This document shows, one piece after another, positions 1 to 64,000 of a stretch of DNA of 64,000 bases. Every line of letters begins with the position of its first letter. Within the stretch, counting starts at the first letter, position 1. The position numbers and the translations under genes are program-made. Where the stretch lies: contig OW028581.1 of the NCBI GenBank assembly GCA_932294295.1, forward strand, positions 39,027,995 to 39,091,994, written 5' to 3'. This DNA comes from Alitta virens. Taxonomy: Eukaryota; Annelida; Polychaeta; Phyllodocida; Nereididae. The notes beneath the pieces are model-generated. The model made no database searches and was not told the origin of the DNA. It saw nothing but the letters and a program-made list of their open reading frames with translations.

Positions 1-333
1 CAATTGCACAATTGTCTTGATCAATGAGATGAGTGAATGAAAGAAATTTTTTTTATACATATTTTTGATTGTACAATCATAGAACATGCCACTCTAGTAA
101 TGCCTATAACAATTCCATTTTACTTAACTGTAACTCGTATTCATACATGTAAGTTGCCAAAATTAATACAAATTTCAACCGGTATCCACTACAGAATCTT
201 TCAATTTTATTTACATTTAAAATAAAATTAATGGATTGAGTAATGCACTAATAGATGTCTATGTTGCAACATTTCAGGAAAAAATTCCAACCTACTAACA
301 GGCTTAATTTCTCCATCTACAAAAACTAACATA
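1..333. other. 3' flank of copy A pseudogene; no gene
   Basis: No coding region is recognised. A stretch near 255-280 (TCTATGTTGCAACATTT) recurs downstream of copy C near 28976 and again near 28668. This region therefore looks like the 3' untranslated or flanking part of the secreted-protein family. Confidence 0.5.
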
Positions 334-1649
334 TTATAAAGCAGATAAAAGGTAACCACTCTGGAATAATTGTAATCTTGAGAATACTATGCTATAGACA
401 AACACTTGATGGCCTTCACCAACACCATACGTATCACAAGAATAGCTGGATGTGGGACTTCGAATGCTCAGATCCAGTTCAGCTGAACCATAGCATTCTC
501 CCCAGTACTCAATGCCGAACATTTGGTGACCTTTCTCTCTAGCCAGAGTAGCACATTGTGGCAGCATGATCATGTTAACATGATTGTAGTAGTCTTTCCA
601 TTGTGCATTATTCACTGGCCTGTAGTTTTTTAGCCATGGACCCATGAACTTTTTAGGCAAGGTTTTGAAACAGCCATGGCCAAGAACCAATGAAGTTACT
701 GTATAAAAAACATGAATATAGGACATGTCAATTTAATTGACTGCAACCATAACTTGCTAACATAGTAAATTTTCACATGTCATTAATATACCCCAAGTGA
801 CGAGTAACTTGGTCAATGCTGGAAAGTATTTTAGTTTTAATTGTGGACAACATTCACCAACCAAAATGTTAATTTTTCATACACTTTTTAGTTATCTCAC
901 ATTGGGGCTATCCATGTAACAAGCTTGAATTTATCATATTTTTTAGGATGGACAGAGGAAAAAGACAGAAGACACCTGCCATTTTTAAGTTCTAGATACA
1001 CAAATTCCGTTTCTCATGTTCATATCTAAATCTGTTATACTTTTTTTACTGCTCAATCTAACGTCAAAATTGCATACAGACCTGTTTTTTACAGAAACCA
1101 CCCTTCACTGATTGTCCTCCCATCAATACCATGGAATGCTTTTCCATTGGAAGCAAACAGACTGCAGTTGACCTGTGACATCAAAGAAGTGACACCAACG
1201 GCATCACAATTGTTGTCAAGGTTACAAGAAATAGCACATGACAGTATCGAAGTAGTTTCAAATGAACTGGAAGTGAAGCATGAAAATAAAGTCTTACAGT
1301 GTCCTCTCATATAAATGTAAATTTTCTTATATTAATGTACAATGTCATTTGTTCTCTGGAAATGGCTGCTGTGATTTGTTTGCTCTTAAATTATTTTTAT
1401 GACAGCCATTGACATAATTTCTTTAAAACAATTTGACTTCAGACAGCTTTTTAACTTTCCAGGACAATAAAAAATTATATAAAAAAGCTACAAAATAACC
1501 TTTTTTAAGATGATTACTGAAATGTAAGGCCTTTCATTGTACAGTCTTGCTGAAGGATAATTGTTAAAATAGTTAAATTTTCCAACGTCAACTAAAGTTA
1601 CAAAAGCCAACAGCACGGCAAGTGTTGGGTAGAACTCGATGCATTTCAT
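334..1649 (-). pseudogene. Copy A of PAN-like + WSC-like secreted protein family (pseudogene)
   Basis: Three exons on the minus strand. Exon 1 (1649-1522) starts at ATG 1649 and encodes a signal peptide (MKCIEFYPTLAVLLAFV...). Exon 2 (1266-1082, 185 bp) encodes a PAN/apple-like Cys domain (LSCAISCN, NNCDAV, NCSLF). Exon 3 (698-334) encodes a WSC-like domain (GHGCFK, QCATLAREKG, FGIEYWGECYG, CDTYGVGE). Exon lengths and phases match intact copy B at 18451-21647. Two lesions are visible. The position matching copy B's GTAAG donor after exon 1 reads TTCAG here, and the Tyr near the end of exon 2 (GWFFYKS in copy B) is TAA. The C-terminus also runs about 16 residues past the copy B stop. A cryptic donor (GTAATC at 1517) would change the phase. 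I infer a non-functional copy, although exon 3 is well preserved. The family's function is unknown. Confidence 0.75.
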
Positions 1650-2261
1650 TGTAGACACAATGCTGTCAGTCAAAAGATCTGACTGATTGTGACATGGCTT
1701 CATACAGTAATCATCAAACTCGCAGTTAATGAGAACTTACTTAGGACGTTATTATCTTCTGTAACATTCAGAGCACTGCCAATTACTGGTAATGCACAGT
1801 ATTACCCTAAGTGCTTTTGTAATTTAGGAATGCGAGGACTTCGAATTGTGCATCTCAAAAGTAAAATCAATAGGGCATGAGTGCTTGGATACTTAAGATG
1901 ATAAGTTGCAAAGTTGACTCAACTGGTTTTGTGGCATAGAATATTGATCAGTTTTCAGGGCCAGGTTCACAAAAACACTGAGATCATGATGGGCCAAGCT
2001 ACAAGTTTCTGCATATTTATTCCTTGAAAATATGGAATTTAAAACCTCCAGATTAGAATGTGTAGCACTCTGTTCTGCCAGTTTCTAAAGTATTAACTCT
2101 TAACTGAAAAACAGGTGTGTTATTATTGTTCATTACCTTAATGATCCACATAACAGCAGCAACTAAATAGTTCTATCCCATAATATACGCTGAGGACACT
2201 TCTCTTTCGGCCCCATTGAATTATATTGTACGGAAGCCATTTTAGGACATGAAAAAAAAAA
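1650..2261. other. Upstream region of copy A; no gene
   Basis: The bases just upstream of the copy A ATG (AGATCTT...GACTGACAGCATT...GTCTACA on minus) resemble the leader of copy B (18395-18450) and a relic at 23114. They are probably a shared 5' UTR or promoter-proximal segment. Nothing else is recognised. Confidence 0.45.
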
Positions 2262-2531
2262 AAGGTTAAATTGTATAAACGAAATACTAATTTAAAAAAA
2301 CGAAATACTAAATTGAAAAAAAGAAATACTAAATGGAAAAAACAAAATACTAAATTGTAAAAATTTAATACTAAATTGATAAAACGGAACACTAGATGGA
2401 AAAAAGAAATACTCAATAGAAAAAACGAATTGGTAAATTATAAAAACGAATTAGTAAATTGTACAAACGAATTGGAAAAGCGTAAAAACTAATTTGTAAA
2501 TTGTAAAAAAGATTAGTAAATTGTAAAAATG
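2262..2531. repeat. Degenerate A-rich minisatellite
   Basis: About a dozen imperfect units of roughly 18-21 bp, built on AAATACTAAATTG followed by an A-run and ACG. Units later in the array shift to GAATTAGTAAATTG. The array ends a few bases before the Harbinger-like end at 2537. Confidence 0.8.
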
Positions 2532-3019
2532 ATTAAAGTGGGGTTCTCACACAGCCGATTTTCCCGGAGAAGCCGTATTGCTCTCGTAGAATCATCCATG
2601 GTAGAATGAGGCATCCGTGCTGCAACTGTGGTTATTGTGAGGTTATTGTAGAAGAAGGTGAACACCCTTACTCGATTCCTCGCAGTTGTCCCTGAACCGA
2701 GAACAACCGCCAAAAAGGACGGATGTTTTGCTCATGTTCAAAACTTCGTAGAAAACTCACGGGTGATTATTTATAGTTAGCAACCGTAGTGAAGCCGTCG
2801 TTGCTGTAGATGCATTCGTGGCATACGTCAAGTCACAAGTGAGACACTCTTACAAGCCGGTGGGTTAACCGTTGCACACGTGGGTGTCAAGAACCTGGCT
2901 GGAGAGTTATGTGTGCGACGATTAAACCATCGGCTGCTATGTTGGCACTCACGTGTACCACAGATAAGTCATTGGTTTGTACGTATAGAAAAATCAATAC
3001 CTACGTACGCTACATGTGA

Positions 3020-4124
3020 CTCACGTGTGCTAGGTCTCCTGCCAGGTCTCCTGCCAGGTCTCCTGCCAGGTCTCCTGCCAGGTCTCCTGCCAGGTCTCCT
3101 GCCAGGTCTCCTGCCAGGTCTCCTGCCAGGTCTCCTGCCAGGTCTCCTGCCAGGTCTTCTGCCAAGTCTTCTGATGTTGACATGGATGATAGCGACAGAG
3201 ATCCAGACTTTGATGTGGAGAAGGAGAAGAAAGACACCCAAGAAGAAGATGATGATAGTGATGCCAGTCAACTGCCACCCAGGCCTCCTCCACCACTGCT
3301 CCTGCTGCATCTCAGAAGAAGCCAAGAAGAAAGATTGAGAAGCTTATTCTACCTCCCAATGATGAGCAAGACATCACTGACTGGTACAAGGCGAATCACA
3401 TATTCTATGTGACTACAAGGATCATCAGAGGAAGATGAGGCTCATCGATGACAAGGCACAGACCCTCAGTGTCCCCTGTACTGGGCTACAGTTGAAGACC
3501 TGTCTTGAGTCTATCAGAACCAGTGCTGGGAAGCTCATCAAGCAGGGCCCTTCCAGTACAGCCAAGAGAAATCTGACATAGAAGGAGAAGTGGATTATTG
3601 CCAACTTTGGGTTCCTTGAGCAACACATCTCCAGGGTGCCGTCTCGTCAAGGTGTCAAACTAAAGAAGAAGATTGCGAAGAGCAAGAAGCAACTGCCTAA
3701 CTTTGATGAAAGCTCCAATGCAGGGCAGCCAGATTCTGGGCCTGAAAAACTGGAAGAAGTTGAAGAAGTTGACGTCGAGCCAAGTACAGTCTTCCCAGCG
3801 ACAACTAAGGGTGGTCCCTTCAAGAAGAGGAAGAATACTGGTGATCATTCTTCTGCATCAAGCTCCAAATTAGCTGACATAGTCCAGACTGCTCAGAAGA
3901 CAGCTGCAAGGATTGACCAGCACATAAAGGCCATCCCACAGCCTCCTCCTCCTCCTCCTGCAGATCCGAAGACCCAGAGAATTCGCTCGATGACTGACTA
4001 CATATATTCTGAGTGTCTTCAGTTGGACTGGGACACGTATGACGACGTCGAAGCCCAGCTGATGTTGTTCTTCCGGCAGCTGAAGGCAGAAGTCAGGAGG
4101 AACATGCAGCAGCAGCAACAGTAG
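3020..4124 (+). pseudogene. Harbinger accessory (MADF/Myb-like DNA-binding) protein, frameshifted
   Basis: The reading frame opens after a stop at 3017-3019 with eleven RSPA tetrapeptides. An acidic stretch follows (DVDMDDSDRDPDF...). A frame change near 3290 leads to a basic segment (QKKPRRKIEKL) and a MADF-like region (DEQDITDWYKANHIFY). A second frame change near 3410 leads to RKMRLIDDKAQTLSV, GLQLKTCLESIRTSAGKL, an in-frame TAG near 3581, then KWIIANFGFLEQHI. From 3636 the frame stays open through a Pro run and a Gln-rich end (stop at 4122-4124). The QLKTxxxSIRTSxGKL and NFGxLExHI motifs match the accessory gene at 11792-13385, so this is the same family with a different N-terminus. In Harbinger elements the second protein binds DNA and helps recruit the transposase. 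The upstream start is not resolved. Confidence 0.7.
3032..3163 (+). repeat. 12-bp coding minisatellite, 11 units, encoding (RSPA)n
   Basis: Eleven units of AGGTCTCCTGCC. The first ten are essentially identical and the last is diverged. The 12-bp period keeps the frame, so the accessory protein gains a tetrapeptide array. This explains the open frames on both strands here, which are not separate genes. Confidence 0.95.
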
Positions 4125-4694
4125 CCCGAGAAACTGACTGACCACACGCCGCTGTCATCTCTTATTCATAATGTAACGTTTATAGTGAGCCGCCATTGGC
4201 GGTGATCAGTCTGAGAAACCTACATAGGCTGAGTTCGCCCATCTGAAATATAGTGTCACGCAGGTTGTGGGGCCATCCCCAGCCTTCCTACCTATCAAAA
4301 TTTGTGTTGCGATGTGAAAAACTGGACTGTCAAGCGGTGAACATTAACATAGTTATTGACGATTTTCCACTATTACCGTCTGCTCAGAGTGTTTTGACTG
4401 ACGCGAGATCAACGTGCAGGGCGAGAGGTGGCGTAACTAGCAGGTGTGCAAACCAAACGATCATTATAAAGGACACTAGGCCTAATTTACACAGACCGGG
4501 GGCGGAGCTAGGCACCGTGCACTGTGCGCAGCGTGTATTTCCTGACTCCCGGTGTCCTGTGTGCGGTGAACCATGAAAGATTATGTATGTTTTATTATAC
4601 AAATTTATATTGTTGACTGAGAACAGAAGATAACTATTAAATATTTTCATCTTAAGCATTTATGGCGTTTTTGAAACAAATTGTAAGTCTATTA
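4125..4694. other. Spacer between Harbinger relic and the nested Harbinger; no gene
   Basis: No gene is recognised. The last three bases (TTA, 4692-4694) are the left target-site duplication of the element starting at 4695. Confidence 0.5.
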
Positions 4695-5076
4695 AGGCTC
4701 CTTCACACTTAGCCGGATCAGAGGCCGGAGTGTCCCGGAATGAAATTTCGTTAAATCCGGGGCGGTCCGGGCGAAAAAAGTCAGAAATGACAACAAATGA
4801 AATATTTGGCGGTGTGGACACGAAGGCAAGACGGTGGCAACACGGAACAACACGGCCATTACACGGATGTGTATGGTCACTACACAGATATGTACAGCTG
4901 AAACACGGTGGTGCACGGTGAACCAAGGAACGAGCCATGGTTGTTGCCGGAGGTAACACCACTGTGCCGGATGTGAACCGGATGTTACACGGGGGCCTTC
5001 ACGGATATACCCGATCTTTACACGATCTTACTACGATATCACTACTGAGTTAAGCGGTTTTCACCCGGATCGCTCC

Positions 5077-6144
5077 ATGCAAGTCCAGCTACTTACTGCT
5101 GCTAATGATATAATTCTGTATGAACAGAAACTGCAAGATGGTGCAGTGAGGGCCACAACAACAACTGATGAAGATGACTTATTACAAAATGCTGGTGCTA
5201 CACAAAGAAGAAGAAGAAGAAGAAGAAGGTGAATGTGGGTGCGACCTTGGCTCCTAAGAAGACCTCTTTATGGGCAGTATGAAAAACTGATGGCTGAATT
5301 GACTGCAGAATATGTGGGTGGCTTCAAGAATTTCATGAGTATGGAGCCTGACTTATTTCATGAAGTTCTTGCCAGAGTGGGACCTAGGATTACAAAGCAG
5401 GATACCTTTTTGAGGAGGGCTATTACCTTGCGCTACCTGGGTACGGGCAACAGCTACATGTCTCTGCAGTATGGATTTTGGGTAGCCTTCAATACCATTT
5501 CTATCTTTGTCATCGAAGTCTGCCAGGCCATCATAGACGAGTACTCAGCAGAAGTGATGCGTTATCCTGTAACCCCAGAAGCCTGGAAAGAAGTTGCCAA
5601 TGGATTCTACAACAGATGGAACTTCTCCCACTGTGTCGGCGCCATTGACGGGAAGCACGTTGCCATCAGATGTCCTGCAAAGTCTGGATCCATTGTTCTA
5701 CAACTACCAGGGATTTTTCTCTATTGTCCTACTGGCTGTAGTTGATGCTGAATACAAGTTCCTCTATATTGACATTGGTGCCAGTGGATCAGGCTCAGAT
5801 GCTGGAGTGTTTAGTCAGACAGAATTGAAGGAAGCGCCACAAAGACAGAACATTGGATTACCTGCACCAGATAACCTGCCTAATGATGACCAACCAGTGC
5901 CTTACTTCATAGTTGGGGATGATGCCTTTGGACTGCAGACTTGGATGATGGAGCCTCTGCCTCACAGGAACATGACCATGGAAGACCGAATCTTCAACTA
6001 CAGACTTTCTAGAGCTAGACGGGTGGTAGAGAATGCCTTTGGACTTTTGGCTGCCAGGTTCAGGTGTCTCCTCACAACAATGCCTCAAAGTCCTGACAGA
6101 GTGTGCACCATAACTCTTGCTTGCTGTGTGTTGCACAACCTACT
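5077..6144 (+). pseudogene. PIF/Harbinger transposase (HARBI1-like, DDE_Tnp_4), N-terminal and catalytic part
   Basis: Translation from ATG 5077 gives a leader ending in an Arg run from an (AGA)n tract, then an in-frame TGA at 5230-5232. It resumes at MWVRPWLLRRPLYGQYEKL (5233). An HTH-like region follows (RRAITLRYLGTG...SYMSLQYGF). The catalytic core is AIDGKHV (first Asp), then GASGSGSDAGVF (second Asp) and RRVVENAFGLLAARF (Glu). A 1-bp insertion near 5693 shifts the frame just after the first Asp motif (SGSI then FYNYQGFF), and the protein continues in the other frame. The ORF is cut after CCVLHNLL (codons ending at 6144) by the LINE insertion and resumes at 11240. The enzyme family cuts and pastes the element at TWA sites. 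At least three lesions are present: a nonsense codon, a frameshift and the LINE. Confidence 0.9.
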
Positions 6145-6259
6145 TCCAAAACGGGGATTTCCCAGAAAAATACTAGACAAAAAGTTGAACACAGTAAATT
6201 ATTCTTGTCCACTGTAATCTGCCCAATATTATTTTGCTTGTTCCAGCTGCTGAGCAGCA

Positions 6260-7665
6260 ATGATGGACTCAAGCACCATGACTGAAGCTGAGGATGATTA
6301 CGGAAAACTGGCCACCCTGGTCCATGGACTGAAGGATGAAATGACAGCCATGAGGGCCGCCCAGTCCCAGATGATGGAGCTCCTACAGAATATGTCGGAA
6401 AACGTCTCTGCTGAGAAGGACCTTCGCACAAAGACAGAAGAGGAACTGCAGCTACTGAAGGAGAGCATTAGGAATCAGGACAGTGTTGAGACTCCGGTCC
6501 CTGTTGCACCTAGTGTTCCTCCTCAGCCATCTCTCCTCCTGGGAACCAGTTTGCTAAGAAACATCGATAAGAACTCCCTCGAAAACTGGGAAGTGATCGC
6601 TAAGGGAGGAGCAACCGTAAGCGAACTGCATGCCGCTTTGAACGAGCTACCGGAAGAGAAGGCATCCACCGAGATTGTTGTTGTTGGGGGATCGATTGAT
6701 GTTGAGAAGAAATCCCCCGAGGAAGTCATACGGACTATCAGGCACTGATGGTGTCTACGTCGTTGCATGCCGAGAAGACAACCATCAGCAGCGTCTTGCC
6801 CCGAACGGATAAAGATCTAAGTCAGAAAACAAGGAAACTGAACGAGGACCTAAAGAAAGTGTGTGATGATATTGGCAATTCGTTTATAGACAATGATGAC
6901 ACTTTCTTTCTACGAAACGATTGTGTAAACGCTGCCACATTAGTTCAGGATGGCCTCCATTTGTCCAAACATGGAGTAGACAACCTACTGAAGAACTGCA
7001 ACATCAACCCAAAGAAAGATCTGGAATCGGCCTTCACCACCACCAGATACAAGAAGAACACAAGCTCTCCATACCGTTTCAAGGGCCACACACATCCCCT
7101 TTCGAACTTCTACCAGATCAGCGGATTTGCTATGAGGGGTGTCTCGTTCTCCACAAGTGAAGCCGCCTACATGTACAAGAAAGCGCTTCATCACGACGAC
7201 ATGGAAACAGCCGAAGCTGCCCGAAAGAGCAGAACGGGCATACAAGCGAAGCGCATCGGAGATCGCATCCACACCAACACCAGCTGGCAACGAAGAAAAG
7301 TTGATGTGATGGACAACATCATCCGAGCTAAGCTGAACGTGTGTCCTGATGCAAAGAAAGCCCTCCTGGACTCAGAGGAAAGGGACATCATCGAGGACAC
7401 TTCTCACGAGTTCTGGGGTCATGGGCATAACAGCACAGGAGAAAACATGCTGGGAAAGCTCTGGATGCTTTATCGGAAAAAAGCGAGACAGCATCTGACT
7501 CGAAAGATTCGAACCCAGCAATGGGCTACACAGAACCAACAACCAAGCTGCTATCGTTGTGGCGAGCATGGACACATGATTGAACAATGTCGTCAACCTG
7601 AAGCAATCGCCTGCTGGACCTGTGGCAAGCTTGGCCACAAGCGAAAGCACTGTCGCACCTACTAG
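6260..7665 (+). pseudogene. LINE ORF1: coiled coil + SGNH esterase-like + NADAR + 2 CCHC knuckles
   Basis: The first frame (6260-6748, 162 codons) has a coiled-coil-like segment (residues 15-72) and an SGNH block I (GTSLLRN, 95-101) with a possible block III (VVVGGSID, 140-147). TGA at 6746-6748 overlaps ATG at 6748-6750, and the second frame (305 residues) continues the esterase to its block V (DGLHLSKHG, 68-76). Residues 108-248 are a NADAR domain: PLSNFY, FSTSEAAYMYKKAL, AKRIGDRI, SW..RKVDVMDNIIRAKL, DIIEDTSHEFWGHG and GENMLGKLWMLYRKK fit the family's conserved blocks. Two CCHC knuckles follow (C268-C271-H276-C281 and C289-C292-H297-C302). Known biology: LINE ORF1 proteins bind RNA; NADAR enzymes cleave ADP-ribose N-glycosidic bonds, including on guanine bases. 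The role in this element is inference. The split is most likely a frameshift in one original ORF. Confidence 0.87.
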
Positions 7666-7710
7666 GACTCCGGCCATGCTGTACAGGCCGCTGTTAATGC
7701 TATCGCAGCT

Positions 7711-10700
7711 ATGGCAGCAAACAAGAAAAGTGACTCCGTACAAGTTGACAATCAATCTCAAAATGACAATCTTGAAATAATAGAACTGTATGATGAAAAT
7801 GTTACCAAATATTCAAGTATTAGTGCAATGCATAACTTAACTGAAAATCATGTAAATAGTTTAACAAATGAATCAAATGTAAATAATTTCACAAATGAAC
7901 AAAATAATTATAGTGTACCGAACTTGCTAGAGAATGAAGAAATTGATGCTACTGTCCTGGAAAGTGTTAATGTACATGTTAGTCCTGAAATTAGTGAACC
8001 ATGTGATGAAAGTGAAAATGAATTGGATATGAGTGTAATAAGTGATTTAACAGACTCAAATGCGACCATTATGGAAAATAGAACAGTTAATACATGTAAT
8101 CACAATGATAGCTTGGTGGAAAATGTGAATAATGAAACCAAAAGCTTGAAAGATATGTATAATGATAACTTAGTCATAGGTCACCTGAATGTAAATAGCC
8201 TTCGCCTAAAATTCAATGAAGTTAGGGAACTACTTGTGGATAGCAGATTTGAAGTATTAGTGTTGAGCGAAACTAAACTAGACTCCTCACATTGCGATAC
8301 ATTGTATGAAATAGGAAATTACACTATGTATATACAAGACAAACAATCAAATAGTGGGGGGATTGTTACATATGTTTCAAAGAACATACCTTCAACTCGA
8401 GTAAATATAAACTCATGTAACAATGAAATAGAGTGTATGCCAATTGAATTGAACTGTAAAGGTACTAAAATTTTATTATTAGGCATGTACAAAAACCCTA
8501 AAATGAAGCCCAATAATTTCAAACACTACTTTGAAAAACTCTGTGAAGAAGTCTTTGATTTATATGCACACATTGTTATTATAGGAGACCTAAACTTTAA
8601 CATGTTGCAAAATAATGTTCGGGGCTTCTCTATAGATACTGGAATTAGTGATTTTCACAACCTTATAGGTGGAGTTTTAAGACACCAACTACCTGCCCCA
8701 GCGAAAAAAGTAATCCAATACAGAAAGCTAAATAACATAGATTATAATACAGTTAACCAAGAACTGATGACTATGAACTCCGTACTAGGTTTAGCTGAAT
8801 GTGATTCAAACGAGGCTTTCAATAGACTACACAAATCATTAATCTCATTATTAGACAAACATGCTCCTAAAAAGGAAAAAGTAATAAAAAAGAATGATTT
8901 TCACTGTATAAGTAAACGACTCAAAAAGGCAATACTTGTAAGAAATCAGTTCAGAAATAAGTTCTTTAAGCATAGAAGTAACCACTTCCTAGCTCAGTAT
9001 AGAAAACATAGAAATGCAGTCACCATAATAAAGCGCGAGGAAATAAGGAAATATTTTGAAGAAAGTGCAAGGGCAACACGAAAAATAAAGAATTTTGGAA
9101 AGCAATAAAACCTATCTTCTCTCAAAGTAAAACTAAATTAGATAACATACCACTTCAGGAAAGCGACAGAATGGTCACAGAATGTAAAGAAGTCTGTCAA
9201 ATATTCAATAAATTTTTCAGTGAGATAGGCACTGATATTGCTAATACTGAAAATAATGAAAGACCTATAGAAGAAATATTTGAAACATATGCAAATCACC
9301 CTAGTGTAGAACTTACCTCTAAAAAGATAAACAAAACACACAGCAACGTAGAATTAGCACAGATATCTGAACGGGAGATAGAAAAAATTATTAGGGCCTT
9401 GTCTTCAAAGAAGGCTGCTGGATATGATGAGATCCCAGGAAAATTCATAAAAATGACAAAAATATATCTGATAGAGCCTTTAACAGTAATAGCTAATAAA
9501 TGTATTCAAGAAAATATATTCCCAGATCACATGAAAATGGCCAACATATCTCCACTATATAAGAAAAAGAACAAGCTGGACAAAGATAATTATCGATCCG
9601 TAAATCTCATGATAGCTCTCTCTAAAATTCTAGAAAAAGTCTTATCAAACCAAATTTATGAACACATGCAACCATTATTCCATGATTACTTATCTGGTTT
9701 TAGAAAAGGTCATGGTTGTCATGATATCCTAACTAGACTAGTGGAAGACTGGCGTGAAGCATTGGACAATGGAAATTCAGTAGGGGTTATAGCTATAGAT
9801 CTCTCAAAAGCATTCGACTGCATGCCATATGGTCTCCTTTTGGCCAAACTACATGCTTATGGCTTCAGTACAAATGTATGTAACTTACTAAAATCATACC
9901 TAGTGAATAGGAAGCAAAGAGTGAAAATAGGAAATACATGCTCTGAATGGATAAACAATAGAAAGGGGGTTCCCCAGGGATCAATTCTAGGGCCATTGTT
10001 GTTCAATGTGTTTATAAATGACCTTCTCTATCATAATATAAGCTCTAAAGCATACAATAACGCTGATGACAACACATTTAGCTACAGTGATAAAGATGTA
10101 AATGCAATAAAAGTTAAACTTGAGGCGGACTGTGAAATTGCAATGAAATGGTTTCAGTTAAACAATATGAAAGCCAATGCTGATAAGTTTCAACTTATGT
10201 TCTTAAGTCGCAATCACTCAAATAATGAAATTGTTATAAATATTGGAAACTACTCTATACAGAGCTCCTCCTCAATTACTATTCTGGGAGTTGAATTTGA
10301 CAACAATCTTAACTTTGCCAATCATACAGATGAATTATGCAAACAGACAAGTAAACAAATAAAAGGATTAAAAACTGCTTTGATAAACAATGCAAGAGAG
10401 TATTGTATAACAGCTATATAAGTAGCAATTTTAACTACTGCCCAGTCGTATGGATGTTTGCAAACAGATCAAACCAAGAGAAACTTGAAAAAACTAATAA
10501 AAGAGCATTACGATTTGTTGCAAATGATAGCGAAACAGAATATGATGACCTATGCAGAAATGAACAGCAACTAAATATATATAAAGGTGGATAAAAACTG
10601 TAGCAATCCAGATGTACAAAATTAAAAATCAAACAGCCCCAATATTCATGCAAAACCTCTTTGTCCGTAGGGAATCTCGGTACGAAATGAGAGACAATGA

Positions 10701-10887
10701 TGTATATAATATTCCACGATACAAAACTGTTACTTATGGAAAGAAAAGCTTCAGATACTATGGGGCAAAATTATGGTCGATTATACCTGTAGATATCAAA
10801 GATACAAACTCTCTTGTTAGTTTCAAATCTGCTCTTACACAATGGTTACAAAACTATGAAAATGTGTCAAATTTAGAATTTTTATAG
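7711..10887 (+). pseudogene. LINE ORF2: APE endonuclease + reverse transcriptase, frameshifted
   Basis: ATG 7711 lies 45 bp after ORF1. Residues 1-150 are an acidic, Asn-rich linker. The endonuclease starts near 153 (VIGHLNVNSLR) with LSETKLDSS, SGGIVTYVS, GMYKNPKMKP and GDLNFNML. The next segment jumps straight to TGISDFHNLIGG, so the stretch between GDLN and SDFH is shorter than usual, an apparent in-frame deletion of roughly 40 codons. A 1-bp loss near 9095 moves the frame, and the RT follows (9171-10421): YRSVNLMIALSKILEKVL, GVIAIDLSKAFDCM, KGVPQGSILGPLLFN and NADDN where YADD is expected. Two more frameshifts (near 10405 and 10590) separate the thumb/C-terminal parts (NYCPVVWMF; MYKIKNQTAP; FRYYGAKLWSIIP). 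The final stop ends at 10887. Confidence 0.9.
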
Positions 10888-11218
10888 AAGTACGTTATAA
10901 TTATTATGTATACAAATGTATTGCCTTTGGGTGACTATGAACTGTATGGTGCTATATGCCAAAGGTACTAAATATGTATATATTACCAAGCTCTGTCATG
11001 TAGCCTTGATAAATATTACTTTGACCCTACTAGATAGGAACTGTATGTAGATTTTAGTTATTAATTTCAAATACTATTTGTTTTACTTTGATTTGATTTA
11101 ATATACATTTTAACAGTATTATAGTCGTACAGAAGCGTAATGCTTGGATATCATGTAAAATGTGCTGTATATATGTGTATTTTATATGTATTCGGATTGT
11201 ATACGACTCAAAATAAAA
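10888..11218 (+). other. LINE 3' untranslated region
   Basis: AT-rich sequence between the last ORF2 stop and the (TATC)n tail. No further coding signal is seen. Confidence 0.7.
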
Positions 11219-11243
11219 TGTATCTATCTATCTATCTATCTAC
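11219..11243 (+). repeat. (TATC)n tail of the LINE
   Basis: About five TATC units end the element and merge with the CTACT duplication. Tandem-repeat tails rather than poly(A) are typical of CR1/L2-like LINEs. Confidence 0.9.
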
Positions 11244-11467
11244 TGAGGATGAAGTATCCAACTGCTCAAGTGAATGCTGTGGACCAGAAAAATGCAGACA
11301 TCCATGAGATCATCCCAGGTGCATGGAGGGAGAATGCCAATCTACCAGACATGGGACATGTGTACAGAGGCAACACCAACAGAGCAGCCAAGGAAATGTG
11401 GCAATACTTGGTCAACTACGTGAACTCAGAAGCTGGGAGTGTACCATGGCAACAAGACAAGATTTGA
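11240..11467 (+). pseudogene. Transposase C-terminal part, displaced by the LINE
   Basis: The codons CTA CTG AGG ATG AAG TAT continue the HNLL reading broken at 6144, giving HNL-LRMKYPTAQ. The tail runs through GAWRENANLPDMGHVYRGN and EMWQYLVNYVNSEAGS to a stop at 11465-11467. The duplicated CTACT on both sides (6140-6144 and 11240-11244) confirms that this is the far half of the same gene. Confidence 0.9.
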
Positions 11468-11791
11468 AAACAACACGAATGATGTAAGTTTGAACATTTA
11501 ATTATTACGACACTTCAGACATCTGCAGCACACAAGTGCAAAAAATACACAGCATTTAATTATTGTCATGCAGTACAGTTTACATGAAAAAAAAAGTAAC
11601 ATAATAATACAATGACCAGTAATTTTAAATGTATAAGTTGCTTGTAATAACAGTTCATTGTTCATTTAATAAAAGTTCATTGTTCATTTCCAGGTAACTG
11701 GTCAGAGAAACATCCTGAGGCGTGCTACAATCCTGTGGTGACATGGAAGGACGACCGTGCAAAGGACCTGCAGTCAACCATGCCTGACTTA
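11468..11791. other. Spacer between the convergent Harbinger genes; no gene
   Basis: AT-rich spacer between the transposase stop (11467) and the accessory-gene stop on minus (11792). No independent gene is seen. Confidence 0.6.
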
Positions 11792-13385
11792 TTATCGTCG
11801 AAGATGTCGGAGGAGGGGGATCGGTGCAGGCACAGACGAAGAAGGGGCAGACGACATGAGAGCCTGTGGCGAAGAGCCGGACGCAGGAGCGAACATCTGG
11901 GCAGCAGGGCTGGGAGAATGCTGAGCGAACATCTAGGCAGCAGGGCTGGAAGAATGCTGAGTGAACATCTGGGCAGCAGGGCTGGAAGAATGCTGAGTGA
12001 ACATCTGGGCAGCAGGGCTGGAAGAATGCTGAGCGAACATCTGGGCAGCAGGGCTAGAAGAATGCTGAGGGAACATCTGCGTGGCAGGGCCGGATGAACT
12101 GGCTGCAGTAGCAGGAGCAGGGAGGACGAACTGCTGCTGCTGAGGGACAGGAGGCACAAAGGGATGATACTGCTGTTGCTGTTGCAGTTGCTGCTGGCGC
12201 TTCCGACGATACGCCTGCTTAAACTGCATCAGGTGCTGTAAGGTTTGGGCCTGGTAATCCCACCAAGTGTCCGTCTCCATCTTCATGACCTTGTGGTATA
12301 TCATGTCCGTGAAAACCCTATTGGACAAGATCTGTGGCTTTTTCAATCAGCTGGAAATAGGAAAGAACACAACATTAGAGTAAAAGTCACATGGCAACTG
12401 CAATAGCATGTGCATTATTGACAATGTAATGAAAAGACACATCACCATACAGTGAACACTGGAAGTGCCAAGAAACAAAGCTACCACTTTCTACTATGGA
12501 AAAGCTACAACTTTAAAATGCAAGATTACAATTACAACTTTAAACTGCAACATTACAATAAGATTATCTTGATTATCACAACCACTGAAGCAGTATACTT
12601 ACTTGATTGACAGCTTGTGTAGCAATTCCACCTCCACTACCTGCAAGGCTGGATGCATCACAGTCATGATGATGACGAGGCTCGTGATGACGTCTGGATG
12701 TCTTCTTGCTTGGAGGAGGGGCCCCCTTCTTGCTCCTGCTGCTGCCCTTGTAAGGCCCACCCTTGGACCTGCTGGTATCCGAATCCCTGCCACCATCATC
12801 CGAACTATCCACAATGACCTCATCAGCTTCAGAGGTCTCATCATCCTCAGTGGTAGCTCTGTTGCTGGATGCGCTTTTGGCCGATAAGCTGTGGGAAAGC
12901 TGCCCACCTTTCTTTCTTTTCCCAGCATCAACCCTCTTGATGTGCCTTTCGAGATAGCCAAAATTTTCCATTATCCAGTTGTCCCAGTCTGTGAGGATTC
13001 TGGCGGCCCCACAAGAAGGCTTCTTGCTTGGATCCGTAAGCATCCCCACTGAAGTCCGCAAGGAGTCGATCCACGTCTTCAGCTGCTGGGCTGTACAACT
13101 CACCTCTTTCGCCTTCTGGTCGATTATTCGCGATTTAATGTCTGTCCGCTTGTATTAAGCAAGCTGCCGGTTGTAGAGCATCTCCTGGGAATGGTACGAG
13201 TCGGCCACATCTTGTTCCTGGTCTTCTGTCAGGTTCAGCGGTTCTTTCTTGTGCCTCTTCGCTTTTGCTGCAGGTGGCGGTGGAGCTGCAGTACCAGTTA
13301 CTGACGGGAGATGGGCTGAATCTGATGAGGCGATTGAATTTGAGCAGGAGAGTCCGCTTATATAAGCTCCCAGGATTAGGGGCAA
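11792..13385 (-). pseudogene. Harbinger accessory protein (MADF/Myb-like), two exons, disabled
   Basis: Start near 13385. After a short Ala/Pro/Lys-rich leader comes a MADF-like domain: LNLTEDQEQDVADSYHSQ, LYNRQLA, an in-frame TAA at 13155-13157, KRTDIKSRIIDQKAKEV, QLKTWIDSLRTSVGML and NFGYLERHIKRV. Then come acidic and basic low-complexity segments. Exon 1 ends ...ATQAVNQ at 12603 before GTAAGT. Exon 2 starts after an AG at 12351-12352 (LIEKATDLVQ), shifts frame once near 12320, and continues as NRVFTDMIYHKVMKM, QTLQHLMQFKQAYRRKRQQ and a Gln-rich stretch. It ends in a 12-residue tandem repeat (AQMFxQHSSSPA) with one CAG-to-TAG change at 11933-11935; the terminal TAA is at 11792-11794. Related to the gene at 3020-4124. 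Known role: Harbinger second proteins bind DNA and support transposase entry and targeting. Confidence 0.82.
11891..12096 (-). repeat. 36-bp coding minisatellite in the accessory gene
   Basis: Five to six units built on GAACATCTGGGCAGCAGGGC plus TGGAAGAATGCTGAG. Read on minus they encode a 12-residue repeat, AQMFAQHSSSPA with A/T variation. The period keeps the frame. Confidence 0.9.
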
Positions 13386-14240
13386 GGAAGTGCCCCCTGA
13401 TTGGCTACCTGATGGTCAAGAGACCAGAACACTTCCTGGCCATACAGGAAGTGGCTAGCAAGAAGAAACCAATATGGCTGCCCAGTGACTTTAACCAAAT
13501 TTACATGGTACGTAAATCTCATTTAACAAACACAATTCAGCTTGAATACGTTTGGACACATTGCCGTTTATTGGCTAAACAAGAAATGGATGGACACAGA
13601 TACGACAGACAACACAGAGACAGATGAAACACAAAACATATATATACAGCTTGCTTTTGTAGACAGCCAAGATAAAGCAGAGCGTATTTCCCAAAAAGCA
13701 AGAGGAGTTAGGCGACTAAAAAAGGTGAAAGTGATGGTGGGTTAGTGAAAGTGATGTGAGGGAGAGCTAAAGCGGGCGGAGATGATGATGAACAGCGTGC
13801 GTGCGGCAGAATGATGCTTCTCCCAAGACGGCAGTTCTATATATACTAAGGCATCCGTACTCACTCCGTGTCAGTCTAATTAACACCATGGTGACACCTT
13901 GTTCACTCTGGCCTCTCCGCATTGAACTCATGTGACACCGTGTACATAACAGGGTTAACGGACAAGCAAGTGACCTGTAACCCGCTTTCCCTGTTCACTC
14001 CATGTTTACTCCGTGTTGCTCCTTGTACTGTCCAGCGTGTACTTTTCACGCCCGGTTGACGCCGACTTAGCCGGAGATCACACAAAGTATTCCGGAGTCA
14101 ATACGGAGGTCCCCGGAGATCTACGGAGTCTACTGGGAGTCTACACGGATCAACACGGAGTGAATTAATCCGGTACCTCCGGCATGAAAAATTAAACGTT
14201 TAATTTTTTCCCCGGAGTCCCACAGTGTTACCGGATAGCC
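13386..14240. promoter_or_regulatory. Harbinger right subterminal region, upstream of the accessory gene
   Basis: Lies between the accessory-gene start and the right TIR. The outer 350 bases are rich in CGGAGT and CTCCGTG motifs in both orientations. By family analogy these are likely transposase or accessory-protein binding sites. No ORF is supported. Confidence 0.5.
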
Positions 14241-14287
14241 CCGGACAATGCCGGACAATGCCGGACAATGCCGGACAATGCCGGACA
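14241..14287. repeat. 10-bp subterminal tandem repeat (CCGGACAATG)n
   Basis: Four full copies of CCGGACAATG plus a partial one, about 95 bp inside the right end of the Harbinger element. The CCGGA core also occurs in both TIRs. Confidence 0.93.
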
Positions 14288-14383
14288 TGAACAAGAGGTC
14301 TACACGGCATTCCCCGGAGTATGCCGGAGTTGTCCTCCGGGATGCTCCGGTGTCTAATCCGGCTAAGTGTGAAGGGGCCTTTA

Positions 14384-14883
14384 GGGTCCATGCATTATTT
14401 ACATTTATATTTATTTAATAATTTGTAATTTTATGCTTCATTGGCCTTTTTTTCAATAATAGTTCTTTAAATCAATCAATCAAGCAATACATCTATAGAA
14501 TAGAGTTGGTAATTGAATTTAATAAAATGATATAATTTATTAGTAGAGTAAATTTCTTTGTAATATTAGCTAAAATATTATATATTATATTATGAAGGCC
14601 AAGGTCCAGAAGACTGGTAGGTACCTGCATGCAGGCCCGTGTCAACTGACGAAGAAGCTCCTGCAGGCGTGGTTGATTTGTGAAATCTTGCAGGCTTCTC
14701 AAACCATATCGTCTTGCCATGGGACACTTCCTTTCTCTGAGATGACATAGTCCACCAAGTACAGTCATTGTAATTTGGCACTCTGGGTAGCATAGTTCCC
14801 TCCGATCCTATGTGGTGGCATTTCAGCAATTTCCACAGCATCCCGCCAACCCCTAGGATTGACCTCATGGGTGGTCCAGATGG
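14384..14883. other. Intergenic; no recognised gene
   Basis: AT-rich sequence followed by a segment at 14590-14868 open on minus (92 codons) that matches no family I recognise and has no supporting context. Confidence 0.4.
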
Positions 14884-15890
14884 CTAGTTTCAGTTTTACC
14901 AGTCTTTGCCAGATATGGACAATTATACATGAACTTTTATATTTTCATAAGTAGCTGGAACCTTACTTCTTTTTTGCATGCTAATATTGTTACTGTCATT
15001 TGTTTTTTTAAATCTTTATTTTAGTTTACATTGTGACAAACATCAAGTTTTCAAATACAAGTATATTCAAACAGTTATTGTTACTTAAGACTGATGATAT
15101 ATGTGCACTGCATGACTACTTATTTTGTTACAAATATGAAAATCAATTGTCACCAGACAATTTTTTGATAAGTTTGAGTGATGATTACTTTCATGAATAC
15201 TTAACTAGAGCAAGAGGGAATCGTCAAGTGCCTGCTGTAAGGCATGCCAATCCATAAGTCCCTATAAATTTTAATAATATGCCAATTGATATTCAGGACA
15301 AACTTTAAACTCACTACATATATAATTTAAATTTTACATTAAGAAAATATTATTGATATTTATTTAAGCCAATGTAACATTTCAGACTGTCTTGTGTGTC
15401 ATAAGATGTAGTCTTTATTGTATAATTATACTTATTAAGTTAATTGAAGAAAGCTATGTTTTTCTGTTAATAACACTCCATATACTTCATTGTGAACATG
15501 GACTCCAGGCATTGACATCATTGTAATTTTCCATAGTTAGTGTTGGTTTGTTGGTGGCCCCTCAGCAGTGATGACATGATCATCTTAGAGGAGTCACCCT
15601 GTTCAATATTTTATTAAATGAAAATCTCTAAATCTATATAATATTGTCTATTGTATTAGTGAATATAGCATGAAGTCATATAGTTTGGTATGGACAATAA
15701 GATAGATTATTGATAAAAGTAAATTACCGACCGGCGCGCATGCATGATAATTGATTTGCACCATTTGAGCATATGATGTAATGTAATCAAAAGCCTCATA
15801 ATTTTATGTGAATTTCTTATCAATCGTTCATTGTTAGATAGTTTCTGATGATGATGAAGAATTTGGCTCTCCAGAGTATTGCCCACTCAT
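14884..15890 (+). mobile_element. LINE 3' fragment, copy 1 of a direct duplication
   Basis: A C-terminal RT remnant (15033-15257; DYFHEYLTRARGNRQVPAVR, matching the FHxYxTRxRxxxRxP motif of LINE C-termini) is followed by a stop, an AT-rich 3' UTR and a hairpin near 15550 (GGTGGCCCCTC...GAGGAGTCACCC). The same series recurs at 16420-17516. Confidence 0.75.
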
Positions 15891-16419
15891 TATTTCAAAA
15901 AATTATGTGCATATCATTCCATCAATGCAAATTTAAGCTATTTCCATAATAACATATTGAAATGATAAGGTGGCCCCTCAGAAGCGACATATAATATGTC
16001 TTTTAGAGGGGTCTCCTTGCCTCTTTTTGTAACTGACTTTCCCCATGGGGGGCTAATAACTTCATTCTCATTGATATCCGTGGTGTTCTGGTAAAATCTG
16101 CGACCGTTTCTAAACAATGAGAAGGCTTCTACTTGGCAGTTAATCCTTGTATTTGTTGTGCATATCAATGATTAATTTCGCCAGCACTTGTGATTCAATA
16201 TTTATATAAGTTTTCATTATCTCTATTTTAAACAGATGGTTATGGATAGTGCTGTGAGATGTATATATACTGTTAGCCAATGTAGAACTTTACATGAAAA
16301 CTACTTAATAATGCTGCTATCGATTATACATTGCAACCGTCCTTGATATATGATGGAGATCTTCTGACAATGTCAGCGCAATACTGCAGTTAATAAAACT
16401 AGGTCAATGCAATGCTGTT
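15891..16419. repeat. Spacer with an extra LINE 3' hairpin
   Basis: Between the two LINE 3' copies. At 15969-16015 a third GTGGCCCCTC...GAGGGGTCTCC hairpin occurs without an RT remnant, suggesting another, shorter 3' end of the same family. No gene. Confidence 0.55.
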
Positions 16420-17516
16420 AGTTTCAGTTTTACTAGTCTTTGCCAGATATGGACAATAATACATAAACTTTTCTATTTTCATAAGTTCTTTTTTGCATGC
16501 TAATATTGTTACTGTCATTTGTTTTTTAAAATCTTTATTTTAGTTTACATTGTGACAAGCATCAAGTTTTTAAAAACAAGTATATTCAAACAGTTATTGT
16601 TACTTAAGATTGATGATCTATGTGCACTGCATGACTACTTATTTTGTTACAAATATGAAAATCAATTGTTACCAGACTATTTTATGATAAGGTTGAGTGA
16701 TGATTACTTTCATGAATACTTAACTAGAGCAAGAGGTAATCGTCGAGTGCCTGCTGTGAGGCATGAGTTCGAGAGACAATCTATAAGCTTCCCAATTAAT
16801 TTTATTAATATGCCAATTGATATTCAGGACAAACTTTATACTCACTCCATATATAGTTTTAAAATTTACATTAAGAAAAGATTATTGATAGTTATTTAAG
16901 CCAATGTAACATTTCAGACTGTCTTGTGTGTCATAACTTGTAGTCATTATTGTATAATTATACTTATTTTGTTAATTGAAGAAAGCTATGTTTTGCTGTC
17001 AATAACACTCCATATACTTCATTGTGAACATGGACTCCAGGCATTGACATCATTGTAATTTTCCATAGTTAGTGTTGGTTTGTGGGTGGCCCCTCGGCAG
17101 CGATATCATCTTTGAGGAGTCACCCTGCTTAATATTTTATTAAATGAAATCTCTGTATTTTTAACATGTTTTTGTAATAATAGTGGGCAAAATAAATGAA
17201 TCTGTATCTATATAATATTGTCTATTGTATTAGTGAATATAGCATGAAGTTGTATAGTTTGGTATGGACAATTAGATAAAATAAACCAATCTTCTATTGT
17301 AATGTTTATTTTTCAAATCCAAATCTAGCAAAACAAGTTAGATTATTGATAAAAATAAATTACCGACCAGCGCACATGCTACTTGATTTGTACCATTTGA
17401 GCATATGATGTTATGTTATCAAAAGTCTCATAATTTTATGTGAATTTCTTATCAATCATTCATTGCTAGATAGTTTCTGATGAAGAATTTGGCTCTCATG
17501 AGTATTACCCACTCAT
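16420..17516 (+). mobile_element. LINE 3' fragment, copy 2 of a direct duplication
   Basis: Same order as copy 1: TTTGCCAGATATGGACAA leader, RT C-terminal remnant (16519-16899), 3' UTR, and hairpin near 17089 (GGTGGCCCCTCGGCAG). This copy retains more C-terminal codons (FERQSISFPINFI, NMPIDIQDKLY), where copy 1 has a premature stop. A 5' part of the LINE is absent in both. Confidence 0.75.
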
Positions 17517-18450
17517 GCTGTGTGTGCATCGGCTCAGCACTTTACTTACACAAGTTGATAGTATTAAGGCAAAAGTATCTATGTGTTTAACACTACTGGG
17601 TCATCCACCAATAAATCAAAGGCAGTTGACTTGCCTTATTGTTTCTCTCATCTATCTACGATTCTACATCACAGCCAGGTCCAGTCTTGTGCCCGCTTCA
17701 ATCTCGATTCCAAAATTGCAATGCTTTTTCTAATCATTCTGCCCAACTAAAAATGTGCTGCCTTATTTCTCAATCTTCGATTTGGTTTCCATCCACATAA
17801 TCTTTCATCTACATCATTCTGAACAACACATGTACATTTTATTTATTCATATCTATATATATATATTTTTTTATCAATCTGCTCATGCATAATTGATTTT
17901 GCTTATGATGCACAATATGAAGTTCTGAAAAAACGGGTGTTCTATTGTCAAATGTACATTTGTTTTTACACAGATATTGGCAAATAGCTCAGTCTGAGCC
18001 AATTTCTGCCGAAAATGGATCAATGATTAAGCGTCGCAACGCCGTTACAACGCTTGTTCAGTGCCATTTACGAAATAGTACCTTATGCAGTTGGTGGAAT
18101 TCCATGGTAAAGTTGTTCAATTTCATAACGTTAGTAGAGTTTAAGTCAAAATAAATCGTCTGAACCAGTTTCACAGCGGGTGGCTTCTTGGAAGAAAGAA
18201 ATAAGGTGTAGTAATCGCACTACTTTGTGTGCAGACGACGCGTGGAAGCATTTCCCTCCCCGATTTCAGGGGAGTGACAAATCGTTTATCAGAAAAGCCG
18301 ATGCTTGGCACCGGATCGTAGCGCCGCCTTTCGGAAGAAAACGCAGTCTGAGCATTATTGTGCAATAATATTTTTTTTATTCTACCATTGTGAGTTGGAG
18401 GAAATCATGCCAAAAGCAATTAGAATTTGACTGGCAGCATTTAGTCTACC
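17517..18450. other. Upstream region of copy B; no gene
   Basis: No gene is recognised. The last 55 bases (GTGAGTTGGAGGAA...GTCTACC just before ATG) are shared with copy A and the relic at 23114, so the 5' UTR/promoter-proximal part lies here. The exact transcription start cannot be seen. Confidence 0.5.
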
Positions 18451-21400
18451 ATGAAATGCATGGAGTCTTGCCTGGCACTTACTGTGCTTGTGGCCTTTTT
18501 AGACTCCACAATTGCTTTTGGAAAATTTGGGTACTTCGGTAATTATCCTTCATTATGCTTGGGCAAACAGCCATACAGGTAAGTAACCTCCAATCCTTAT
18601 GTTTTTTTCTAAAATTTATAGTATATTTTACATTATATATCTTGCAAACTAAAGCCCCCCTCTCACATAGCCGGTTTTGCCGTAGTGAAGCCGTAGTATG
18701 ACGTAACAGTTACGCAACGCGATTCTTGGCTCCAAGCTGACGGCAAACCAGCAATTCTCGGCGATACTCGTCGAGTCACTCCTGTGACTCGGGCCCAAAC
18801 CGGGATTCTCGGGCCAGGTAGCCAGAATTTCAATGCATGCAGGGAATTCTCGTAGCAAAATCGCAGGTGTTCAAAAGTAAACAATAAACCGGTCTAACCA
18901 ATCGGATTACCCCTCGAAGTCGTCGAGTCACCCCTGGAGGCCGTCGAGTCACTCGACGACTTGGACGGGTTTCCCGTCGCTAATTTTACCCGTAGTAAAC
19001 CCGATGCCTTGTTCAGGGGTTCTAGGGGTAAGTCGACAGGTAGTACGGGTGAATCGACGGCTTCCACGGGTGACTCGCCGGCTTCCACGGGTGACTCGCC
19101 AACTGCTACCAGCGTCAGCATCAGCGTAGGCAGGGAGGGGGGTTGTATATACTTTAAAAGGCTGCTGCTCCCCTAATATTATTAATTATTGATAGTAACG
19201 TATTATTAGGTGAAGATCTTATTACTGCCTGTCTATCTACATATCTACATATCTATACTCTATGAGGTATTACTAACTTTATTAACAAGAATATTCTTGT
19301 TTGTGCCTAGTATACTCCATTAATTTTCCCCACCTTAACTATTATTTAAATTCTACACATTTCCCTGAACAATTCAGTCTTTGATATAAAAAATGAAAAT
19401 AAAACAATGATAGCATTGTTAGACATGAGCTATAATAACATAAGTAATTCAATTCAATTAGCCAAATGAAAAGAAGTCCTTCACAAAGGTTAATTGTCAT
19501 TAGTCAATTGCAATTAACCTGGATTACAGGTTTAATGTCATGTCCTATTCAATTCACAATTAAAAAGAAGCCACTTTGAACATCACACATATCTGAGTGT
19601 CAATTGTCATTTAGTATAACGGTCATAATGAATTGTATATAGTCCAATTTTCGTCAAATCAAATTTATATAATAGATAAGGTGAGGAAAATTAATGGAGT
19701 ATACTAAGCAAAATCAAGAATATTCTTGTAAAAAACGCCCCCAACCTTAATCGCTGTTCTTTAATGTAGATAGTTAGATAGATAGATATGTAGATAGATA
19801 TGTAGATAGATTGATAGATATGTAGATATGTAGATAGATAGTTGAGACAGTCAGATAGATTTATATGCTTATTATATAATATAGAATATCTCGCTTAATA
19901 GTTGGTCTATTTTCGATCCTAAAACACGTATGGAATCAGTATGACCTATACTACAAGCCAGTATGGACGAATATTAAGGGAGCAGCAGCCTTTGATACAG
20001 TCCGGGCGCAGACGTGTGCGGGAGCACCACTGTTTGCCTCTGCCAACCTAGCTGCCTTCTCAGACAAATAACTCGTTTAATACTTGGTCTATTTTCGATC
20101 CAAAAACACGCATAGAATCAGTATGAATTATACTACAATTCATTCTCTATTTGACGAAATCGGACTTATATTAGGGGAGCAGCAGCCTGTTAAAGTATAT
20201 ACAACCCCCCTCTCTGCCTACGCTGATGCTGACGCTGGTAGCAGTCGGCGAGTTACTCCTACAACTTGGCAGGTTACTCCTGGAAGCCATCGAGTTACTC
20301 CTACTACCCGTCGACTTACTCCTAGTGTCCTGTAGAAACCGCCAAGTCACCCGCCGAGTCACCCGCCGAGTCACCCGCCGAGTCACCCGCCGAGTCACCC
20401 GTAGAACCCGCTGAGTCACCCGTAGAACCCGCCGAGTCACCCGTAGAACCTGCCGAGTCACCCGTAGAACCCTTTTTGCTGCCAGAATCCGTCGCCAACC
20501 CGGCGAAAAAAGCTGTTACATAACCGTTATGTAATACTACGAGTTCACTACGGCAAAAAACCGGCTATGTGAGAGGGGGGCTTAAGAATATTTCAGACTA
20601 GAAAAGTTTCCTGGAGTCGGTTAAAATTGAATCGTTATAAGTAACTATGAGTAATCTTGTTTATCATGCCAACATGATCATCCAGTCAATTATGTCAGCC
20701 ACTAGTCTACATGATAATTTTTACAAAGACATCTTTATTATGTAAAAATAAAAATAAAAAAATTTCTTATTTCATTTCCAGTTCATTCGAAACCATTTCC
20801 AAATTGTCCTGTGCTATGTCATGTAACCGTGATGACAATTGTGATACTTTTGACATCATCAGCATGATGTCAAAATTCAACTGCAGTCTGTTTGCTTACA
20901 ATGGTAGAGCATTTCATGTTGTTGATGCAAATAAGATCAATGAAGGATGGTTTTTCTACAAATCAGGTCAGTATGCAAACTATAATATCATTATTATATA
21001 TTGTCTCCATTGAAATAGAGATAAATGTGACATGGATGTAAGAGCTTTTTGTAAAGATTGCTTTAATACTTTTTGCATTACTGTCAACTTTAAGGAAGAT
21101 ATAATGACAGAGAATAGCTGGGTAAGGTGGCTAAATGAAACATATTGATTAATTGGCAGATGTTATTATGCATTTATTGGGGTTCATGTTTTTTTTCTTA
21201 TTTGCTATTTAACCATTTTTAATTGAAAACATTTCTCGCCATTATTATATAAATGATGATGGGTATATAAATGGTTTGGTTATTGAAGTTATGAAAGTTG
21301 ACAAGTCATTACTATTTTCAGGCACCTTAAATTCCCTGTTTCTTGGCCATGGCTGTTTCAAAACCTTGCCTAAAAAGTTCATGGGTCCATTGCTAAAAAA

Positions 21401-21647
21401 CTACAGGCCAGTGAATAATGCACAATGGAAAGACTACTACAATCATGTTAACATGATCACGCTGCCACAATGTGCTACTCTGGCTAGAGAGAAAGGTCAC
21501 CAAATGTTCGGCATTGAGTACTGGGGAGAATGCTATGGTTCAGCTGAACTGGATCTGAGCATTCGAAGTCCCACATCCAGCTATTCTTGTGACACGTATG
21601 GTGTTGGTGAAGCTGATCAAGTGTTTCTCTATACCATAGTAAAATGA
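18451..21647 (+). CDS. Copy B: small secreted protein, PAN/apple-like + WSC-like domains
   Basis: Three exons: 18451-18578, 20782-20966, 21322-21647 (212 residues; phases 2 and 1; donors GTAAGT and GTCAGT, acceptors TTTCCAG and TTTTCAG). Residues 1-22 are a signal peptide (CLALTVLVAFLDSTIA). Exon 2 carries a PAN/apple-like pattern (LSCAMSCNRDDNCDTF, FNCSLFA, FHVV, EGWFFYKS). Exon 3 is WSC-like (GHGCFKTLPKKF, PQCATLAREKG, FGIEYWGECYG, YSCDTYGVGE). Related extracellular modules often bind carbohydrate or protein ligands, but no ligand can be named here. It is the only intact plus-strand member; copies A and C are on minus. Intron 1 hosts a 1.9-kb foldback transposon. The central 271 bp of exon 3 are almost identical to pseudogene A. 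Confidence 0.8.
18653..20582. mobile_element. Harbinger-type foldback element in copy B intron 1
   Basis: Ends are AGCCCCCCTCTCACATAGCC and its inverse, flanked by TAA (18650-18652 and 20583-20585). Arms of several hundred bases are inverted copies: GGCTGCTGCTCCCCTAATAT near 19158 mirrors ATTAGGGGAGCAGCAGCC near 20172. The left arm has CGGGTGACTCG motifs and the right arm has repeated GCCGAGTCACCCGTAGAACC units (20340-20470). No transposase gene, so it is non-autonomous. The Arg/Val/Thr-rich open frames are the repeat units, not genes. Confidence 0.88.
19283..19740. repeat. Inverted repeat nested in the foldback element
   Basis: AACAAGAATATTCTTG...AGTATACTCCATTAATTTTC near 19284-19333 is mirrored near 19680-19735. 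TCTATCTACATATC runs outside the left arm and GATAGATATGTAGATA outside the right. Probably a second MITE nested in the first. Confidence 0.65.
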
Positions 21648-23109
21648 ACCTCACACATTTTTCAGCATATTTGCTCGGTAATTTATCTAAATATTTTTTC
21701 ATCATACATATGTAAGAGAGATACCGAATTGTGAGAGTTAAATAAAAATATGAATAAAAAAACTAAGATTCAGTGTTTTTCTTATATTTTCATGGTCAAC
21801 TTTTTTCTAATCAAACTTTTACAAAGACGGCTACTTCTGTGTGTGTAAGAATCTAATTTGCTTTTACAACCACACGTCATCATAAATTACATGACACTAA
21901 ATGCTGCAATTAATAATGAATTAAATTTTGCAGTCAAAAAACATTACAATGTAACTTCAGATATGGTTCAATTTTAGATAAACAAATAGGCACACCACCA
22001 TGGTATTTCCTAGAGGAAAGTTTGTGGGTGTGGGTATATCAACTAAAACTACATATATTGACGTGGATTTGGAGATGTAGAATTTTAGTAGCCACATGGA
22101 TTCCACAAAGGCTGTTGTGGATTAATGTTGAATCACCCTAAGCTGCAAGTAATTAGAATTACATACATGGAATATGTGTCATAATTCTTAAGATAGCCAC
22201 CAGTCTGAGAATTGCATTGTAGAGCTGTCTATGATGCACCCTCTTGTGTATTGTGTTGAAAACTTTCCTTTGTGCCTGTACTTTTTTCCCCCCAGAAAGT
22301 ACTTTTGTCTGAGGTCAGTCTTTGGAATTAGGTTCTACTGTACGACTAAAGTAGATTAATCAATTTCTTTTATAGCCTATAGGCTGACTTATGGTATTAA
22401 AGGTCTAACAATGAAATTACAGAATAATTAGATGTTCATGTGCTGAGTTTACGCAATTCTTGTTCTGACCAGCGAGCAATTCAGAAAAATTGCCTTAACT
22501 AAAAAAATTAGAATCCATTTCTCTTGTAGTCTTAAGAGAAGATTTCTTAAGTCTATACTCAGCCTATCAGCTACATATTTTAACCAATCCTTTTGTTCAA
22601 CTAGGTTAACTTGTAAAGAATGTCCATAATTAGATCACTTGGTTTATAGGTGACGACACACTGTAAAGTATATTATTATTCTGCATCACAACTCCCAAGC
22701 CCCTAACAGACCAGGCAATGGAATCATCCATCTTAGACCGGTGCCTGCATGAAGATGCAATTTTTAAACATAGCCTGATGTAAAATATCCAGCCACTTGC
22801 TGCAGATATTTTTGTTACCTGTAAGATGCAAAATACATGAATTTACCCTTTGCCACTCAGGCCCTGTAGAAGTATGTCTAAACTTGTTTTTTGCTGAGTC
22901 CACCAGTCATATTATTGTCAAATATTATAAAAAAGACTCAGTCATTCTAAGTACCAAAGTACTAGTATTCACAAAATTGCTGTTATTTGCAAAATGCCCT
23001 TGATTATCTGCTAAGGGCATACCATTATAGTAAGAAAATGATGGTGTGTTTGGACACAATAATTGGAAACTGCTCGTAATTGCAATAATGTGCTAAATTA
23101 TATTCCTTT
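21648..23109. other. 3' flank of copy B; no gene
   Basis: AATAAA-type motifs follow the copy B stop (near 21741), compatible with a polyadenylation site. The rest is AT-rich with no recognised gene. Confidence 0.4.
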
Positions 23110-23175
23110 AACTGTGAGTTGGAGGAAGCCATGCAAAAAAATAGATCTTCGAGTGACAGCACTGAGTCTACATAG
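23110..23175 (+). pseudogene. Relic 5' leader of a further family copy
   Basis: GTGAGTTGGAGGAAGCCATGC...GAGTGACAGCACTGAGTCTACAT aligns with the leader of copy B (18391-18453), but the start codon position reads ATAG. No exon 1 coding sequence follows. I infer a decayed fourth copy or a duplicated promoter fragment. Confidence 0.55.
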
Positions 23176-24080
23176 TTATGATATATTACATTAATTTCTT
23201 ACATTTACCAAGGTTTATATTTGTCTTGTGATAGATGTAAGTCGATTATTTGCTGTAGAAGTGGACAGAAGCAGCTGGCTTCAGCATGTTTAGACCATAG
23301 CTAGATACAGGTCGCTATCTTACAGACAGCTAGAGTCGACCGTATTTCATGAAACTATAATAAACATGTATGCAGGATGCACAAATACTGTAAGCAACTT
23401 GGATGGTGAAGGGTGGCAAAGTTGTGTTTGTGGCCTAAAATTTTTGACATGAGACTTTGTGTAACAGGGTTTTGTCTATGTGACATTTGAGCTAATAAAG
23501 CTGTCTAAACTTGTATCTTGAGTTTGTTGTTTTTCACCGAGGACCTAATCTCACAGGAAGCATATAGCACTGTGTCATTCTTGAGTTGTCACTGCTCAGT
23601 ACTGGTGGAAACCCACTGATTAAGATAGTATTCAGTTGAATTTCTGTTATATTACCTATTACAAAATATATTTGGTACCTTTAAAATGTTTTCACAATCA
23701 TTATTCCTAAGTTTATGTACAATGACTGATTTTTAGAATACTGGTGGTCTTGTGAGGGCTGTGAGAGACACAGCTGAATTGTCTAACTCATAGCCCCTAA
23801 CTCAGAGTAGGTTTCATTATTGGTTATACAAACATTACAAATATATATAAATTCAATATTTTATTGCATATTATGCTGTTCAATGATATCTATGTGTAAT
23901 ATGTAATATTAGTCAAATACTATTTAATTGTATATTAATTAGTGCAATACTATAGTATTCTAAATAACAATTATTATTGTATATATACTCATAAACTTAT
24001 GTATACTGCAGGGTTTTTCTACTGGTTACAATAAATACTTCGAACCAAACTCGGCAGTCTGTTACAGATACACAGAACAC
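23176..24080. other. Intergenic; no gene seen
   Basis: AT-rich, with no supported coding or RNA feature. Confidence 0.4.
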
Positions 24081-25760
24081 AATATTATTAAGCAATTATG
24101 ACTTAGGTGCAGATTGTCGATCAGTGAGTGTAAAATATAGCAAATATGTGGAAATCTCACTATCAGAGCTTGTTTACCTGTCTACAGACTACAAGATCTG
24201 TTAATTATGTGGTTGACTCTGACCCTGTTCCTTGTGTAACTGCTGATGATATTAGATACTTTGTTTATAAAATGGACAATGATAAATCAAATGGTATTGA
24301 TGGACTTTATGCTGAAAACCTTAAATATGCTAGCCCAAGGCTTTTTGTCTTGTTAGCCATGTGTATATCTGGCATGTTTGTGCATGGTTTTCTACCTGAA
24401 TCAATGTTAAATGCAATCCTTGTTCCTGTTATAAAGGACAAAGCCAAGAAAATTGGCAGTACTGCCAATTATAGACCAATAGCTCTTGCCAATGTTCTAT
24501 CTAAACTTGTTGAAAATGTCATACTCAATAGGATAGAGGAGAAACTGCTTACTACTAGTCTTCAATTTGGTTTTAAGTCTGAACATGGTACAGACATGTG
24601 TATTTATGTCCTGAAGGAGATTATTGATCGCTACCGTGCATGTAATGGGCATGTTTGCATGTGCTTTTTAGATGCGTCAAAAGCTTTTGATCATGTAAAC
24701 CATGAAATATTATTTAGAAAACTGGTTACAAGAGGAGTACCTGGCTATATTATCAGAATACTCCTACACTGGTACTCAAATCAGACTGTGTTTGTCAAAT
24801 GGGGAAATGCGCTGTCGCAGCCCTTCTCAGTGAGTAATGGAGTTAGACAAGGGGGAGTGTTGTCACCATTTCTATTAAATGTCTATATGGATGATCTCAG
24901 TAGTATACTTAATTGACAACAAACAGGATGTACAATTGGTGATACAGTTATTAACCATCTCATGTACGCTGATGACCTTGTCCTAATTTCATCCTCAGCC
25001 TCAGGGCTCCAAAAATTAATTGATGAATGTTCTACCTATGGCTCTGCCCATGACATCAAGTACAATTGTAATAAAAGTGCAATTTTGGTGGTAAGGAGTT
25101 CGTAAATAATGCATGTTGCTCTGCCTTCTTTCAGCATTAGCCATGATTTAATTAATGAAGTAGATCATGTTAAGTATTTGGGACATATTATACCTTGAAA
25201 TGCATCTGATGACATGGATATATTGAGACAATGTAGAAGCTTGTATATTCAGTGTAATGTTCTTGTTCGTAAATTTTTTATGGGTTCAAGTACTGTTAAG
25301 AAAATCTTATTTAAATCCTACTGTTATCCCATGTACACATGTTAGTTGTGGTTATAACAATGCATTTTGTGGTCTGATGGGCTATTCCAAGTATTGTAGT
25401 GCTAGTCTGAAGTTCACTAGTCATAGAGTTAGCACCTTTGAAGCAGTTATTAGAAATCTTGTCTATAAATTTAGTAAAAGGATCAACAGGTCTGAAAAAA
25501 GTATTATTATGAATGTTATTAGTAGTGACGCCTTTTGGCAATCTTACATAAGAAGACATTGGGACTCATTGTTATATTTGTATTGGACGAGCAGTTGAGC
25601 TGCTTCGTACTGTTGTTTTGTGAATTCGTTTTTACAGTGCCATACAATAATACTCAGTAATTAGGTAGTTATTAGAAGATATGGACCCCCATATATTGTA
25701 CCTAATGTATGTGTGTGTGTCTGCAATAAAGATTAATAATAATAATAATAAAATAATAGG
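24081..25760 (+). mobile_element. 5'-truncated LINE with RT, (TAA)n-tailed
   Basis: Starts inside ORF2 just before the RT and ends with AATAAAGATTAATAATAATAA at about 25726-25750. No endonuclease precedes it. The tail pattern (AATAAA plus tandem repeat) matches the LINE fragment at 45121-46640, perhaps the same family. Confidence 0.8.
24146..25590 (+). pseudogene. LINE reverse transcriptase, decayed
   Basis: Frame 24146-24916 covers MWKSHYQSLF, DNDKSNGIDGLYAENLKYA, PVIKDKAKK, NYRPIALANVLSKLVENVI, CFLDASKAFDHVNHEILF (palm Asp), SNGVRQGGVLSPFLLNVYMDDL and an in-frame TGA at 24914. It continues past that stop with CTIGDTVINHLMYADDLVLIS, so the YADD active site is present, then breaks at 25104 and further stops. 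The C-terminal thumb is recognisable in shifted frames (VKYLGHIIP; FKSYCYPMYTC). Confidence 0.85.
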
Positions 25761-27596
25761 TATTGATAGCTCTATAGCCAAGTATGATTCATTTAATTCA
25801 AACAAATGTAGAGATGCCAAACCTTGAACATTAGCTTACAGTTGCTTATCTTCTGAAGTCAAACGTTCAAATGACTGCTTTAGTTGCTTAGTTTCAACAG
25901 CTCCTGTCTCCGCTGATTCTGAACTTGTTGTCGATTTTCATATTGGTGATTTTCATGCTTCAGATGATAATTTTCTATTATCCAGTGATCGTCTGACTTT
26001 GCCTGGAGAACTTATTGTCATGCCTATGGTGGTCAGTGGAGACAATTTCAAGGGAAATTGGCATTTTAGGGTGAGCAACCCGACTCAAGTAAATGTCATC
26101 ATTCTAGCTAACACTCCACTAGGTCTGATTGAAGAAGTCGTCCTTACCCAAAATGTTGGTTCAGGCCTCAATTTCTGCATTATCTGAGGAGGATGATATT
26201 TCAGTTATTTGATTTAGGTCATTTAGGGGGAGGGGGGACTTGGTATCAGTCACAGGCAAATCAGTGACACCCAGGAGATGTTGAATTGCCATCGTGATGG
26301 CTTTGACCTTCGTTGGGACAGCCAAAGGTTACGAGCATACTATCAAACTGGTAGATGGCGCAAAACCTTGCATGATTCCATATCACCAAAGTCCAACTTC
26401 TATGTGGGTGTCACGGGATATGAGGACAAGACACTTTGTGATCACAACAATTTTAATGACAACAAGTATCTATAAGTATTTGCAAATATTTGCAGGTCTT
26501 TATAGGAGAAAATGATTAAAAAAACAACAGCTTGTAATAAAGTCACTGTATAGCTGACATTGGCTGGGCACACGATGGTGAACTCAGGACCCTTGGCTCG
26601 GATGTGTGATGGTCGAACTTGATGAGGCTGATGTATATCTCCACAGAACTTGACAACACTGACGTATATCTCCACAGACCTTGATGACGCTGATGTTCAA
26701 TTAAATTGAGTGTGTGGAACCACGCTCTAGCCGTGTCAGTCAACGAGTCTTACTTCCCACAAGTCAGTCTGAGGCAGTCTCATGGGCCAAGCACCCACGA
26801 AGTTATGAGTTGGAGAACCAGGTGCACAGCTGGCACAGTTGATTGTAGCTCCACAGCTACCACACTACACTAAAGTGGAAAATTGACACAACATTCACAA
26901 GTAAATGTTACCCACAGATTTTCCTAATAAACAAAATAACTAAAATGATGTGTGTATAAATCATAATTACATACTATGACTATAAACCATAATACATATA
27001 CAATCCATTGACCTTGGAGCATGTAAGCTCTCATTAATTTAGTAAGGTCAAAATGGCTGAGAGCCATGTGAACATGTGAGTTAAAATGTATTACTACAAT
27101 GAAATAGCCAATATTAAATAATTACTTATATTCTCAACTAATCTTCAAATGTCACAGTGGACCATTCTGACCAGAACTGCATGGCATTATATAAAGAATA
27201 AGAAAGGTAAAACACTTACATGACAAACTTCTGGTGACCTCATGAGCAGAATCCAGCATGCTCCTTTCTACACAAGAGCTGGATGTGATGTGACAAGGTG
27301 TTCCTGTCTACAGTCATCAGTTCAACATTTTAACCAATTAGAAAAAAGCATCATAGTGATCCTTATTCTTATCACTATTCCTGCCATAAATGTATACCTT
27401 CACATTATTAATAATTATGGGTATTTCATATTGTTTGCTATTGGGTTCCCTAAACCTTTCATCAACACATGCAATGTCCTCACCAGATTATACATTTAGG
27501 TCCTGAAGAAAGCACATCTGATCTTGACTTTGACTGAACTGTGTTACATTTGTACTTGCACTTACATTCAGCCACACCAGGGTAAGTCAAGGTTGT

Positions 27597-27631
<35 letters not shown>

Positions 27632-28351
27632 AGGCTGTTCATGTATGATTGAGTGTATCCAACTATGTACATGATGTTATTTCGTCAATGCAGTAACCAG
27701 TTGGAATTCTATATGAAGATGTGTTTCTTCCACAGCAACACGTCACACATTTATTGGTATAACCTGGTATCTTTTACTTTTATGCCACACATATGTGATT
27801 TTCAAACCAATTAAACTTCTGGCACCTACATAGTTATTTTTTTTTGTTGAAAGCAACAATAAGGATTTATGATAGAGATCACTATCATTAAAATACAGAA
27901 TGAAATGATCTTCAGGTCAAGAATGTTATTTGGCTAAAATGAATATGTATCTCAAATAGATGTAATGCATCTATCCTGTGTACAAGTCCACTGCCCACGC
28001 TATCTATATTCACTTTACATGTCTCGCACAACTAACCCAAGCAGTTTTGACCAATGGTCCTCGATTTACACTTGCTCAAACTTGCTTAATTATGTTCAAG
28101 GTAAGCAAAACCCAAAACAATTTTAGTGCTTTCCGATGCAGTCTGGAGCGGCAAACATAGAACTAATTTGTACGGTCAGCAAAACGTTGTACATGCATAG
28201 CAATTTCGTAAAAGTGGGTCACTTCAGTTTCCAGGGACCCTGAAGATTCAAGGGTCCCGAGCAGAGACAGGCATCTTTCCATGTTAGTTTGAACTACCTG
28301 TATGATTGTAATAGTTTAATTATAATAACACAGAATTATTTTATTAACAAA
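25761..28351. other. Intergenic; short repeats only
   Basis: Contains a degenerate tandem repeat at 26619-26697 (GTATATCTCCACAGA.CTTGA.....CTGA, about 34-bp period) and an (AT)n tract at 27599-27628. Open frames near 25999-26187 and 26278-26515 match nothing I recognise and lack splice or signal context. Confidence 0.45.
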
Positions 28352-28432
28352 TACATGGCCAAATGTGCCACAAGCATTTTCCATGAGAAGGATAAACGCA
28401 TGGAAAATGCACGTGGCACATTTGGCCATGTA
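28352..28432. mobile_element. Hairpin MITE, internally deleted copy (family H)
   Basis: An 81-bp palindrome with ends TACATGGCCAAATGTGCCAC and their inverse (GTGGCACATTTGGCCATGTA), bounded by TA on each side. Related to 28802-28946 and 46859-47013. TA ends suggest a Tc1/mariner-type target duplication. Confidence 0.75.
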
Positions 28433-28539
28433 CGAAACACTAAAATTTCCACTCTTGCAATGTAAGTTCCTTTTTTTTATTCAGTTACAGTAGTTTCAAG
28501 TTATACTAAACACTGCTTGTGTATTAGGTTTTTAACTAA

Positions 28540-28740
28540 ATCAATCACAAATTCAACTGGCATCCACTATATCCTGTTATACCAACTTATCTATCAGTTT
28601 TGTATTACACAGATAACATATAATAAAGAGTTATATTTAATCTGTAATGATACATTTATAATGCCTAGTTGTCTATGTTGCAAACTTTTAGGAAAACAAA
28701 AATCACTCCCAGACAGAAATGTTTAATATCACCATCTACC
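28540..28740 (-). repeat. Extra copy of the family 3' flank
   Basis: TTCAACTGGCATCCACTATA and GTCTATGTTGCAAACTTTTAGG resemble 3'-flank sequences of copy A (172-280) and copy C (28970-29000). A second diverged copy of the 3' flank therefore lies downstream of copy C, separated from it by the hairpin at 28802. Confidence 0.5.
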
Positions 28741-28801
28741 ATTACATGGTTAAAAATTTTTTGCAGTGCGTTGTAAATAACATTTACTAAAGGTTAATAT
28801 C

Positions 28802-28946
28802 TACATGGCCAATTGTGCTACGTGCGTTTTCCATGCGTTTTGATAAACACACGGAAAACGCATGGTTTTTTTCTTATTATAATTAGCTTAAAACCAATGC
28901 GTTTATCCTTCTCATGGAAAACGCACGTGGCACATTTGGCTATGTA
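28802..28946. mobile_element. Hairpin MITE, longer copy (family H)
   Basis: Palindromic arms (TACATGGCCAATTGTGCTAC at left, GGCACATTTGGCTATGTA at right) around a centre with TTATTATAATTAGC. The same centre (CATTATAATTAGGC) occurs in the copy at 46859. Confidence 0.75.
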
Positions 28947-29045
28947 ATATATAAAGATAAATTAATCAATGTCTAGTCGTCTATGTTGCAACATTTTGGG
29001 AAAATCAAAAATATCACCATTTGGCAGAAGTTGAATGGTCAAAGT

Positions 29046-32000
29046 TCAGAACAAGATGCTGTAGACAAATACCTGTCTAGTATCCCCAACACCATATGTG
29101 TCACAAGCAATGCTGGATGCGGGAATTTGAATACTCAGATCCAGTTCAGCTGAAGTGTAGCATTCTCCCCAGTACTCAAGGCCGAACATTCTGTGATCTT
29201 TCTCCCTGGCCAGAGCTGCACATTGTGACATGATGCTGTTTGCGTAATTGAGATAGTCATTCCACTGTGCAATGTTGACTGGTCTGTAGCTTTTTAGCAT
29301 TGGACCCATAAATTTGGTTTTGAAACAGCCATGCCCAAAAAACAATGATGTCACTGTATCTGTAAAAGGAATATGGAATATGTATTGACTTCATCTATAA
29401 CCTTAACCTGGTAAACAGTTATATGTGTTACAATCTTACATTAATCACAATCATGCTTTTCATGCATTGATGCAACATCAACAAAATGATAAAGTGTTTC
29501 ACTTAGGAAATACTTCTGATGAAGATGATATTAATTTTTTTTTAAAAGGACATCTTATTGCAAGCATAAATAAGTTGATATCAAATTGTCATTTCGTTCA
29601 GTCGCAAGTGCTTAAATTGTTTCAAAAATACTGTACTTGTTTCTATGGGTGTACATTGTGGAACTCAGATGGCCATGAAATTAATGAACTCAATTAAGCA
29701 TGGAATAAGGCAATTAAAAAAAATTGAGTTTACCTTGTACTGCTCACACAAATATATTATGTCCAATATGTGGACAACCACAAATATTTTAACAAATGGT
29801 TTGTAGATTTGAACGTCTTGCAAAGTAAAACATTTTATTTGTAAATTTTATTGCAAGCAATTGTAAAATTAATAACCGCAGTCATCTAAAGAGAAATCTA
29901 AACTTTATCGGATTAAAATGTGGTGTTTTAACCTGTGATATAGGTAAAATGTGCAGTATTGCTGTATTTAGAAATGTAGCTAGAAAGCTGAAACGGATGA
30001 CCAGTTTCAGGAAGGCAGATTTGTCAACCCTACTTGTATAATAACAAACTTCAGCATTGCAAACAGTTTGTCTCTGGCAGCTGGTCATGTTAGCTGCTTA
30101 ATTAGCATCAGACCAGTAGCATTGGGCCATGAACAGTTTTAAAGTGACATAATGCACACTGTGACCTTCAACAAATAACCTCTAATCAAGTGAGAGTACA
30201 CAATTGTCTGACATGCAAAGAATACACACTCAGAAAAATTATCTGGCAGTTCAAATCATAATATGAAAAATTTCAGTGTTTAAAGGACATTGGAGGTCTG
30301 GTTTTGCCTAATTATTGTAACCTTAAGAATAATTTGGTTTCATGTCTGTAAATTAATTAGGACCTAGGATAGAACCGATTGAAGTTAAAAAGCTTTTCAA
30401 AGGTTAAAGTTGACAGTAGATTCTAAAGCTCTCTATTGAATTGTTGAGGGTCACCAATGCTTGGCATTTGGCTAGAGTGAATATTTTTCATCAAAATTGG
30501 ACATTTTCATAATTGTTTTATGAAAATGTCATTGTTTTACTGATGATTCATCTTTCCATTTTTATGAATTTTTTTAAAATTAAAAAATGCAAAAACACAT
30601 AGATGTCCTTTAACTGCTAAAAAATGTCTGGTCAAAATCTAAATATTTTGGTAATTCTAGATTTTTTTTAATTTTAACAGTTACACTTTTGAGGGTCAAA
30701 TGGCCTTGAAAATTACCTTTAAGGTCAAATTTGACATTTAATTTGGGGCTTTTGGGTAAATGTTTGGGGTTAGGGTTCAATAGTAACTGTTTATACTAAA
30801 AATGAAATTTTGGATTATTTAATATAAAATCAATTATGATTGGAATAGTACAAGTTGATTTTGGATTTGTAAGTCCAGGGCATAGGGTAGTCAAAACAAC
30901 ATTTTAATCTATAAGGTCATTAATATATACATATGGCTAGGTAGTGTGGAAAGCGAACATCAAGTCTAGAAGCAAAGTGCATCCTAGCAGCAGTATTTTT
31001 TAGTGCGTTTTTAATGTATATTTAACACAGTATCATTTAGTTGATTTCCCGCTAATTCCCAGAGAAAATTATGGAGTTAGTTATGACCTACAATGTCTGA
31101 AAAGTAAAATGAGTAATAAGAGGAGAGGAAAGAGTTATGTCTTGCTTAATTCAGGGCTGCTCTGTGACAAGACTCTATTGATGATACTTTAAACCAGATT
31201 GATAGTGTGTAGCATAAAAAATGTAAATGCCTTCGCATTATTGTCGATTTGGTAAATAAACCTTTTGTCATTGTCACCAACTTCTTTTTCCCAAACTTGC
31301 TTTGGGAACTGGATGTCATTTGTCTGTTCAATCTCTTCTACTTACCAGACTTGTAAAAAAATTTTCCAGCACCAACATTCTTTCCATAGACGACATGAAA
31401 CCCAAAGCCATTTGATGCGAAGAAGTGGCATTCGACTGACTTCACCAATGGTTTGACATCAAAAGCATCACAACCGTTATCTTCCGCACAAACAGTTGCG
31501 CAATCTTCTGGACTAATTGTTGTTAAATTCCTGAAAGAATCCGGCATTTAATATACAATTTACTATATCGTTTATACAATTAAATTTTTTTTGTCCTAAA
31601 ATGGCTTCTGTACCTTCCCATATATTTGGAATTTCCAATGCCATGATGCTTGTCAGTCTTGATGCCTACCCACTGTACATGCATGAAAATAACATTTTAT
31701 TTCAATTCTACAATTACACACTTGTATTCTTCACAGTTAAGTCGAAAAGGTTGCGTGTATCTTTTTTGACTTTTCTCCTTTATCCCACCAATAAAGATGA
31801 CCCAAGATACTGATAATTTGAATTATCTTTTTAATACCAGAAATATGCATACATATAGGTTATCACATGGCAAGAGGCTGTATCTCCCTGGTATCATCAC
31901 CCGAGACCCTGTCTCATCCCGAGACCTGAAAGGTTTAGGATGATACAGGTCGAGGGTGATGATACCATGCTTGATATTTCACAGTGTGATCAATTACTAT

Positions 32001-33700
32001 GTCAAGATTTATCCCCTGCAATTTCGTAAATATTTAATAACTAGAACTGATCTTTTGGGTGTCTTGAGCAACCGAATCGGAGCTTTAAACTCAGATCTAC
32101 AATGCAGCTGAAACTAAATTTAGCACTGCAAGCCTATGACGTCATTGATGACGTCACAAAAACGTCACTATTCCAGTCAGCTAAATGCCACAGTTGGAGC
32201 TAAAATGGCAGTGTTTGGATGCTTTTAAGTTTGTGGATTCCCTGTGGATTGGTTTTTGGGAATATTTCAAGAAATATGACAATTTCTGACCGATTACAAG
32301 CCCAGGAACAGATACAGTTCACCTAAAGGCCTCAGTGTCACACTTGAGTGGTGACTTGTTGTTGATCAACAAGTGGCAGTTTTGAGATCTCTTGCACAAC
32401 ATTTGAAGGTATTAGTACCCTCAGAAGTGTTCTGTAATTATAGAATAATGAAAGAAAAATAGTTTTTATCTATTTGATGAGCCTGAAAACTTTGTTACAC
32501 TAATTTATGTAGAAAATGCCATTTGAACTGATGACGCTCATGACACACTGAAAGCCCAAATTTGTCATTGTTTTGAACAAAACAAACTGATAGCAACAGC
32601 GTTTCATTGGCCAGTTCAGTTTTGGAGGTGTGTCTCTGAAATTGCTCCTGATTTGTGGAAATCAATATCGTCCCTGTTTATTGGTTGCTCATGGGTTAAA
32701 AATTTTAAAACCTGTATCATCCCTGCAGTTCTTGTCTATGATTGGCTGAATCTCGTATCGTCCCTCGAAAAGCCGTATCGTCCAGTATCAGGGGAAAAAC
32801 ATGCTCAGTCATGGGATAATCTGGTTTAAATAGCATTTTCTACACAGATAATATACCAAAGTTTCCAGACCCATAAAATGGATGCAAATGATTTTTCTTT
32901 CATTAAATTCTATAAATGCAGAACATTTCTGAGAGCACCAATATGTACCTTAAAATGTTACAAGTGCAGGAGATCTCATAAAGTTCTGCCACTTGCTGTC
33001 AATGTTGATCAAAAACAAAGTTACCACTGAAGTCCTATCAATTGCCATTCAGACAGAGTATGTGTTTTTGCCCGCACTTCTGATCAGTAAAAAGTCATCA
33101 TACTTGCAAAATATTCCCAAAAATGCATCCCAAGGGTATCCAAAAGGTTTTAAAATACAAAAAACTGGCATTTTAATGCTTTTCATGAACTAGAATTGTG
33201 ACGTTTTTGTGACGTCATCAATGACGTCATAAGCTTGCTGTGCTAAAAATAGACTCAGTTGCAGTTTTGAGCTGACTTTTAGAGTTTTATCAGGTGCTCA
33301 AGACAGCCATAACTTCAGTGCTGGCTATCCAAAATTTATAAAAATTTACCTCGACCTGTATCATCCCTCGACCCTACGGGTCTCGGGATGATACAGGGTC
33401 TCGGGTGATGATACGAGGGAGATACAGCCTCTTGCCATGTGATAACCTATAAATATATCATCAAATCCAGGGTCTACTTTCCACTCTGCTCCAATTTAGT
33501 GTCTATACTGCCAATCAAAGGTGTAATGTATACAAGCAAATATAAAACCAAACCAATGTCTTATATTACCTGTAGCTTCCGAGGTTGTCCTTACCAAATG
33601 AAGGGTAGCTGAGAAAGGTGGCTGTCTTGGGCGCAGGATATGCAGAAATCCACAAAATAGACATTAAAATAGAACCGTAAAACAACATCAAACATTCCAT
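29046..33700 (-). CDS. Copy C: small secreted protein, PAN/apple-like + WSC-like domains
   Basis: Three minus-strand exons: 33700-33570, 31530-31346 (185 bp), 29353-29046; 207 residues, same phases as copy B. Exon 1 from ATG 33700 gives a signal peptide (MLFYGSILMSILWISA) and ends ACAG before GTAATA. Exon 2 follows TTCTTTCAG and encodes the PAN-like part (EDCATVCAEDNGCDAF, VECHFFASNG, FHVVYG, AGKFFYKS), ending before GTAAGT. Exon 3 follows GATACAG and encodes the WSC-like part (GHGCFKTKF, SQCAALAREKD, FGLEYWGECYT, IACDTYGVGD, VFVYSILF). Exon 3 is three codons shorter than others near KTKFMG. The exon 3 acceptor was chosen to match copy A; an alternative CAG lies 6 bp upstream, also in frame. 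Intron 1 holds a 1.6-kb foldback and intron 2 holds a LINE remnant near 29430-29900. No disabling mutation seen. Confidence 0.78.
29430..29900 (+). mobile_element. LINE RT C-terminal remnant in copy C intron 2
   Basis: The frame 29425-29697 reads SINKLISNCHFVQSQVLKLF, FYGCTLWNSDGHE and AWNKAIKK, the typical LINE ORF2 thumb/C-terminal motif series (inside a stop-ridden frame). No 5' part is present. Confidence 0.65.
29901..31345. other. Copy C intron 2 remainder; nothing recognised
   Basis: AT-rich intronic sequence without recognisable features. Confidence 0.4.
31858..33447. mobile_element. Long foldback (inverted-repeat) element in copy C intron 1
   Basis: Ends GGTTATCACATGGCAAGAGG and their inverse are flanked by TA (31856-31857, 33448-33449). 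The first about 100 bp of each arm are highly similar. The pairing continues, diverged, to about 310 bp on the left and 260 bp on the right, both reaching TGACGTCATTGATGACGTCA. The words TATCATC and TATCGTCC recur many times. No transposase. The TA flank suggests a Tc1/mariner-like target duplication. Confidence 0.85.
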
Positions 33701-34701
33701 GATTTGAACTCTTCCAAACGTATATTTGTTCTAGCACATATTTCCAGTCTGCCTTTTGGAACCTTTTGTAATGCAATGATCTTACCAAGGCATAGACGTA
33801 TTTTATTAAAAGTAAAAATTGCAGGCTGTCAATAAAATAATACGTATACCTATTAGTCCGCTCAATTATTGACAATCTGCATTTTAGTCCTAATTGCTCC
33901 TATTGTGTGCATTGTGCACGTCTGGACACCAACAGTCAAATCGTTATGTTGGTACAAAAAAAGTGGGGGGGGGGGGGGGGGGACTTGTCCCCCTGTCCCC
34001 CCCCCCCCCCTAAAACGGGGCCCATGGTGCACGTAATATCATTAAAGATACATGTACATATACAACAAAAAAGCATTTTACAATAATGCCCTAGTGCAAT
34101 CATCAAAGGAGCATACAATTATCAAAGTTGCCAAGCATTTGTAATTGATTTTAAGCTATAATTGACTTATGAAAGTGAATAGCTCCGTACAATGAACCTC
34201 ACGAGTGATTAATAATGGTAAATGGTCATGGGCACAGGATATGCAGAAATCTACAAAATGGTAAATGGGCCGAATAATGTGGCCATAGCAACGGATTGGG
34301 TTCATCACCGTTGATCCTGATGTTTTCTGCATTGCTAAACCCCGTTTCCACTTTGCTGACTGCTTCCTGAACTCCCACCAACTACTAGTTTGGCAAAAAG
34401 TTCCTCCGAACATCGTGAAAGTTCGTAGCTAATCGTAAAAGTTCGTAGGTTATCACCACAGTTCCTGGCAGGCTACGAAAATTTTGAAAGTGTTAAAAAA
34501 TTATTGTAGGTTACTAGCAACTTAAATAGTTCGTAGGGGGGGGGGGGGGTCGTAGGTGGATTCGTATTAGTTCTTAGGAGTTCATAGCAGTTCCTGGAAG
34601 TTCGTAATTGATATTATCTATTAATATCAGATGACACTGGTGAACTGCCAATAACTTTGACCACTCATAATTGATAACAGTTCGGCGTAAAATTCGTGTG
34701 T
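33701..34701. other. Upstream of copy C; poly(G)/poly(C), exon-1 echo, GTTCGTAG repeats
   Basis: 33962-34011 has a long G run followed closely by a C run. 34226-34262 is a diverged copy of the copy C exon 1 segment (GCACAGGATATGCAGAAATC). From 34398 to 34610 GTTCGTAG/GTTCCTGG words recur. No gene is recognised. Confidence 0.5.
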
Positions 34702-34880
34702 GTGTGATTAGGGCTTTACATCCTGTATTTCTGCACAAGTTGGGCTAATTAGGACAGGCAGAGACCATGGCAATGAGACGAAGGGTGAAACAGCCATCCA
34801 ACTTAGGCTCGACTGGGAATCGAAGCCGGTACCAAGCGGTTGGAAGCCCAGAGCGCTACCTCTGAGCTAGGCCCCACCCT
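34702..34880 (-). mobile_element. tRNA-derived SINE (family S1), minus
   Basis: Read on minus: a tRNA-like head with A box (TAGCTCAGAGGTAGCG) and a diverged B box, then a body (TAAGTTGGATGGCTGTTTCACC...) ending in AAAGCCCTAATCAC. Other copies are at 39740, 41033 and 50228. RNA polymerase III promoters would be internal. Confidence 0.82.
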
Positions 34881-37800
34881 GATGGCGTAAAAATTCGTAG
34901 CAGTTCCTGTAGGTAGGAGCAGGGCTTAAAAATAAGACTTTAAAAGGAATATTTTATCAGAAGATATGGGCTGAAACTGACTGGTTCACTTCACGTTGTG
35001 GGATATAATGGATCTATTGGTGCACTTGATGTTTGCAGGTGATGTATACATCCTAACTCCAGTTTACTGACGTCATGGAACCATGTTTTTACAAACCACC
35101 AGAGGACAGCAGCTACAAGAGTGACTCACTTAGAGACTGGAAAGCTTACCAGTTATCATTTCAAGACAGGCAAAGGGCCTCATGTCATCCATCAGTCTTC
35201 CTAAAAATAAATCAGGATAACATTTTTACACGGCATGAAGGCCCATGTTTAGGTGGGCAAAGAGTATCTTTATAGGTGTCAAAATGTATATAAGTTTTCC
35301 ATCACTACATCTGATTTATTTATATAGTAGGCAAGACCAATGCATTTGTTTTTCACATGTTCAGTTCATGCAATTAAGCATAAGAATTACCTGATGAACT
35401 TGGTAATATTTTGTATCCATATTTTTGCCAGTTACACTACAGTAGCACTTTTTAAAGGAAAAAATTCAGATGAGAGTTGTGTCCAAGAAGTGTGAGAAGG
35501 TGCAAGGGTTAATGTTAATTAGTCATATTTAATGTGTTAACCTGCAAGGTCATTCACGTTTGTGCTAGGTATACAACCTAACTGTAGTGTGCACTGCAGA
35601 GAGCCCTGTGTTGGCTACTGGGGTTTAAGGTCTTCACCCACAATGTTACCACCATTGCCACGAGGAGGCCCAGGATTTATAAGTGTGCAAAATGACCTGT
35701 AAACAAAGCTAACAAGAACAGCTCTCTTTAAAAAAGAGACCTGTATCAGAATTGGTTAACGTATTCTAGACAAGCAAAAAATAAATAAAAATGAATTGAA
35801 CTATTTTGTATAGACTAAAGGGTTTTAGTTGCAGGTAACAGATACTGACAAGGTATTATGTCAAAATATTACAATCAATTAGTAAAGTTCATATAAATTT
35901 ATGTCTTTGTCTTTATTGCTGAACGTGCTATAAAATGTCCTTTTCCATAGATCCTTGCTACTTTTGCCTAGCTACCCACAACTGTCTGCAAATTGACCAC
36001 TTGCACCATCTATAGTATAAGTAATTATAAAAAGAGACCTTTGCTTGTTAGTCAAACTATGAAGTATTATAGTTTTTTTCATATACCTAAATACTTTTAG
36101 TATTCCATAATTTGCAGCCAAAAAAACAGAGTCTTTCAGAAAAATATGATGTTTTGCAAATTTAATTCAGATCCAAATTAAAACAAATTTAATCATGTTT
36201 CATTTTTTCACATTAACATACATAATTGACAGGTTCAGTGAGTGTAACATTTTTGAACTGCATATCTGCTATTTAAGAGTTTAAGAAATAATTTCATTTA
36301 AACATTGGCCTATTAGTAATTACTTGAAATTAATTAAAGTGTACAGTTTCAAATGCAATCAGCTATCAGAAACATAAAGAGCTATTGACAAATCCAATTT
36401 GTGTAATGCCACTGTTTCACTTAAGAAAGAGTGAGAACAGTGAGTGTGTGAGGCCAGTTTCATTCATTTTATAGGTCAGAGTGTGGGTGTGTCATTAAAC
36501 TGGCCAATCATAGCCAGATGCCTGCAATACAGTGACCACTGCTACACTGGCATAACACCAGCAGCATCACAAGCACAAATTCATGATGGATTTTTATTAA
36601 CAGCCAAAACAACATAGTTACTGTTCAAATCACATTAGTTTTCATAGGAATGAAATAATGTAAGTAGATATTAAGCTTTTGTTGAGTTGCTAGGCATTTT
36701 ACTTGAAAACCTTCACAAGCTTTCACGCCTAAGACCAAAATGAACCATGCCAATTTCCGGGAAATCAGACTAACATGGATGAGTCCATTGATGTTTGAGA
36801 TGGGAACTGCTAAGATTTAATAAATACCTTTGGTAAAATTAAACCAGGCACTTTTGACATATGGTCCTCAAATCAAAGTTGTTTCATTTTATTCAAGGAA
36901 TACAAATTTGCCACAATTAGGTTACTTAAGCCATTTTCAAGGATGTGAAGATCAGTGATCTGGCCACAGCTTTAATGTACACAAACGTCAGTGATGTCAC
37001 TGACAATCTTCATTAGGCTCAAAAGATTATTTGTAAAACCATTCTTAGTAAGTATCTACATCTCTATGAGTTCTGCTAATTATAGGATATGTTATGGATT
37101 GAGATTCTGATACAAAAAACTGAGCAATAACAAACTCCCAATGAAAAATTAAAATGCAATAAATGAGTGGTTGAGTCAACTGCAAGGACAGACCTCGATA
37201 AATAATGCATCGCCTAGATGATGCAAAAGGTCGGTGCACTTTATTTTGTGGTAATTAAGACAGGAAGAGATTCATGAAATATTAATGGAGCACTTTGGCA
37301 AACATGCAAATGGCAGATGTCGTCAACAATTAGGCAAAGTCAATGGATACCACTTAGATAGAACTTCAACCAGTATTGGCTTAAATAAGTATCCATTAGT
37401 ATGGTGATTTTTTTAATTTTGTATTACAGATGAATTGAAAGACCAATGTCACTTTTTTACTTTTTTGTCCAGTTTATGCTGATTTGAGAAATAATTTGAT
37501 ACTACAAGCTATTGCAATAGAACCAAATTTAGCATTTCCTAATATTGATGGTAAATTCCAGTCGTTTATGTCAGATTGTTTAGTTCAGTATACTGCAGAG
37601 TTTCTGTTTAATGCTCTCCAGAGATGTAGATCTTTTATTTACATAGATTGATTTTTGTTATCATATTACCATAAGTTATTCAGTTAATGTTGTTTCTTGT
37701 TATGTTACCCTTTGTTACCTTGACTAAAGTGTTTTACATTTGTCATGTGACTTGTAAGCCCCTTATGGGAGGGGGCCTAATAAAGGCCCATGTCAGTAAA

Positions 37801-38252
37801 GAAATAATCTATCAAACGATCAGTCCTGTAAACACTTAATTAAATTTCATGAAAAATTCATCATGCATATTAAGGGCATGTAACGCATGACTTACAGTAA
37901 GTCCATCACACATATGACACTCTATTGATTCTTGGAAATGGAACTCAATAAAAGGTTGTAATTAGTCAGCTACAAAAACATTGCTTTAAATCACTTAAAA
38001 GTGTCAAAGCACTTTCGGTCATTGCTCAGTATAGACCTATTCCATTACGAAGGGGAACACACTACGGGTAAGTTCTGCAGTAATTTTAATGTACATTAAC
38101 TTTTATTTGACAATTTGATGTCATTCATGACATGTGGTCCAGTACATGAGGGCTAAAATGTGACCTGCAAGTTAACCCGCTAAAAACTAATTCACCTTGT
38201 GCGAAAATGACACTGAATTTGTTCAATTTTAGGGCTTTGTTGACCAAAAATG
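34881..38252. other. Intergenic; no gene seen
   Basis: More than 3 kb of AT-rich sequence. One diverged motif pair (AGCTCTC...AAAGAGACCTGTA.CAGA near 35730 and a similar one near 43230) hints at an old dispersed repeat. No coding region is supported. Confidence 0.4.
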
Positions 38253-38596
38253 ATTACCATGGCAACCAATTGAGTTGTATTCTATAGTATATTAAAACAA
38301 ATGATATTTCTTCTGTAATTTTGTGTTTTCTTATCATAAATAATAATTGTTTGTACAATTAATCACTTTTGATAACAGGAAATAAGTCCCAGTAAAATCC
38401 CCACTGTGTGCTAAAATATGGTTACCATGGCAACAGTTTTAATACCAAATTTGTCATTTTTATGGGCATAGCAATATCAAAGGGCTTTTTTCATGGCAAC
38501 TTAGAAGGATACTCCATTATCGTGTCAGTAATTGCCACTTAGAGACAGAAAAATGTCATTACAAGCAAATACATCTATAACTGTTGCCATGGCAAC
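38253..38596. promoter_or_regulatory. Cluster of RFX-type X-box palindromes
   Basis: ATTACCATGGCAAC (38253-38266), GTTACCATGGCAAC (38421-38434) and the perfect palindrome GTTGCCATGGCAAC (38583-38596), plus a half site CATGGCAAC near 38491. The full sites are spaced by 168 and 162 bp. They match the RFX consensus GTTRCCATGGYAAC. Whether they regulate a gene is unknown; the nearest gene start in the window is at 41668. Confidence 0.55.
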
Positions 38597-39023
38597 TGAT
38601 TTACTGATTTAATGGCTATAATCAGCCTCCTCCTTGAACCAGATTGTTTTGCTGTAACTCTGGTGGTATTCTTGCAGAAAGAATACACAGGTGTTAGATG
38701 GATATGCTTATGGTGTGAAATTATTTGAATTACATGCTAAATAAATATTTACAGCTAAATAAATATTGAATGATTCTTTCACACAATGCATTTTGTCACA
38801 CATATCGAAGTGTACAGTGTCACCCTCTCATGTTTAAATCGCAGCGTGATGCACGGAGGCATGTCGTGGTAGTCGAGTTTTAATCCTTATAGCATAAATT
38901 GGCAAACCTACAACTTATTCAATTGAATGATAACTTTTATGTAGTTTAAATTACGGTTTTTAGCATTTGACGATGCGATTCCTGCAGCGTCGAGCTTCAG
39001 TGAAATCCAGTTCCGGTTTATAG

Positions 39024-39119
39024 TGATAGCCATCCCATTGATAGCCCATTGATAGCTATCCCATTGATAGCCCATTGATAGCTATCCCATTGATAGCCCA
39101 TTGATAGCTATCCCATTGA
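39024..39119. repeat. 26-bp minisatellite
   Basis: Three to four units of GATAGCTATCCCATTGATAG plus CCCATT, nearly identical. Confidence 0.92.
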
Positions 39120-39739
39120 GGCAACAAGATGGTGATACATTGCTTGGTGCCAACGAAAGTGAAAGGTTAATCCCATAAACTAAATTAAATCCACATGACA
39201 TGGACTAAAAGCCTTTAATCCACCTAGATACAGTTTCATAATGCATGGTAGACTCTATACAGCTGTAGCAACCTATTCCTGGCTGTAGCTATAACTGGCT
39301 AAAGCCAGCCACTTCTGTCTACTCCTAGCTTATCGTCGGCTTACTGCAAAAATAAAAACCTTGGTAAATATAAGAAATTTACCTAATGTATCATAAATAT
39401 GTACTTTTTGATCCGGCTTTGAGTAGCTATTAGCCAGATATAGCCAGATAGTTCCATTTGGTGGCAGGTAGCATCATAAAGGAGAAGTTTTCTAGCTTTG
39501 TTTCGATTCAATTTGACAGGCCGTTTTTTAATGAAACTAACTGTAGTTTTCCTATTTTTAGTTTACTCCCTCCTGAGTGAAAAATGCACTTTCATTGCTT
39601 AATAAGAGCAACTAAACAAATCAAACAATTTGCAAACAAATTCGTAAATATGTCTAGTGGAGTTTTATCCCTTAATCATAGTTATTTTTGTTGGTTTTAT
39701 CAAAACTGTTATATACCTCCCTCCTACCCTGGATAAAGG

Positions 39740-39928
39740 GTGGGGGCCTAGCTCAGTTGTAGTGTGCTGGGCTTCCAACCACTGGGTCCCAGGTTCAATT
39801 CCCGGTCGAGCCTAAGTTGGATGGTTGCTTCATCCTTCATCTAACTGCTGTGGTCCCCGCCTTTCCTTATTAGCCCATCAGGTGCAGAAATACAAGATGT
39901 AAAGCCCTAATCCACCCACCCACCAACA
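39740..39928 (+). mobile_element. tRNA-derived SINE (family S1), plus
   Basis: Head GGGGGCCTAGCTCAGTTGTAG with B box GGTTCAATTCCCGG, then body CTAAGTTGGATGGTTGCTTC and 3' end AAAGCCCTAATCCACCC with a CCCACC tail. The CTTCCAA loop resembles tRNA-Gly(TCC), but stems are imperfect and a long body follows, so it is a SINE rather than a tRNA gene. Confidence 0.85.
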
Positions 39929-39970
39929 GCCCTACCCAGGATATAACTATTACTTCTATACCATCAATAT

Positions 39971-40150
39971 GCATGGATGGCCTAATGTTTAAGGAACTAG
40001 CCTGCTCCAATACGAGGGCCCTGGGTTCGAAACCAAGCCCAGGCACTCCTTATGAGCAATCCCAACGGGATGACGTTTGGATGAGATGTTAGAATTTAAT
40101 TGGAGGTCCTTCAAGTTCGGACCTATGCTGGGGTAAGTAAAAGACCCACG
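39971..40150 (+). mobile_element. tRNA-derived SINE (family S2), 3'-truncated
   Basis: Head GGATGGCCTAATGTTTAAGG and B box GGGTTCGAAACC, then body CCCAGGCACTCCTTATGAGC. The body matches the fuller copy at 41382. Confidence 0.75.
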
Positions 40151-40956
40151 TGAATAGGATACTTCAAGTTCGTAACATGATATGGACTCTCATTCAAAGA
40201 CTTCAATGATACAATGAGAGGGTGGAGAGAATAATGACATCTATTTAAAATTAAAATAAACGCCCACAGATATAATTTGTTTGGAACAATCAATAGGAGA
40301 ATATGGTGTACTTCAGGGAAATCCACTTTAAAATACTTAAAACAACAGCTGAACTGAGTGGTAATTGATGAACTATTCATATGTATTGACAAGGTGTCAC
40401 AGACAAAATTGCCTCTCTGGTCATTTAGACAAGTCATTCACTCTACAGAGCAGAGCTCTCGTGTTTTTTCCATCGCTAATAAACAAAATGAGAATAAAAT
40501 CCCAGTAATTCCCACTCTCACCCACACGTTTTAGATTCTATGATGAAATGGGAGTTGAAAGGCATTTTAATGTTTCCCTCAGGAATTATCAGAAATTCAG
40601 CAATATAACACGCTTCCAACACATGCAAATGACAATTTAATAGTTAATACACTGAATGCTCTAGTCAGGAGAAGGTGCTGATAAGCCTGTACACCTAATA
40701 TCTGTAAATGCAGTTGGGTTGGAAGTCTTCATGAAATCAGATAAACAGCTACATCGAGATGGGAATTTAGGAAACTGTTATCCAAGGTGGTAAGTCTATC
40801 CAACTGAATCGTACAGCAATATAAAGAAGATTGAATGTTCATTTCTTGCTTACATTGTTTTTTGTTGATTCATAAATGTAGCTTTTACTGGTGACATGTA
40901 GATGTTGGTACTGGTAACACAATAAGAAAACATAATGAAAGTGAATAATGAACGAT
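40151..40956. other. Intergenic; no gene seen
   Basis: A 104-codon open frame on minus (40123-40437) has no recognisable domain, signal or splice context. Confidence 0.4.
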
Positions 40957-41260
40957 GAGCTACCTCCCAGCTGGATGTCGATCGCTTGAGACGTCAGCTT
41001 GAAGGTGCCTTGTACTCGGTGTCTATGCTGAGGGGTGGGGTGGGTGATTAGGGCTTTACGTCCTGTATTTCTGCACCAGTTGGGCTAATTAGGACAGGCA
41101 GAGACCATGGCAATGAGGTGAAGGATGAAACAGCCATCCAACTTAGGCTCGACCGGGAATCGAACCCGGGACCCAGCAGTTAGAAGCATTGTCTATGCTG
41201 AGCAAAGTAAAATATGCCACCCTTGCATCATGGTAAATGTGCTACTCCAAGCCTTATCAT
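40957..41260 (+). mobile_element. SINE S2 fragment interrupted by SINE S1
   Basis: S2 body (CTCCCAGCTGGATGTCGATC ... CTTGTACTCGGTGTCTATGC) breaks at 41032 and resumes at 41190 with TGTCTATGCTGAGCAAAGTA. The interruption is an S1 copy. Confidence 0.8.
41033..41189 (-). mobile_element. SINE S1 inserted in SINE S2 with 13-bp target duplication
   Basis: TGTCTATGCTGAG occurs on both sides (41020-41032 and 41190-41202). The insert on minus runs from a truncated tRNA head (CTGGGTCCCGGGTTCGATTC) to AAAGCCCTAATCACCCACCC. The perfect 13-bp duplication indicates LINE-type target-primed insertion. Confidence 0.9.
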
Positions 41261-41381
41261 GTCATCATTACGTAGCATTGAGACAATGGCAATCCATTTT
41301 ATTTTGTTAGATGAAACTTATTTCATTCAGGGGTACAGTTATGACACTCTCAGATAGTCAGGCTTTAGTAAAATAAAGCAG

Positions 41382-41640
41382 CCGGGTGGCCTAATGGTCA
41401 AGGCATCTGCAAATTCCATATTGGCCAGCTCTGCTGAAGGTCCCGGGTTCGTTCCCCGGCCCAGGCACTCTTCATGAGCCACATCCCAGCTGGATGTCGA
41501 TCGCATGAGATGTTAAATTGGAGGTGCCTTGTACTTGGTGTCTATGCTTAGGCAAGTAAAATACCCCACCCATGGGGTAAATGTGTAACATGCATGGTGT
41601 GGACTTCTACCCTTATCAGCTCATCAATACATTACAAAGT
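41382..41640 (+). mobile_element. tRNA-derived SINE (family S2), near full length
   Basis: Head GCCGGGTGGCCTAATGGTCA, B box GGGTTCGTTCCCC, body CCCAGGCACTCTTCATGAGC ... AAATTGGAGGTGCCTTGTAC ... CCTTATCAGCTCATCA. It ends about 30 bp before the start codon of the gene at 41668, so it may supply that gene's leader. Confidence 0.82.
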
Positions 41641-41667
41641 ATTGTCAAATCTTTCAGATCTTCTGTC

Positions 41668-43178
41668 ATGGAAGTCATCAAGTGGCTCCATCTACTATTA
41701 GTGCTACTGGTTTTCCATCCTGCAACTGTGTTTGCTATATACTGCCATCTACCGGTCGTCAAAGAGGTTATCTCATCCTGTTATGGACTACTTTCTAGGA
41801 TTCATATTCATGTGCTGAGTGAGAAAAATGAGAACTATACCCTAACATGCAGGTAAGTCCAGGCCATACATTTTTGCAGAATTAGGAGTAGTCGTAGATA
41901 ACATTATACTTATTTTCTGAACTGGCTAAGTGATCCAAAACTGTTTGTGCATTAAGTTTATAGTGTTGTCAAGGCAAAAATTGTCTTGCGTGACTGACCA
42001 TGGAGCCAGTTTTCCAAACTAGGCACTAAACGTACACTAGTCAAACAATGCCATAATCAACAGGATTCTAATAATTTGTGACGTATGATGCTTGGATTCA
42101 TATCAGTAAGAAAACACAAGAACACTTCATTGCATCAGGCAATAACTTGTTACTATACATTGATAAGCTATTTGCTGCTGTGACTGATTTGTACTTAAAA
42201 TGGTGTTAATTTTTATGGCTGTTCATTAAGGGGAGTTCACACTGTTACGGATAAAACCTACGTATGACCACGGACATAAAAAATGGGCTATGCTTGCTTT
42301 TAATCATGTATAAATTCTTTCCACGAGCATACATGAGGCAGTCGAACTTTACTAAAATTCAATCTTTATTTGACGAGAATCAGACTTATATTAGGGGAGC
42401 AGCAGCCTTATAAAGTATATACAACCCCTACGCTGATGCTGACGCTGGTAGCAGTCGGCGAGTTACTCCTACAACTCGACGGATTACTCCTGGAAGCCGT
42501 CGAGTTACTCCTACTACCTGTCGGCTTACTTCTAGTGACCTGTAAAACCCGCCGAGTCACCCGTAGAACCCGCCGAGTGACCCGTAGAACCCGCCGAGTC
42601 ACCCGTAGAACCCGCCGAGTCACCTGTAGAACCCGCCGAGTCACCCGTAGAACCCACCGAGTCATCCATAGAACCCTTTTTGACGCCAGAATCTGTAGCC
42701 AACCCGGCGAAAAAAGCTGTTGCATAACCGTTACGTCATACTACGGCAAAACCGGCTATGTGAGACGGGGGCTTTAGAGTTAAAGTTACATCCTCCATTC
42801 TCTAGTATATTAAATGTACATAGAGTCGCCAATTTTAAATGTAGTGTTTTGCTTTACTTGCATTTTCCATTTCCTTGCAGAGCTTTCGACAACTATGTCA
42901 GATGCATGGAGCCAGATTTAGGAGTGTGCGAAGACAAGCGCTTTATCTTAATCCGAAGATATGAAGACGAAAAAAACAAATATATTGGTGAACCTTACAA
43001 CTGCACAATGCCTACTGTGGAATACAAGTTTGAAAAATGGGCAGCTTTAACTACCAGAAACCCCCATTCATTGATTGCAAAGTCTTGCAAGATCTCATCC
43101 AGTTTGTCAATGACTATTCTCGTGTCTTCTTTTGCAATATTGCTGCATCATATTTCTGGTAGATTCAGGTTGACTTAA
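41668..43178 (+). CDS. Small secreted or membrane-tethered seven-cysteine protein
   Basis: Two exons, 41668-41852 and 42881-43178 (160 residues; donor AG/GTAAGT, acceptor TTCCTTGCAG, phase 2). ATG 41668 was chosen because it begins a clear signal peptide (EVIKWLHLLLVLLVFHPATVFA); an upstream in-frame ATG at 41581 would bury it. The mature part has cysteines at 26, 38, 61, 70, 78, 103 and 131 and sequons NYT (56) and NCT (102). A hydrophobic stretch (about 137-150, MTILVSSFAILLHH) near the C-terminus, after SSS, suggests a GPI signal or a terminal membrane segment; the polar tail after it makes either uncertain. I do not recognise the family. The intron holds a Harbinger-type element, and a SINE ends just upstream. 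Confidence 0.75.
42229..42773. mobile_element. Harbinger-type element with mismatched ends
   Basis: Flanked by TTA on both sides (42226-42228, 42774-42776). The left end (AGGGGAGTTCACACTGTTAC) belongs with the MITE at 45274, while the right end (CCGGCTATGTGAGACGGGGG) and the inner 400 bp (GCCGAGTCACCCGTAGAACC repeats) match the element at 18653. It therefore looks like a chimera of two families sitting in one target duplication. Confidence 0.8.
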
Positions 43179-43980
43179 GAGAAATAAATATGAAAGAGAC
43201 ATGAGGAAATGCCCTTAACATTAACAAGGAAAGCTCTCATAATAAAGGGACTTGTACCAGATTTTTTATAGCATGTTATAACAGTCAATAATAGATTGTG
43301 CAGAACAAAGTTTTGTAGGATAAGGAAAAATTACACTTAAGTTGATACAATTGACATGTTAATATATCCTTCATCGAGTGGAAGAACCATGTTGTTCTGA
43401 AGGAAAATTCCATAGTTACCAGTTCAATTATGTCTAAAACATTAATTTATGCATTTCGAATGTGGTAACCAAGGACTTTTTGCCAAAATTAGCTGGTCAT
43501 ACAGCTCACTTCCCCAAACAGAGGCTAAGACAGCCTTATATGGGCATTCCTAAAACCGGCATGCACAAAAATTGACGACAAAACTTCACCAGGCATGTCC
43601 TCAGAATTTTAATTTGGATTTTAGTAGTTCTCTCAAGCAGTCAGATATCTTAGTATGAGGTATTCTAGATTGATATCTGGTACAAAAACTAAAAGATACA
43701 ACGATCGACCTGTGATAGCAGAGGAGCCAACTTTAGGGATTGTATCTTGAAACTGACATTTGTTTTATCTTATTGCTTGGTGCTTATAATAACGCATTCA
43801 AACTACTAACTTACTGCCATTTACTAACTATGAATTCACGAGCATGTCCTTCCTGAATTGCAAATTCAGGATGATATATAAGCAACAGATTGGTGGAGAC
43901 CACTTACTTAGGTTCGTTAGGTAGGTCAATTCACACCTGTGAATATGTAATCCAGTCACCCAACTGGATTACAGCCAAAT
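43179..43980. other. 3' flank of the seven-cysteine gene; no other gene
   Basis: GAGAAATAAATATG follows the stop within about 10 bp and may act as a poly(A) signal. No further coding sequence is seen. Confidence 0.45.
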
Positions 43981-44159
43981 TCATAGAGGTGGAAACTAAT
44001 CTCTTGGACTTGGAAGTTAAACTTCAGATGACGTCATGTGAATCCAGGACTCTCATTGGCTGAGGGATTGCTTTAACCAATGAGAGTCCTGGATTCATAT
44101 GACGTTCTCTAGAGTTTAACTTCCAAGTCCAAGAGCTATATTGGTTTCCAACTCTATGA
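43981..44159. mobile_element. Palindromic MITE/hairpin (179 bp)
   Basis: Arms of about 80 bp: TCATAGAGGTGGAAACTAAT / TTGGTTTCCAACTCTATGA and CTTGGACTTGGAAGTTAAAC / GTTTAACTTCCAAGTCCAAG, around a short loop (TGAGGGATTGCTTTA). No coding capacity. Confidence 0.85.
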
Positions 44160-44170
44160 GTAACCAGACA

Positions 44171-44217
44171 TAGAATAGAATAGAATAGAATAAAATATAA
44201 TAGAATATAATAGAATT
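44171..44217. repeat. (AGAAT)n microsatellite
   Basis: About nine imperfect AGAAT/AAAAT/ATAAT pentamers. Confidence 0.85.
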
Positions 44218-45120
44218 AACCAGGCATCAGCCGAGCAAGAGCACGAAATCTTTGCTGCTGATAGCCAAATTTTTTTAGTTAAAACATAACGTATCAGATC
44301 AAGTTAAGCAAATCAAAACTAACTTGTGTGTACATAGTTAGTGAAATTGCAGTAAAGCTTTGTATGAATATTGCTACAAACATGTAGTACAGCAGTGTGT
44401 ATTTGTGTACAAGTACTAGAAAGTTACTTTGTATGAATGTATATTATGATAATGAATAGACTTGTCAAAATAAAGTTTTCAAAACTTGAAGATCATGGGA
44501 GAGTTTTTCACACAGAGAAGGAAACTACTTTCCATAAGATATACGCGATGACTGTCATTATATGGAAGAATGGGTTTTCTTAAAATTACAATAATATCAA
44601 GACACAATGCTATTTATTGGCAAGATTTGAATCAAGTAAAAAATGTAACATCCTTTAAATAATTAAACACGCCTTTTTTTACTAATTTATAAATAATTTA
44701 CCTTTATTGGTATCAGTAGGCATATATAGGGACATGGGAAAAGACCATATTGAACAACTACATGGATTATCAATCTGCTTAAAAAATCATGTAGAAAATG
44801 CTAATAACTCTCCTCCACATGAGACTGGCACGTGGAATCCACGTTCTATCCACGTGGAATCCACGTTCTCTCCACGTGGAATCAATGTTTTAGCAGGTGA
44901 CAACCACTAACTCCTCTATATTGACAATGGAATCCATATCATAACCTACACTTTGATTCCACAACATCAACCAAACTGTATGTCATTGATTTCACCACTG
45001 TCCAGTGACAGCATTGCTCAATAGAATATCACTCAATTGTCTGTGAAGCCTCCATAATATTCCTGAGCTCCTGGATGTTGCATTTAACCTTTCTTACATA
45101 CATACCAAGCTTGGGTATGT
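44218..45120. other. Intergenic with an E-box tandem repeat; no gene
   Basis: At 44829-44883 a 26-bp unit (CACGTGGAATCCACGTTCT with TCTC/TATC linkers) repeats about 2.3 times, giving three CACGTG palindromes. No gene recognised. Confidence 0.55.
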
Positions 45121-46640
45121 AAATATATAAATATATATATATATATATCATCTTTATTCATACTCTTGGTATACTAATACAATACATGGTTTATACTATA
45201 AATATAAAAATGCCAAGATTAATTAAGACACGTCTTCAATAATTGATTTAACTTCATTAGAAGTAAAGTCTAAAGGGGCGTTCACACTGTCACAAATAAG
45301 ACCTATGTATGACGATGGATGAAAAATGATTTTACCTCTTGGTCATCCTTGGCCATACGTGATTCACTCGCCGAGCGTTTTATGTATACTAGCGCTAATT
45401 CGTAGAACACTCCTGGTCGCACTTGACCACTCAAGAGCATACGTGGAGAGGGCAAAACATTTTAAACATGTTTAAAACTTTGGCGGACGTTCTATTAGTG
45501 ATTGTTAATATTAGTTATGTAACTCAGGAGTCAGTTGGCAAACGTTTTACGTAGTTTAACATACGTTCTACGTTCATCTGTGGCCATACGTAGCCACCCC
45601 ATCCTTGAAACACTTGCCCGGGTGATATCTACGAGCTATCTACAAGCGATCTGATCTACGTGCAATCTATGAGCGATCTGTGAGCGATGCCTCAGGGATG
45701 CCTCAGGGATGCCTCACGGATGCTTGGACAGAAGTTCGGCAACCGTCCGACGAGCGATCAATGACTGCCCCACATACACTCGTGGAAAGCATTTATATGT
45801 GATTAACAGACCCACGAGTGAGCACGTATAGTCCAATTTTGCCATCCGTGGTCATACGTAGGTCTTATACCTGATAGTGGGAATGCCCCTTAACTCTGCT
45901 AGTAATTGGCAGTCTCTATTGCACATTGGATGCAAAGACCGAAAGTCTTGCAGTCTGAAACACTATGAATGCCAAAGACACCTCTGGAATATCATGGTGC
46001 AGAGCACCAACAGCAAACTTTAAAAATCTTGACAGAAATGCATGACTTGAGCATAAAGTCCGAGATAAACCACAGTGTGTATGCCAGGGAAGCCTCCAGA
46101 CAGATCTCAGAGTTTTCCGCCATATAACACTCAACTTCTCCATTTTGCGGTGCGGCAAAATATCATACATCCATAAAAAGAGCAACAGTAAGTACTAAAT
46201 AATCCAGCTTGTGCAACTGAAGCAATATGCCCAAACCGACATCGAATGCATTATATTGTCTATAAAAACTGCCAATGATGCTGTCAAGATCATCGGAACG
46301 AGAGTCAGCATATAATTTGTGTCTTATAGGTGAACTGCAAGCATTTGATTCTGTACTATGACACCAAAATGTTCATTGTAATTTTTCAATTTGAGAACTT
46401 ATAATCAAAGACAATAAACTGGCTCTTTGCTCCATTGAGTTGAACTTTATAATCCTGAGTAGATTTGGCAAATACGGAGCATACTCTGCAGTCCAGATCT
46501 TGTGGGGGGAAAGTAAAACCAAGTCACCTGCATAGGCTACACATCATATGAAGTGTGGGCCAACATAACACCCATATCCACTTTGTCTAAGCTGCATAAC
46601 TCCAGAGAGGTATAACATGACTACATTCACAAAAGTTAAC
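45121..46640 (-). mobile_element. 5'-truncated LINE (minus) carrying a MITE in its 3' UTR
   Basis: Read on minus: LSGVMQLRQSGYGCYVG, CVAYAGDLVLLSP (YADD changed to YAGD), then NSMEQRASLLSL and, in the frame 46185-45916, ENSEICLEASLAYTLW-like and LKFAVGALHHDIPEVSLAF, typical LINE ORF2 motifs broken by stops. The 3' UTR continues to AATAAAGATG followed by (AT)n at 45120-45150. The 3' UTR is split by the MITE at 45274-45890. Confidence 0.78.
45274..45890. mobile_element. Harbinger-type MITE (617 bp)
   Basis: Left end AGGGGCGTTCACACTGTCAC, right end an inverse (GTGGGAATGCCCCT), flanked by TAA (45271-45273, 45891-45893). TIR similarity runs over 40 bp (AAGACCTA.GTATGAC). Inserted in the 3' UTR of a LINE. 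No ORF. Confidence 0.88.
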
Positions 46641-46858
46641 CAACTGACATTGCTATGGTCTTTTAAACATTACAACATCAATCCCCTCCTGAAGATAATA
46701 GGACATTTTACGGAATACATATTGAAAAACCATATGGAAAATCATACGGAAAATTGCACTTTATTATTTCTCATTAGGAATTGTATGTTGACTAGGCCTA
46801 TATCATGTATATGTTCTAGCATCCATGTGGATTGTGGAGTACACCATCAAGTGGACAA

Positions 46859-47013
46859 TACTTGGCCAAATGTGCCACGTGCATTTTCCATGCGTTTGGA
46901 TAAACGCATGGAAAACGTATGGTTTTCACCTCATTATAATTAGGCAAAAACCATACATTTTCCATGCATTTATCCTTAGCATGGAAAACGCATGTGGCAC
47001 ATTTGGCCATGTA
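46859..47013. mobile_element. Hairpin MITE, longer copy (family H)
   Basis: Arms TACTTGGCCAAATGTGCCAC and GTGGCACATTTGGCCATGTA, each with internal TTTTCCATGCGTTT repeats, around CATTATAATTAGGC. The third copy of the family at 28352 and 28802. Confidence 0.82.
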
Positions 47014-48530
47014 CAAACTGTAATTATGAGTCCACACGGGCCCAACTAAACAATTTACATTCAGCCAACATTCCATTAATCTAGTAAGAGCATACCGCAC
47101 ACACCCGAGAATGTTAACATTTCTGTGGAAATCAAGTCCATAATGTTGCGTGAGGAATGAGTTTATTACTATATCCAGGCCTCTGATTGGCTGAGAGCCG
47201 TACAATATTTTAGCATATTGCACGGCTATATTGCATGGTATATATGATAGATCAAAACCGCCTATTGTTGTGTGAAAAGAGAGGTCAGGATGTATGATGT
47301 GTATAGTAACTTGAAAATTTATCACTATATTAGCTACATAATAAAGACATGGCTATGGTTGATATAATTGCTGCTTTGTTTAGTATTTTTTCAAAAAGGA
47401 TTTATTTCTCCATAAGGAAAACAACAAAAAGTCATATATAACTCAACCTCACCTACTGATATTGCACTCCACATTACCTCATGCAATATCAGTTGTCTCT
47501 GTTCCATAAGAACTGATATTGCACTTGCCACTTTGCAATAATTGTACAATATTGTATTTATATTGGTTTAAAATGGAGACTTCAACAGTTGTATAATTCC
47601 CTTTTAAGTGCCGATAAACAACCTACCTACCTACCTACCACCCCTTATTCAAAAAATGAATGAATATTTCATTTGATAACCTTCAAGGAGCAAATTATAA
47701 GTTACATGCTTGGAGAATATCTTTAAATAGGTATCTATATGCATCACGTGAGCGTCATGCAGGGTGCTTAGAAACAATAGAAGCCCAATGAATTATCAAT
47801 TGGGTTGTCAAGGAGATTATGATCATTAATGGAACATTACCATAATGGAAAATAATGAATAAATAAATATTTAAATGACGTAATTTCTAGTATATGTATG
47901 TATGCTATTCCTTGGCAGTTTAGTGAGAATTTTTTTTTATAAACTGTATTTTATTTCCTTTTTCTCTTCTTCTAGGTTTTAACAATGTAATCGATAGGAC
48001 TCAGTAAACTGAAGCGAAGTTGCGAGTGTTTTTTTTTTCACAGGAAAGTTATGGTTCAATATTTTCAAACTGGAAACATACAATCATGCCAAGTTTATTT
48101 CATTTTATAAAGTGTATTGAATTATATGTACTTTTTTAACGCACCACTTTATCCTGCATAAGTAATGCATAATTTAACACTTTCGTGAGAAGCATCAACA
48201 AATGGTGTATATATGCTATGCTGTAATATGTTTTATGCATGGGATTTTGACTTACCAGTATTGAACAGAAATCATCACATTCTGCTGCTATGCAAATGCA
48301 CATATGCCACAGGTAACAATCAATATACATCTTAAAGCAGATTGAGCACAATTGACAGACTCAGTTAGTGTTATGGGATGCTTTGAAGACCAACTCAGCG
48401 TGAACCGAGAGATGCCAGTGCTTAGAAACACACATGCACAAGACAGTATATGATCTATAAAAGAACTAGGAGTTATTTGTTACAAAATGGAAACATTGTA
48501 AAGTATCTAACTGCCTTAAAGACACTTAAA
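47014..48530. other. Intergenic; promoter region of the gene at 48531 presumably at its right end
   Basis: Contains a (CTAC)n tail after CCGATAAACAAC near 47612-47640, suggestive of another LINE or SINE 3' end. No gene is recognised. A 169-codon open frame on minus (46816-47325) overlaps the hairpin and lacks features. Confidence 0.4.
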
Positions 48531-51500
48531 ATGAGCCAAATTCAGGAGAGAGTTATTTTCAAATGGCTCCTTGTGGTATGCCTGGTTGGAACTGCCTTCT
48601 CAGGTAAATGCATTTATTTTTTTGGTTTTTTTTTACTCATATTTTTGTCTGTCAAATAATTCATATATTCAATTCATCCACTTCATGATTTATTTATGAG
48701 TGTTATTTTTTTGGTGGATTATACAAGTAATATCAGGCCTGTATCGTTAAGTCACTGATTCATCAACTGAATTTATAAGTAGTAGGGTCAATCCATATGA
48801 ATTCACCGAAAGCTCCCCAGCTAGGTCACCATCTCAAAAAAAAAAGAGAAGAAAAAAATACCAGTTGTAGGACTATATAATTAATGGAAAAATCCAAAAT
48901 TTCAGGTCTCCAGTGTCAATGGTTTAGAAGATACAGCAATTTGAAATTTTATTAACGTTTTGCGGAAAAACCAAACGGCATGAATTTCCAAGCTCATACG
49001 TCCATATCTTTCTTACTTTTCATAATGTAGGCATGCAAATTTGTACCTAGGGTAAAGATGTTGACATGAATCCATATTTTTCAAAATGTAATGTTCTGAA
49101 AAAGGGTTAAGTATCGAAGTGACATAAGCAAAACATGAGCTAGCGACATTTGCACAAGTGCATTTTCCACTGGGTCAATCCATATGAATTCACCAAAATT
49201 CAGACAAACTTCCCAGGTCACCATCTCAAAATATTCTGAAAAAAAGTACTAATTGTAGGACTATACAATTTATGGAAAAATCCAAAATTTCAGGTCTCCA
49301 GTGTCAATGGTTTAGAAGATACAGCAATTGGAAATTTTATTAATTATTCGGGTCAGAGCAGTTTAAATTATTAACTGATATACTCCAATAGAAAAACATG
49401 TAATTAAAAATAACTATTAGAAACTGGAAGGCTCCAATAGCTTCTTTTTTTATGAAATATTAAGTAAAGCAGACATAAATGCCTCCAATTTACAAGATGA
49501 AATCTCCACCACATATCTGGTTCCTTTGGTATTTAGGAGTCTTTATGATCCAATTGACCTACCATTGATCAAATCATATCTGATGTTGTCTTGTGATCAT
49601 ATCGAATTATAAGGTTCGTTTTCCCGGAACATTTCAAATTGATCATGCTACCACAAGACAATTGCCTTATTGAAAGAGCCTTTATTGTACAATGAGAACA
49701 ACATTTTAACAATTTAATTTCATACACAATAAAAAGGCTGGCATTAACAAAATAATGCATTTGCCCAAATTGACTCCAATTGGTATGTATATATAATTAT
49801 ATATGGTACTGGGGGAATGGCTTACTGCTCAGAGAATATAATATTTTCAAAAGCAAATGCTGAATTGAGCAGAATTTTATTTTAGAATACCAAGTTTGCA
49901 GTCAGTGAAGAATGATAGCAGTATACTTCATAAAATTATTAGAATTTAGCAAAATGGCCGTAGGATCCATTCCACTTGCATACCGTTTTGGTCCAGTGGT
50001 AGTGATAGCAAGTTCATAGGTACCTTGGCAGCCTGTCACTTAAGTTGAAGGACCCTCTGGCAGACCTGTTCAAGCACTAAGCTTTCTCATCTCCCTGAGG
50101 GGTATACGGCTGAGCAGCCATTGAAGCCCATCAGGCTAAGCACTCTACTATCGTCATCACTGCCCATAGCCAGGTCCCATTTCGGCCTGGGGGAAGTAGA
50201 GCAAGTAGACACAGATGACATGTGGGGTAGGGGCCTAGCTCAGTGGTAGCGAGCGCGCTGGGCTTCCAACCATTGGACCCCGGTTCCTTTCCCGGTCAAC
50301 CCTAAGTTGGATGGCTGTTTCATCCTTCATCTCACTGCCATGGTCCCTGCCTGTCCTAGTTAGCCCAATAGGTGCAGAAATATGGAACTTAAAGCCCTAA
50401 TCCACCCACCCACCTCTTAGCCCTGTTTGTGGGGTGGGGTTAGATTGAAGTTGACTACTTACAGCATAGAAACGGAGTATAAGGGACCGCCAATTTAACG
50501 TCTCATCCGAACGATATGCAGCTGGGATGATGCTCATGACTGTCTCATCATGATATACAGTGTCTCTCATTGCCTTCTCCAAACTAGATATTTAATTTCA
50601 TCATAAATAAATTTATTTAAAATGCTGAAATCTGTTTGGTAGGGTCTGCTGGGATCGGGATGAAAAATATTCTGGTGGCACCCCGGTAGCGATAGGAAAT
50701 TATCTTAGGGGTGTCTCCACCTGTATATACCGTTTCTTTGTATATGTATAGGAAATAAAACTTGTCGGAGTCTCAGTATAACAATTGGATATGATTGGCT
50801 GATAAAAGATGTTGTTATTTCTAGTAACCAAAGACTACAGCAACACGGACTGCATCGTCGATGCCAAGAAACCTGCACAAGAAAGTGGCAACTATGTGGA
50901 CTGCGAGACGGATGAGATGAAGGCAGCTGAGACCACAAAATGCTGCAAAAAGGACACTACAGTGGGATGCTGCAAACCTGGGGGCAGGTGAGGACTACAC
51001 TTGTTAATAGAGCGGCCTAGTGGTTAGAGTGTTGGCGCATCTATACACAAGGTCATGGATCGAATAGCAGTTGTGTGCTCTTTGTGAACCAAATGTCACT
51101 TCAGTGTTATATCCATCTGAGATGTATAATGTAATGTAATGTACTGGGTTAACAGTCAACCTCAATGTTTTAAACATTTTCTGCAGACTTTACAGTTTTT
51201 CAACTCCCTCGGGCGCAATCAGCCTTGAACACAGGTTTGACCGCCGGAGCGTAAGAGCTCACACCAGTGCCACTACTGTGGATTCTAAATGCCAAAAATC
51301 ACAATTGAGGGATAATGGTAGTGCCTTTGTACTTGGCATCTGCGCTAATATAAGCCCTGCACAACGTACATGTCTTTGTAGTTTACAAGGATTGACAAGT
51401 AAAGTGAGATGGTGGGTGGCAGTCCACAATTTCTTATCTGACACCTCTATTCCATATATAGTAGAATTCATACGTTTGAGCTCATAATGTATCAATGTCT

Positions 51501-52948
51501 CAATTTTACTGGGTCTGAAGCTTAATCGGCTTATATGTCCTGCTGCCAGATGCAGACGTAATGATGAGATGATAAGGTCGGTCCAACTCATGTCGCAAAT
51601 TTACCCTTTGGATGCTACATTCTACTTGCCTCAACATAGACACTGAGTAAAAGGTACCCGCACTTCATGCGACCGTTTTCCTGCCACGATGTAGCTCATA
51701 AAGACTGCCCAGGCCAGGAATCAAACATAAGACCTTCATCAGAGCTGGTCAATGTGGAATTGGTAGATACCTTAACCATTAGGCCAGCCAGAGGTAAATT
51801 CCTCAGAGTAGCTAACTATCTATGCTCATATCACCATTCTAATGTATTTTTCTCTTTTTATTCGCCAGCTGGACCATGATGATCGTCATCTGCTGCATCA
51901 TCGGTGGAGTGACCATTGGCCTGGCCATCTTCTGCTTCATCACTTTCTGGTGTGATGAGGAGACGTTTCCCTGGCTGGCCAAGAACAAGTGCTACCAGAG
52001 GATGAAAAACACGACGTAAGCCATTCGCTGATTTTTGTATTTTCATTGTTATTGTGCCAATGCGATGGTCTGAAAAATAATCAGCTATGACCCGCTGCAT
52101 TTTTATAAGGTGCAGGGGCAGATCTTGGATTTTGGAAAGGGGGGGGGGCAGGGCAGGCATAGGAGCAGCGAAGGTGCGATGTCCTGCAAGGGGGGGGGGG
52201 GGCATTTTTGCCAAAGAAAGGGGGCGGGGAAGGTCGATCAAGACCCCCTTGAGCCGCCCCTGAGGTGTCTTCAGATAGGTATATAATTTTTGTATATATG
52301 AATCATCTCATTTCATCTCAACAAACCATGTTTTTCAATGATTTATATGTATGAAATCAAAGCGATATGTTTGTTCGTCTGTCTACCTATGTCGTTCGGT
52401 CTGTCTTATATGGTAGTTCATTGTTACAAGTTGTACTGTAGCTTATAACAACATCAACCCATACAACCTGATATGTTTAACTGCTAAATTTGCTCATACT
52501 TGACTGGAATTTAACCATAAACCTTGGGTTGGGTATAATGGGGCAACATCGGTGTACTATAGGAAATTCTAATTGCTAATGGGGTGGGGTTTTTACTTGC
52601 CTAATTCTAATTCAAGGGATTTGTGAAAAGTACTGTACTTTAGGAACTTCACTGGAAAGGAACAAAACTTTTCTCGCGGCACTGGGTCAGATTTGAGATA
52701 AAATGTTCAACGAAACATAAGATAGCTATTTCATTTGCTTTTTACCTTTTTGCAGCTGCTGTGACTGTTTTAAGGAGAGAAGAGAAAAGAAAGAGAAGGA
52801 ACGTATGGAGAGAGAGGAGAACAAAGCAAAAGTAGAGCAAGAAGAAAAAGAGAGAAAAGCAAGAGCAATTCAACAGAGAATTAAGCATGCTGAGGAAGAG
52901 GACGATGGGCCCTTCACTGACATTGTGCAGGACGATTTCTTTCAGTGA
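48531..52948 (+). CDS. Small type I membrane protein with CC/CC ectodomain (Shisa-like architecture)
   Basis: Four exons: 48531-48603, 50825-50987, 51869-52015, 52756-52948 (191 residues; phases 1, 2, 2; all GT-AG). ATG 48531 begins a signal peptide (VIFKWLLVVCLVGTAFS). The ectodomain (25-80) has six cysteines: C34, C51, CC 64-65, CC 73-74. A transmembrane segment spans about 82-106 (MMIVICCIIGGVTIGLAIFC). The cytoplasmic part has a Cys cluster (CCDCF, 129-133), a charged coiled-coil-like helix (KERREKKEKERMEREENKAK), and an acidic end (DGPFTDIVQDDFFQ). The layout resembles Shisa/CYYR1/WBP1-type adaptors, but the diagnostic motifs are not all there, so function is not assigned. Cytoplasmic CC next to the membrane could be palmitoylated. 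Introns contain SINEs and a 175-bp direct repeat. Confidence 0.8.
48784..49350 (+). repeat. Direct repeat of about 175 bp in intron 1
   Basis: 48784-48960 and 49172-49345 share GGGTCAATCCATATGAATTC, AGGTCACCATCTCAAAA and CAAAATTTCAGGTCTCCAGT. Divergence is mostly in the A-rich centre. Origin unknown. Confidence 0.8.
49351..50227. other. Intron 1 remainder; nothing recognised
   Basis: A tRNA-like start (GGTCCAGTGGTAGTGATAGC near 49991) may be an old SINE, but no B box is convincing. Confidence 0.35.
50228..50414 (+). mobile_element. tRNA-derived SINE (family S1) in intron 1
   Basis: GGGGCCTAGCTCAGTGGTAG with an inserted GCGA, CTGGGCTTCCAACC, body CTAAGTTGGATGGCTGTTTC, 3' end AAAGCCCTAATCCACCC. 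S2-like body sequence follows on minus at 50440-50540 (AATTTAACGTCTCATCCGAA). Confidence 0.82.
51560..51800 (-). mobile_element. tRNA-derived SINE (family S2) in intron 2
   Basis: On minus: CTGGCTGGCCTAATGGTTAA head, B box region GTTTGATTCCTGGCC, then CTGGGCAGTCTTTATGAGC and CAGTGTCTATGTTGAGGCAA. Matches the copy at 41382. The 51259-51591 open frame on minus is mainly intron/SINE sequence. Confidence 0.7.
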
Positions 52949-53300
52949 CAACACTATATTTTATACAAGAATTTGTCTTTTATAATAACATTTATGAATA
53001 TTCTCCACTCAGCTGTACTGCGCCAACAGTATACGTTGGATGGCTGCAGTGTATGTTGGATGGCTAGTGTATGTTGGACAGCAGCCGTGTATGTTGGATG
53101 GCTGCTGTTTATGTTGTACAATGAGTGGAGAATATTGTCAATGGTGGATGGTGTATGGTCCAACTTACATTTTTGAGGGATTCTGGTATAAGAATTACAT
53201 AAGTTACCTCATCCCATAAACTCTTATGTTGGACTCCTATATTCACTGCTGATACGACAGTGCTATCACCCAGTATGGCAATTTCGACAAGTGTATACAC
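52949..53300 (+). repeat. 3' flank of the membrane-protein gene: hairpin and 20-bp repeats
   Basis: AATATTCTCCACTCA (52997-53011) is exactly inverted at 53122-53136. Between them are four imperfect copies of GTGTATGTTGGATGGCTGC. If transcribed this is a large stem-loop in the 3' UTR. Confidence 0.75.
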
Positions 53301-53779
53301 GCTTATTTGTATGATATATTTGTATTAAAAAATGGGACTTCGGAATAATAAATTAATGTACACAAAATACTGTTATTAGTTTGAATATAGATAAAATTTA
53401 AATGTACACCAGGGCCAACATTATAAGGATAACCAATTAGCTATAATTCAAAGAGCTATGCAATGAATGTAACTTCATAAAATATACCTTGGCATTTATT
53501 ATTCGATATTAGTATTCCAGTTGATATGATACAAATATAATAGGACAAGTGTCCATATAAATATAGTTCATTGATGAGAACTCCCACCAAGGCAGTTCAT
53601 CAATATTTACAGGCAACCTTTTAGACTATTAAGCCATTAACAGATCTTGAATGTCAGAGCTGCTCTATTATGAAATAAAGAGGCGTCTGTTTAAAGTAGT
53701 CATCACAATTCCAACACAAAGTTATACGTTTTTAAGACAGGCCATAACAGTCGTCAGCTCATAGTAATTGCCCTTAAAC
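53301..53779. other. Intergenic; no gene seen
   Basis: AT-rich. AATAATAAATTAATG near 53344 could hold the poly(A) signal of the upstream gene. Confidence 0.35.
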
Positions 53780-54150
53780 AAACTATCAATCATTCAATCA
53801 ATCAATCTAACTGTCAATCAATCAATCTAACTATCAATCCATCAAACTTTCAATCAATCAATCTAACTATCAATCAATCAATCTGACTATCAATCCATCT
53901 ATCTGTCAATCTAACAATCAATCAATCAATCTAGCTATCAATCAATCTAACTATCAACCAGTCTATCAATCTGTCTATCTAGCTATCTATCTATCTATCT
54001 GTCTGTCTGTCTATCAAGCTATTATGCAGTGTGTGAAATATAATTATATAAGTTAATGTTGTTCTTTCTTTCTTTCAATCAATTTACAATTAATCAATCT
54101 ATCTATCTATCTATCATCCATCCTTCTATCTATCTATCTATCTATATATC
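53780..54150. repeat. (CAAT)n/(CTAT)n compound microsatellite
   Basis: CAATCAATCTAACTAT units grade into CTATCTAT and CTGTCTGT, interrupted near 54016-54085, then resume as CTATCTATCTATC. Confidence 0.92.
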
Positions 54151-54217
54151 TGCTATTTCATTTTTACTGACCAGGTTATTTCAAAATCTTCAAACTAGGA
54201 GAAATTACACCATCTAG

Positions 54218-54480
54218 ACAACCTTACTATTAAGACCACTTCTCTATTAGGCCATCTCACAGTAGACCACCTTACTATCAAGACCTCACTATTAAGACCA
54301 CCTTATTACTGACCACCTCACTTTTAAGACTACCTTGCCACTAAGATCAGCTTATTATTCAGACCACCTCAATATTGAGACCACCTCTGAAACAGACCAC
54401 CTTACCATAAAGACCACTTTTTGCAATTATTGACCACCTCACTGTTAAGACCACCTTACTATTGAGGCCGCCTTACAGTA
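54218..54480. repeat. Degenerate minisatellite (ACCACCTTACTATTAAG)n
   Basis: About a dozen imperfect units of 17-22 bp with core GACCACCT.ACTATTAAGA. A few inverted units (GGTGGTCTTAATAAT) recur at 55634-55695. Confidence 0.8.
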
Positions 54481-55394
54481 TTATAGCACCTGGCATACTA
54501 CCTTACAATTTAACAACGTGCCATTAGGATCAGCAATGCAAGGTCGGCATGATGCTATTATGGAACCACAACATGATGTATAAATTGATTCAATCACTAT
54601 GTTTGCTGGTCATTATATAATCTATTTTATATGCTTGCAAATAGATTTATCTATTTCATATTTAATGCATCGCCAATTCTCTAGAAAATGTATGCAATAA
54701 TAATACCCCATGATCATTTTAATCTGCACAGTATTATAATAGCTGTTAGCGAAACTAGACCTAATTTCACCATGATATAATCACAGATGGCTGGCCCCTT
54801 CACAGAGAAGTTTGGCTTCAAAGCAGAAATTAAGTCCCCTTTCAAAACCCCCAACTGCATATGCAGTGCCAATATTATATATATATTATACATGTGTGTA
54901 GTTCCAAAAGGTTTAGATGTTTTATTAACACTTTTCCATGTATTTCGGAAAAAAAAACTAATTCTTAGGCAGGGTGAATACAAGGGTCTGTCAGTCAGTC
55001 CATGGAGTCACCAGTGATTCCATGGTCAGTCAGTCAGTCAGTTACTTACATTTTGCTATATTATGACACATATATTTCCGTCTTAATCTTAACATAAACT
55101 TTTGTGGTTAATCAAGACCATTTTGCATAAAACAATACCACTCTGGCATGCAGATACTTTCTTGACCTATGTATGTAAGAATTTATTTCTTTTGAATTCA
55201 CACACAAATGTTATCAGATTATTTAGGCATTATGATAATTTTTAGGCTTTAAATATGGTATTTGTTATAATGAATAAAACCAAGTATATTTCACCATGGA
55301 GCAAAGGTATGTTTGAGGCATTTTTATGCTGTGTTTCGAGATGGCCCCTACTTCTATAAGTCAGAACTATATAGGATCTCATCATGCGTCTTGG
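54481..55394. other. Intergenic; no gene seen
   Basis: AT-rich, with a short (CAGT)n at 55021-55042. No coding region is supported. Confidence 0.4.
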
Positions 55395-55615
55395 GCTAAA
55401 TCAGATAGATAGACAGATAGACAGAAAGATAGACAGATAGACAGAAAGATAGACAGATAGACAGAAAGATAGACAGATAGATAGATAGATAAGGAGACAG
55501 ATAGATAAATAGACATACAGACAAACAGACAGACAGATAAATAGACAGACAGATAGACAGACAGATAGATAATTAGATAGACAAATAGACAGTTAGATAG
55601 ATAGATAGATCTTAG
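55395..55615. repeat. (GATA)n/(GACA)n compound microsatellite
   Basis: AGACAGATAGACAGAAAGAT units grade into GATAGATAGATAG and AGACAGACAGATA. Confidence 0.93.
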
Positions 55616-56424
55616 GAATAATTTGATCTCAACAGTGAGGTGGTCTTTTGTAACAGTGCGGTCTCAAACTAAAGAGGTGGTCTTAATAATGCGATGAACT
55701 AAAATTTTGAGAAATATCATGATAGGGTGAGAGAAATTTTGGGGAAATATCGGCACAAATTTCCCAATAGGCCCGTGGAAGGGAGGGGGGGGGGGGGGGC
55801 ACTGTGCATGCCACTTCGTATAGACTACAATAATGAGTTTTCAGATTAGCTAATACCATGGAGACAAGAGTAGAAGAATTGGTGCGAAATTTAATTTATT
55901 ATTATTTTTAAGGAAAACTGACAGCCCCCTATTAGTGGTAATGACAGCAGATTCTTTCATCTTTTTAGGTAAAAATAATTGTAAATGTCACAAAAATCCA
56001 TAATAAATTGCAGCAAATAGTGTAAAAAATGGCTAGTATTCATGTCAATCCCTGGTGGAAAAAAAACTGCCTTAATGCATGTACAATGTATACACCTATA
56101 CATGTGTTATTGAAAAGGAAAGGGCTTATAATTCTAACATTTCTATGATATATTAAGCAGTTAGGTAATGTTTATCACATTCCAATAAATATTTTTTTAG
56201 AAATGAAAAAACAAATTACATTAAATTTGAATGTTTACTGTTGTTTCAATCACAATGACCTTGAATCTTTTTACATTGTATATATATATATATTTTTTTT
56301 TTACTATATTTCCGAATTTTCATGATCAAGATTTTAAATTTATCATAACCTTGTATTATCTCAGAATTTAGCTGAATGTATCATAACTTTAGAGGAGAAT
56401 AGTAAATTTCAAGGGTTTTCAATA
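55616..56424. other. Intergenic; inverted minisatellite echo and G-run
   Basis: Inverted copies of the 54218 minisatellite unit at 55634-55695, a G-run near 55786-55799, and CCATGGAGACAAGAGTAGAA at 55857, which recurs at 56654, 57448 and 58718. Confidence 0.5.
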
Positions 56425-57074
56425 CAAGGTCACTGCAACAAGGGTGTATACTGACCCTCTCAGTGTCACAGTGAGGTATGTGACGGTCATTTGGGGGGTG
56501 ATCTGTCAATCAGTCAAGGTGCCATTAAAAGTTAAAAGGGTAAAGTGGTGGGGGAGGGGGGGGGGGGTGCCTACAGTCTTGAAAGGGTGCTGTCATGACA
56601 TTATGATTTGTTCCATTTGGCTCTTCCAAGGAGGCCAGAGCTGTTGTAAATGCATGGAGACAAGAGTAGTCAGAACTCCCTCCCTTGTATAGTTACCATG
56701 GAAAATTCAGCAAACCAAATAATATATTTGAAAATTTGGCCATCCCTCCCCCCCCCCCCAAATATTTTGAAAGATCTTGAAGACTCGTACTGAATAATGA
56801 CCCAACAAATTTTAAAAAGATTTGTTTAATCTTTTCTTTTTTATTAAAATGTTGGAGGGGTAAAGCCCCCCCCCCCTACCCCCCTTTAGGTGGCTTTTGG
56901 TTATGCTCTTGAGTATTGGCTATAATGCTTCATTAGACTCTAGTATATCTGTGAAATTTCACGTTATCTTGTTTATCACCCCTTTTATTACCACAAATCA
57001 CAACCTAAATGACCGTCACATACCTCACTGTGGCACTGAGAGGGTCAGTATACACCCTTGTTGCAGTGACCTTG
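56425..57074. mobile_element. Element with 70-bp terminal inverted repeats
   Basis: CAAGGTCACTGCAACAAGGG...GTGACGGTCATTT on the left is inverted almost perfectly at the right end. TA lies just outside each end (56423-56424, 57075-57076), suggesting a Tc1/mariner-like target duplication, though longer flank matching (ATA/TAT) makes the edge uncertain. The interior holds G- and C-runs and no transposase. Confidence 0.78.
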
Positions 57075-57079
57075 TATCA

Positions 57080-57375
57080 TTTGTAAAGAAAGATAGAAAG
57101 AAAGAAAGAGTTAGAAAGAAAGATAGGAAGAAAGATAGATAGAAAGTAAGAAAGATGGAAAGAAAGATAGAAAGAAAGATAAAAATAGGAAGAAAGATTG
57201 TAAGAAATATAGAAAGAAAGAAAAAACGATAGATAGCAAGTAAGAAAGAAAGAAACAAAGATGGAAAGAAAGAAAGATAGAAAGAAAAAAAGATAGGAAG
57301 TAAGAAAGAAAGAAAGATAGAAAGATAGAAAAAAGAAATAAAAACAGAAAGAAAGAAAAAGAAAGATAGATAGAT
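57080..57375. repeat. (GAAA)n/(GATA)n microsatellite
   Basis: About 290 bp of GAAAGAAAGATAG variants starting next to the right end of the 56425 element. The Phe/Ser/Leu-rich minus frames are artefacts of this repeat. Confidence 0.95.
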
Positions 57376-60159
57376 GGATGGATTGATGGACTGATTTACT
57401 GATTGATTGATTATATTTAATCTCAGTATGTATACACTGTATTAGCATGGAGACAAGAGCAGAAGTAGTGGAAACCCGGCACGTTCAAAGGTTCAGTCAG
57501 TGTCTCAGATGAGTTTTGAAAGAACTGAAATTTCACGTTATCTTGTTTATCACCTCTTTTATTACTAGAAATATGCTGTGTGAAGTATTATTATCATGTT
57601 ATTATTCACTGCAACTGTTGTCTGCTTGAACCTTCCTACTATTTAGCATATCTGGAAATATAACAATTAATTGTATGTTCCAGGTTGGTACAACTGGAGG
57701 ATTTTTTTTTTTAAGTAAAATTAATTCCAATGACCTCATACATTGTATATTATGGATAACTGATGATTTTCACATAAGTCACACTCAGGTTTACTTTAAT
57801 GGCCAAAAAACAGTGATGTCTTGTGATGTAAAAAATTGTAAATTTATAGTAAGCCTTCTAAATTGCAAATTTCTATGAATCTGTGATGCAAAATGAACAG
57901 GGGTAAAATGCACAAAGTTTACTGATTTAACCTCAGCCTGAGCCTTATGTCCATTGACTGAGTGACACTGAGGGTATGAATGTAAGGGGGGGGGGGGGGA
58001 GGAGGCAATTGATTGAAAACACATGCCCTTCCAGCAGTTTGCAATTAGCAACTTAATTAACCTTGGTAGAAAACTGGTGCTGATATTCATTTGAACAAAA
58101 AATAATTTATATTTTGTTTATTCATTTTTTTATATGAGGTTTCACATAAGCAACAGCTTTTATTATGAATAAGTCTAATTTTCCCAATACATATAATTCT
58201 TCATTGACTTTTTTTTCTTATTTGTTTAAAGTGGGATGTTTAATTTGACCCTATTATAGTTATGATTATGAAATACATGTCATTTTTGGTATCATTTTAC
58301 ATGTATTTTTCTTGACAAACACATCACTGATATCCATTTACCACAAAAACCAAGTCCAACTAACTTAGATACTTGAACTGGCAATCTCAATTGCCACTCT
58401 GTTAGTCTTAATTACTACCAGGCAACACACCCTGCACATTATGCAACCACTAGCCCAGTATTTATTAAAGTTGGGGAGGGGTTTTAATTTTTTTTATATT
58501 TAGTACAGAGGTTCAAATCATATTTATAACTTATGAAGGAATGAACCAAAAAAAAAAACCTTAATTAATAAGTTGAATGTATTTCTAAATATTGAAAACA
58601 AAAGAGCAAGAATTTAGTCATTCTTAGCTTTTTTATATGATTTTAATTTTATCTCTCTTTAAGTTTTGATTACCTTCCATGTGCTATAGTTATATATATA
58701 TAAACATGGTTTATCCATGGAGACAAGAGTAGACTGGTCTCCATGAGCTTAGCCAAGATATTGATTTTCTTAAAGGGCCAATTAAGTGGCCACCCTCCAA
58801 AATGGTCATCAGTGTCATGTATAAAACCCCATTGGTCATGGAGCTCCATGAAAGGAGAGGGGTATGAGTGGAGAGGGGTACAGAAAGTTCTGAGGTCAAA
58901 GATCAAATAAGAGGTATCAGATTACAAAGGGCAGGCCTGACCTCTGGTGTTGATTTGACAAATTAGTGACCAGTGAGTCCACCTGTTTTTTGGCTGAGCA
59001 CTTTGCCTGGAAAAATTCACAGAGATAGTTAATGAGATTTCACATCACCCTGCACTGGAAGCAACTTGATATGTCAATTAGAACAGATTTTAGAGGCCTT
59101 TAAAGATTTTTAGTCCCCCTCAGCAGGGAACTCCAATCTAAGCCCCCAAGGGAGTCCCCCTGATAAGGAGACCTCGCTAGCCAGAGTCCCCCAGAGAGGG
59201 AGACTTCGCAGAGTTCCCCTCTGCCTGGGTTCTCCCCTACTGCTTCTAGCACCCAGCCACTGGGCAGCTGCTCTTTACCAACTAGTAGAGGCTTCGGAAA
59301 GTTGTACTCGGTGTCTGTGCTGAGGCGTTGGAAAGTTGCCACCGTGTACCTGTGGCAGTATATAAGTATCGGCAGATTTATACAACATTGGATGAATGGA
59401 TGAATCAATACATGTATATTGTGATGTATTACAAAATATGCCATACATAGACTTGCAAGTGAAAATTGATTTTTTAGCACACCACCATCAACACATACAA
59501 TCAAAATCACTACAAAAAAAGGTTATTTTCTAATATAATTTATTGTGACCTCATTACAAAACAGTCGCCATAACAAGGGTGAGACCAAAGTTATGATTAT
59601 ACGAAAAACATCAATCGTAATAAATATAAATATTTCAGCATTGGACGTTTCATGTATCATACATTATTCAAAAACAATATATTTTTGTAAAACTTCATTT
59701 GTGTGCATTTATGAGTTGTCAAATGTATATTATGTATTGATATCAGTAACAATGATTTATAAAAAACCATAATATGCTCTGCAGATTTCAGTCCATTAGG
59801 TAGTGTGATAAGCTAAGCCAAACAGTGAATAATACCAGAAGACAAGCACTCCGTTAATTCTAAATAAATTTCAATAATTACTTAATTCATATAATCAGTA
59901 TTTCGCTATAATTCCCGTCAAATTAAATGAATTGCCACTTTTTATGCTTGTGCCAGATTAAACCCACCTTATTTAAAACGCTGATCAGTCATTTATTATC
60001 ATTTTTTTTCTGAATAATTTAAACCCACAGGGAGTTCACCGGGGAGAAGCCTTAAATAGCTATCTAGAGATTCCTTGGCAAAATTGGATGGGAAAAATAT
60101 TTATATTAAAAAAAAAGCTATATCATATCATTAGGTAATGCAAAGCATATATAGGCTAT
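57376..60159. other. Intergenic; no gene seen
   Basis: Contains G-run 57987-57999 and two GGAGACAAGAG repeats (57448, 58718). AAATTTCACGTTATCTTGTT at 57530 duplicates 56954. An S2-like SINE scrap (GTTGTACTCGGTGTCTGTGC near 59301) lies in an otherwise unrecognised segment. Confidence 0.4.
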
Positions 60160-60250
60160 TCTATAATATATGCAAATTTATGCAAAAACATGCTAATATA
60201 CACTAAAACTTGCAAATATATGCAAATATATGCAAATATATATATTAACA
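60160..60250. repeat. ATGCAAAT-rich tract
   Basis: ATGCAAATTTATGC, then several TATGCAAATA units at about 10-bp spacing. The unit contains or nearly contains the POU octamer ATGCAAAT. Confidence 0.7.
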
Positions 60251-63200
60251 TATGAGCAATGTATAATATCACATGACTGATGCACATATAAGTGAAATAC
60301 TGAGATCAGTGTAAGAGCGACAAATTCCTAACTTGACACACTAAAGATATCATGCATCAAAATAACAATAGCTTTGAGGATAAACGCGTTTCTTTAGCTT
60401 TTTTGTTTCTTAATTCTGAAATCAAAAGAGATCATCATACTTTGTCAGTTTTTCCGCATTCAAGGGACAATTTTAAAGTGTTATTAAATGTTGTTTACTT
60501 TCGTAGAATTTATCGACAGTTTGTCAGTAAACTTTGGATTTGACAATTTTTTGATTTTTAAAATGAACAAGTAGAAAAGTAGAACGTATTAAGCAACATC
60601 TTAAGGAGACCACCCTGCAGTTTCTTGAAGTTAATTTTAATTAAATTGTCTATAGAACCATTTTCAGTCAATTCCTTAGCCTAACCTTTGACAAAGTTGA
60701 CAGGTGACTGTTCCTAAACTAACATTAAAAATGATACTCATATATAGATATATTTTAATATTACTTTCTCCACTAACTTTATTCAACTAATCTTGGATTG
60801 CATATATTAGACCACTTTTGTATACACAAATTATTTCATCGTTCCATTATAATTACATTAATGTACTAGTTACTGAGAGGTGAAGAATGCCAGCGAAAAT
60901 GCCACATAAATGATGCAGTTTGTGTGGAAAATTAATTGCCGCAGCTAACTAACATTTGATGAAAACTTTACTGTAGACTAGCAGTAATCTAATCGTGTCA
61001 AAGAAACAAAGTACAAAAGTCGTAAATGAGTATCTTATGTTCTTCTTCCTGTGAAGGGGGCTCTCACGGTAGCGTCAAAATCTGACTGAGCGAGTGCATC
61101 CTGAGACACCTCCTAGCAATAAATTTGTACTTCTTAATGCGCGTGTGACTATTGAGTGAAATAAATAGTATGTCTGTCTTATGCCTTAAAGTAAATAAGC
61201 CAGTGACTAGCTGCAAGAAACTCAATACATAATGTATATCGAACTTATGGGTAAAATGCCCTGCATTAAACAACTTGGCAAGATTGAGTGTACCACAAAC
61301 AAATAAGTTGATAAACAGGTTTTAAAACTTTGATTTAACCAACAAGAGATATTATACATTTAACACAACCATAAAGCTAGCTTAACATCACATTTCATTT
61401 CATCCCAAAAACCGCAAAATAAGTCAGTGTTAGTTATAAATAGCAAATTGTCTTGGTAAAAAATTAGAAAAACCAACAGGGTTTACGATAGGAAAGTGCA
61501 GCCCTCTACGGCAAATTCATGCCACTTACTCCTACGAATTATGCAAAAGCTATCAGGGATCAACAGGATTTTTTCTCCATGTTAAAATTTTTTGATTGTC
61601 ATATTAAAATCACAGACTTAGAACAAAAATATTTGATTAACAACAAATGTTAAAGCTGGTTCCTAACAATGTCTCATCAAAAATGATAAATCATATCAGA
61701 CGCACAGGCACCTTATATGTACATGACTTGGAGCGTTTGAATAGCATAATAACAATAACATATCAAATGTAAACAATACATTTCTATTATAATATATAAT
61801 TAGGAATGTATCACAGAAACTGTAACAATCACGTTGACAATGCAGTTTTGATAAATTGCCTAGAAAAATGTCCTACTCATCCCATTAAGTGGATATGGTG
61901 GTTTCTAATAAATTTATATCAAAATAAACCTCAGTCATTAAGTAAGAATACATCAGTACTGTGAAAGAAAATTGATTAAGGTGTACCATGGTCATTCAAT
62001 AACACATATAGAATAGTAGCACAGACTGCTTCGGGTCACGTAGGCGATGCTTACGCTTCGCAAGCCAATTCCTTGGAGTTAATGCAATAGAAGGCGACAT
62101 ATCGACTGAATACTAGTTCATAATATAGAATACATAATTGTTTCAAAGTTTGACGGATGAGTTAATTGCTATTTGCATACGTAAACGAGCAGATATTGGA
62201 GTAGACATTGCAAAATCAATACCGAAACAAAACGATTGACAGACTTCATCACGTAGTTTTAGAGTTAACAGTTGTGTCATGAATATTTAACGAAACATGG
62301 GACAAAATGTCAGTTGAAGGACTCGGTGACTAAGCTATAATTAAGTTTGCGATGCCAGCGCAAACTTCTAGAGCATTTTTATCAAGGAATATTGATGCAA
62401 AAATTTTATTGCTAATGGCAAAAAACTAAACTTTAATTGGAACTGGTAAATATAGTCCCCAATTCAACAACTCAAAAACGTCAAAAATGCAAAAAAAATA
62501 TATAAAATCAATAAAGTGGAGGCATTGGAGGGATAATGAAGCCAAGGATTATTGACTACATATTTAACAAAAAGAAAAATTCATAACACAAAACGCAATA
62601 GAGAATCTACCTCATTTTATCCACATACTGATGTCTAGCAACAATTTGTCAAACCAATCAATCATGTAAAGCTGGAATTAGAAAGATGGAATGACACTTT
62701 AAAATGCAGGCATTTAAACCCTAATGTCATGTATAATATTATATATTACCCTGTGACAGTCGTTAGTATCATTACGCTGGTGTTACAAAAATTAATAAGA
62801 TTATCTGACAAGGCTACATTGAGAAAGCTTAACAAATGAGATTCTAATTGAGTCTTAATTGCAATGAGAAACTTGACTAACAGAGGGCGCTGCAACAAGA
62901 ACAATGGAATCATCATGACGTCATAACAATGTTTATGTGTATCAACATCAGAGCCATCTGGTGGTGTGGTGGTTCCCAACTAACCATTCTACCGTACAAT
63001 GAACTAATGCACATTGCATAAAGTTCTTTGCGTGAAACTGTGGCGCATCCATTATTGATTGCATTAATATTCATAACGGACAACTAAGATTGCACTTTGT
63101 TATGTGACTTAGAACAATGGCAAGCACTGTGTCGTCTCAGTATATCAACTAATAGCCGATCTTTACCATTAAATCTGCTCAACAACAGTGAGAGACACAA

Positions 63201-63438
63201 TTATGAATTATCAGAAATACCAACTGCAGACAGATCTATACTCGAGACAGACCAATGAGTGACCTCAATGCATAATTTGTGAACTGCGTAAAACAAGTAT
63301 CATTATATAACATCATAATGTCGTTAACGAAAATAGTACTAATATAAATGACACAGAAGCGGCATAATTGCATTACATCTGACGTATTGATTGAAACTAT
63401 TGCAAGGTACCCTTTAGTAATTGAGTGTCTTATTAAGT
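60251..63438. other. Intergenic / 3' UTR side of the minus-strand gene; no other gene seen
   Basis: More than 3 kb of AT-rich sequence without recognisable domains. The right part should include the 3' UTR of the gene whose last coding exon is 63712-63439. Confidence 0.4.
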
Positions 63439-63712
63439 TTACAATTGCTCCATCGTATTAAATTGTTTCTTCTTCTTCTTACTATGTTTCCCCGAACTCG
63501 TTTGAGGCAGAGATTCCAATCGTAAAGGTTTGCGAGCTCCTAGATCATCTCCGTTTAGAGTCTTGTGAACTTGAGCAGCTCTCAATCCGGATGACGGAGG
63601 AGAGCGGTTGTTATTGCTCCAGGAACCGTTGGGTGATGTGCCACCGCCTCCGTAGCCATTCGTAAAAGAAGGAGACATCAGGTTAGGACTTGGTTCTCTT
63701 ACTTGGATGCCT
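63439..63712 (-). CDS. C-terminal coding exon of an unidentified gene
   Basis: On minus, a CTGTTTCCAG acceptor precedes the exon (first bases at 63712). It reads GIQVREPSPNLMSPSF, NGYGGGGTSPNGSW, SPPSSGLRAAQVHKTLNGDD, ARKPLRLESLPQTSSG, KHSKKKKK and ends TMEQL; the stop is at 63439-63441. It is a low-complexity, Ser/Pro/Gly-rich tail with a Lys run that could be a nuclear localisation signal or membrane-binding patch. One base of its first codon comes from the upstream exon, outside the window. I cannot name the protein. Codon quality, the clean acceptor and lack of repeats argue for a real exon. Confidence 0.68.
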
Positions 63713-64000
63713 GGAAACAGAGGAAAAGGCAATTAAATCTTAGAAACAATTCAAATATATCATATAAAGATATGGACATTTGGGAGTGGTTTTCTAAGGT
63801 AAAAATTCTACTGCTATTAAAATGAAATATAATGGCCACACCTTAATTAATGACAAACAAAATGATGTATCATACTTTACCAAAAATATTGCTGATACCA
63901 TCTACTGTCATAGTCACTTACAACAATATCACTAAATCCTAGATTGAAAAGTATATTTATAATTGTCAGTGTGTTTAACATTTTCCCACCGACAAAGCTC
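63713..64000 (-). other. Intron upstream of the C-terminal exon
   Basis: AT-rich sequence with no exon signal before the window edge. The rest of the gene lies to the right, outside the window. Confidence 0.45.

What the first reader, a model, noticed from the sequence alone, without database searches (positions are those of the whole stretch)
7069..7491. NADAR domain inside a retrotransposon ORF1
The sequence shows a full set of NADAR-like blocks (LSNFY, SEAAYMYKKAL, AKRIGDRI, VDVMDNIIRAKL, IIEDTSHEFWG, GENMLGKLW) between an SGNH esterase-like domain and two CCHC knuckles. NADAR enzymes act on ADP-ribose N-glycosidic linkages, including ADP-ribosylated guanine in DNA. A LINE carrying one could strip ADP-ribose marks from its RNA or from cut target DNA, countering a host PARP/ART-type defence. 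The domain is seen; the counter-defence role is my hypothesis. I do not know of a described case but cannot search.
Basis: partly seen in the sequence, partly recalled or inferred. Interest (0 to 1): 0.9.

Follow-up and report, generated by a model that had tools for sequence, protein, structure and literature searches.

The report
ADP-ribose-removing enzyme inside LINE retrotransposons
A family of jumping genes (LINEs) in this genome carries, inside the protein that packages its RNA, an enzyme domain of a kind known to strip ADP-ribose off DNA guanines, kept intact by selection in many copies, which suggests that the jumping gene may have to undo a host modification of its nucleic acids.

Summary
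Window 7087-7482 encodes a genuine NADAR domain (Pfam E=1.3e-21; model pLDDT 97.5, only YbiA and an ADP-ribose-bound NADAR match in PDB). It lies between a frameshifted SGNH domain and two CCHC knuckles in ORF1 of a dead LINE copy (6145-11239, target duplication CTACT). It is no one-off: the genome gave 135 matching segments; 18 of 20 fetched window-like copies also have endonuclease and RT; 50 related ORF1 sequences exist in public protein sets. Catalytic Glu and Lys are unchanged in 51/51 aligned ORF1s and 32/32 domains read in the fetched genome regions; NADAR dN/dS is 0.14-0.19 in the two family comparisons where it is measurable. One family has six copies 99.8-99.9% identical. A second LINE lineage here has NADAR before SGNH; L1-type ORF1s elsewhere carry NADAR too. 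NADAR in Tx1-LINE ORF1 (oyster) and Gypsy elements is in print (PMC12477816); the SGNH-NADAR-CCHC form was not found in my paper searches. Best reading: an active nucleic-acid de-ADP-ribosylase. Counter-defence remains a hypothesis.

The parts
6145..11239 (+). LINE copy, about 5.1 kb, coding-defective; (TCTA)n 3' tail; 5' end not checked against a complete relative
   Evidence: Boundaries from the interrupted Harbinger transposase frame and the CTACT duplication
6140..6144 (.). Target-site duplication CTACT, left copy
   Evidence: another 5-mer, TCCAA at 6145/11257, also repeats but does not restore the transposase frame at its place
11240..11244 (.). Target-site duplication CTACT, right copy
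6260..7665 (+). ORF1: coiled coil, SGNH, NADAR, two CCHC knuckles; frame change at about 6706-6748; TAG end at 7663-7665
   Evidence: open frames; window-family relatives L005, L008, L010 end at the same TAG
6526..7025 (+). SGNH (GDSL) hydrolase-like domain, split by the frame change; limits approximate
   Evidence: by likeness to P0001
7087..7482 (+). NADAR domain (PF08719)
7159..7161 (+). NADAR catalytic Glu (taken as E88 of E. coli C7 NADAR)
   Evidence: 51/51 rows; literature residue; equivalence inferred and the Glu-Lys spacing of seven
7180..7182 (+). NADAR catalytic Lys (taken as K95 of E. coli C7 NADAR)
   Evidence: 51/51 rows; literature residue
7393..7395 (+). Glu of the last strand, YbiA-type catalytic position
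   Evidence: 49 of 49 rows that reach it; family definition
7549..7653 (+). Two CCHC zinc knuckles
7663..7690 (+). ORF1 stop TAG followed by a conserved GGCC hairpin; candidate readthrough signal into ORF2
8185..8649 (+). Endonuclease (EEP) match in ORF2; by eye an internal deletion compared with L012
9561..10298 (+). Reverse transcriptase domain of ORF2 (frame change at about 9060-9108; stop at 10419-10421)

Best explanation
The NADAR domain is a standing, selected enzyme of the LINE's RNA-packaging protein (ORF1p). Shown: NADAR fold, intact ADP-ribose-handling residues, fixed place between SGNH and CCHC, purifying selection, recent copies. Inferred: ORF1p self-associates by its coiled coil, coats the element RNA with its CCHC knuckles, and thereby brings NADAR to the RNA, the cDNA and the nicked target, where it hydrolyses ADP-ribose off guanine (or a related N-glycosidic nucleic-acid adduct) that host ADP-ribosyltransferases put there and that would block reverse transcription or integration. 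I put catalytic competence at about 0.85 and this nucleic-acid repair or counter-defence use at about 0.46 (0.50 before I read of the nematode NADAR protein SNA-3).
Against: No activity or substrate was tested. NADARs have other known or proposed work: YbiA acts as N-glycosidase on riboflavin-pathway intermediates, and nematode SNA-3, with three NADAR domains, serves spliced-leader trans-splicing (PMC9303266, passages). De-ADPr activity in vitro did not always give antitoxin activity in vivo (PMC11125620, passages), so the substrate cannot be read off the sequence. The host species is not known to me and its ADP-ribosyltransferases were not searched. The Arg of 8bau that I take as pyrophosphate-contacting R79 aligns with Asp here (numbering inferred).
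Confidence: 0.46

Rival explanations
1. RNA-processing or repair role: NADAR acts on NAD- or ADP-ribose-derived products of RNA metabolism of the element transcript, rather than on a host defence mark.
For: Ectocarpus authors propose processing of RNA intermediates for Gypsy and Tx1 NADARs; association of NADAR with RNA repair; nematode SNA-3 needs NADAR residues for a nuclear RNA function (PMC9303266, passages).
Against: No RNA kinase, ligase or KptA-like domain in the Pfam scan of the window element's ORFs (the relatives' ORF2s were not scanned).
Confidence: 0.24
2. Soluble-signal scavenging: NADAR destroys small NAD-derived alarm molecules of host immunity, and its place in ORF1p is incidental.
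For: Proposed for phage NADARs (PMC9503650, passages).
Against: Fusion to nucleic-acid-binding ORF1 in several LINE types argues for a substrate in the RNP; the same review favours macromolecular targets for eukaryotic RNA viruses.
Confidence: 0.13
3. Binding only: NADAR serves as a structural or ADP-ribose-reading module for RNP assembly or targeting, without turnover.
For: The neighbouring SGNH domain has lost its block III Asn in most relatives, so ORF1 enzymes can lose catalytic residues.
Against: NADAR catalytic Glu and Lys do not change (51/51, 32/32), unlike the SGNH Asn.
Confidence: 0.15
4. One-off host gene fusion or chance capture without function.
For: The window copy is itself broken.
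Against: 50 related ORF1 sequences outside, many copies and several families in the genome, purifying selection.
Confidence: 0.02

Closest known systems
Tx1 LINE ORF1 proteins with YbiA-family NADAR, Crassostrea gigas (PMC12477816, passages)
   Same: NADAR domain inside a LINE ORF1
   Different: Tx1 is an L1-group LINE (recalled). The window element has an SGNH-NADAR-CCHC ORF1. The L1-type ORF1s P0052 and kin, perhaps the same kind as in oyster, have a longer NADAR loop: 28-30 residues in the 12 of 19 where my motif could be measured, against 19 in 32 of the 36 measured SGNH-group domains (17 or 14 in four; 13 of 49 not measured)
Ectocarpus Gypsy elements with NADAR at the N-terminus of Pol (PMC12477816, passages)
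   Same: retrotransposon-borne NADAR
   Different: LTR element, Pol rather than ORF1; brown alga
Type IV (esterase) ORF1 of CR1 and L2 LINEs, such as ZfL2-1 (PMC3905857, PMC4120745, passages)
   Same: coiled coil plus SGNH domain; PHD fingers occur in ORF1s of these lineages; ZfL2-1 also leaves 5-bp duplications (PMC4245944, abstract start in listing)
   Different: no NADAR mentioned in the passages I saw; 34 of 37 relatives here have Ile or Val at the SGNH block III Asn column
E. coli YbiA and DarT1-associated NADARs (PMC11543638, PMC11125620, passages)
   Same: fold, catalytic Glu and Lys; YbiA-type Glu in the last strand
   Different: stand-alone or toxin-antitoxin proteins, not in a retrotransposon
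NADAR domains in polyproteins of animal positive-strand RNA viruses (PMC9503650, passages)
   Same: selfish RNA-based replicator carrying NADAR next to its polymerase
   Different: virus polyprotein, no reverse transcription (recalled)
Nematode SNA-3 (PMC9303266, passages)
   Same: animal NADAR protein tied to RNA, whose NADAR residues matter
   Different: host splicing protein with three NADAR domains; said to lack homologues outside nematodes

Membership tests
NADAR superfamily (PF08719) | profile score above the curated cut-off | tested here: met
   78 bits against 35.1
NADAR superfamily (PF08719) | YbiA fold | tested here: met
   predicted model, TMq 0.80 to 2b3w and 0.84 to 8bau
NADAR superfamily (PF08719) | catalytic Glu and Lys | tested here: met
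   E151, K158 in 51/51 rows; residues named, equivalence by alignment
NADAR, YbiA subfamily | Glu (not Asp or His) in the last strand | tested here: met
   E229 in 49 of 49 rows reaching it; definition; His in the other lineage L031-L036
NADAR superfamily (PF08719) | ADP-ribosyl-guanine hydrolysis | not testable with these tools
   no assay
LINE (non-LTR retrotransposon) | EEP endonuclease followed by RT downstream of an ORF1 | tested here: met
   same order in 18 of 20 window-like regions; L012 has both ORFs open
LINE (non-LTR retrotransposon) | short target-site duplication and simple-repeat 3' tail | tested here: met
   CTACT, (TCTA)n
LINE (non-LTR retrotransposon) | absence of long terminal repeats | not tested
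   no repeat search was run on the element
Type IV (esterase) ORF1 | SGNH domain in ORF1, with coiled coil | tested here: met
   P0001; in the window copy the domain is split
Type IV (esterase) ORF1 | complete catalytic SGNH set (not part of the definition that I saw; listed for caution) | tested here: not met
   block III Asn column: Ile or Val in 34 of 37 rows, and only P0046 and P0047 hold GTND; Ser in 35 of 35 rows present, Asp and His 37 of 37
CR1 or L2 lineage (Jockey superfamily) | RT phylogeny | not tested
   no reference RT set at hand; PDB matches are L1, R2 and more distant RTs

The most novel reading that the evidence does not exclude
NADAR is a general anti-ADP-ribosylation device of animal retrotransposons, captured at least three times (YbiA-type Glu in SGNH-NADAR-CCHC LINEs; His-type NADAR in NADAR-SGNH LINEs; long-loop NADAR in L1-type ORF1s), and its upkeep in recently mobile families reveals an undiscovered host defence that ADP-ribosylates retrotransposon RNA, cDNA or target DNA, perhaps by pierisin or CARP-1-like enzymes.
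Probability: 0.33. Interest if true: 0.88.

Novelty: new variant of a known kind. Interest (0 to 1): 0.66.

Why it matters
Reversible nucleic-acid ADP-ribosylation is documented between bacteria and phages, while the roles of NADARs in eukaryotes, animals included, are stated to be unclear (PMC11125620, passages). LINEs that keep a catalytically complete NADAR under purifying selection and moved recently give a directly testable system: what does it remove, who writes it, and does retrotransposition need the enzyme?

Tried and rejected
Chance or motif coincidence: rejected by profile, fold and family evidence. One-off fusion: rejected. A single NADAR gain for all LINE types: not settled. The first tree sets the SGNH group (98/95) apart from the L1-type group with P0092 (98/97), but the AU test does not reject holding the two LINE groups together (p 0.126). 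A second AU test (L1-type group alone) did not finish. For separate gains speak the loop length, the closer profile of the SGNH group to the stand-alone NADARs returned (hhalign score 250 against 215 to the L1-type group; of the stand-alone rows only P0076 is named as bacterial) and the His in L031-L036. In the second tree the SGNH-NADAR-CCHC LINEs did not come out as one side of a branch (2 changes): two host-like NADAR genes of L030 and L042 sit among them with weak support (80/26), so a host origin of the domain or an exchange is open. Relatives in viral contigs: none confirmed with the protein or the profile. Genome contigs: one, L001, not a LINE by its ORFs. Not obtained, because the genome search answered only once: the share of related LINEs without NADAR, the total NADAR count and the genome-wide count of the ORF1/ORF2 junction pattern; host ADP-ribosyltransferases were never asked for. 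dN/dS: of 496 pairs of 32 domains seven had 0.1<dS<1.5; six of these are family A copies against L018 and one is L016 against L018, so there are two family comparisons and they share L018. SGNH dS for the same comparisons is 1.52 and 1.85, near saturation. Copies were chosen by their ORF1 match, so their having NADAR is partly by selection. Only one of the 20 rows of A2 hits the Pfam L1 ORF1 model by itself; the L1-type reading rests on the profile match.

Rows dropped: duplicate loci (L002-L004, L006, L007, L009), L001 and domains covering too few profile positions were left out before the 32; these 32 include the window, the host-like L030 genes and L042. In one search, 24 of 49 usable SGNH-group rows were used. 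Three short domains were left out. In one search the six duplicates and L043 were left out (37 sequences scanned).

Full report
What is there. ORF1 of the element starts at ATG 6260 and ends at TAG 7663-7665. It codes for a coiled coil, an SGNH (GDSL-like) domain, a NADAR domain and two CCHC knuckles; ORF2 follows with EEP endonuclease and RT. NADAR scores 78 bits, E=1.3e-21. The window copy is dead: a frame change in the SGNH part at about 6706-6748, by eye a deletion in the endonuclease against L012, a frame change at about 9060-9108 and a stop at 10419-10421. The NADAR reading frame itself is open.

Insertion. The element interrupts a Harbinger/PIF transposase gene (DDE_Tnp_4 8.7e-28), which is itself read in two overlapping frames. 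With CTACT at 6140-6144 and 11240-11244, removal of 5100 bases leaves an uninterrupted transposase reading across the site. The element is thus 6145-11239 with a (TCTA)n tail. Five-base duplications are reported for zebrafish ZfL2-1 (PMC4245944, abstract start in the listing).

Not a one-off. The protein search gave 53 hits, of which 50 (P0001-P0050, some partial) were aligned as ORF1s; I looked at 21 of these sequences in full. Some have a PHD-like finger at the N-terminus (P0015: PHD E=6.9e-4, below the curated cut-off). The own genome (671 Mb, 23 contigs) gave 135 matching segments from 125 scored of 727 first-look candidates; these are segments, not copies, and a lower bound. I fetched 33 regions and one dummy. 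Of 20 window-like regions (L010-L029), 18 have both endonuclease and RT hits in the same order, L010 the endonuclease alone and L024 neither; all five regions of a more distant lineage (L037-L041, RT segments 31-45% identical) have ORF1, endonuclease and RT hits. Family A copies (L011-L015, L029; five contigs) are 99.77-99.89% identical to L012 over 4.6-5.7 kb, and the four whose ends were printed lie in different flanks: recent movement. L012 has both ORFs open, 560 and 1085 codons.

Selection. Two family comparisons have NADAR dS under 1.5: dN/dS is 0.14 (L011-L018) and 0.19 (L016-L018), next to 0.13 and 0.18 for SGNH (dS 1.52 and 1.85). They share L018 and so are not independent. The other pairs of eight representatives have NADAR dS above 1.5 or saturated, with dN 0.19-0.57. 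The 32 NADAR domains read in full in the fetched regions (window, L030 and L042 included) all keep the Glu and the Lys; the third residue is Glu in 26 and His in 6.

Other retrotransposons. L031-L036 carry NADAR with His at the third catalytic position; in the frames printed (L031, L033, L034) an SGNH-like stretch follows, the reverse order. RT hits (25% identical to the window RT) lie in L032, L033 and L036, and L033 has an open frame of 1229 codons with RT after ORF1; L034 shows endonuclease- and RT-like frames by eye. L034 and L035 align along nearly their whole length (98%), so they count as one. Histidine at this place is described for phage NADARs (PMC11125620, passages). A further set of public proteins, P0052, P0077-P0091 and P0093-P0095 (P0087 partial), joins an L1-type ORF1 (profile of A2, which also holds P0096: LINE-1 ORF1p 2ykp, E=2e-12) to a C-terminal NADAR with a longer loop. 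Two or more captures are likely but not proven.

Prior art. Searches 'NADAR' + 'retrotransposon' (20 of 104 papers listed), 'NADAR domain', 'YbiA' + 'transposon' + 'ORF1', 'DUF1768' and 'NADAR' + 'LINE' + 'ORF1' in open PMC papers led to one paper on this: PMC12477816 (three passages seen) reports NADAR in one Ectocarpus Gypsy lineage and in ORF1s of several Tx1 LINEs of oyster, and suggests RNA processing. PMC4120745 (passages), a survey of CR1, L2 and Jockey ORF1s, reports esterase ORF1s only in vertebrate CR1 and L2 groups; its domain table, as shown, lists no NADAR. Most subscription papers, Repbase Reports and preprints are not in that library.

Mechanism. Inferred: ORF1p coats its RNA and brings NADAR to nucleic acid in the RNP; there it removes ADP-ribose set by the host. 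Context: NADARs reverse guanine ADP-ribosylation; endogenous DNA-guanine ADP-ribosylating activity exists in six edible clams and in pierid butterflies (PMC11209040, passages); animal RNA viruses carry NADAR in polyproteins. Against: the substrate is not derivable from sequence; in vitro activity does not predict in vivo specificity; YbiA is also an N-glycosidase of riboflavin intermediates, and nematode SNA-3 uses NADAR domains in spliced-leader trans-splicing (PMC9303266, passages), for which I lowered the best explanation from 0.50 to 0.46 and the novel case from 0.35 to 0.33 and raised the RNA-processing rival from 0.20 to 0.24.

Side finding. In 21 of 37 sequences scanned (window and 20 loci) a TAG is followed after exactly six bases by GGCC, a ten-base loop and GGCC; where I read it this is the ORF1 stop, and ORF2 goes on in the same frame. 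In five of seven family representatives the first Met of that frame comes after codon 76. The 16 misses include other element types and host-like genes; L027 and L039 have the TAG and the first GGCCAT only in part of the pattern; I did not examine each miss. Gly GGC and Ala GCC codons do not vary among the seven representatives, although synonymous sites between most families are saturated. This looks like a UAG readthrough signal; it is untested, and the stem shows no covariation because the pairs do not vary.

Noticed in passing
window 7663-7690; L005, L008, L010-L015, L017-L021, L023, L025, L028, L029, L038, L040, L041: ORF1 stop TAG followed by six bases and an invariant GGCC hairpin, ORF2 in the same frame: candidate UAG readthrough for ORF2. 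A search of open papers for readthrough, non-LTR retrotransposon, ORF2 and stop codon listed four papers, none opened.
   Followed up: partly
L031-L036 (own genome contigs C4, C9, C11, C14, C10): Another LINE-like lineage, or two, with NADAR before an SGNH-like stretch and His at the third catalytic position; L033 has an open second frame of 1229 codons.
   Followed up: partly
L030 1599-4814 (+) and 5686-7101 (-): Two neighbouring NADAR frames that look like host genes, one long and rich in Ser, Arg and Lys; possible cellular relatives of the LINE domain.
   Followed up: no
L042 1290-2639: SGNH-like stretch followed by NADAR without CCHC knuckles and without an RT hit nearby; unclear whether element or host gene.
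   Followed up: no
L001 (contig in a MAG of an endosymbiont of Escarpia laminata): NADAR gene beside an RPA-C-like gene and a C2H2 zinc-finger gene; no RT or endonuclease hit; perhaps host or DNA-virus-like DNA.
   Followed up: partly
window 5233-6139 and 11245-11467: Harbinger/PIF-type transposase gene split by the LINE and itself in two overlapping frames.
   Followed up: yes
window 24134-24913: RT fragment of another retroelement (PF00078 6.4e-23).
   Followed up: no
P0046, P0047, L038, L040: The distant lineage keeps the GTND (Asn) of SGNH block III, which the main group has lost.
   Followed up: no
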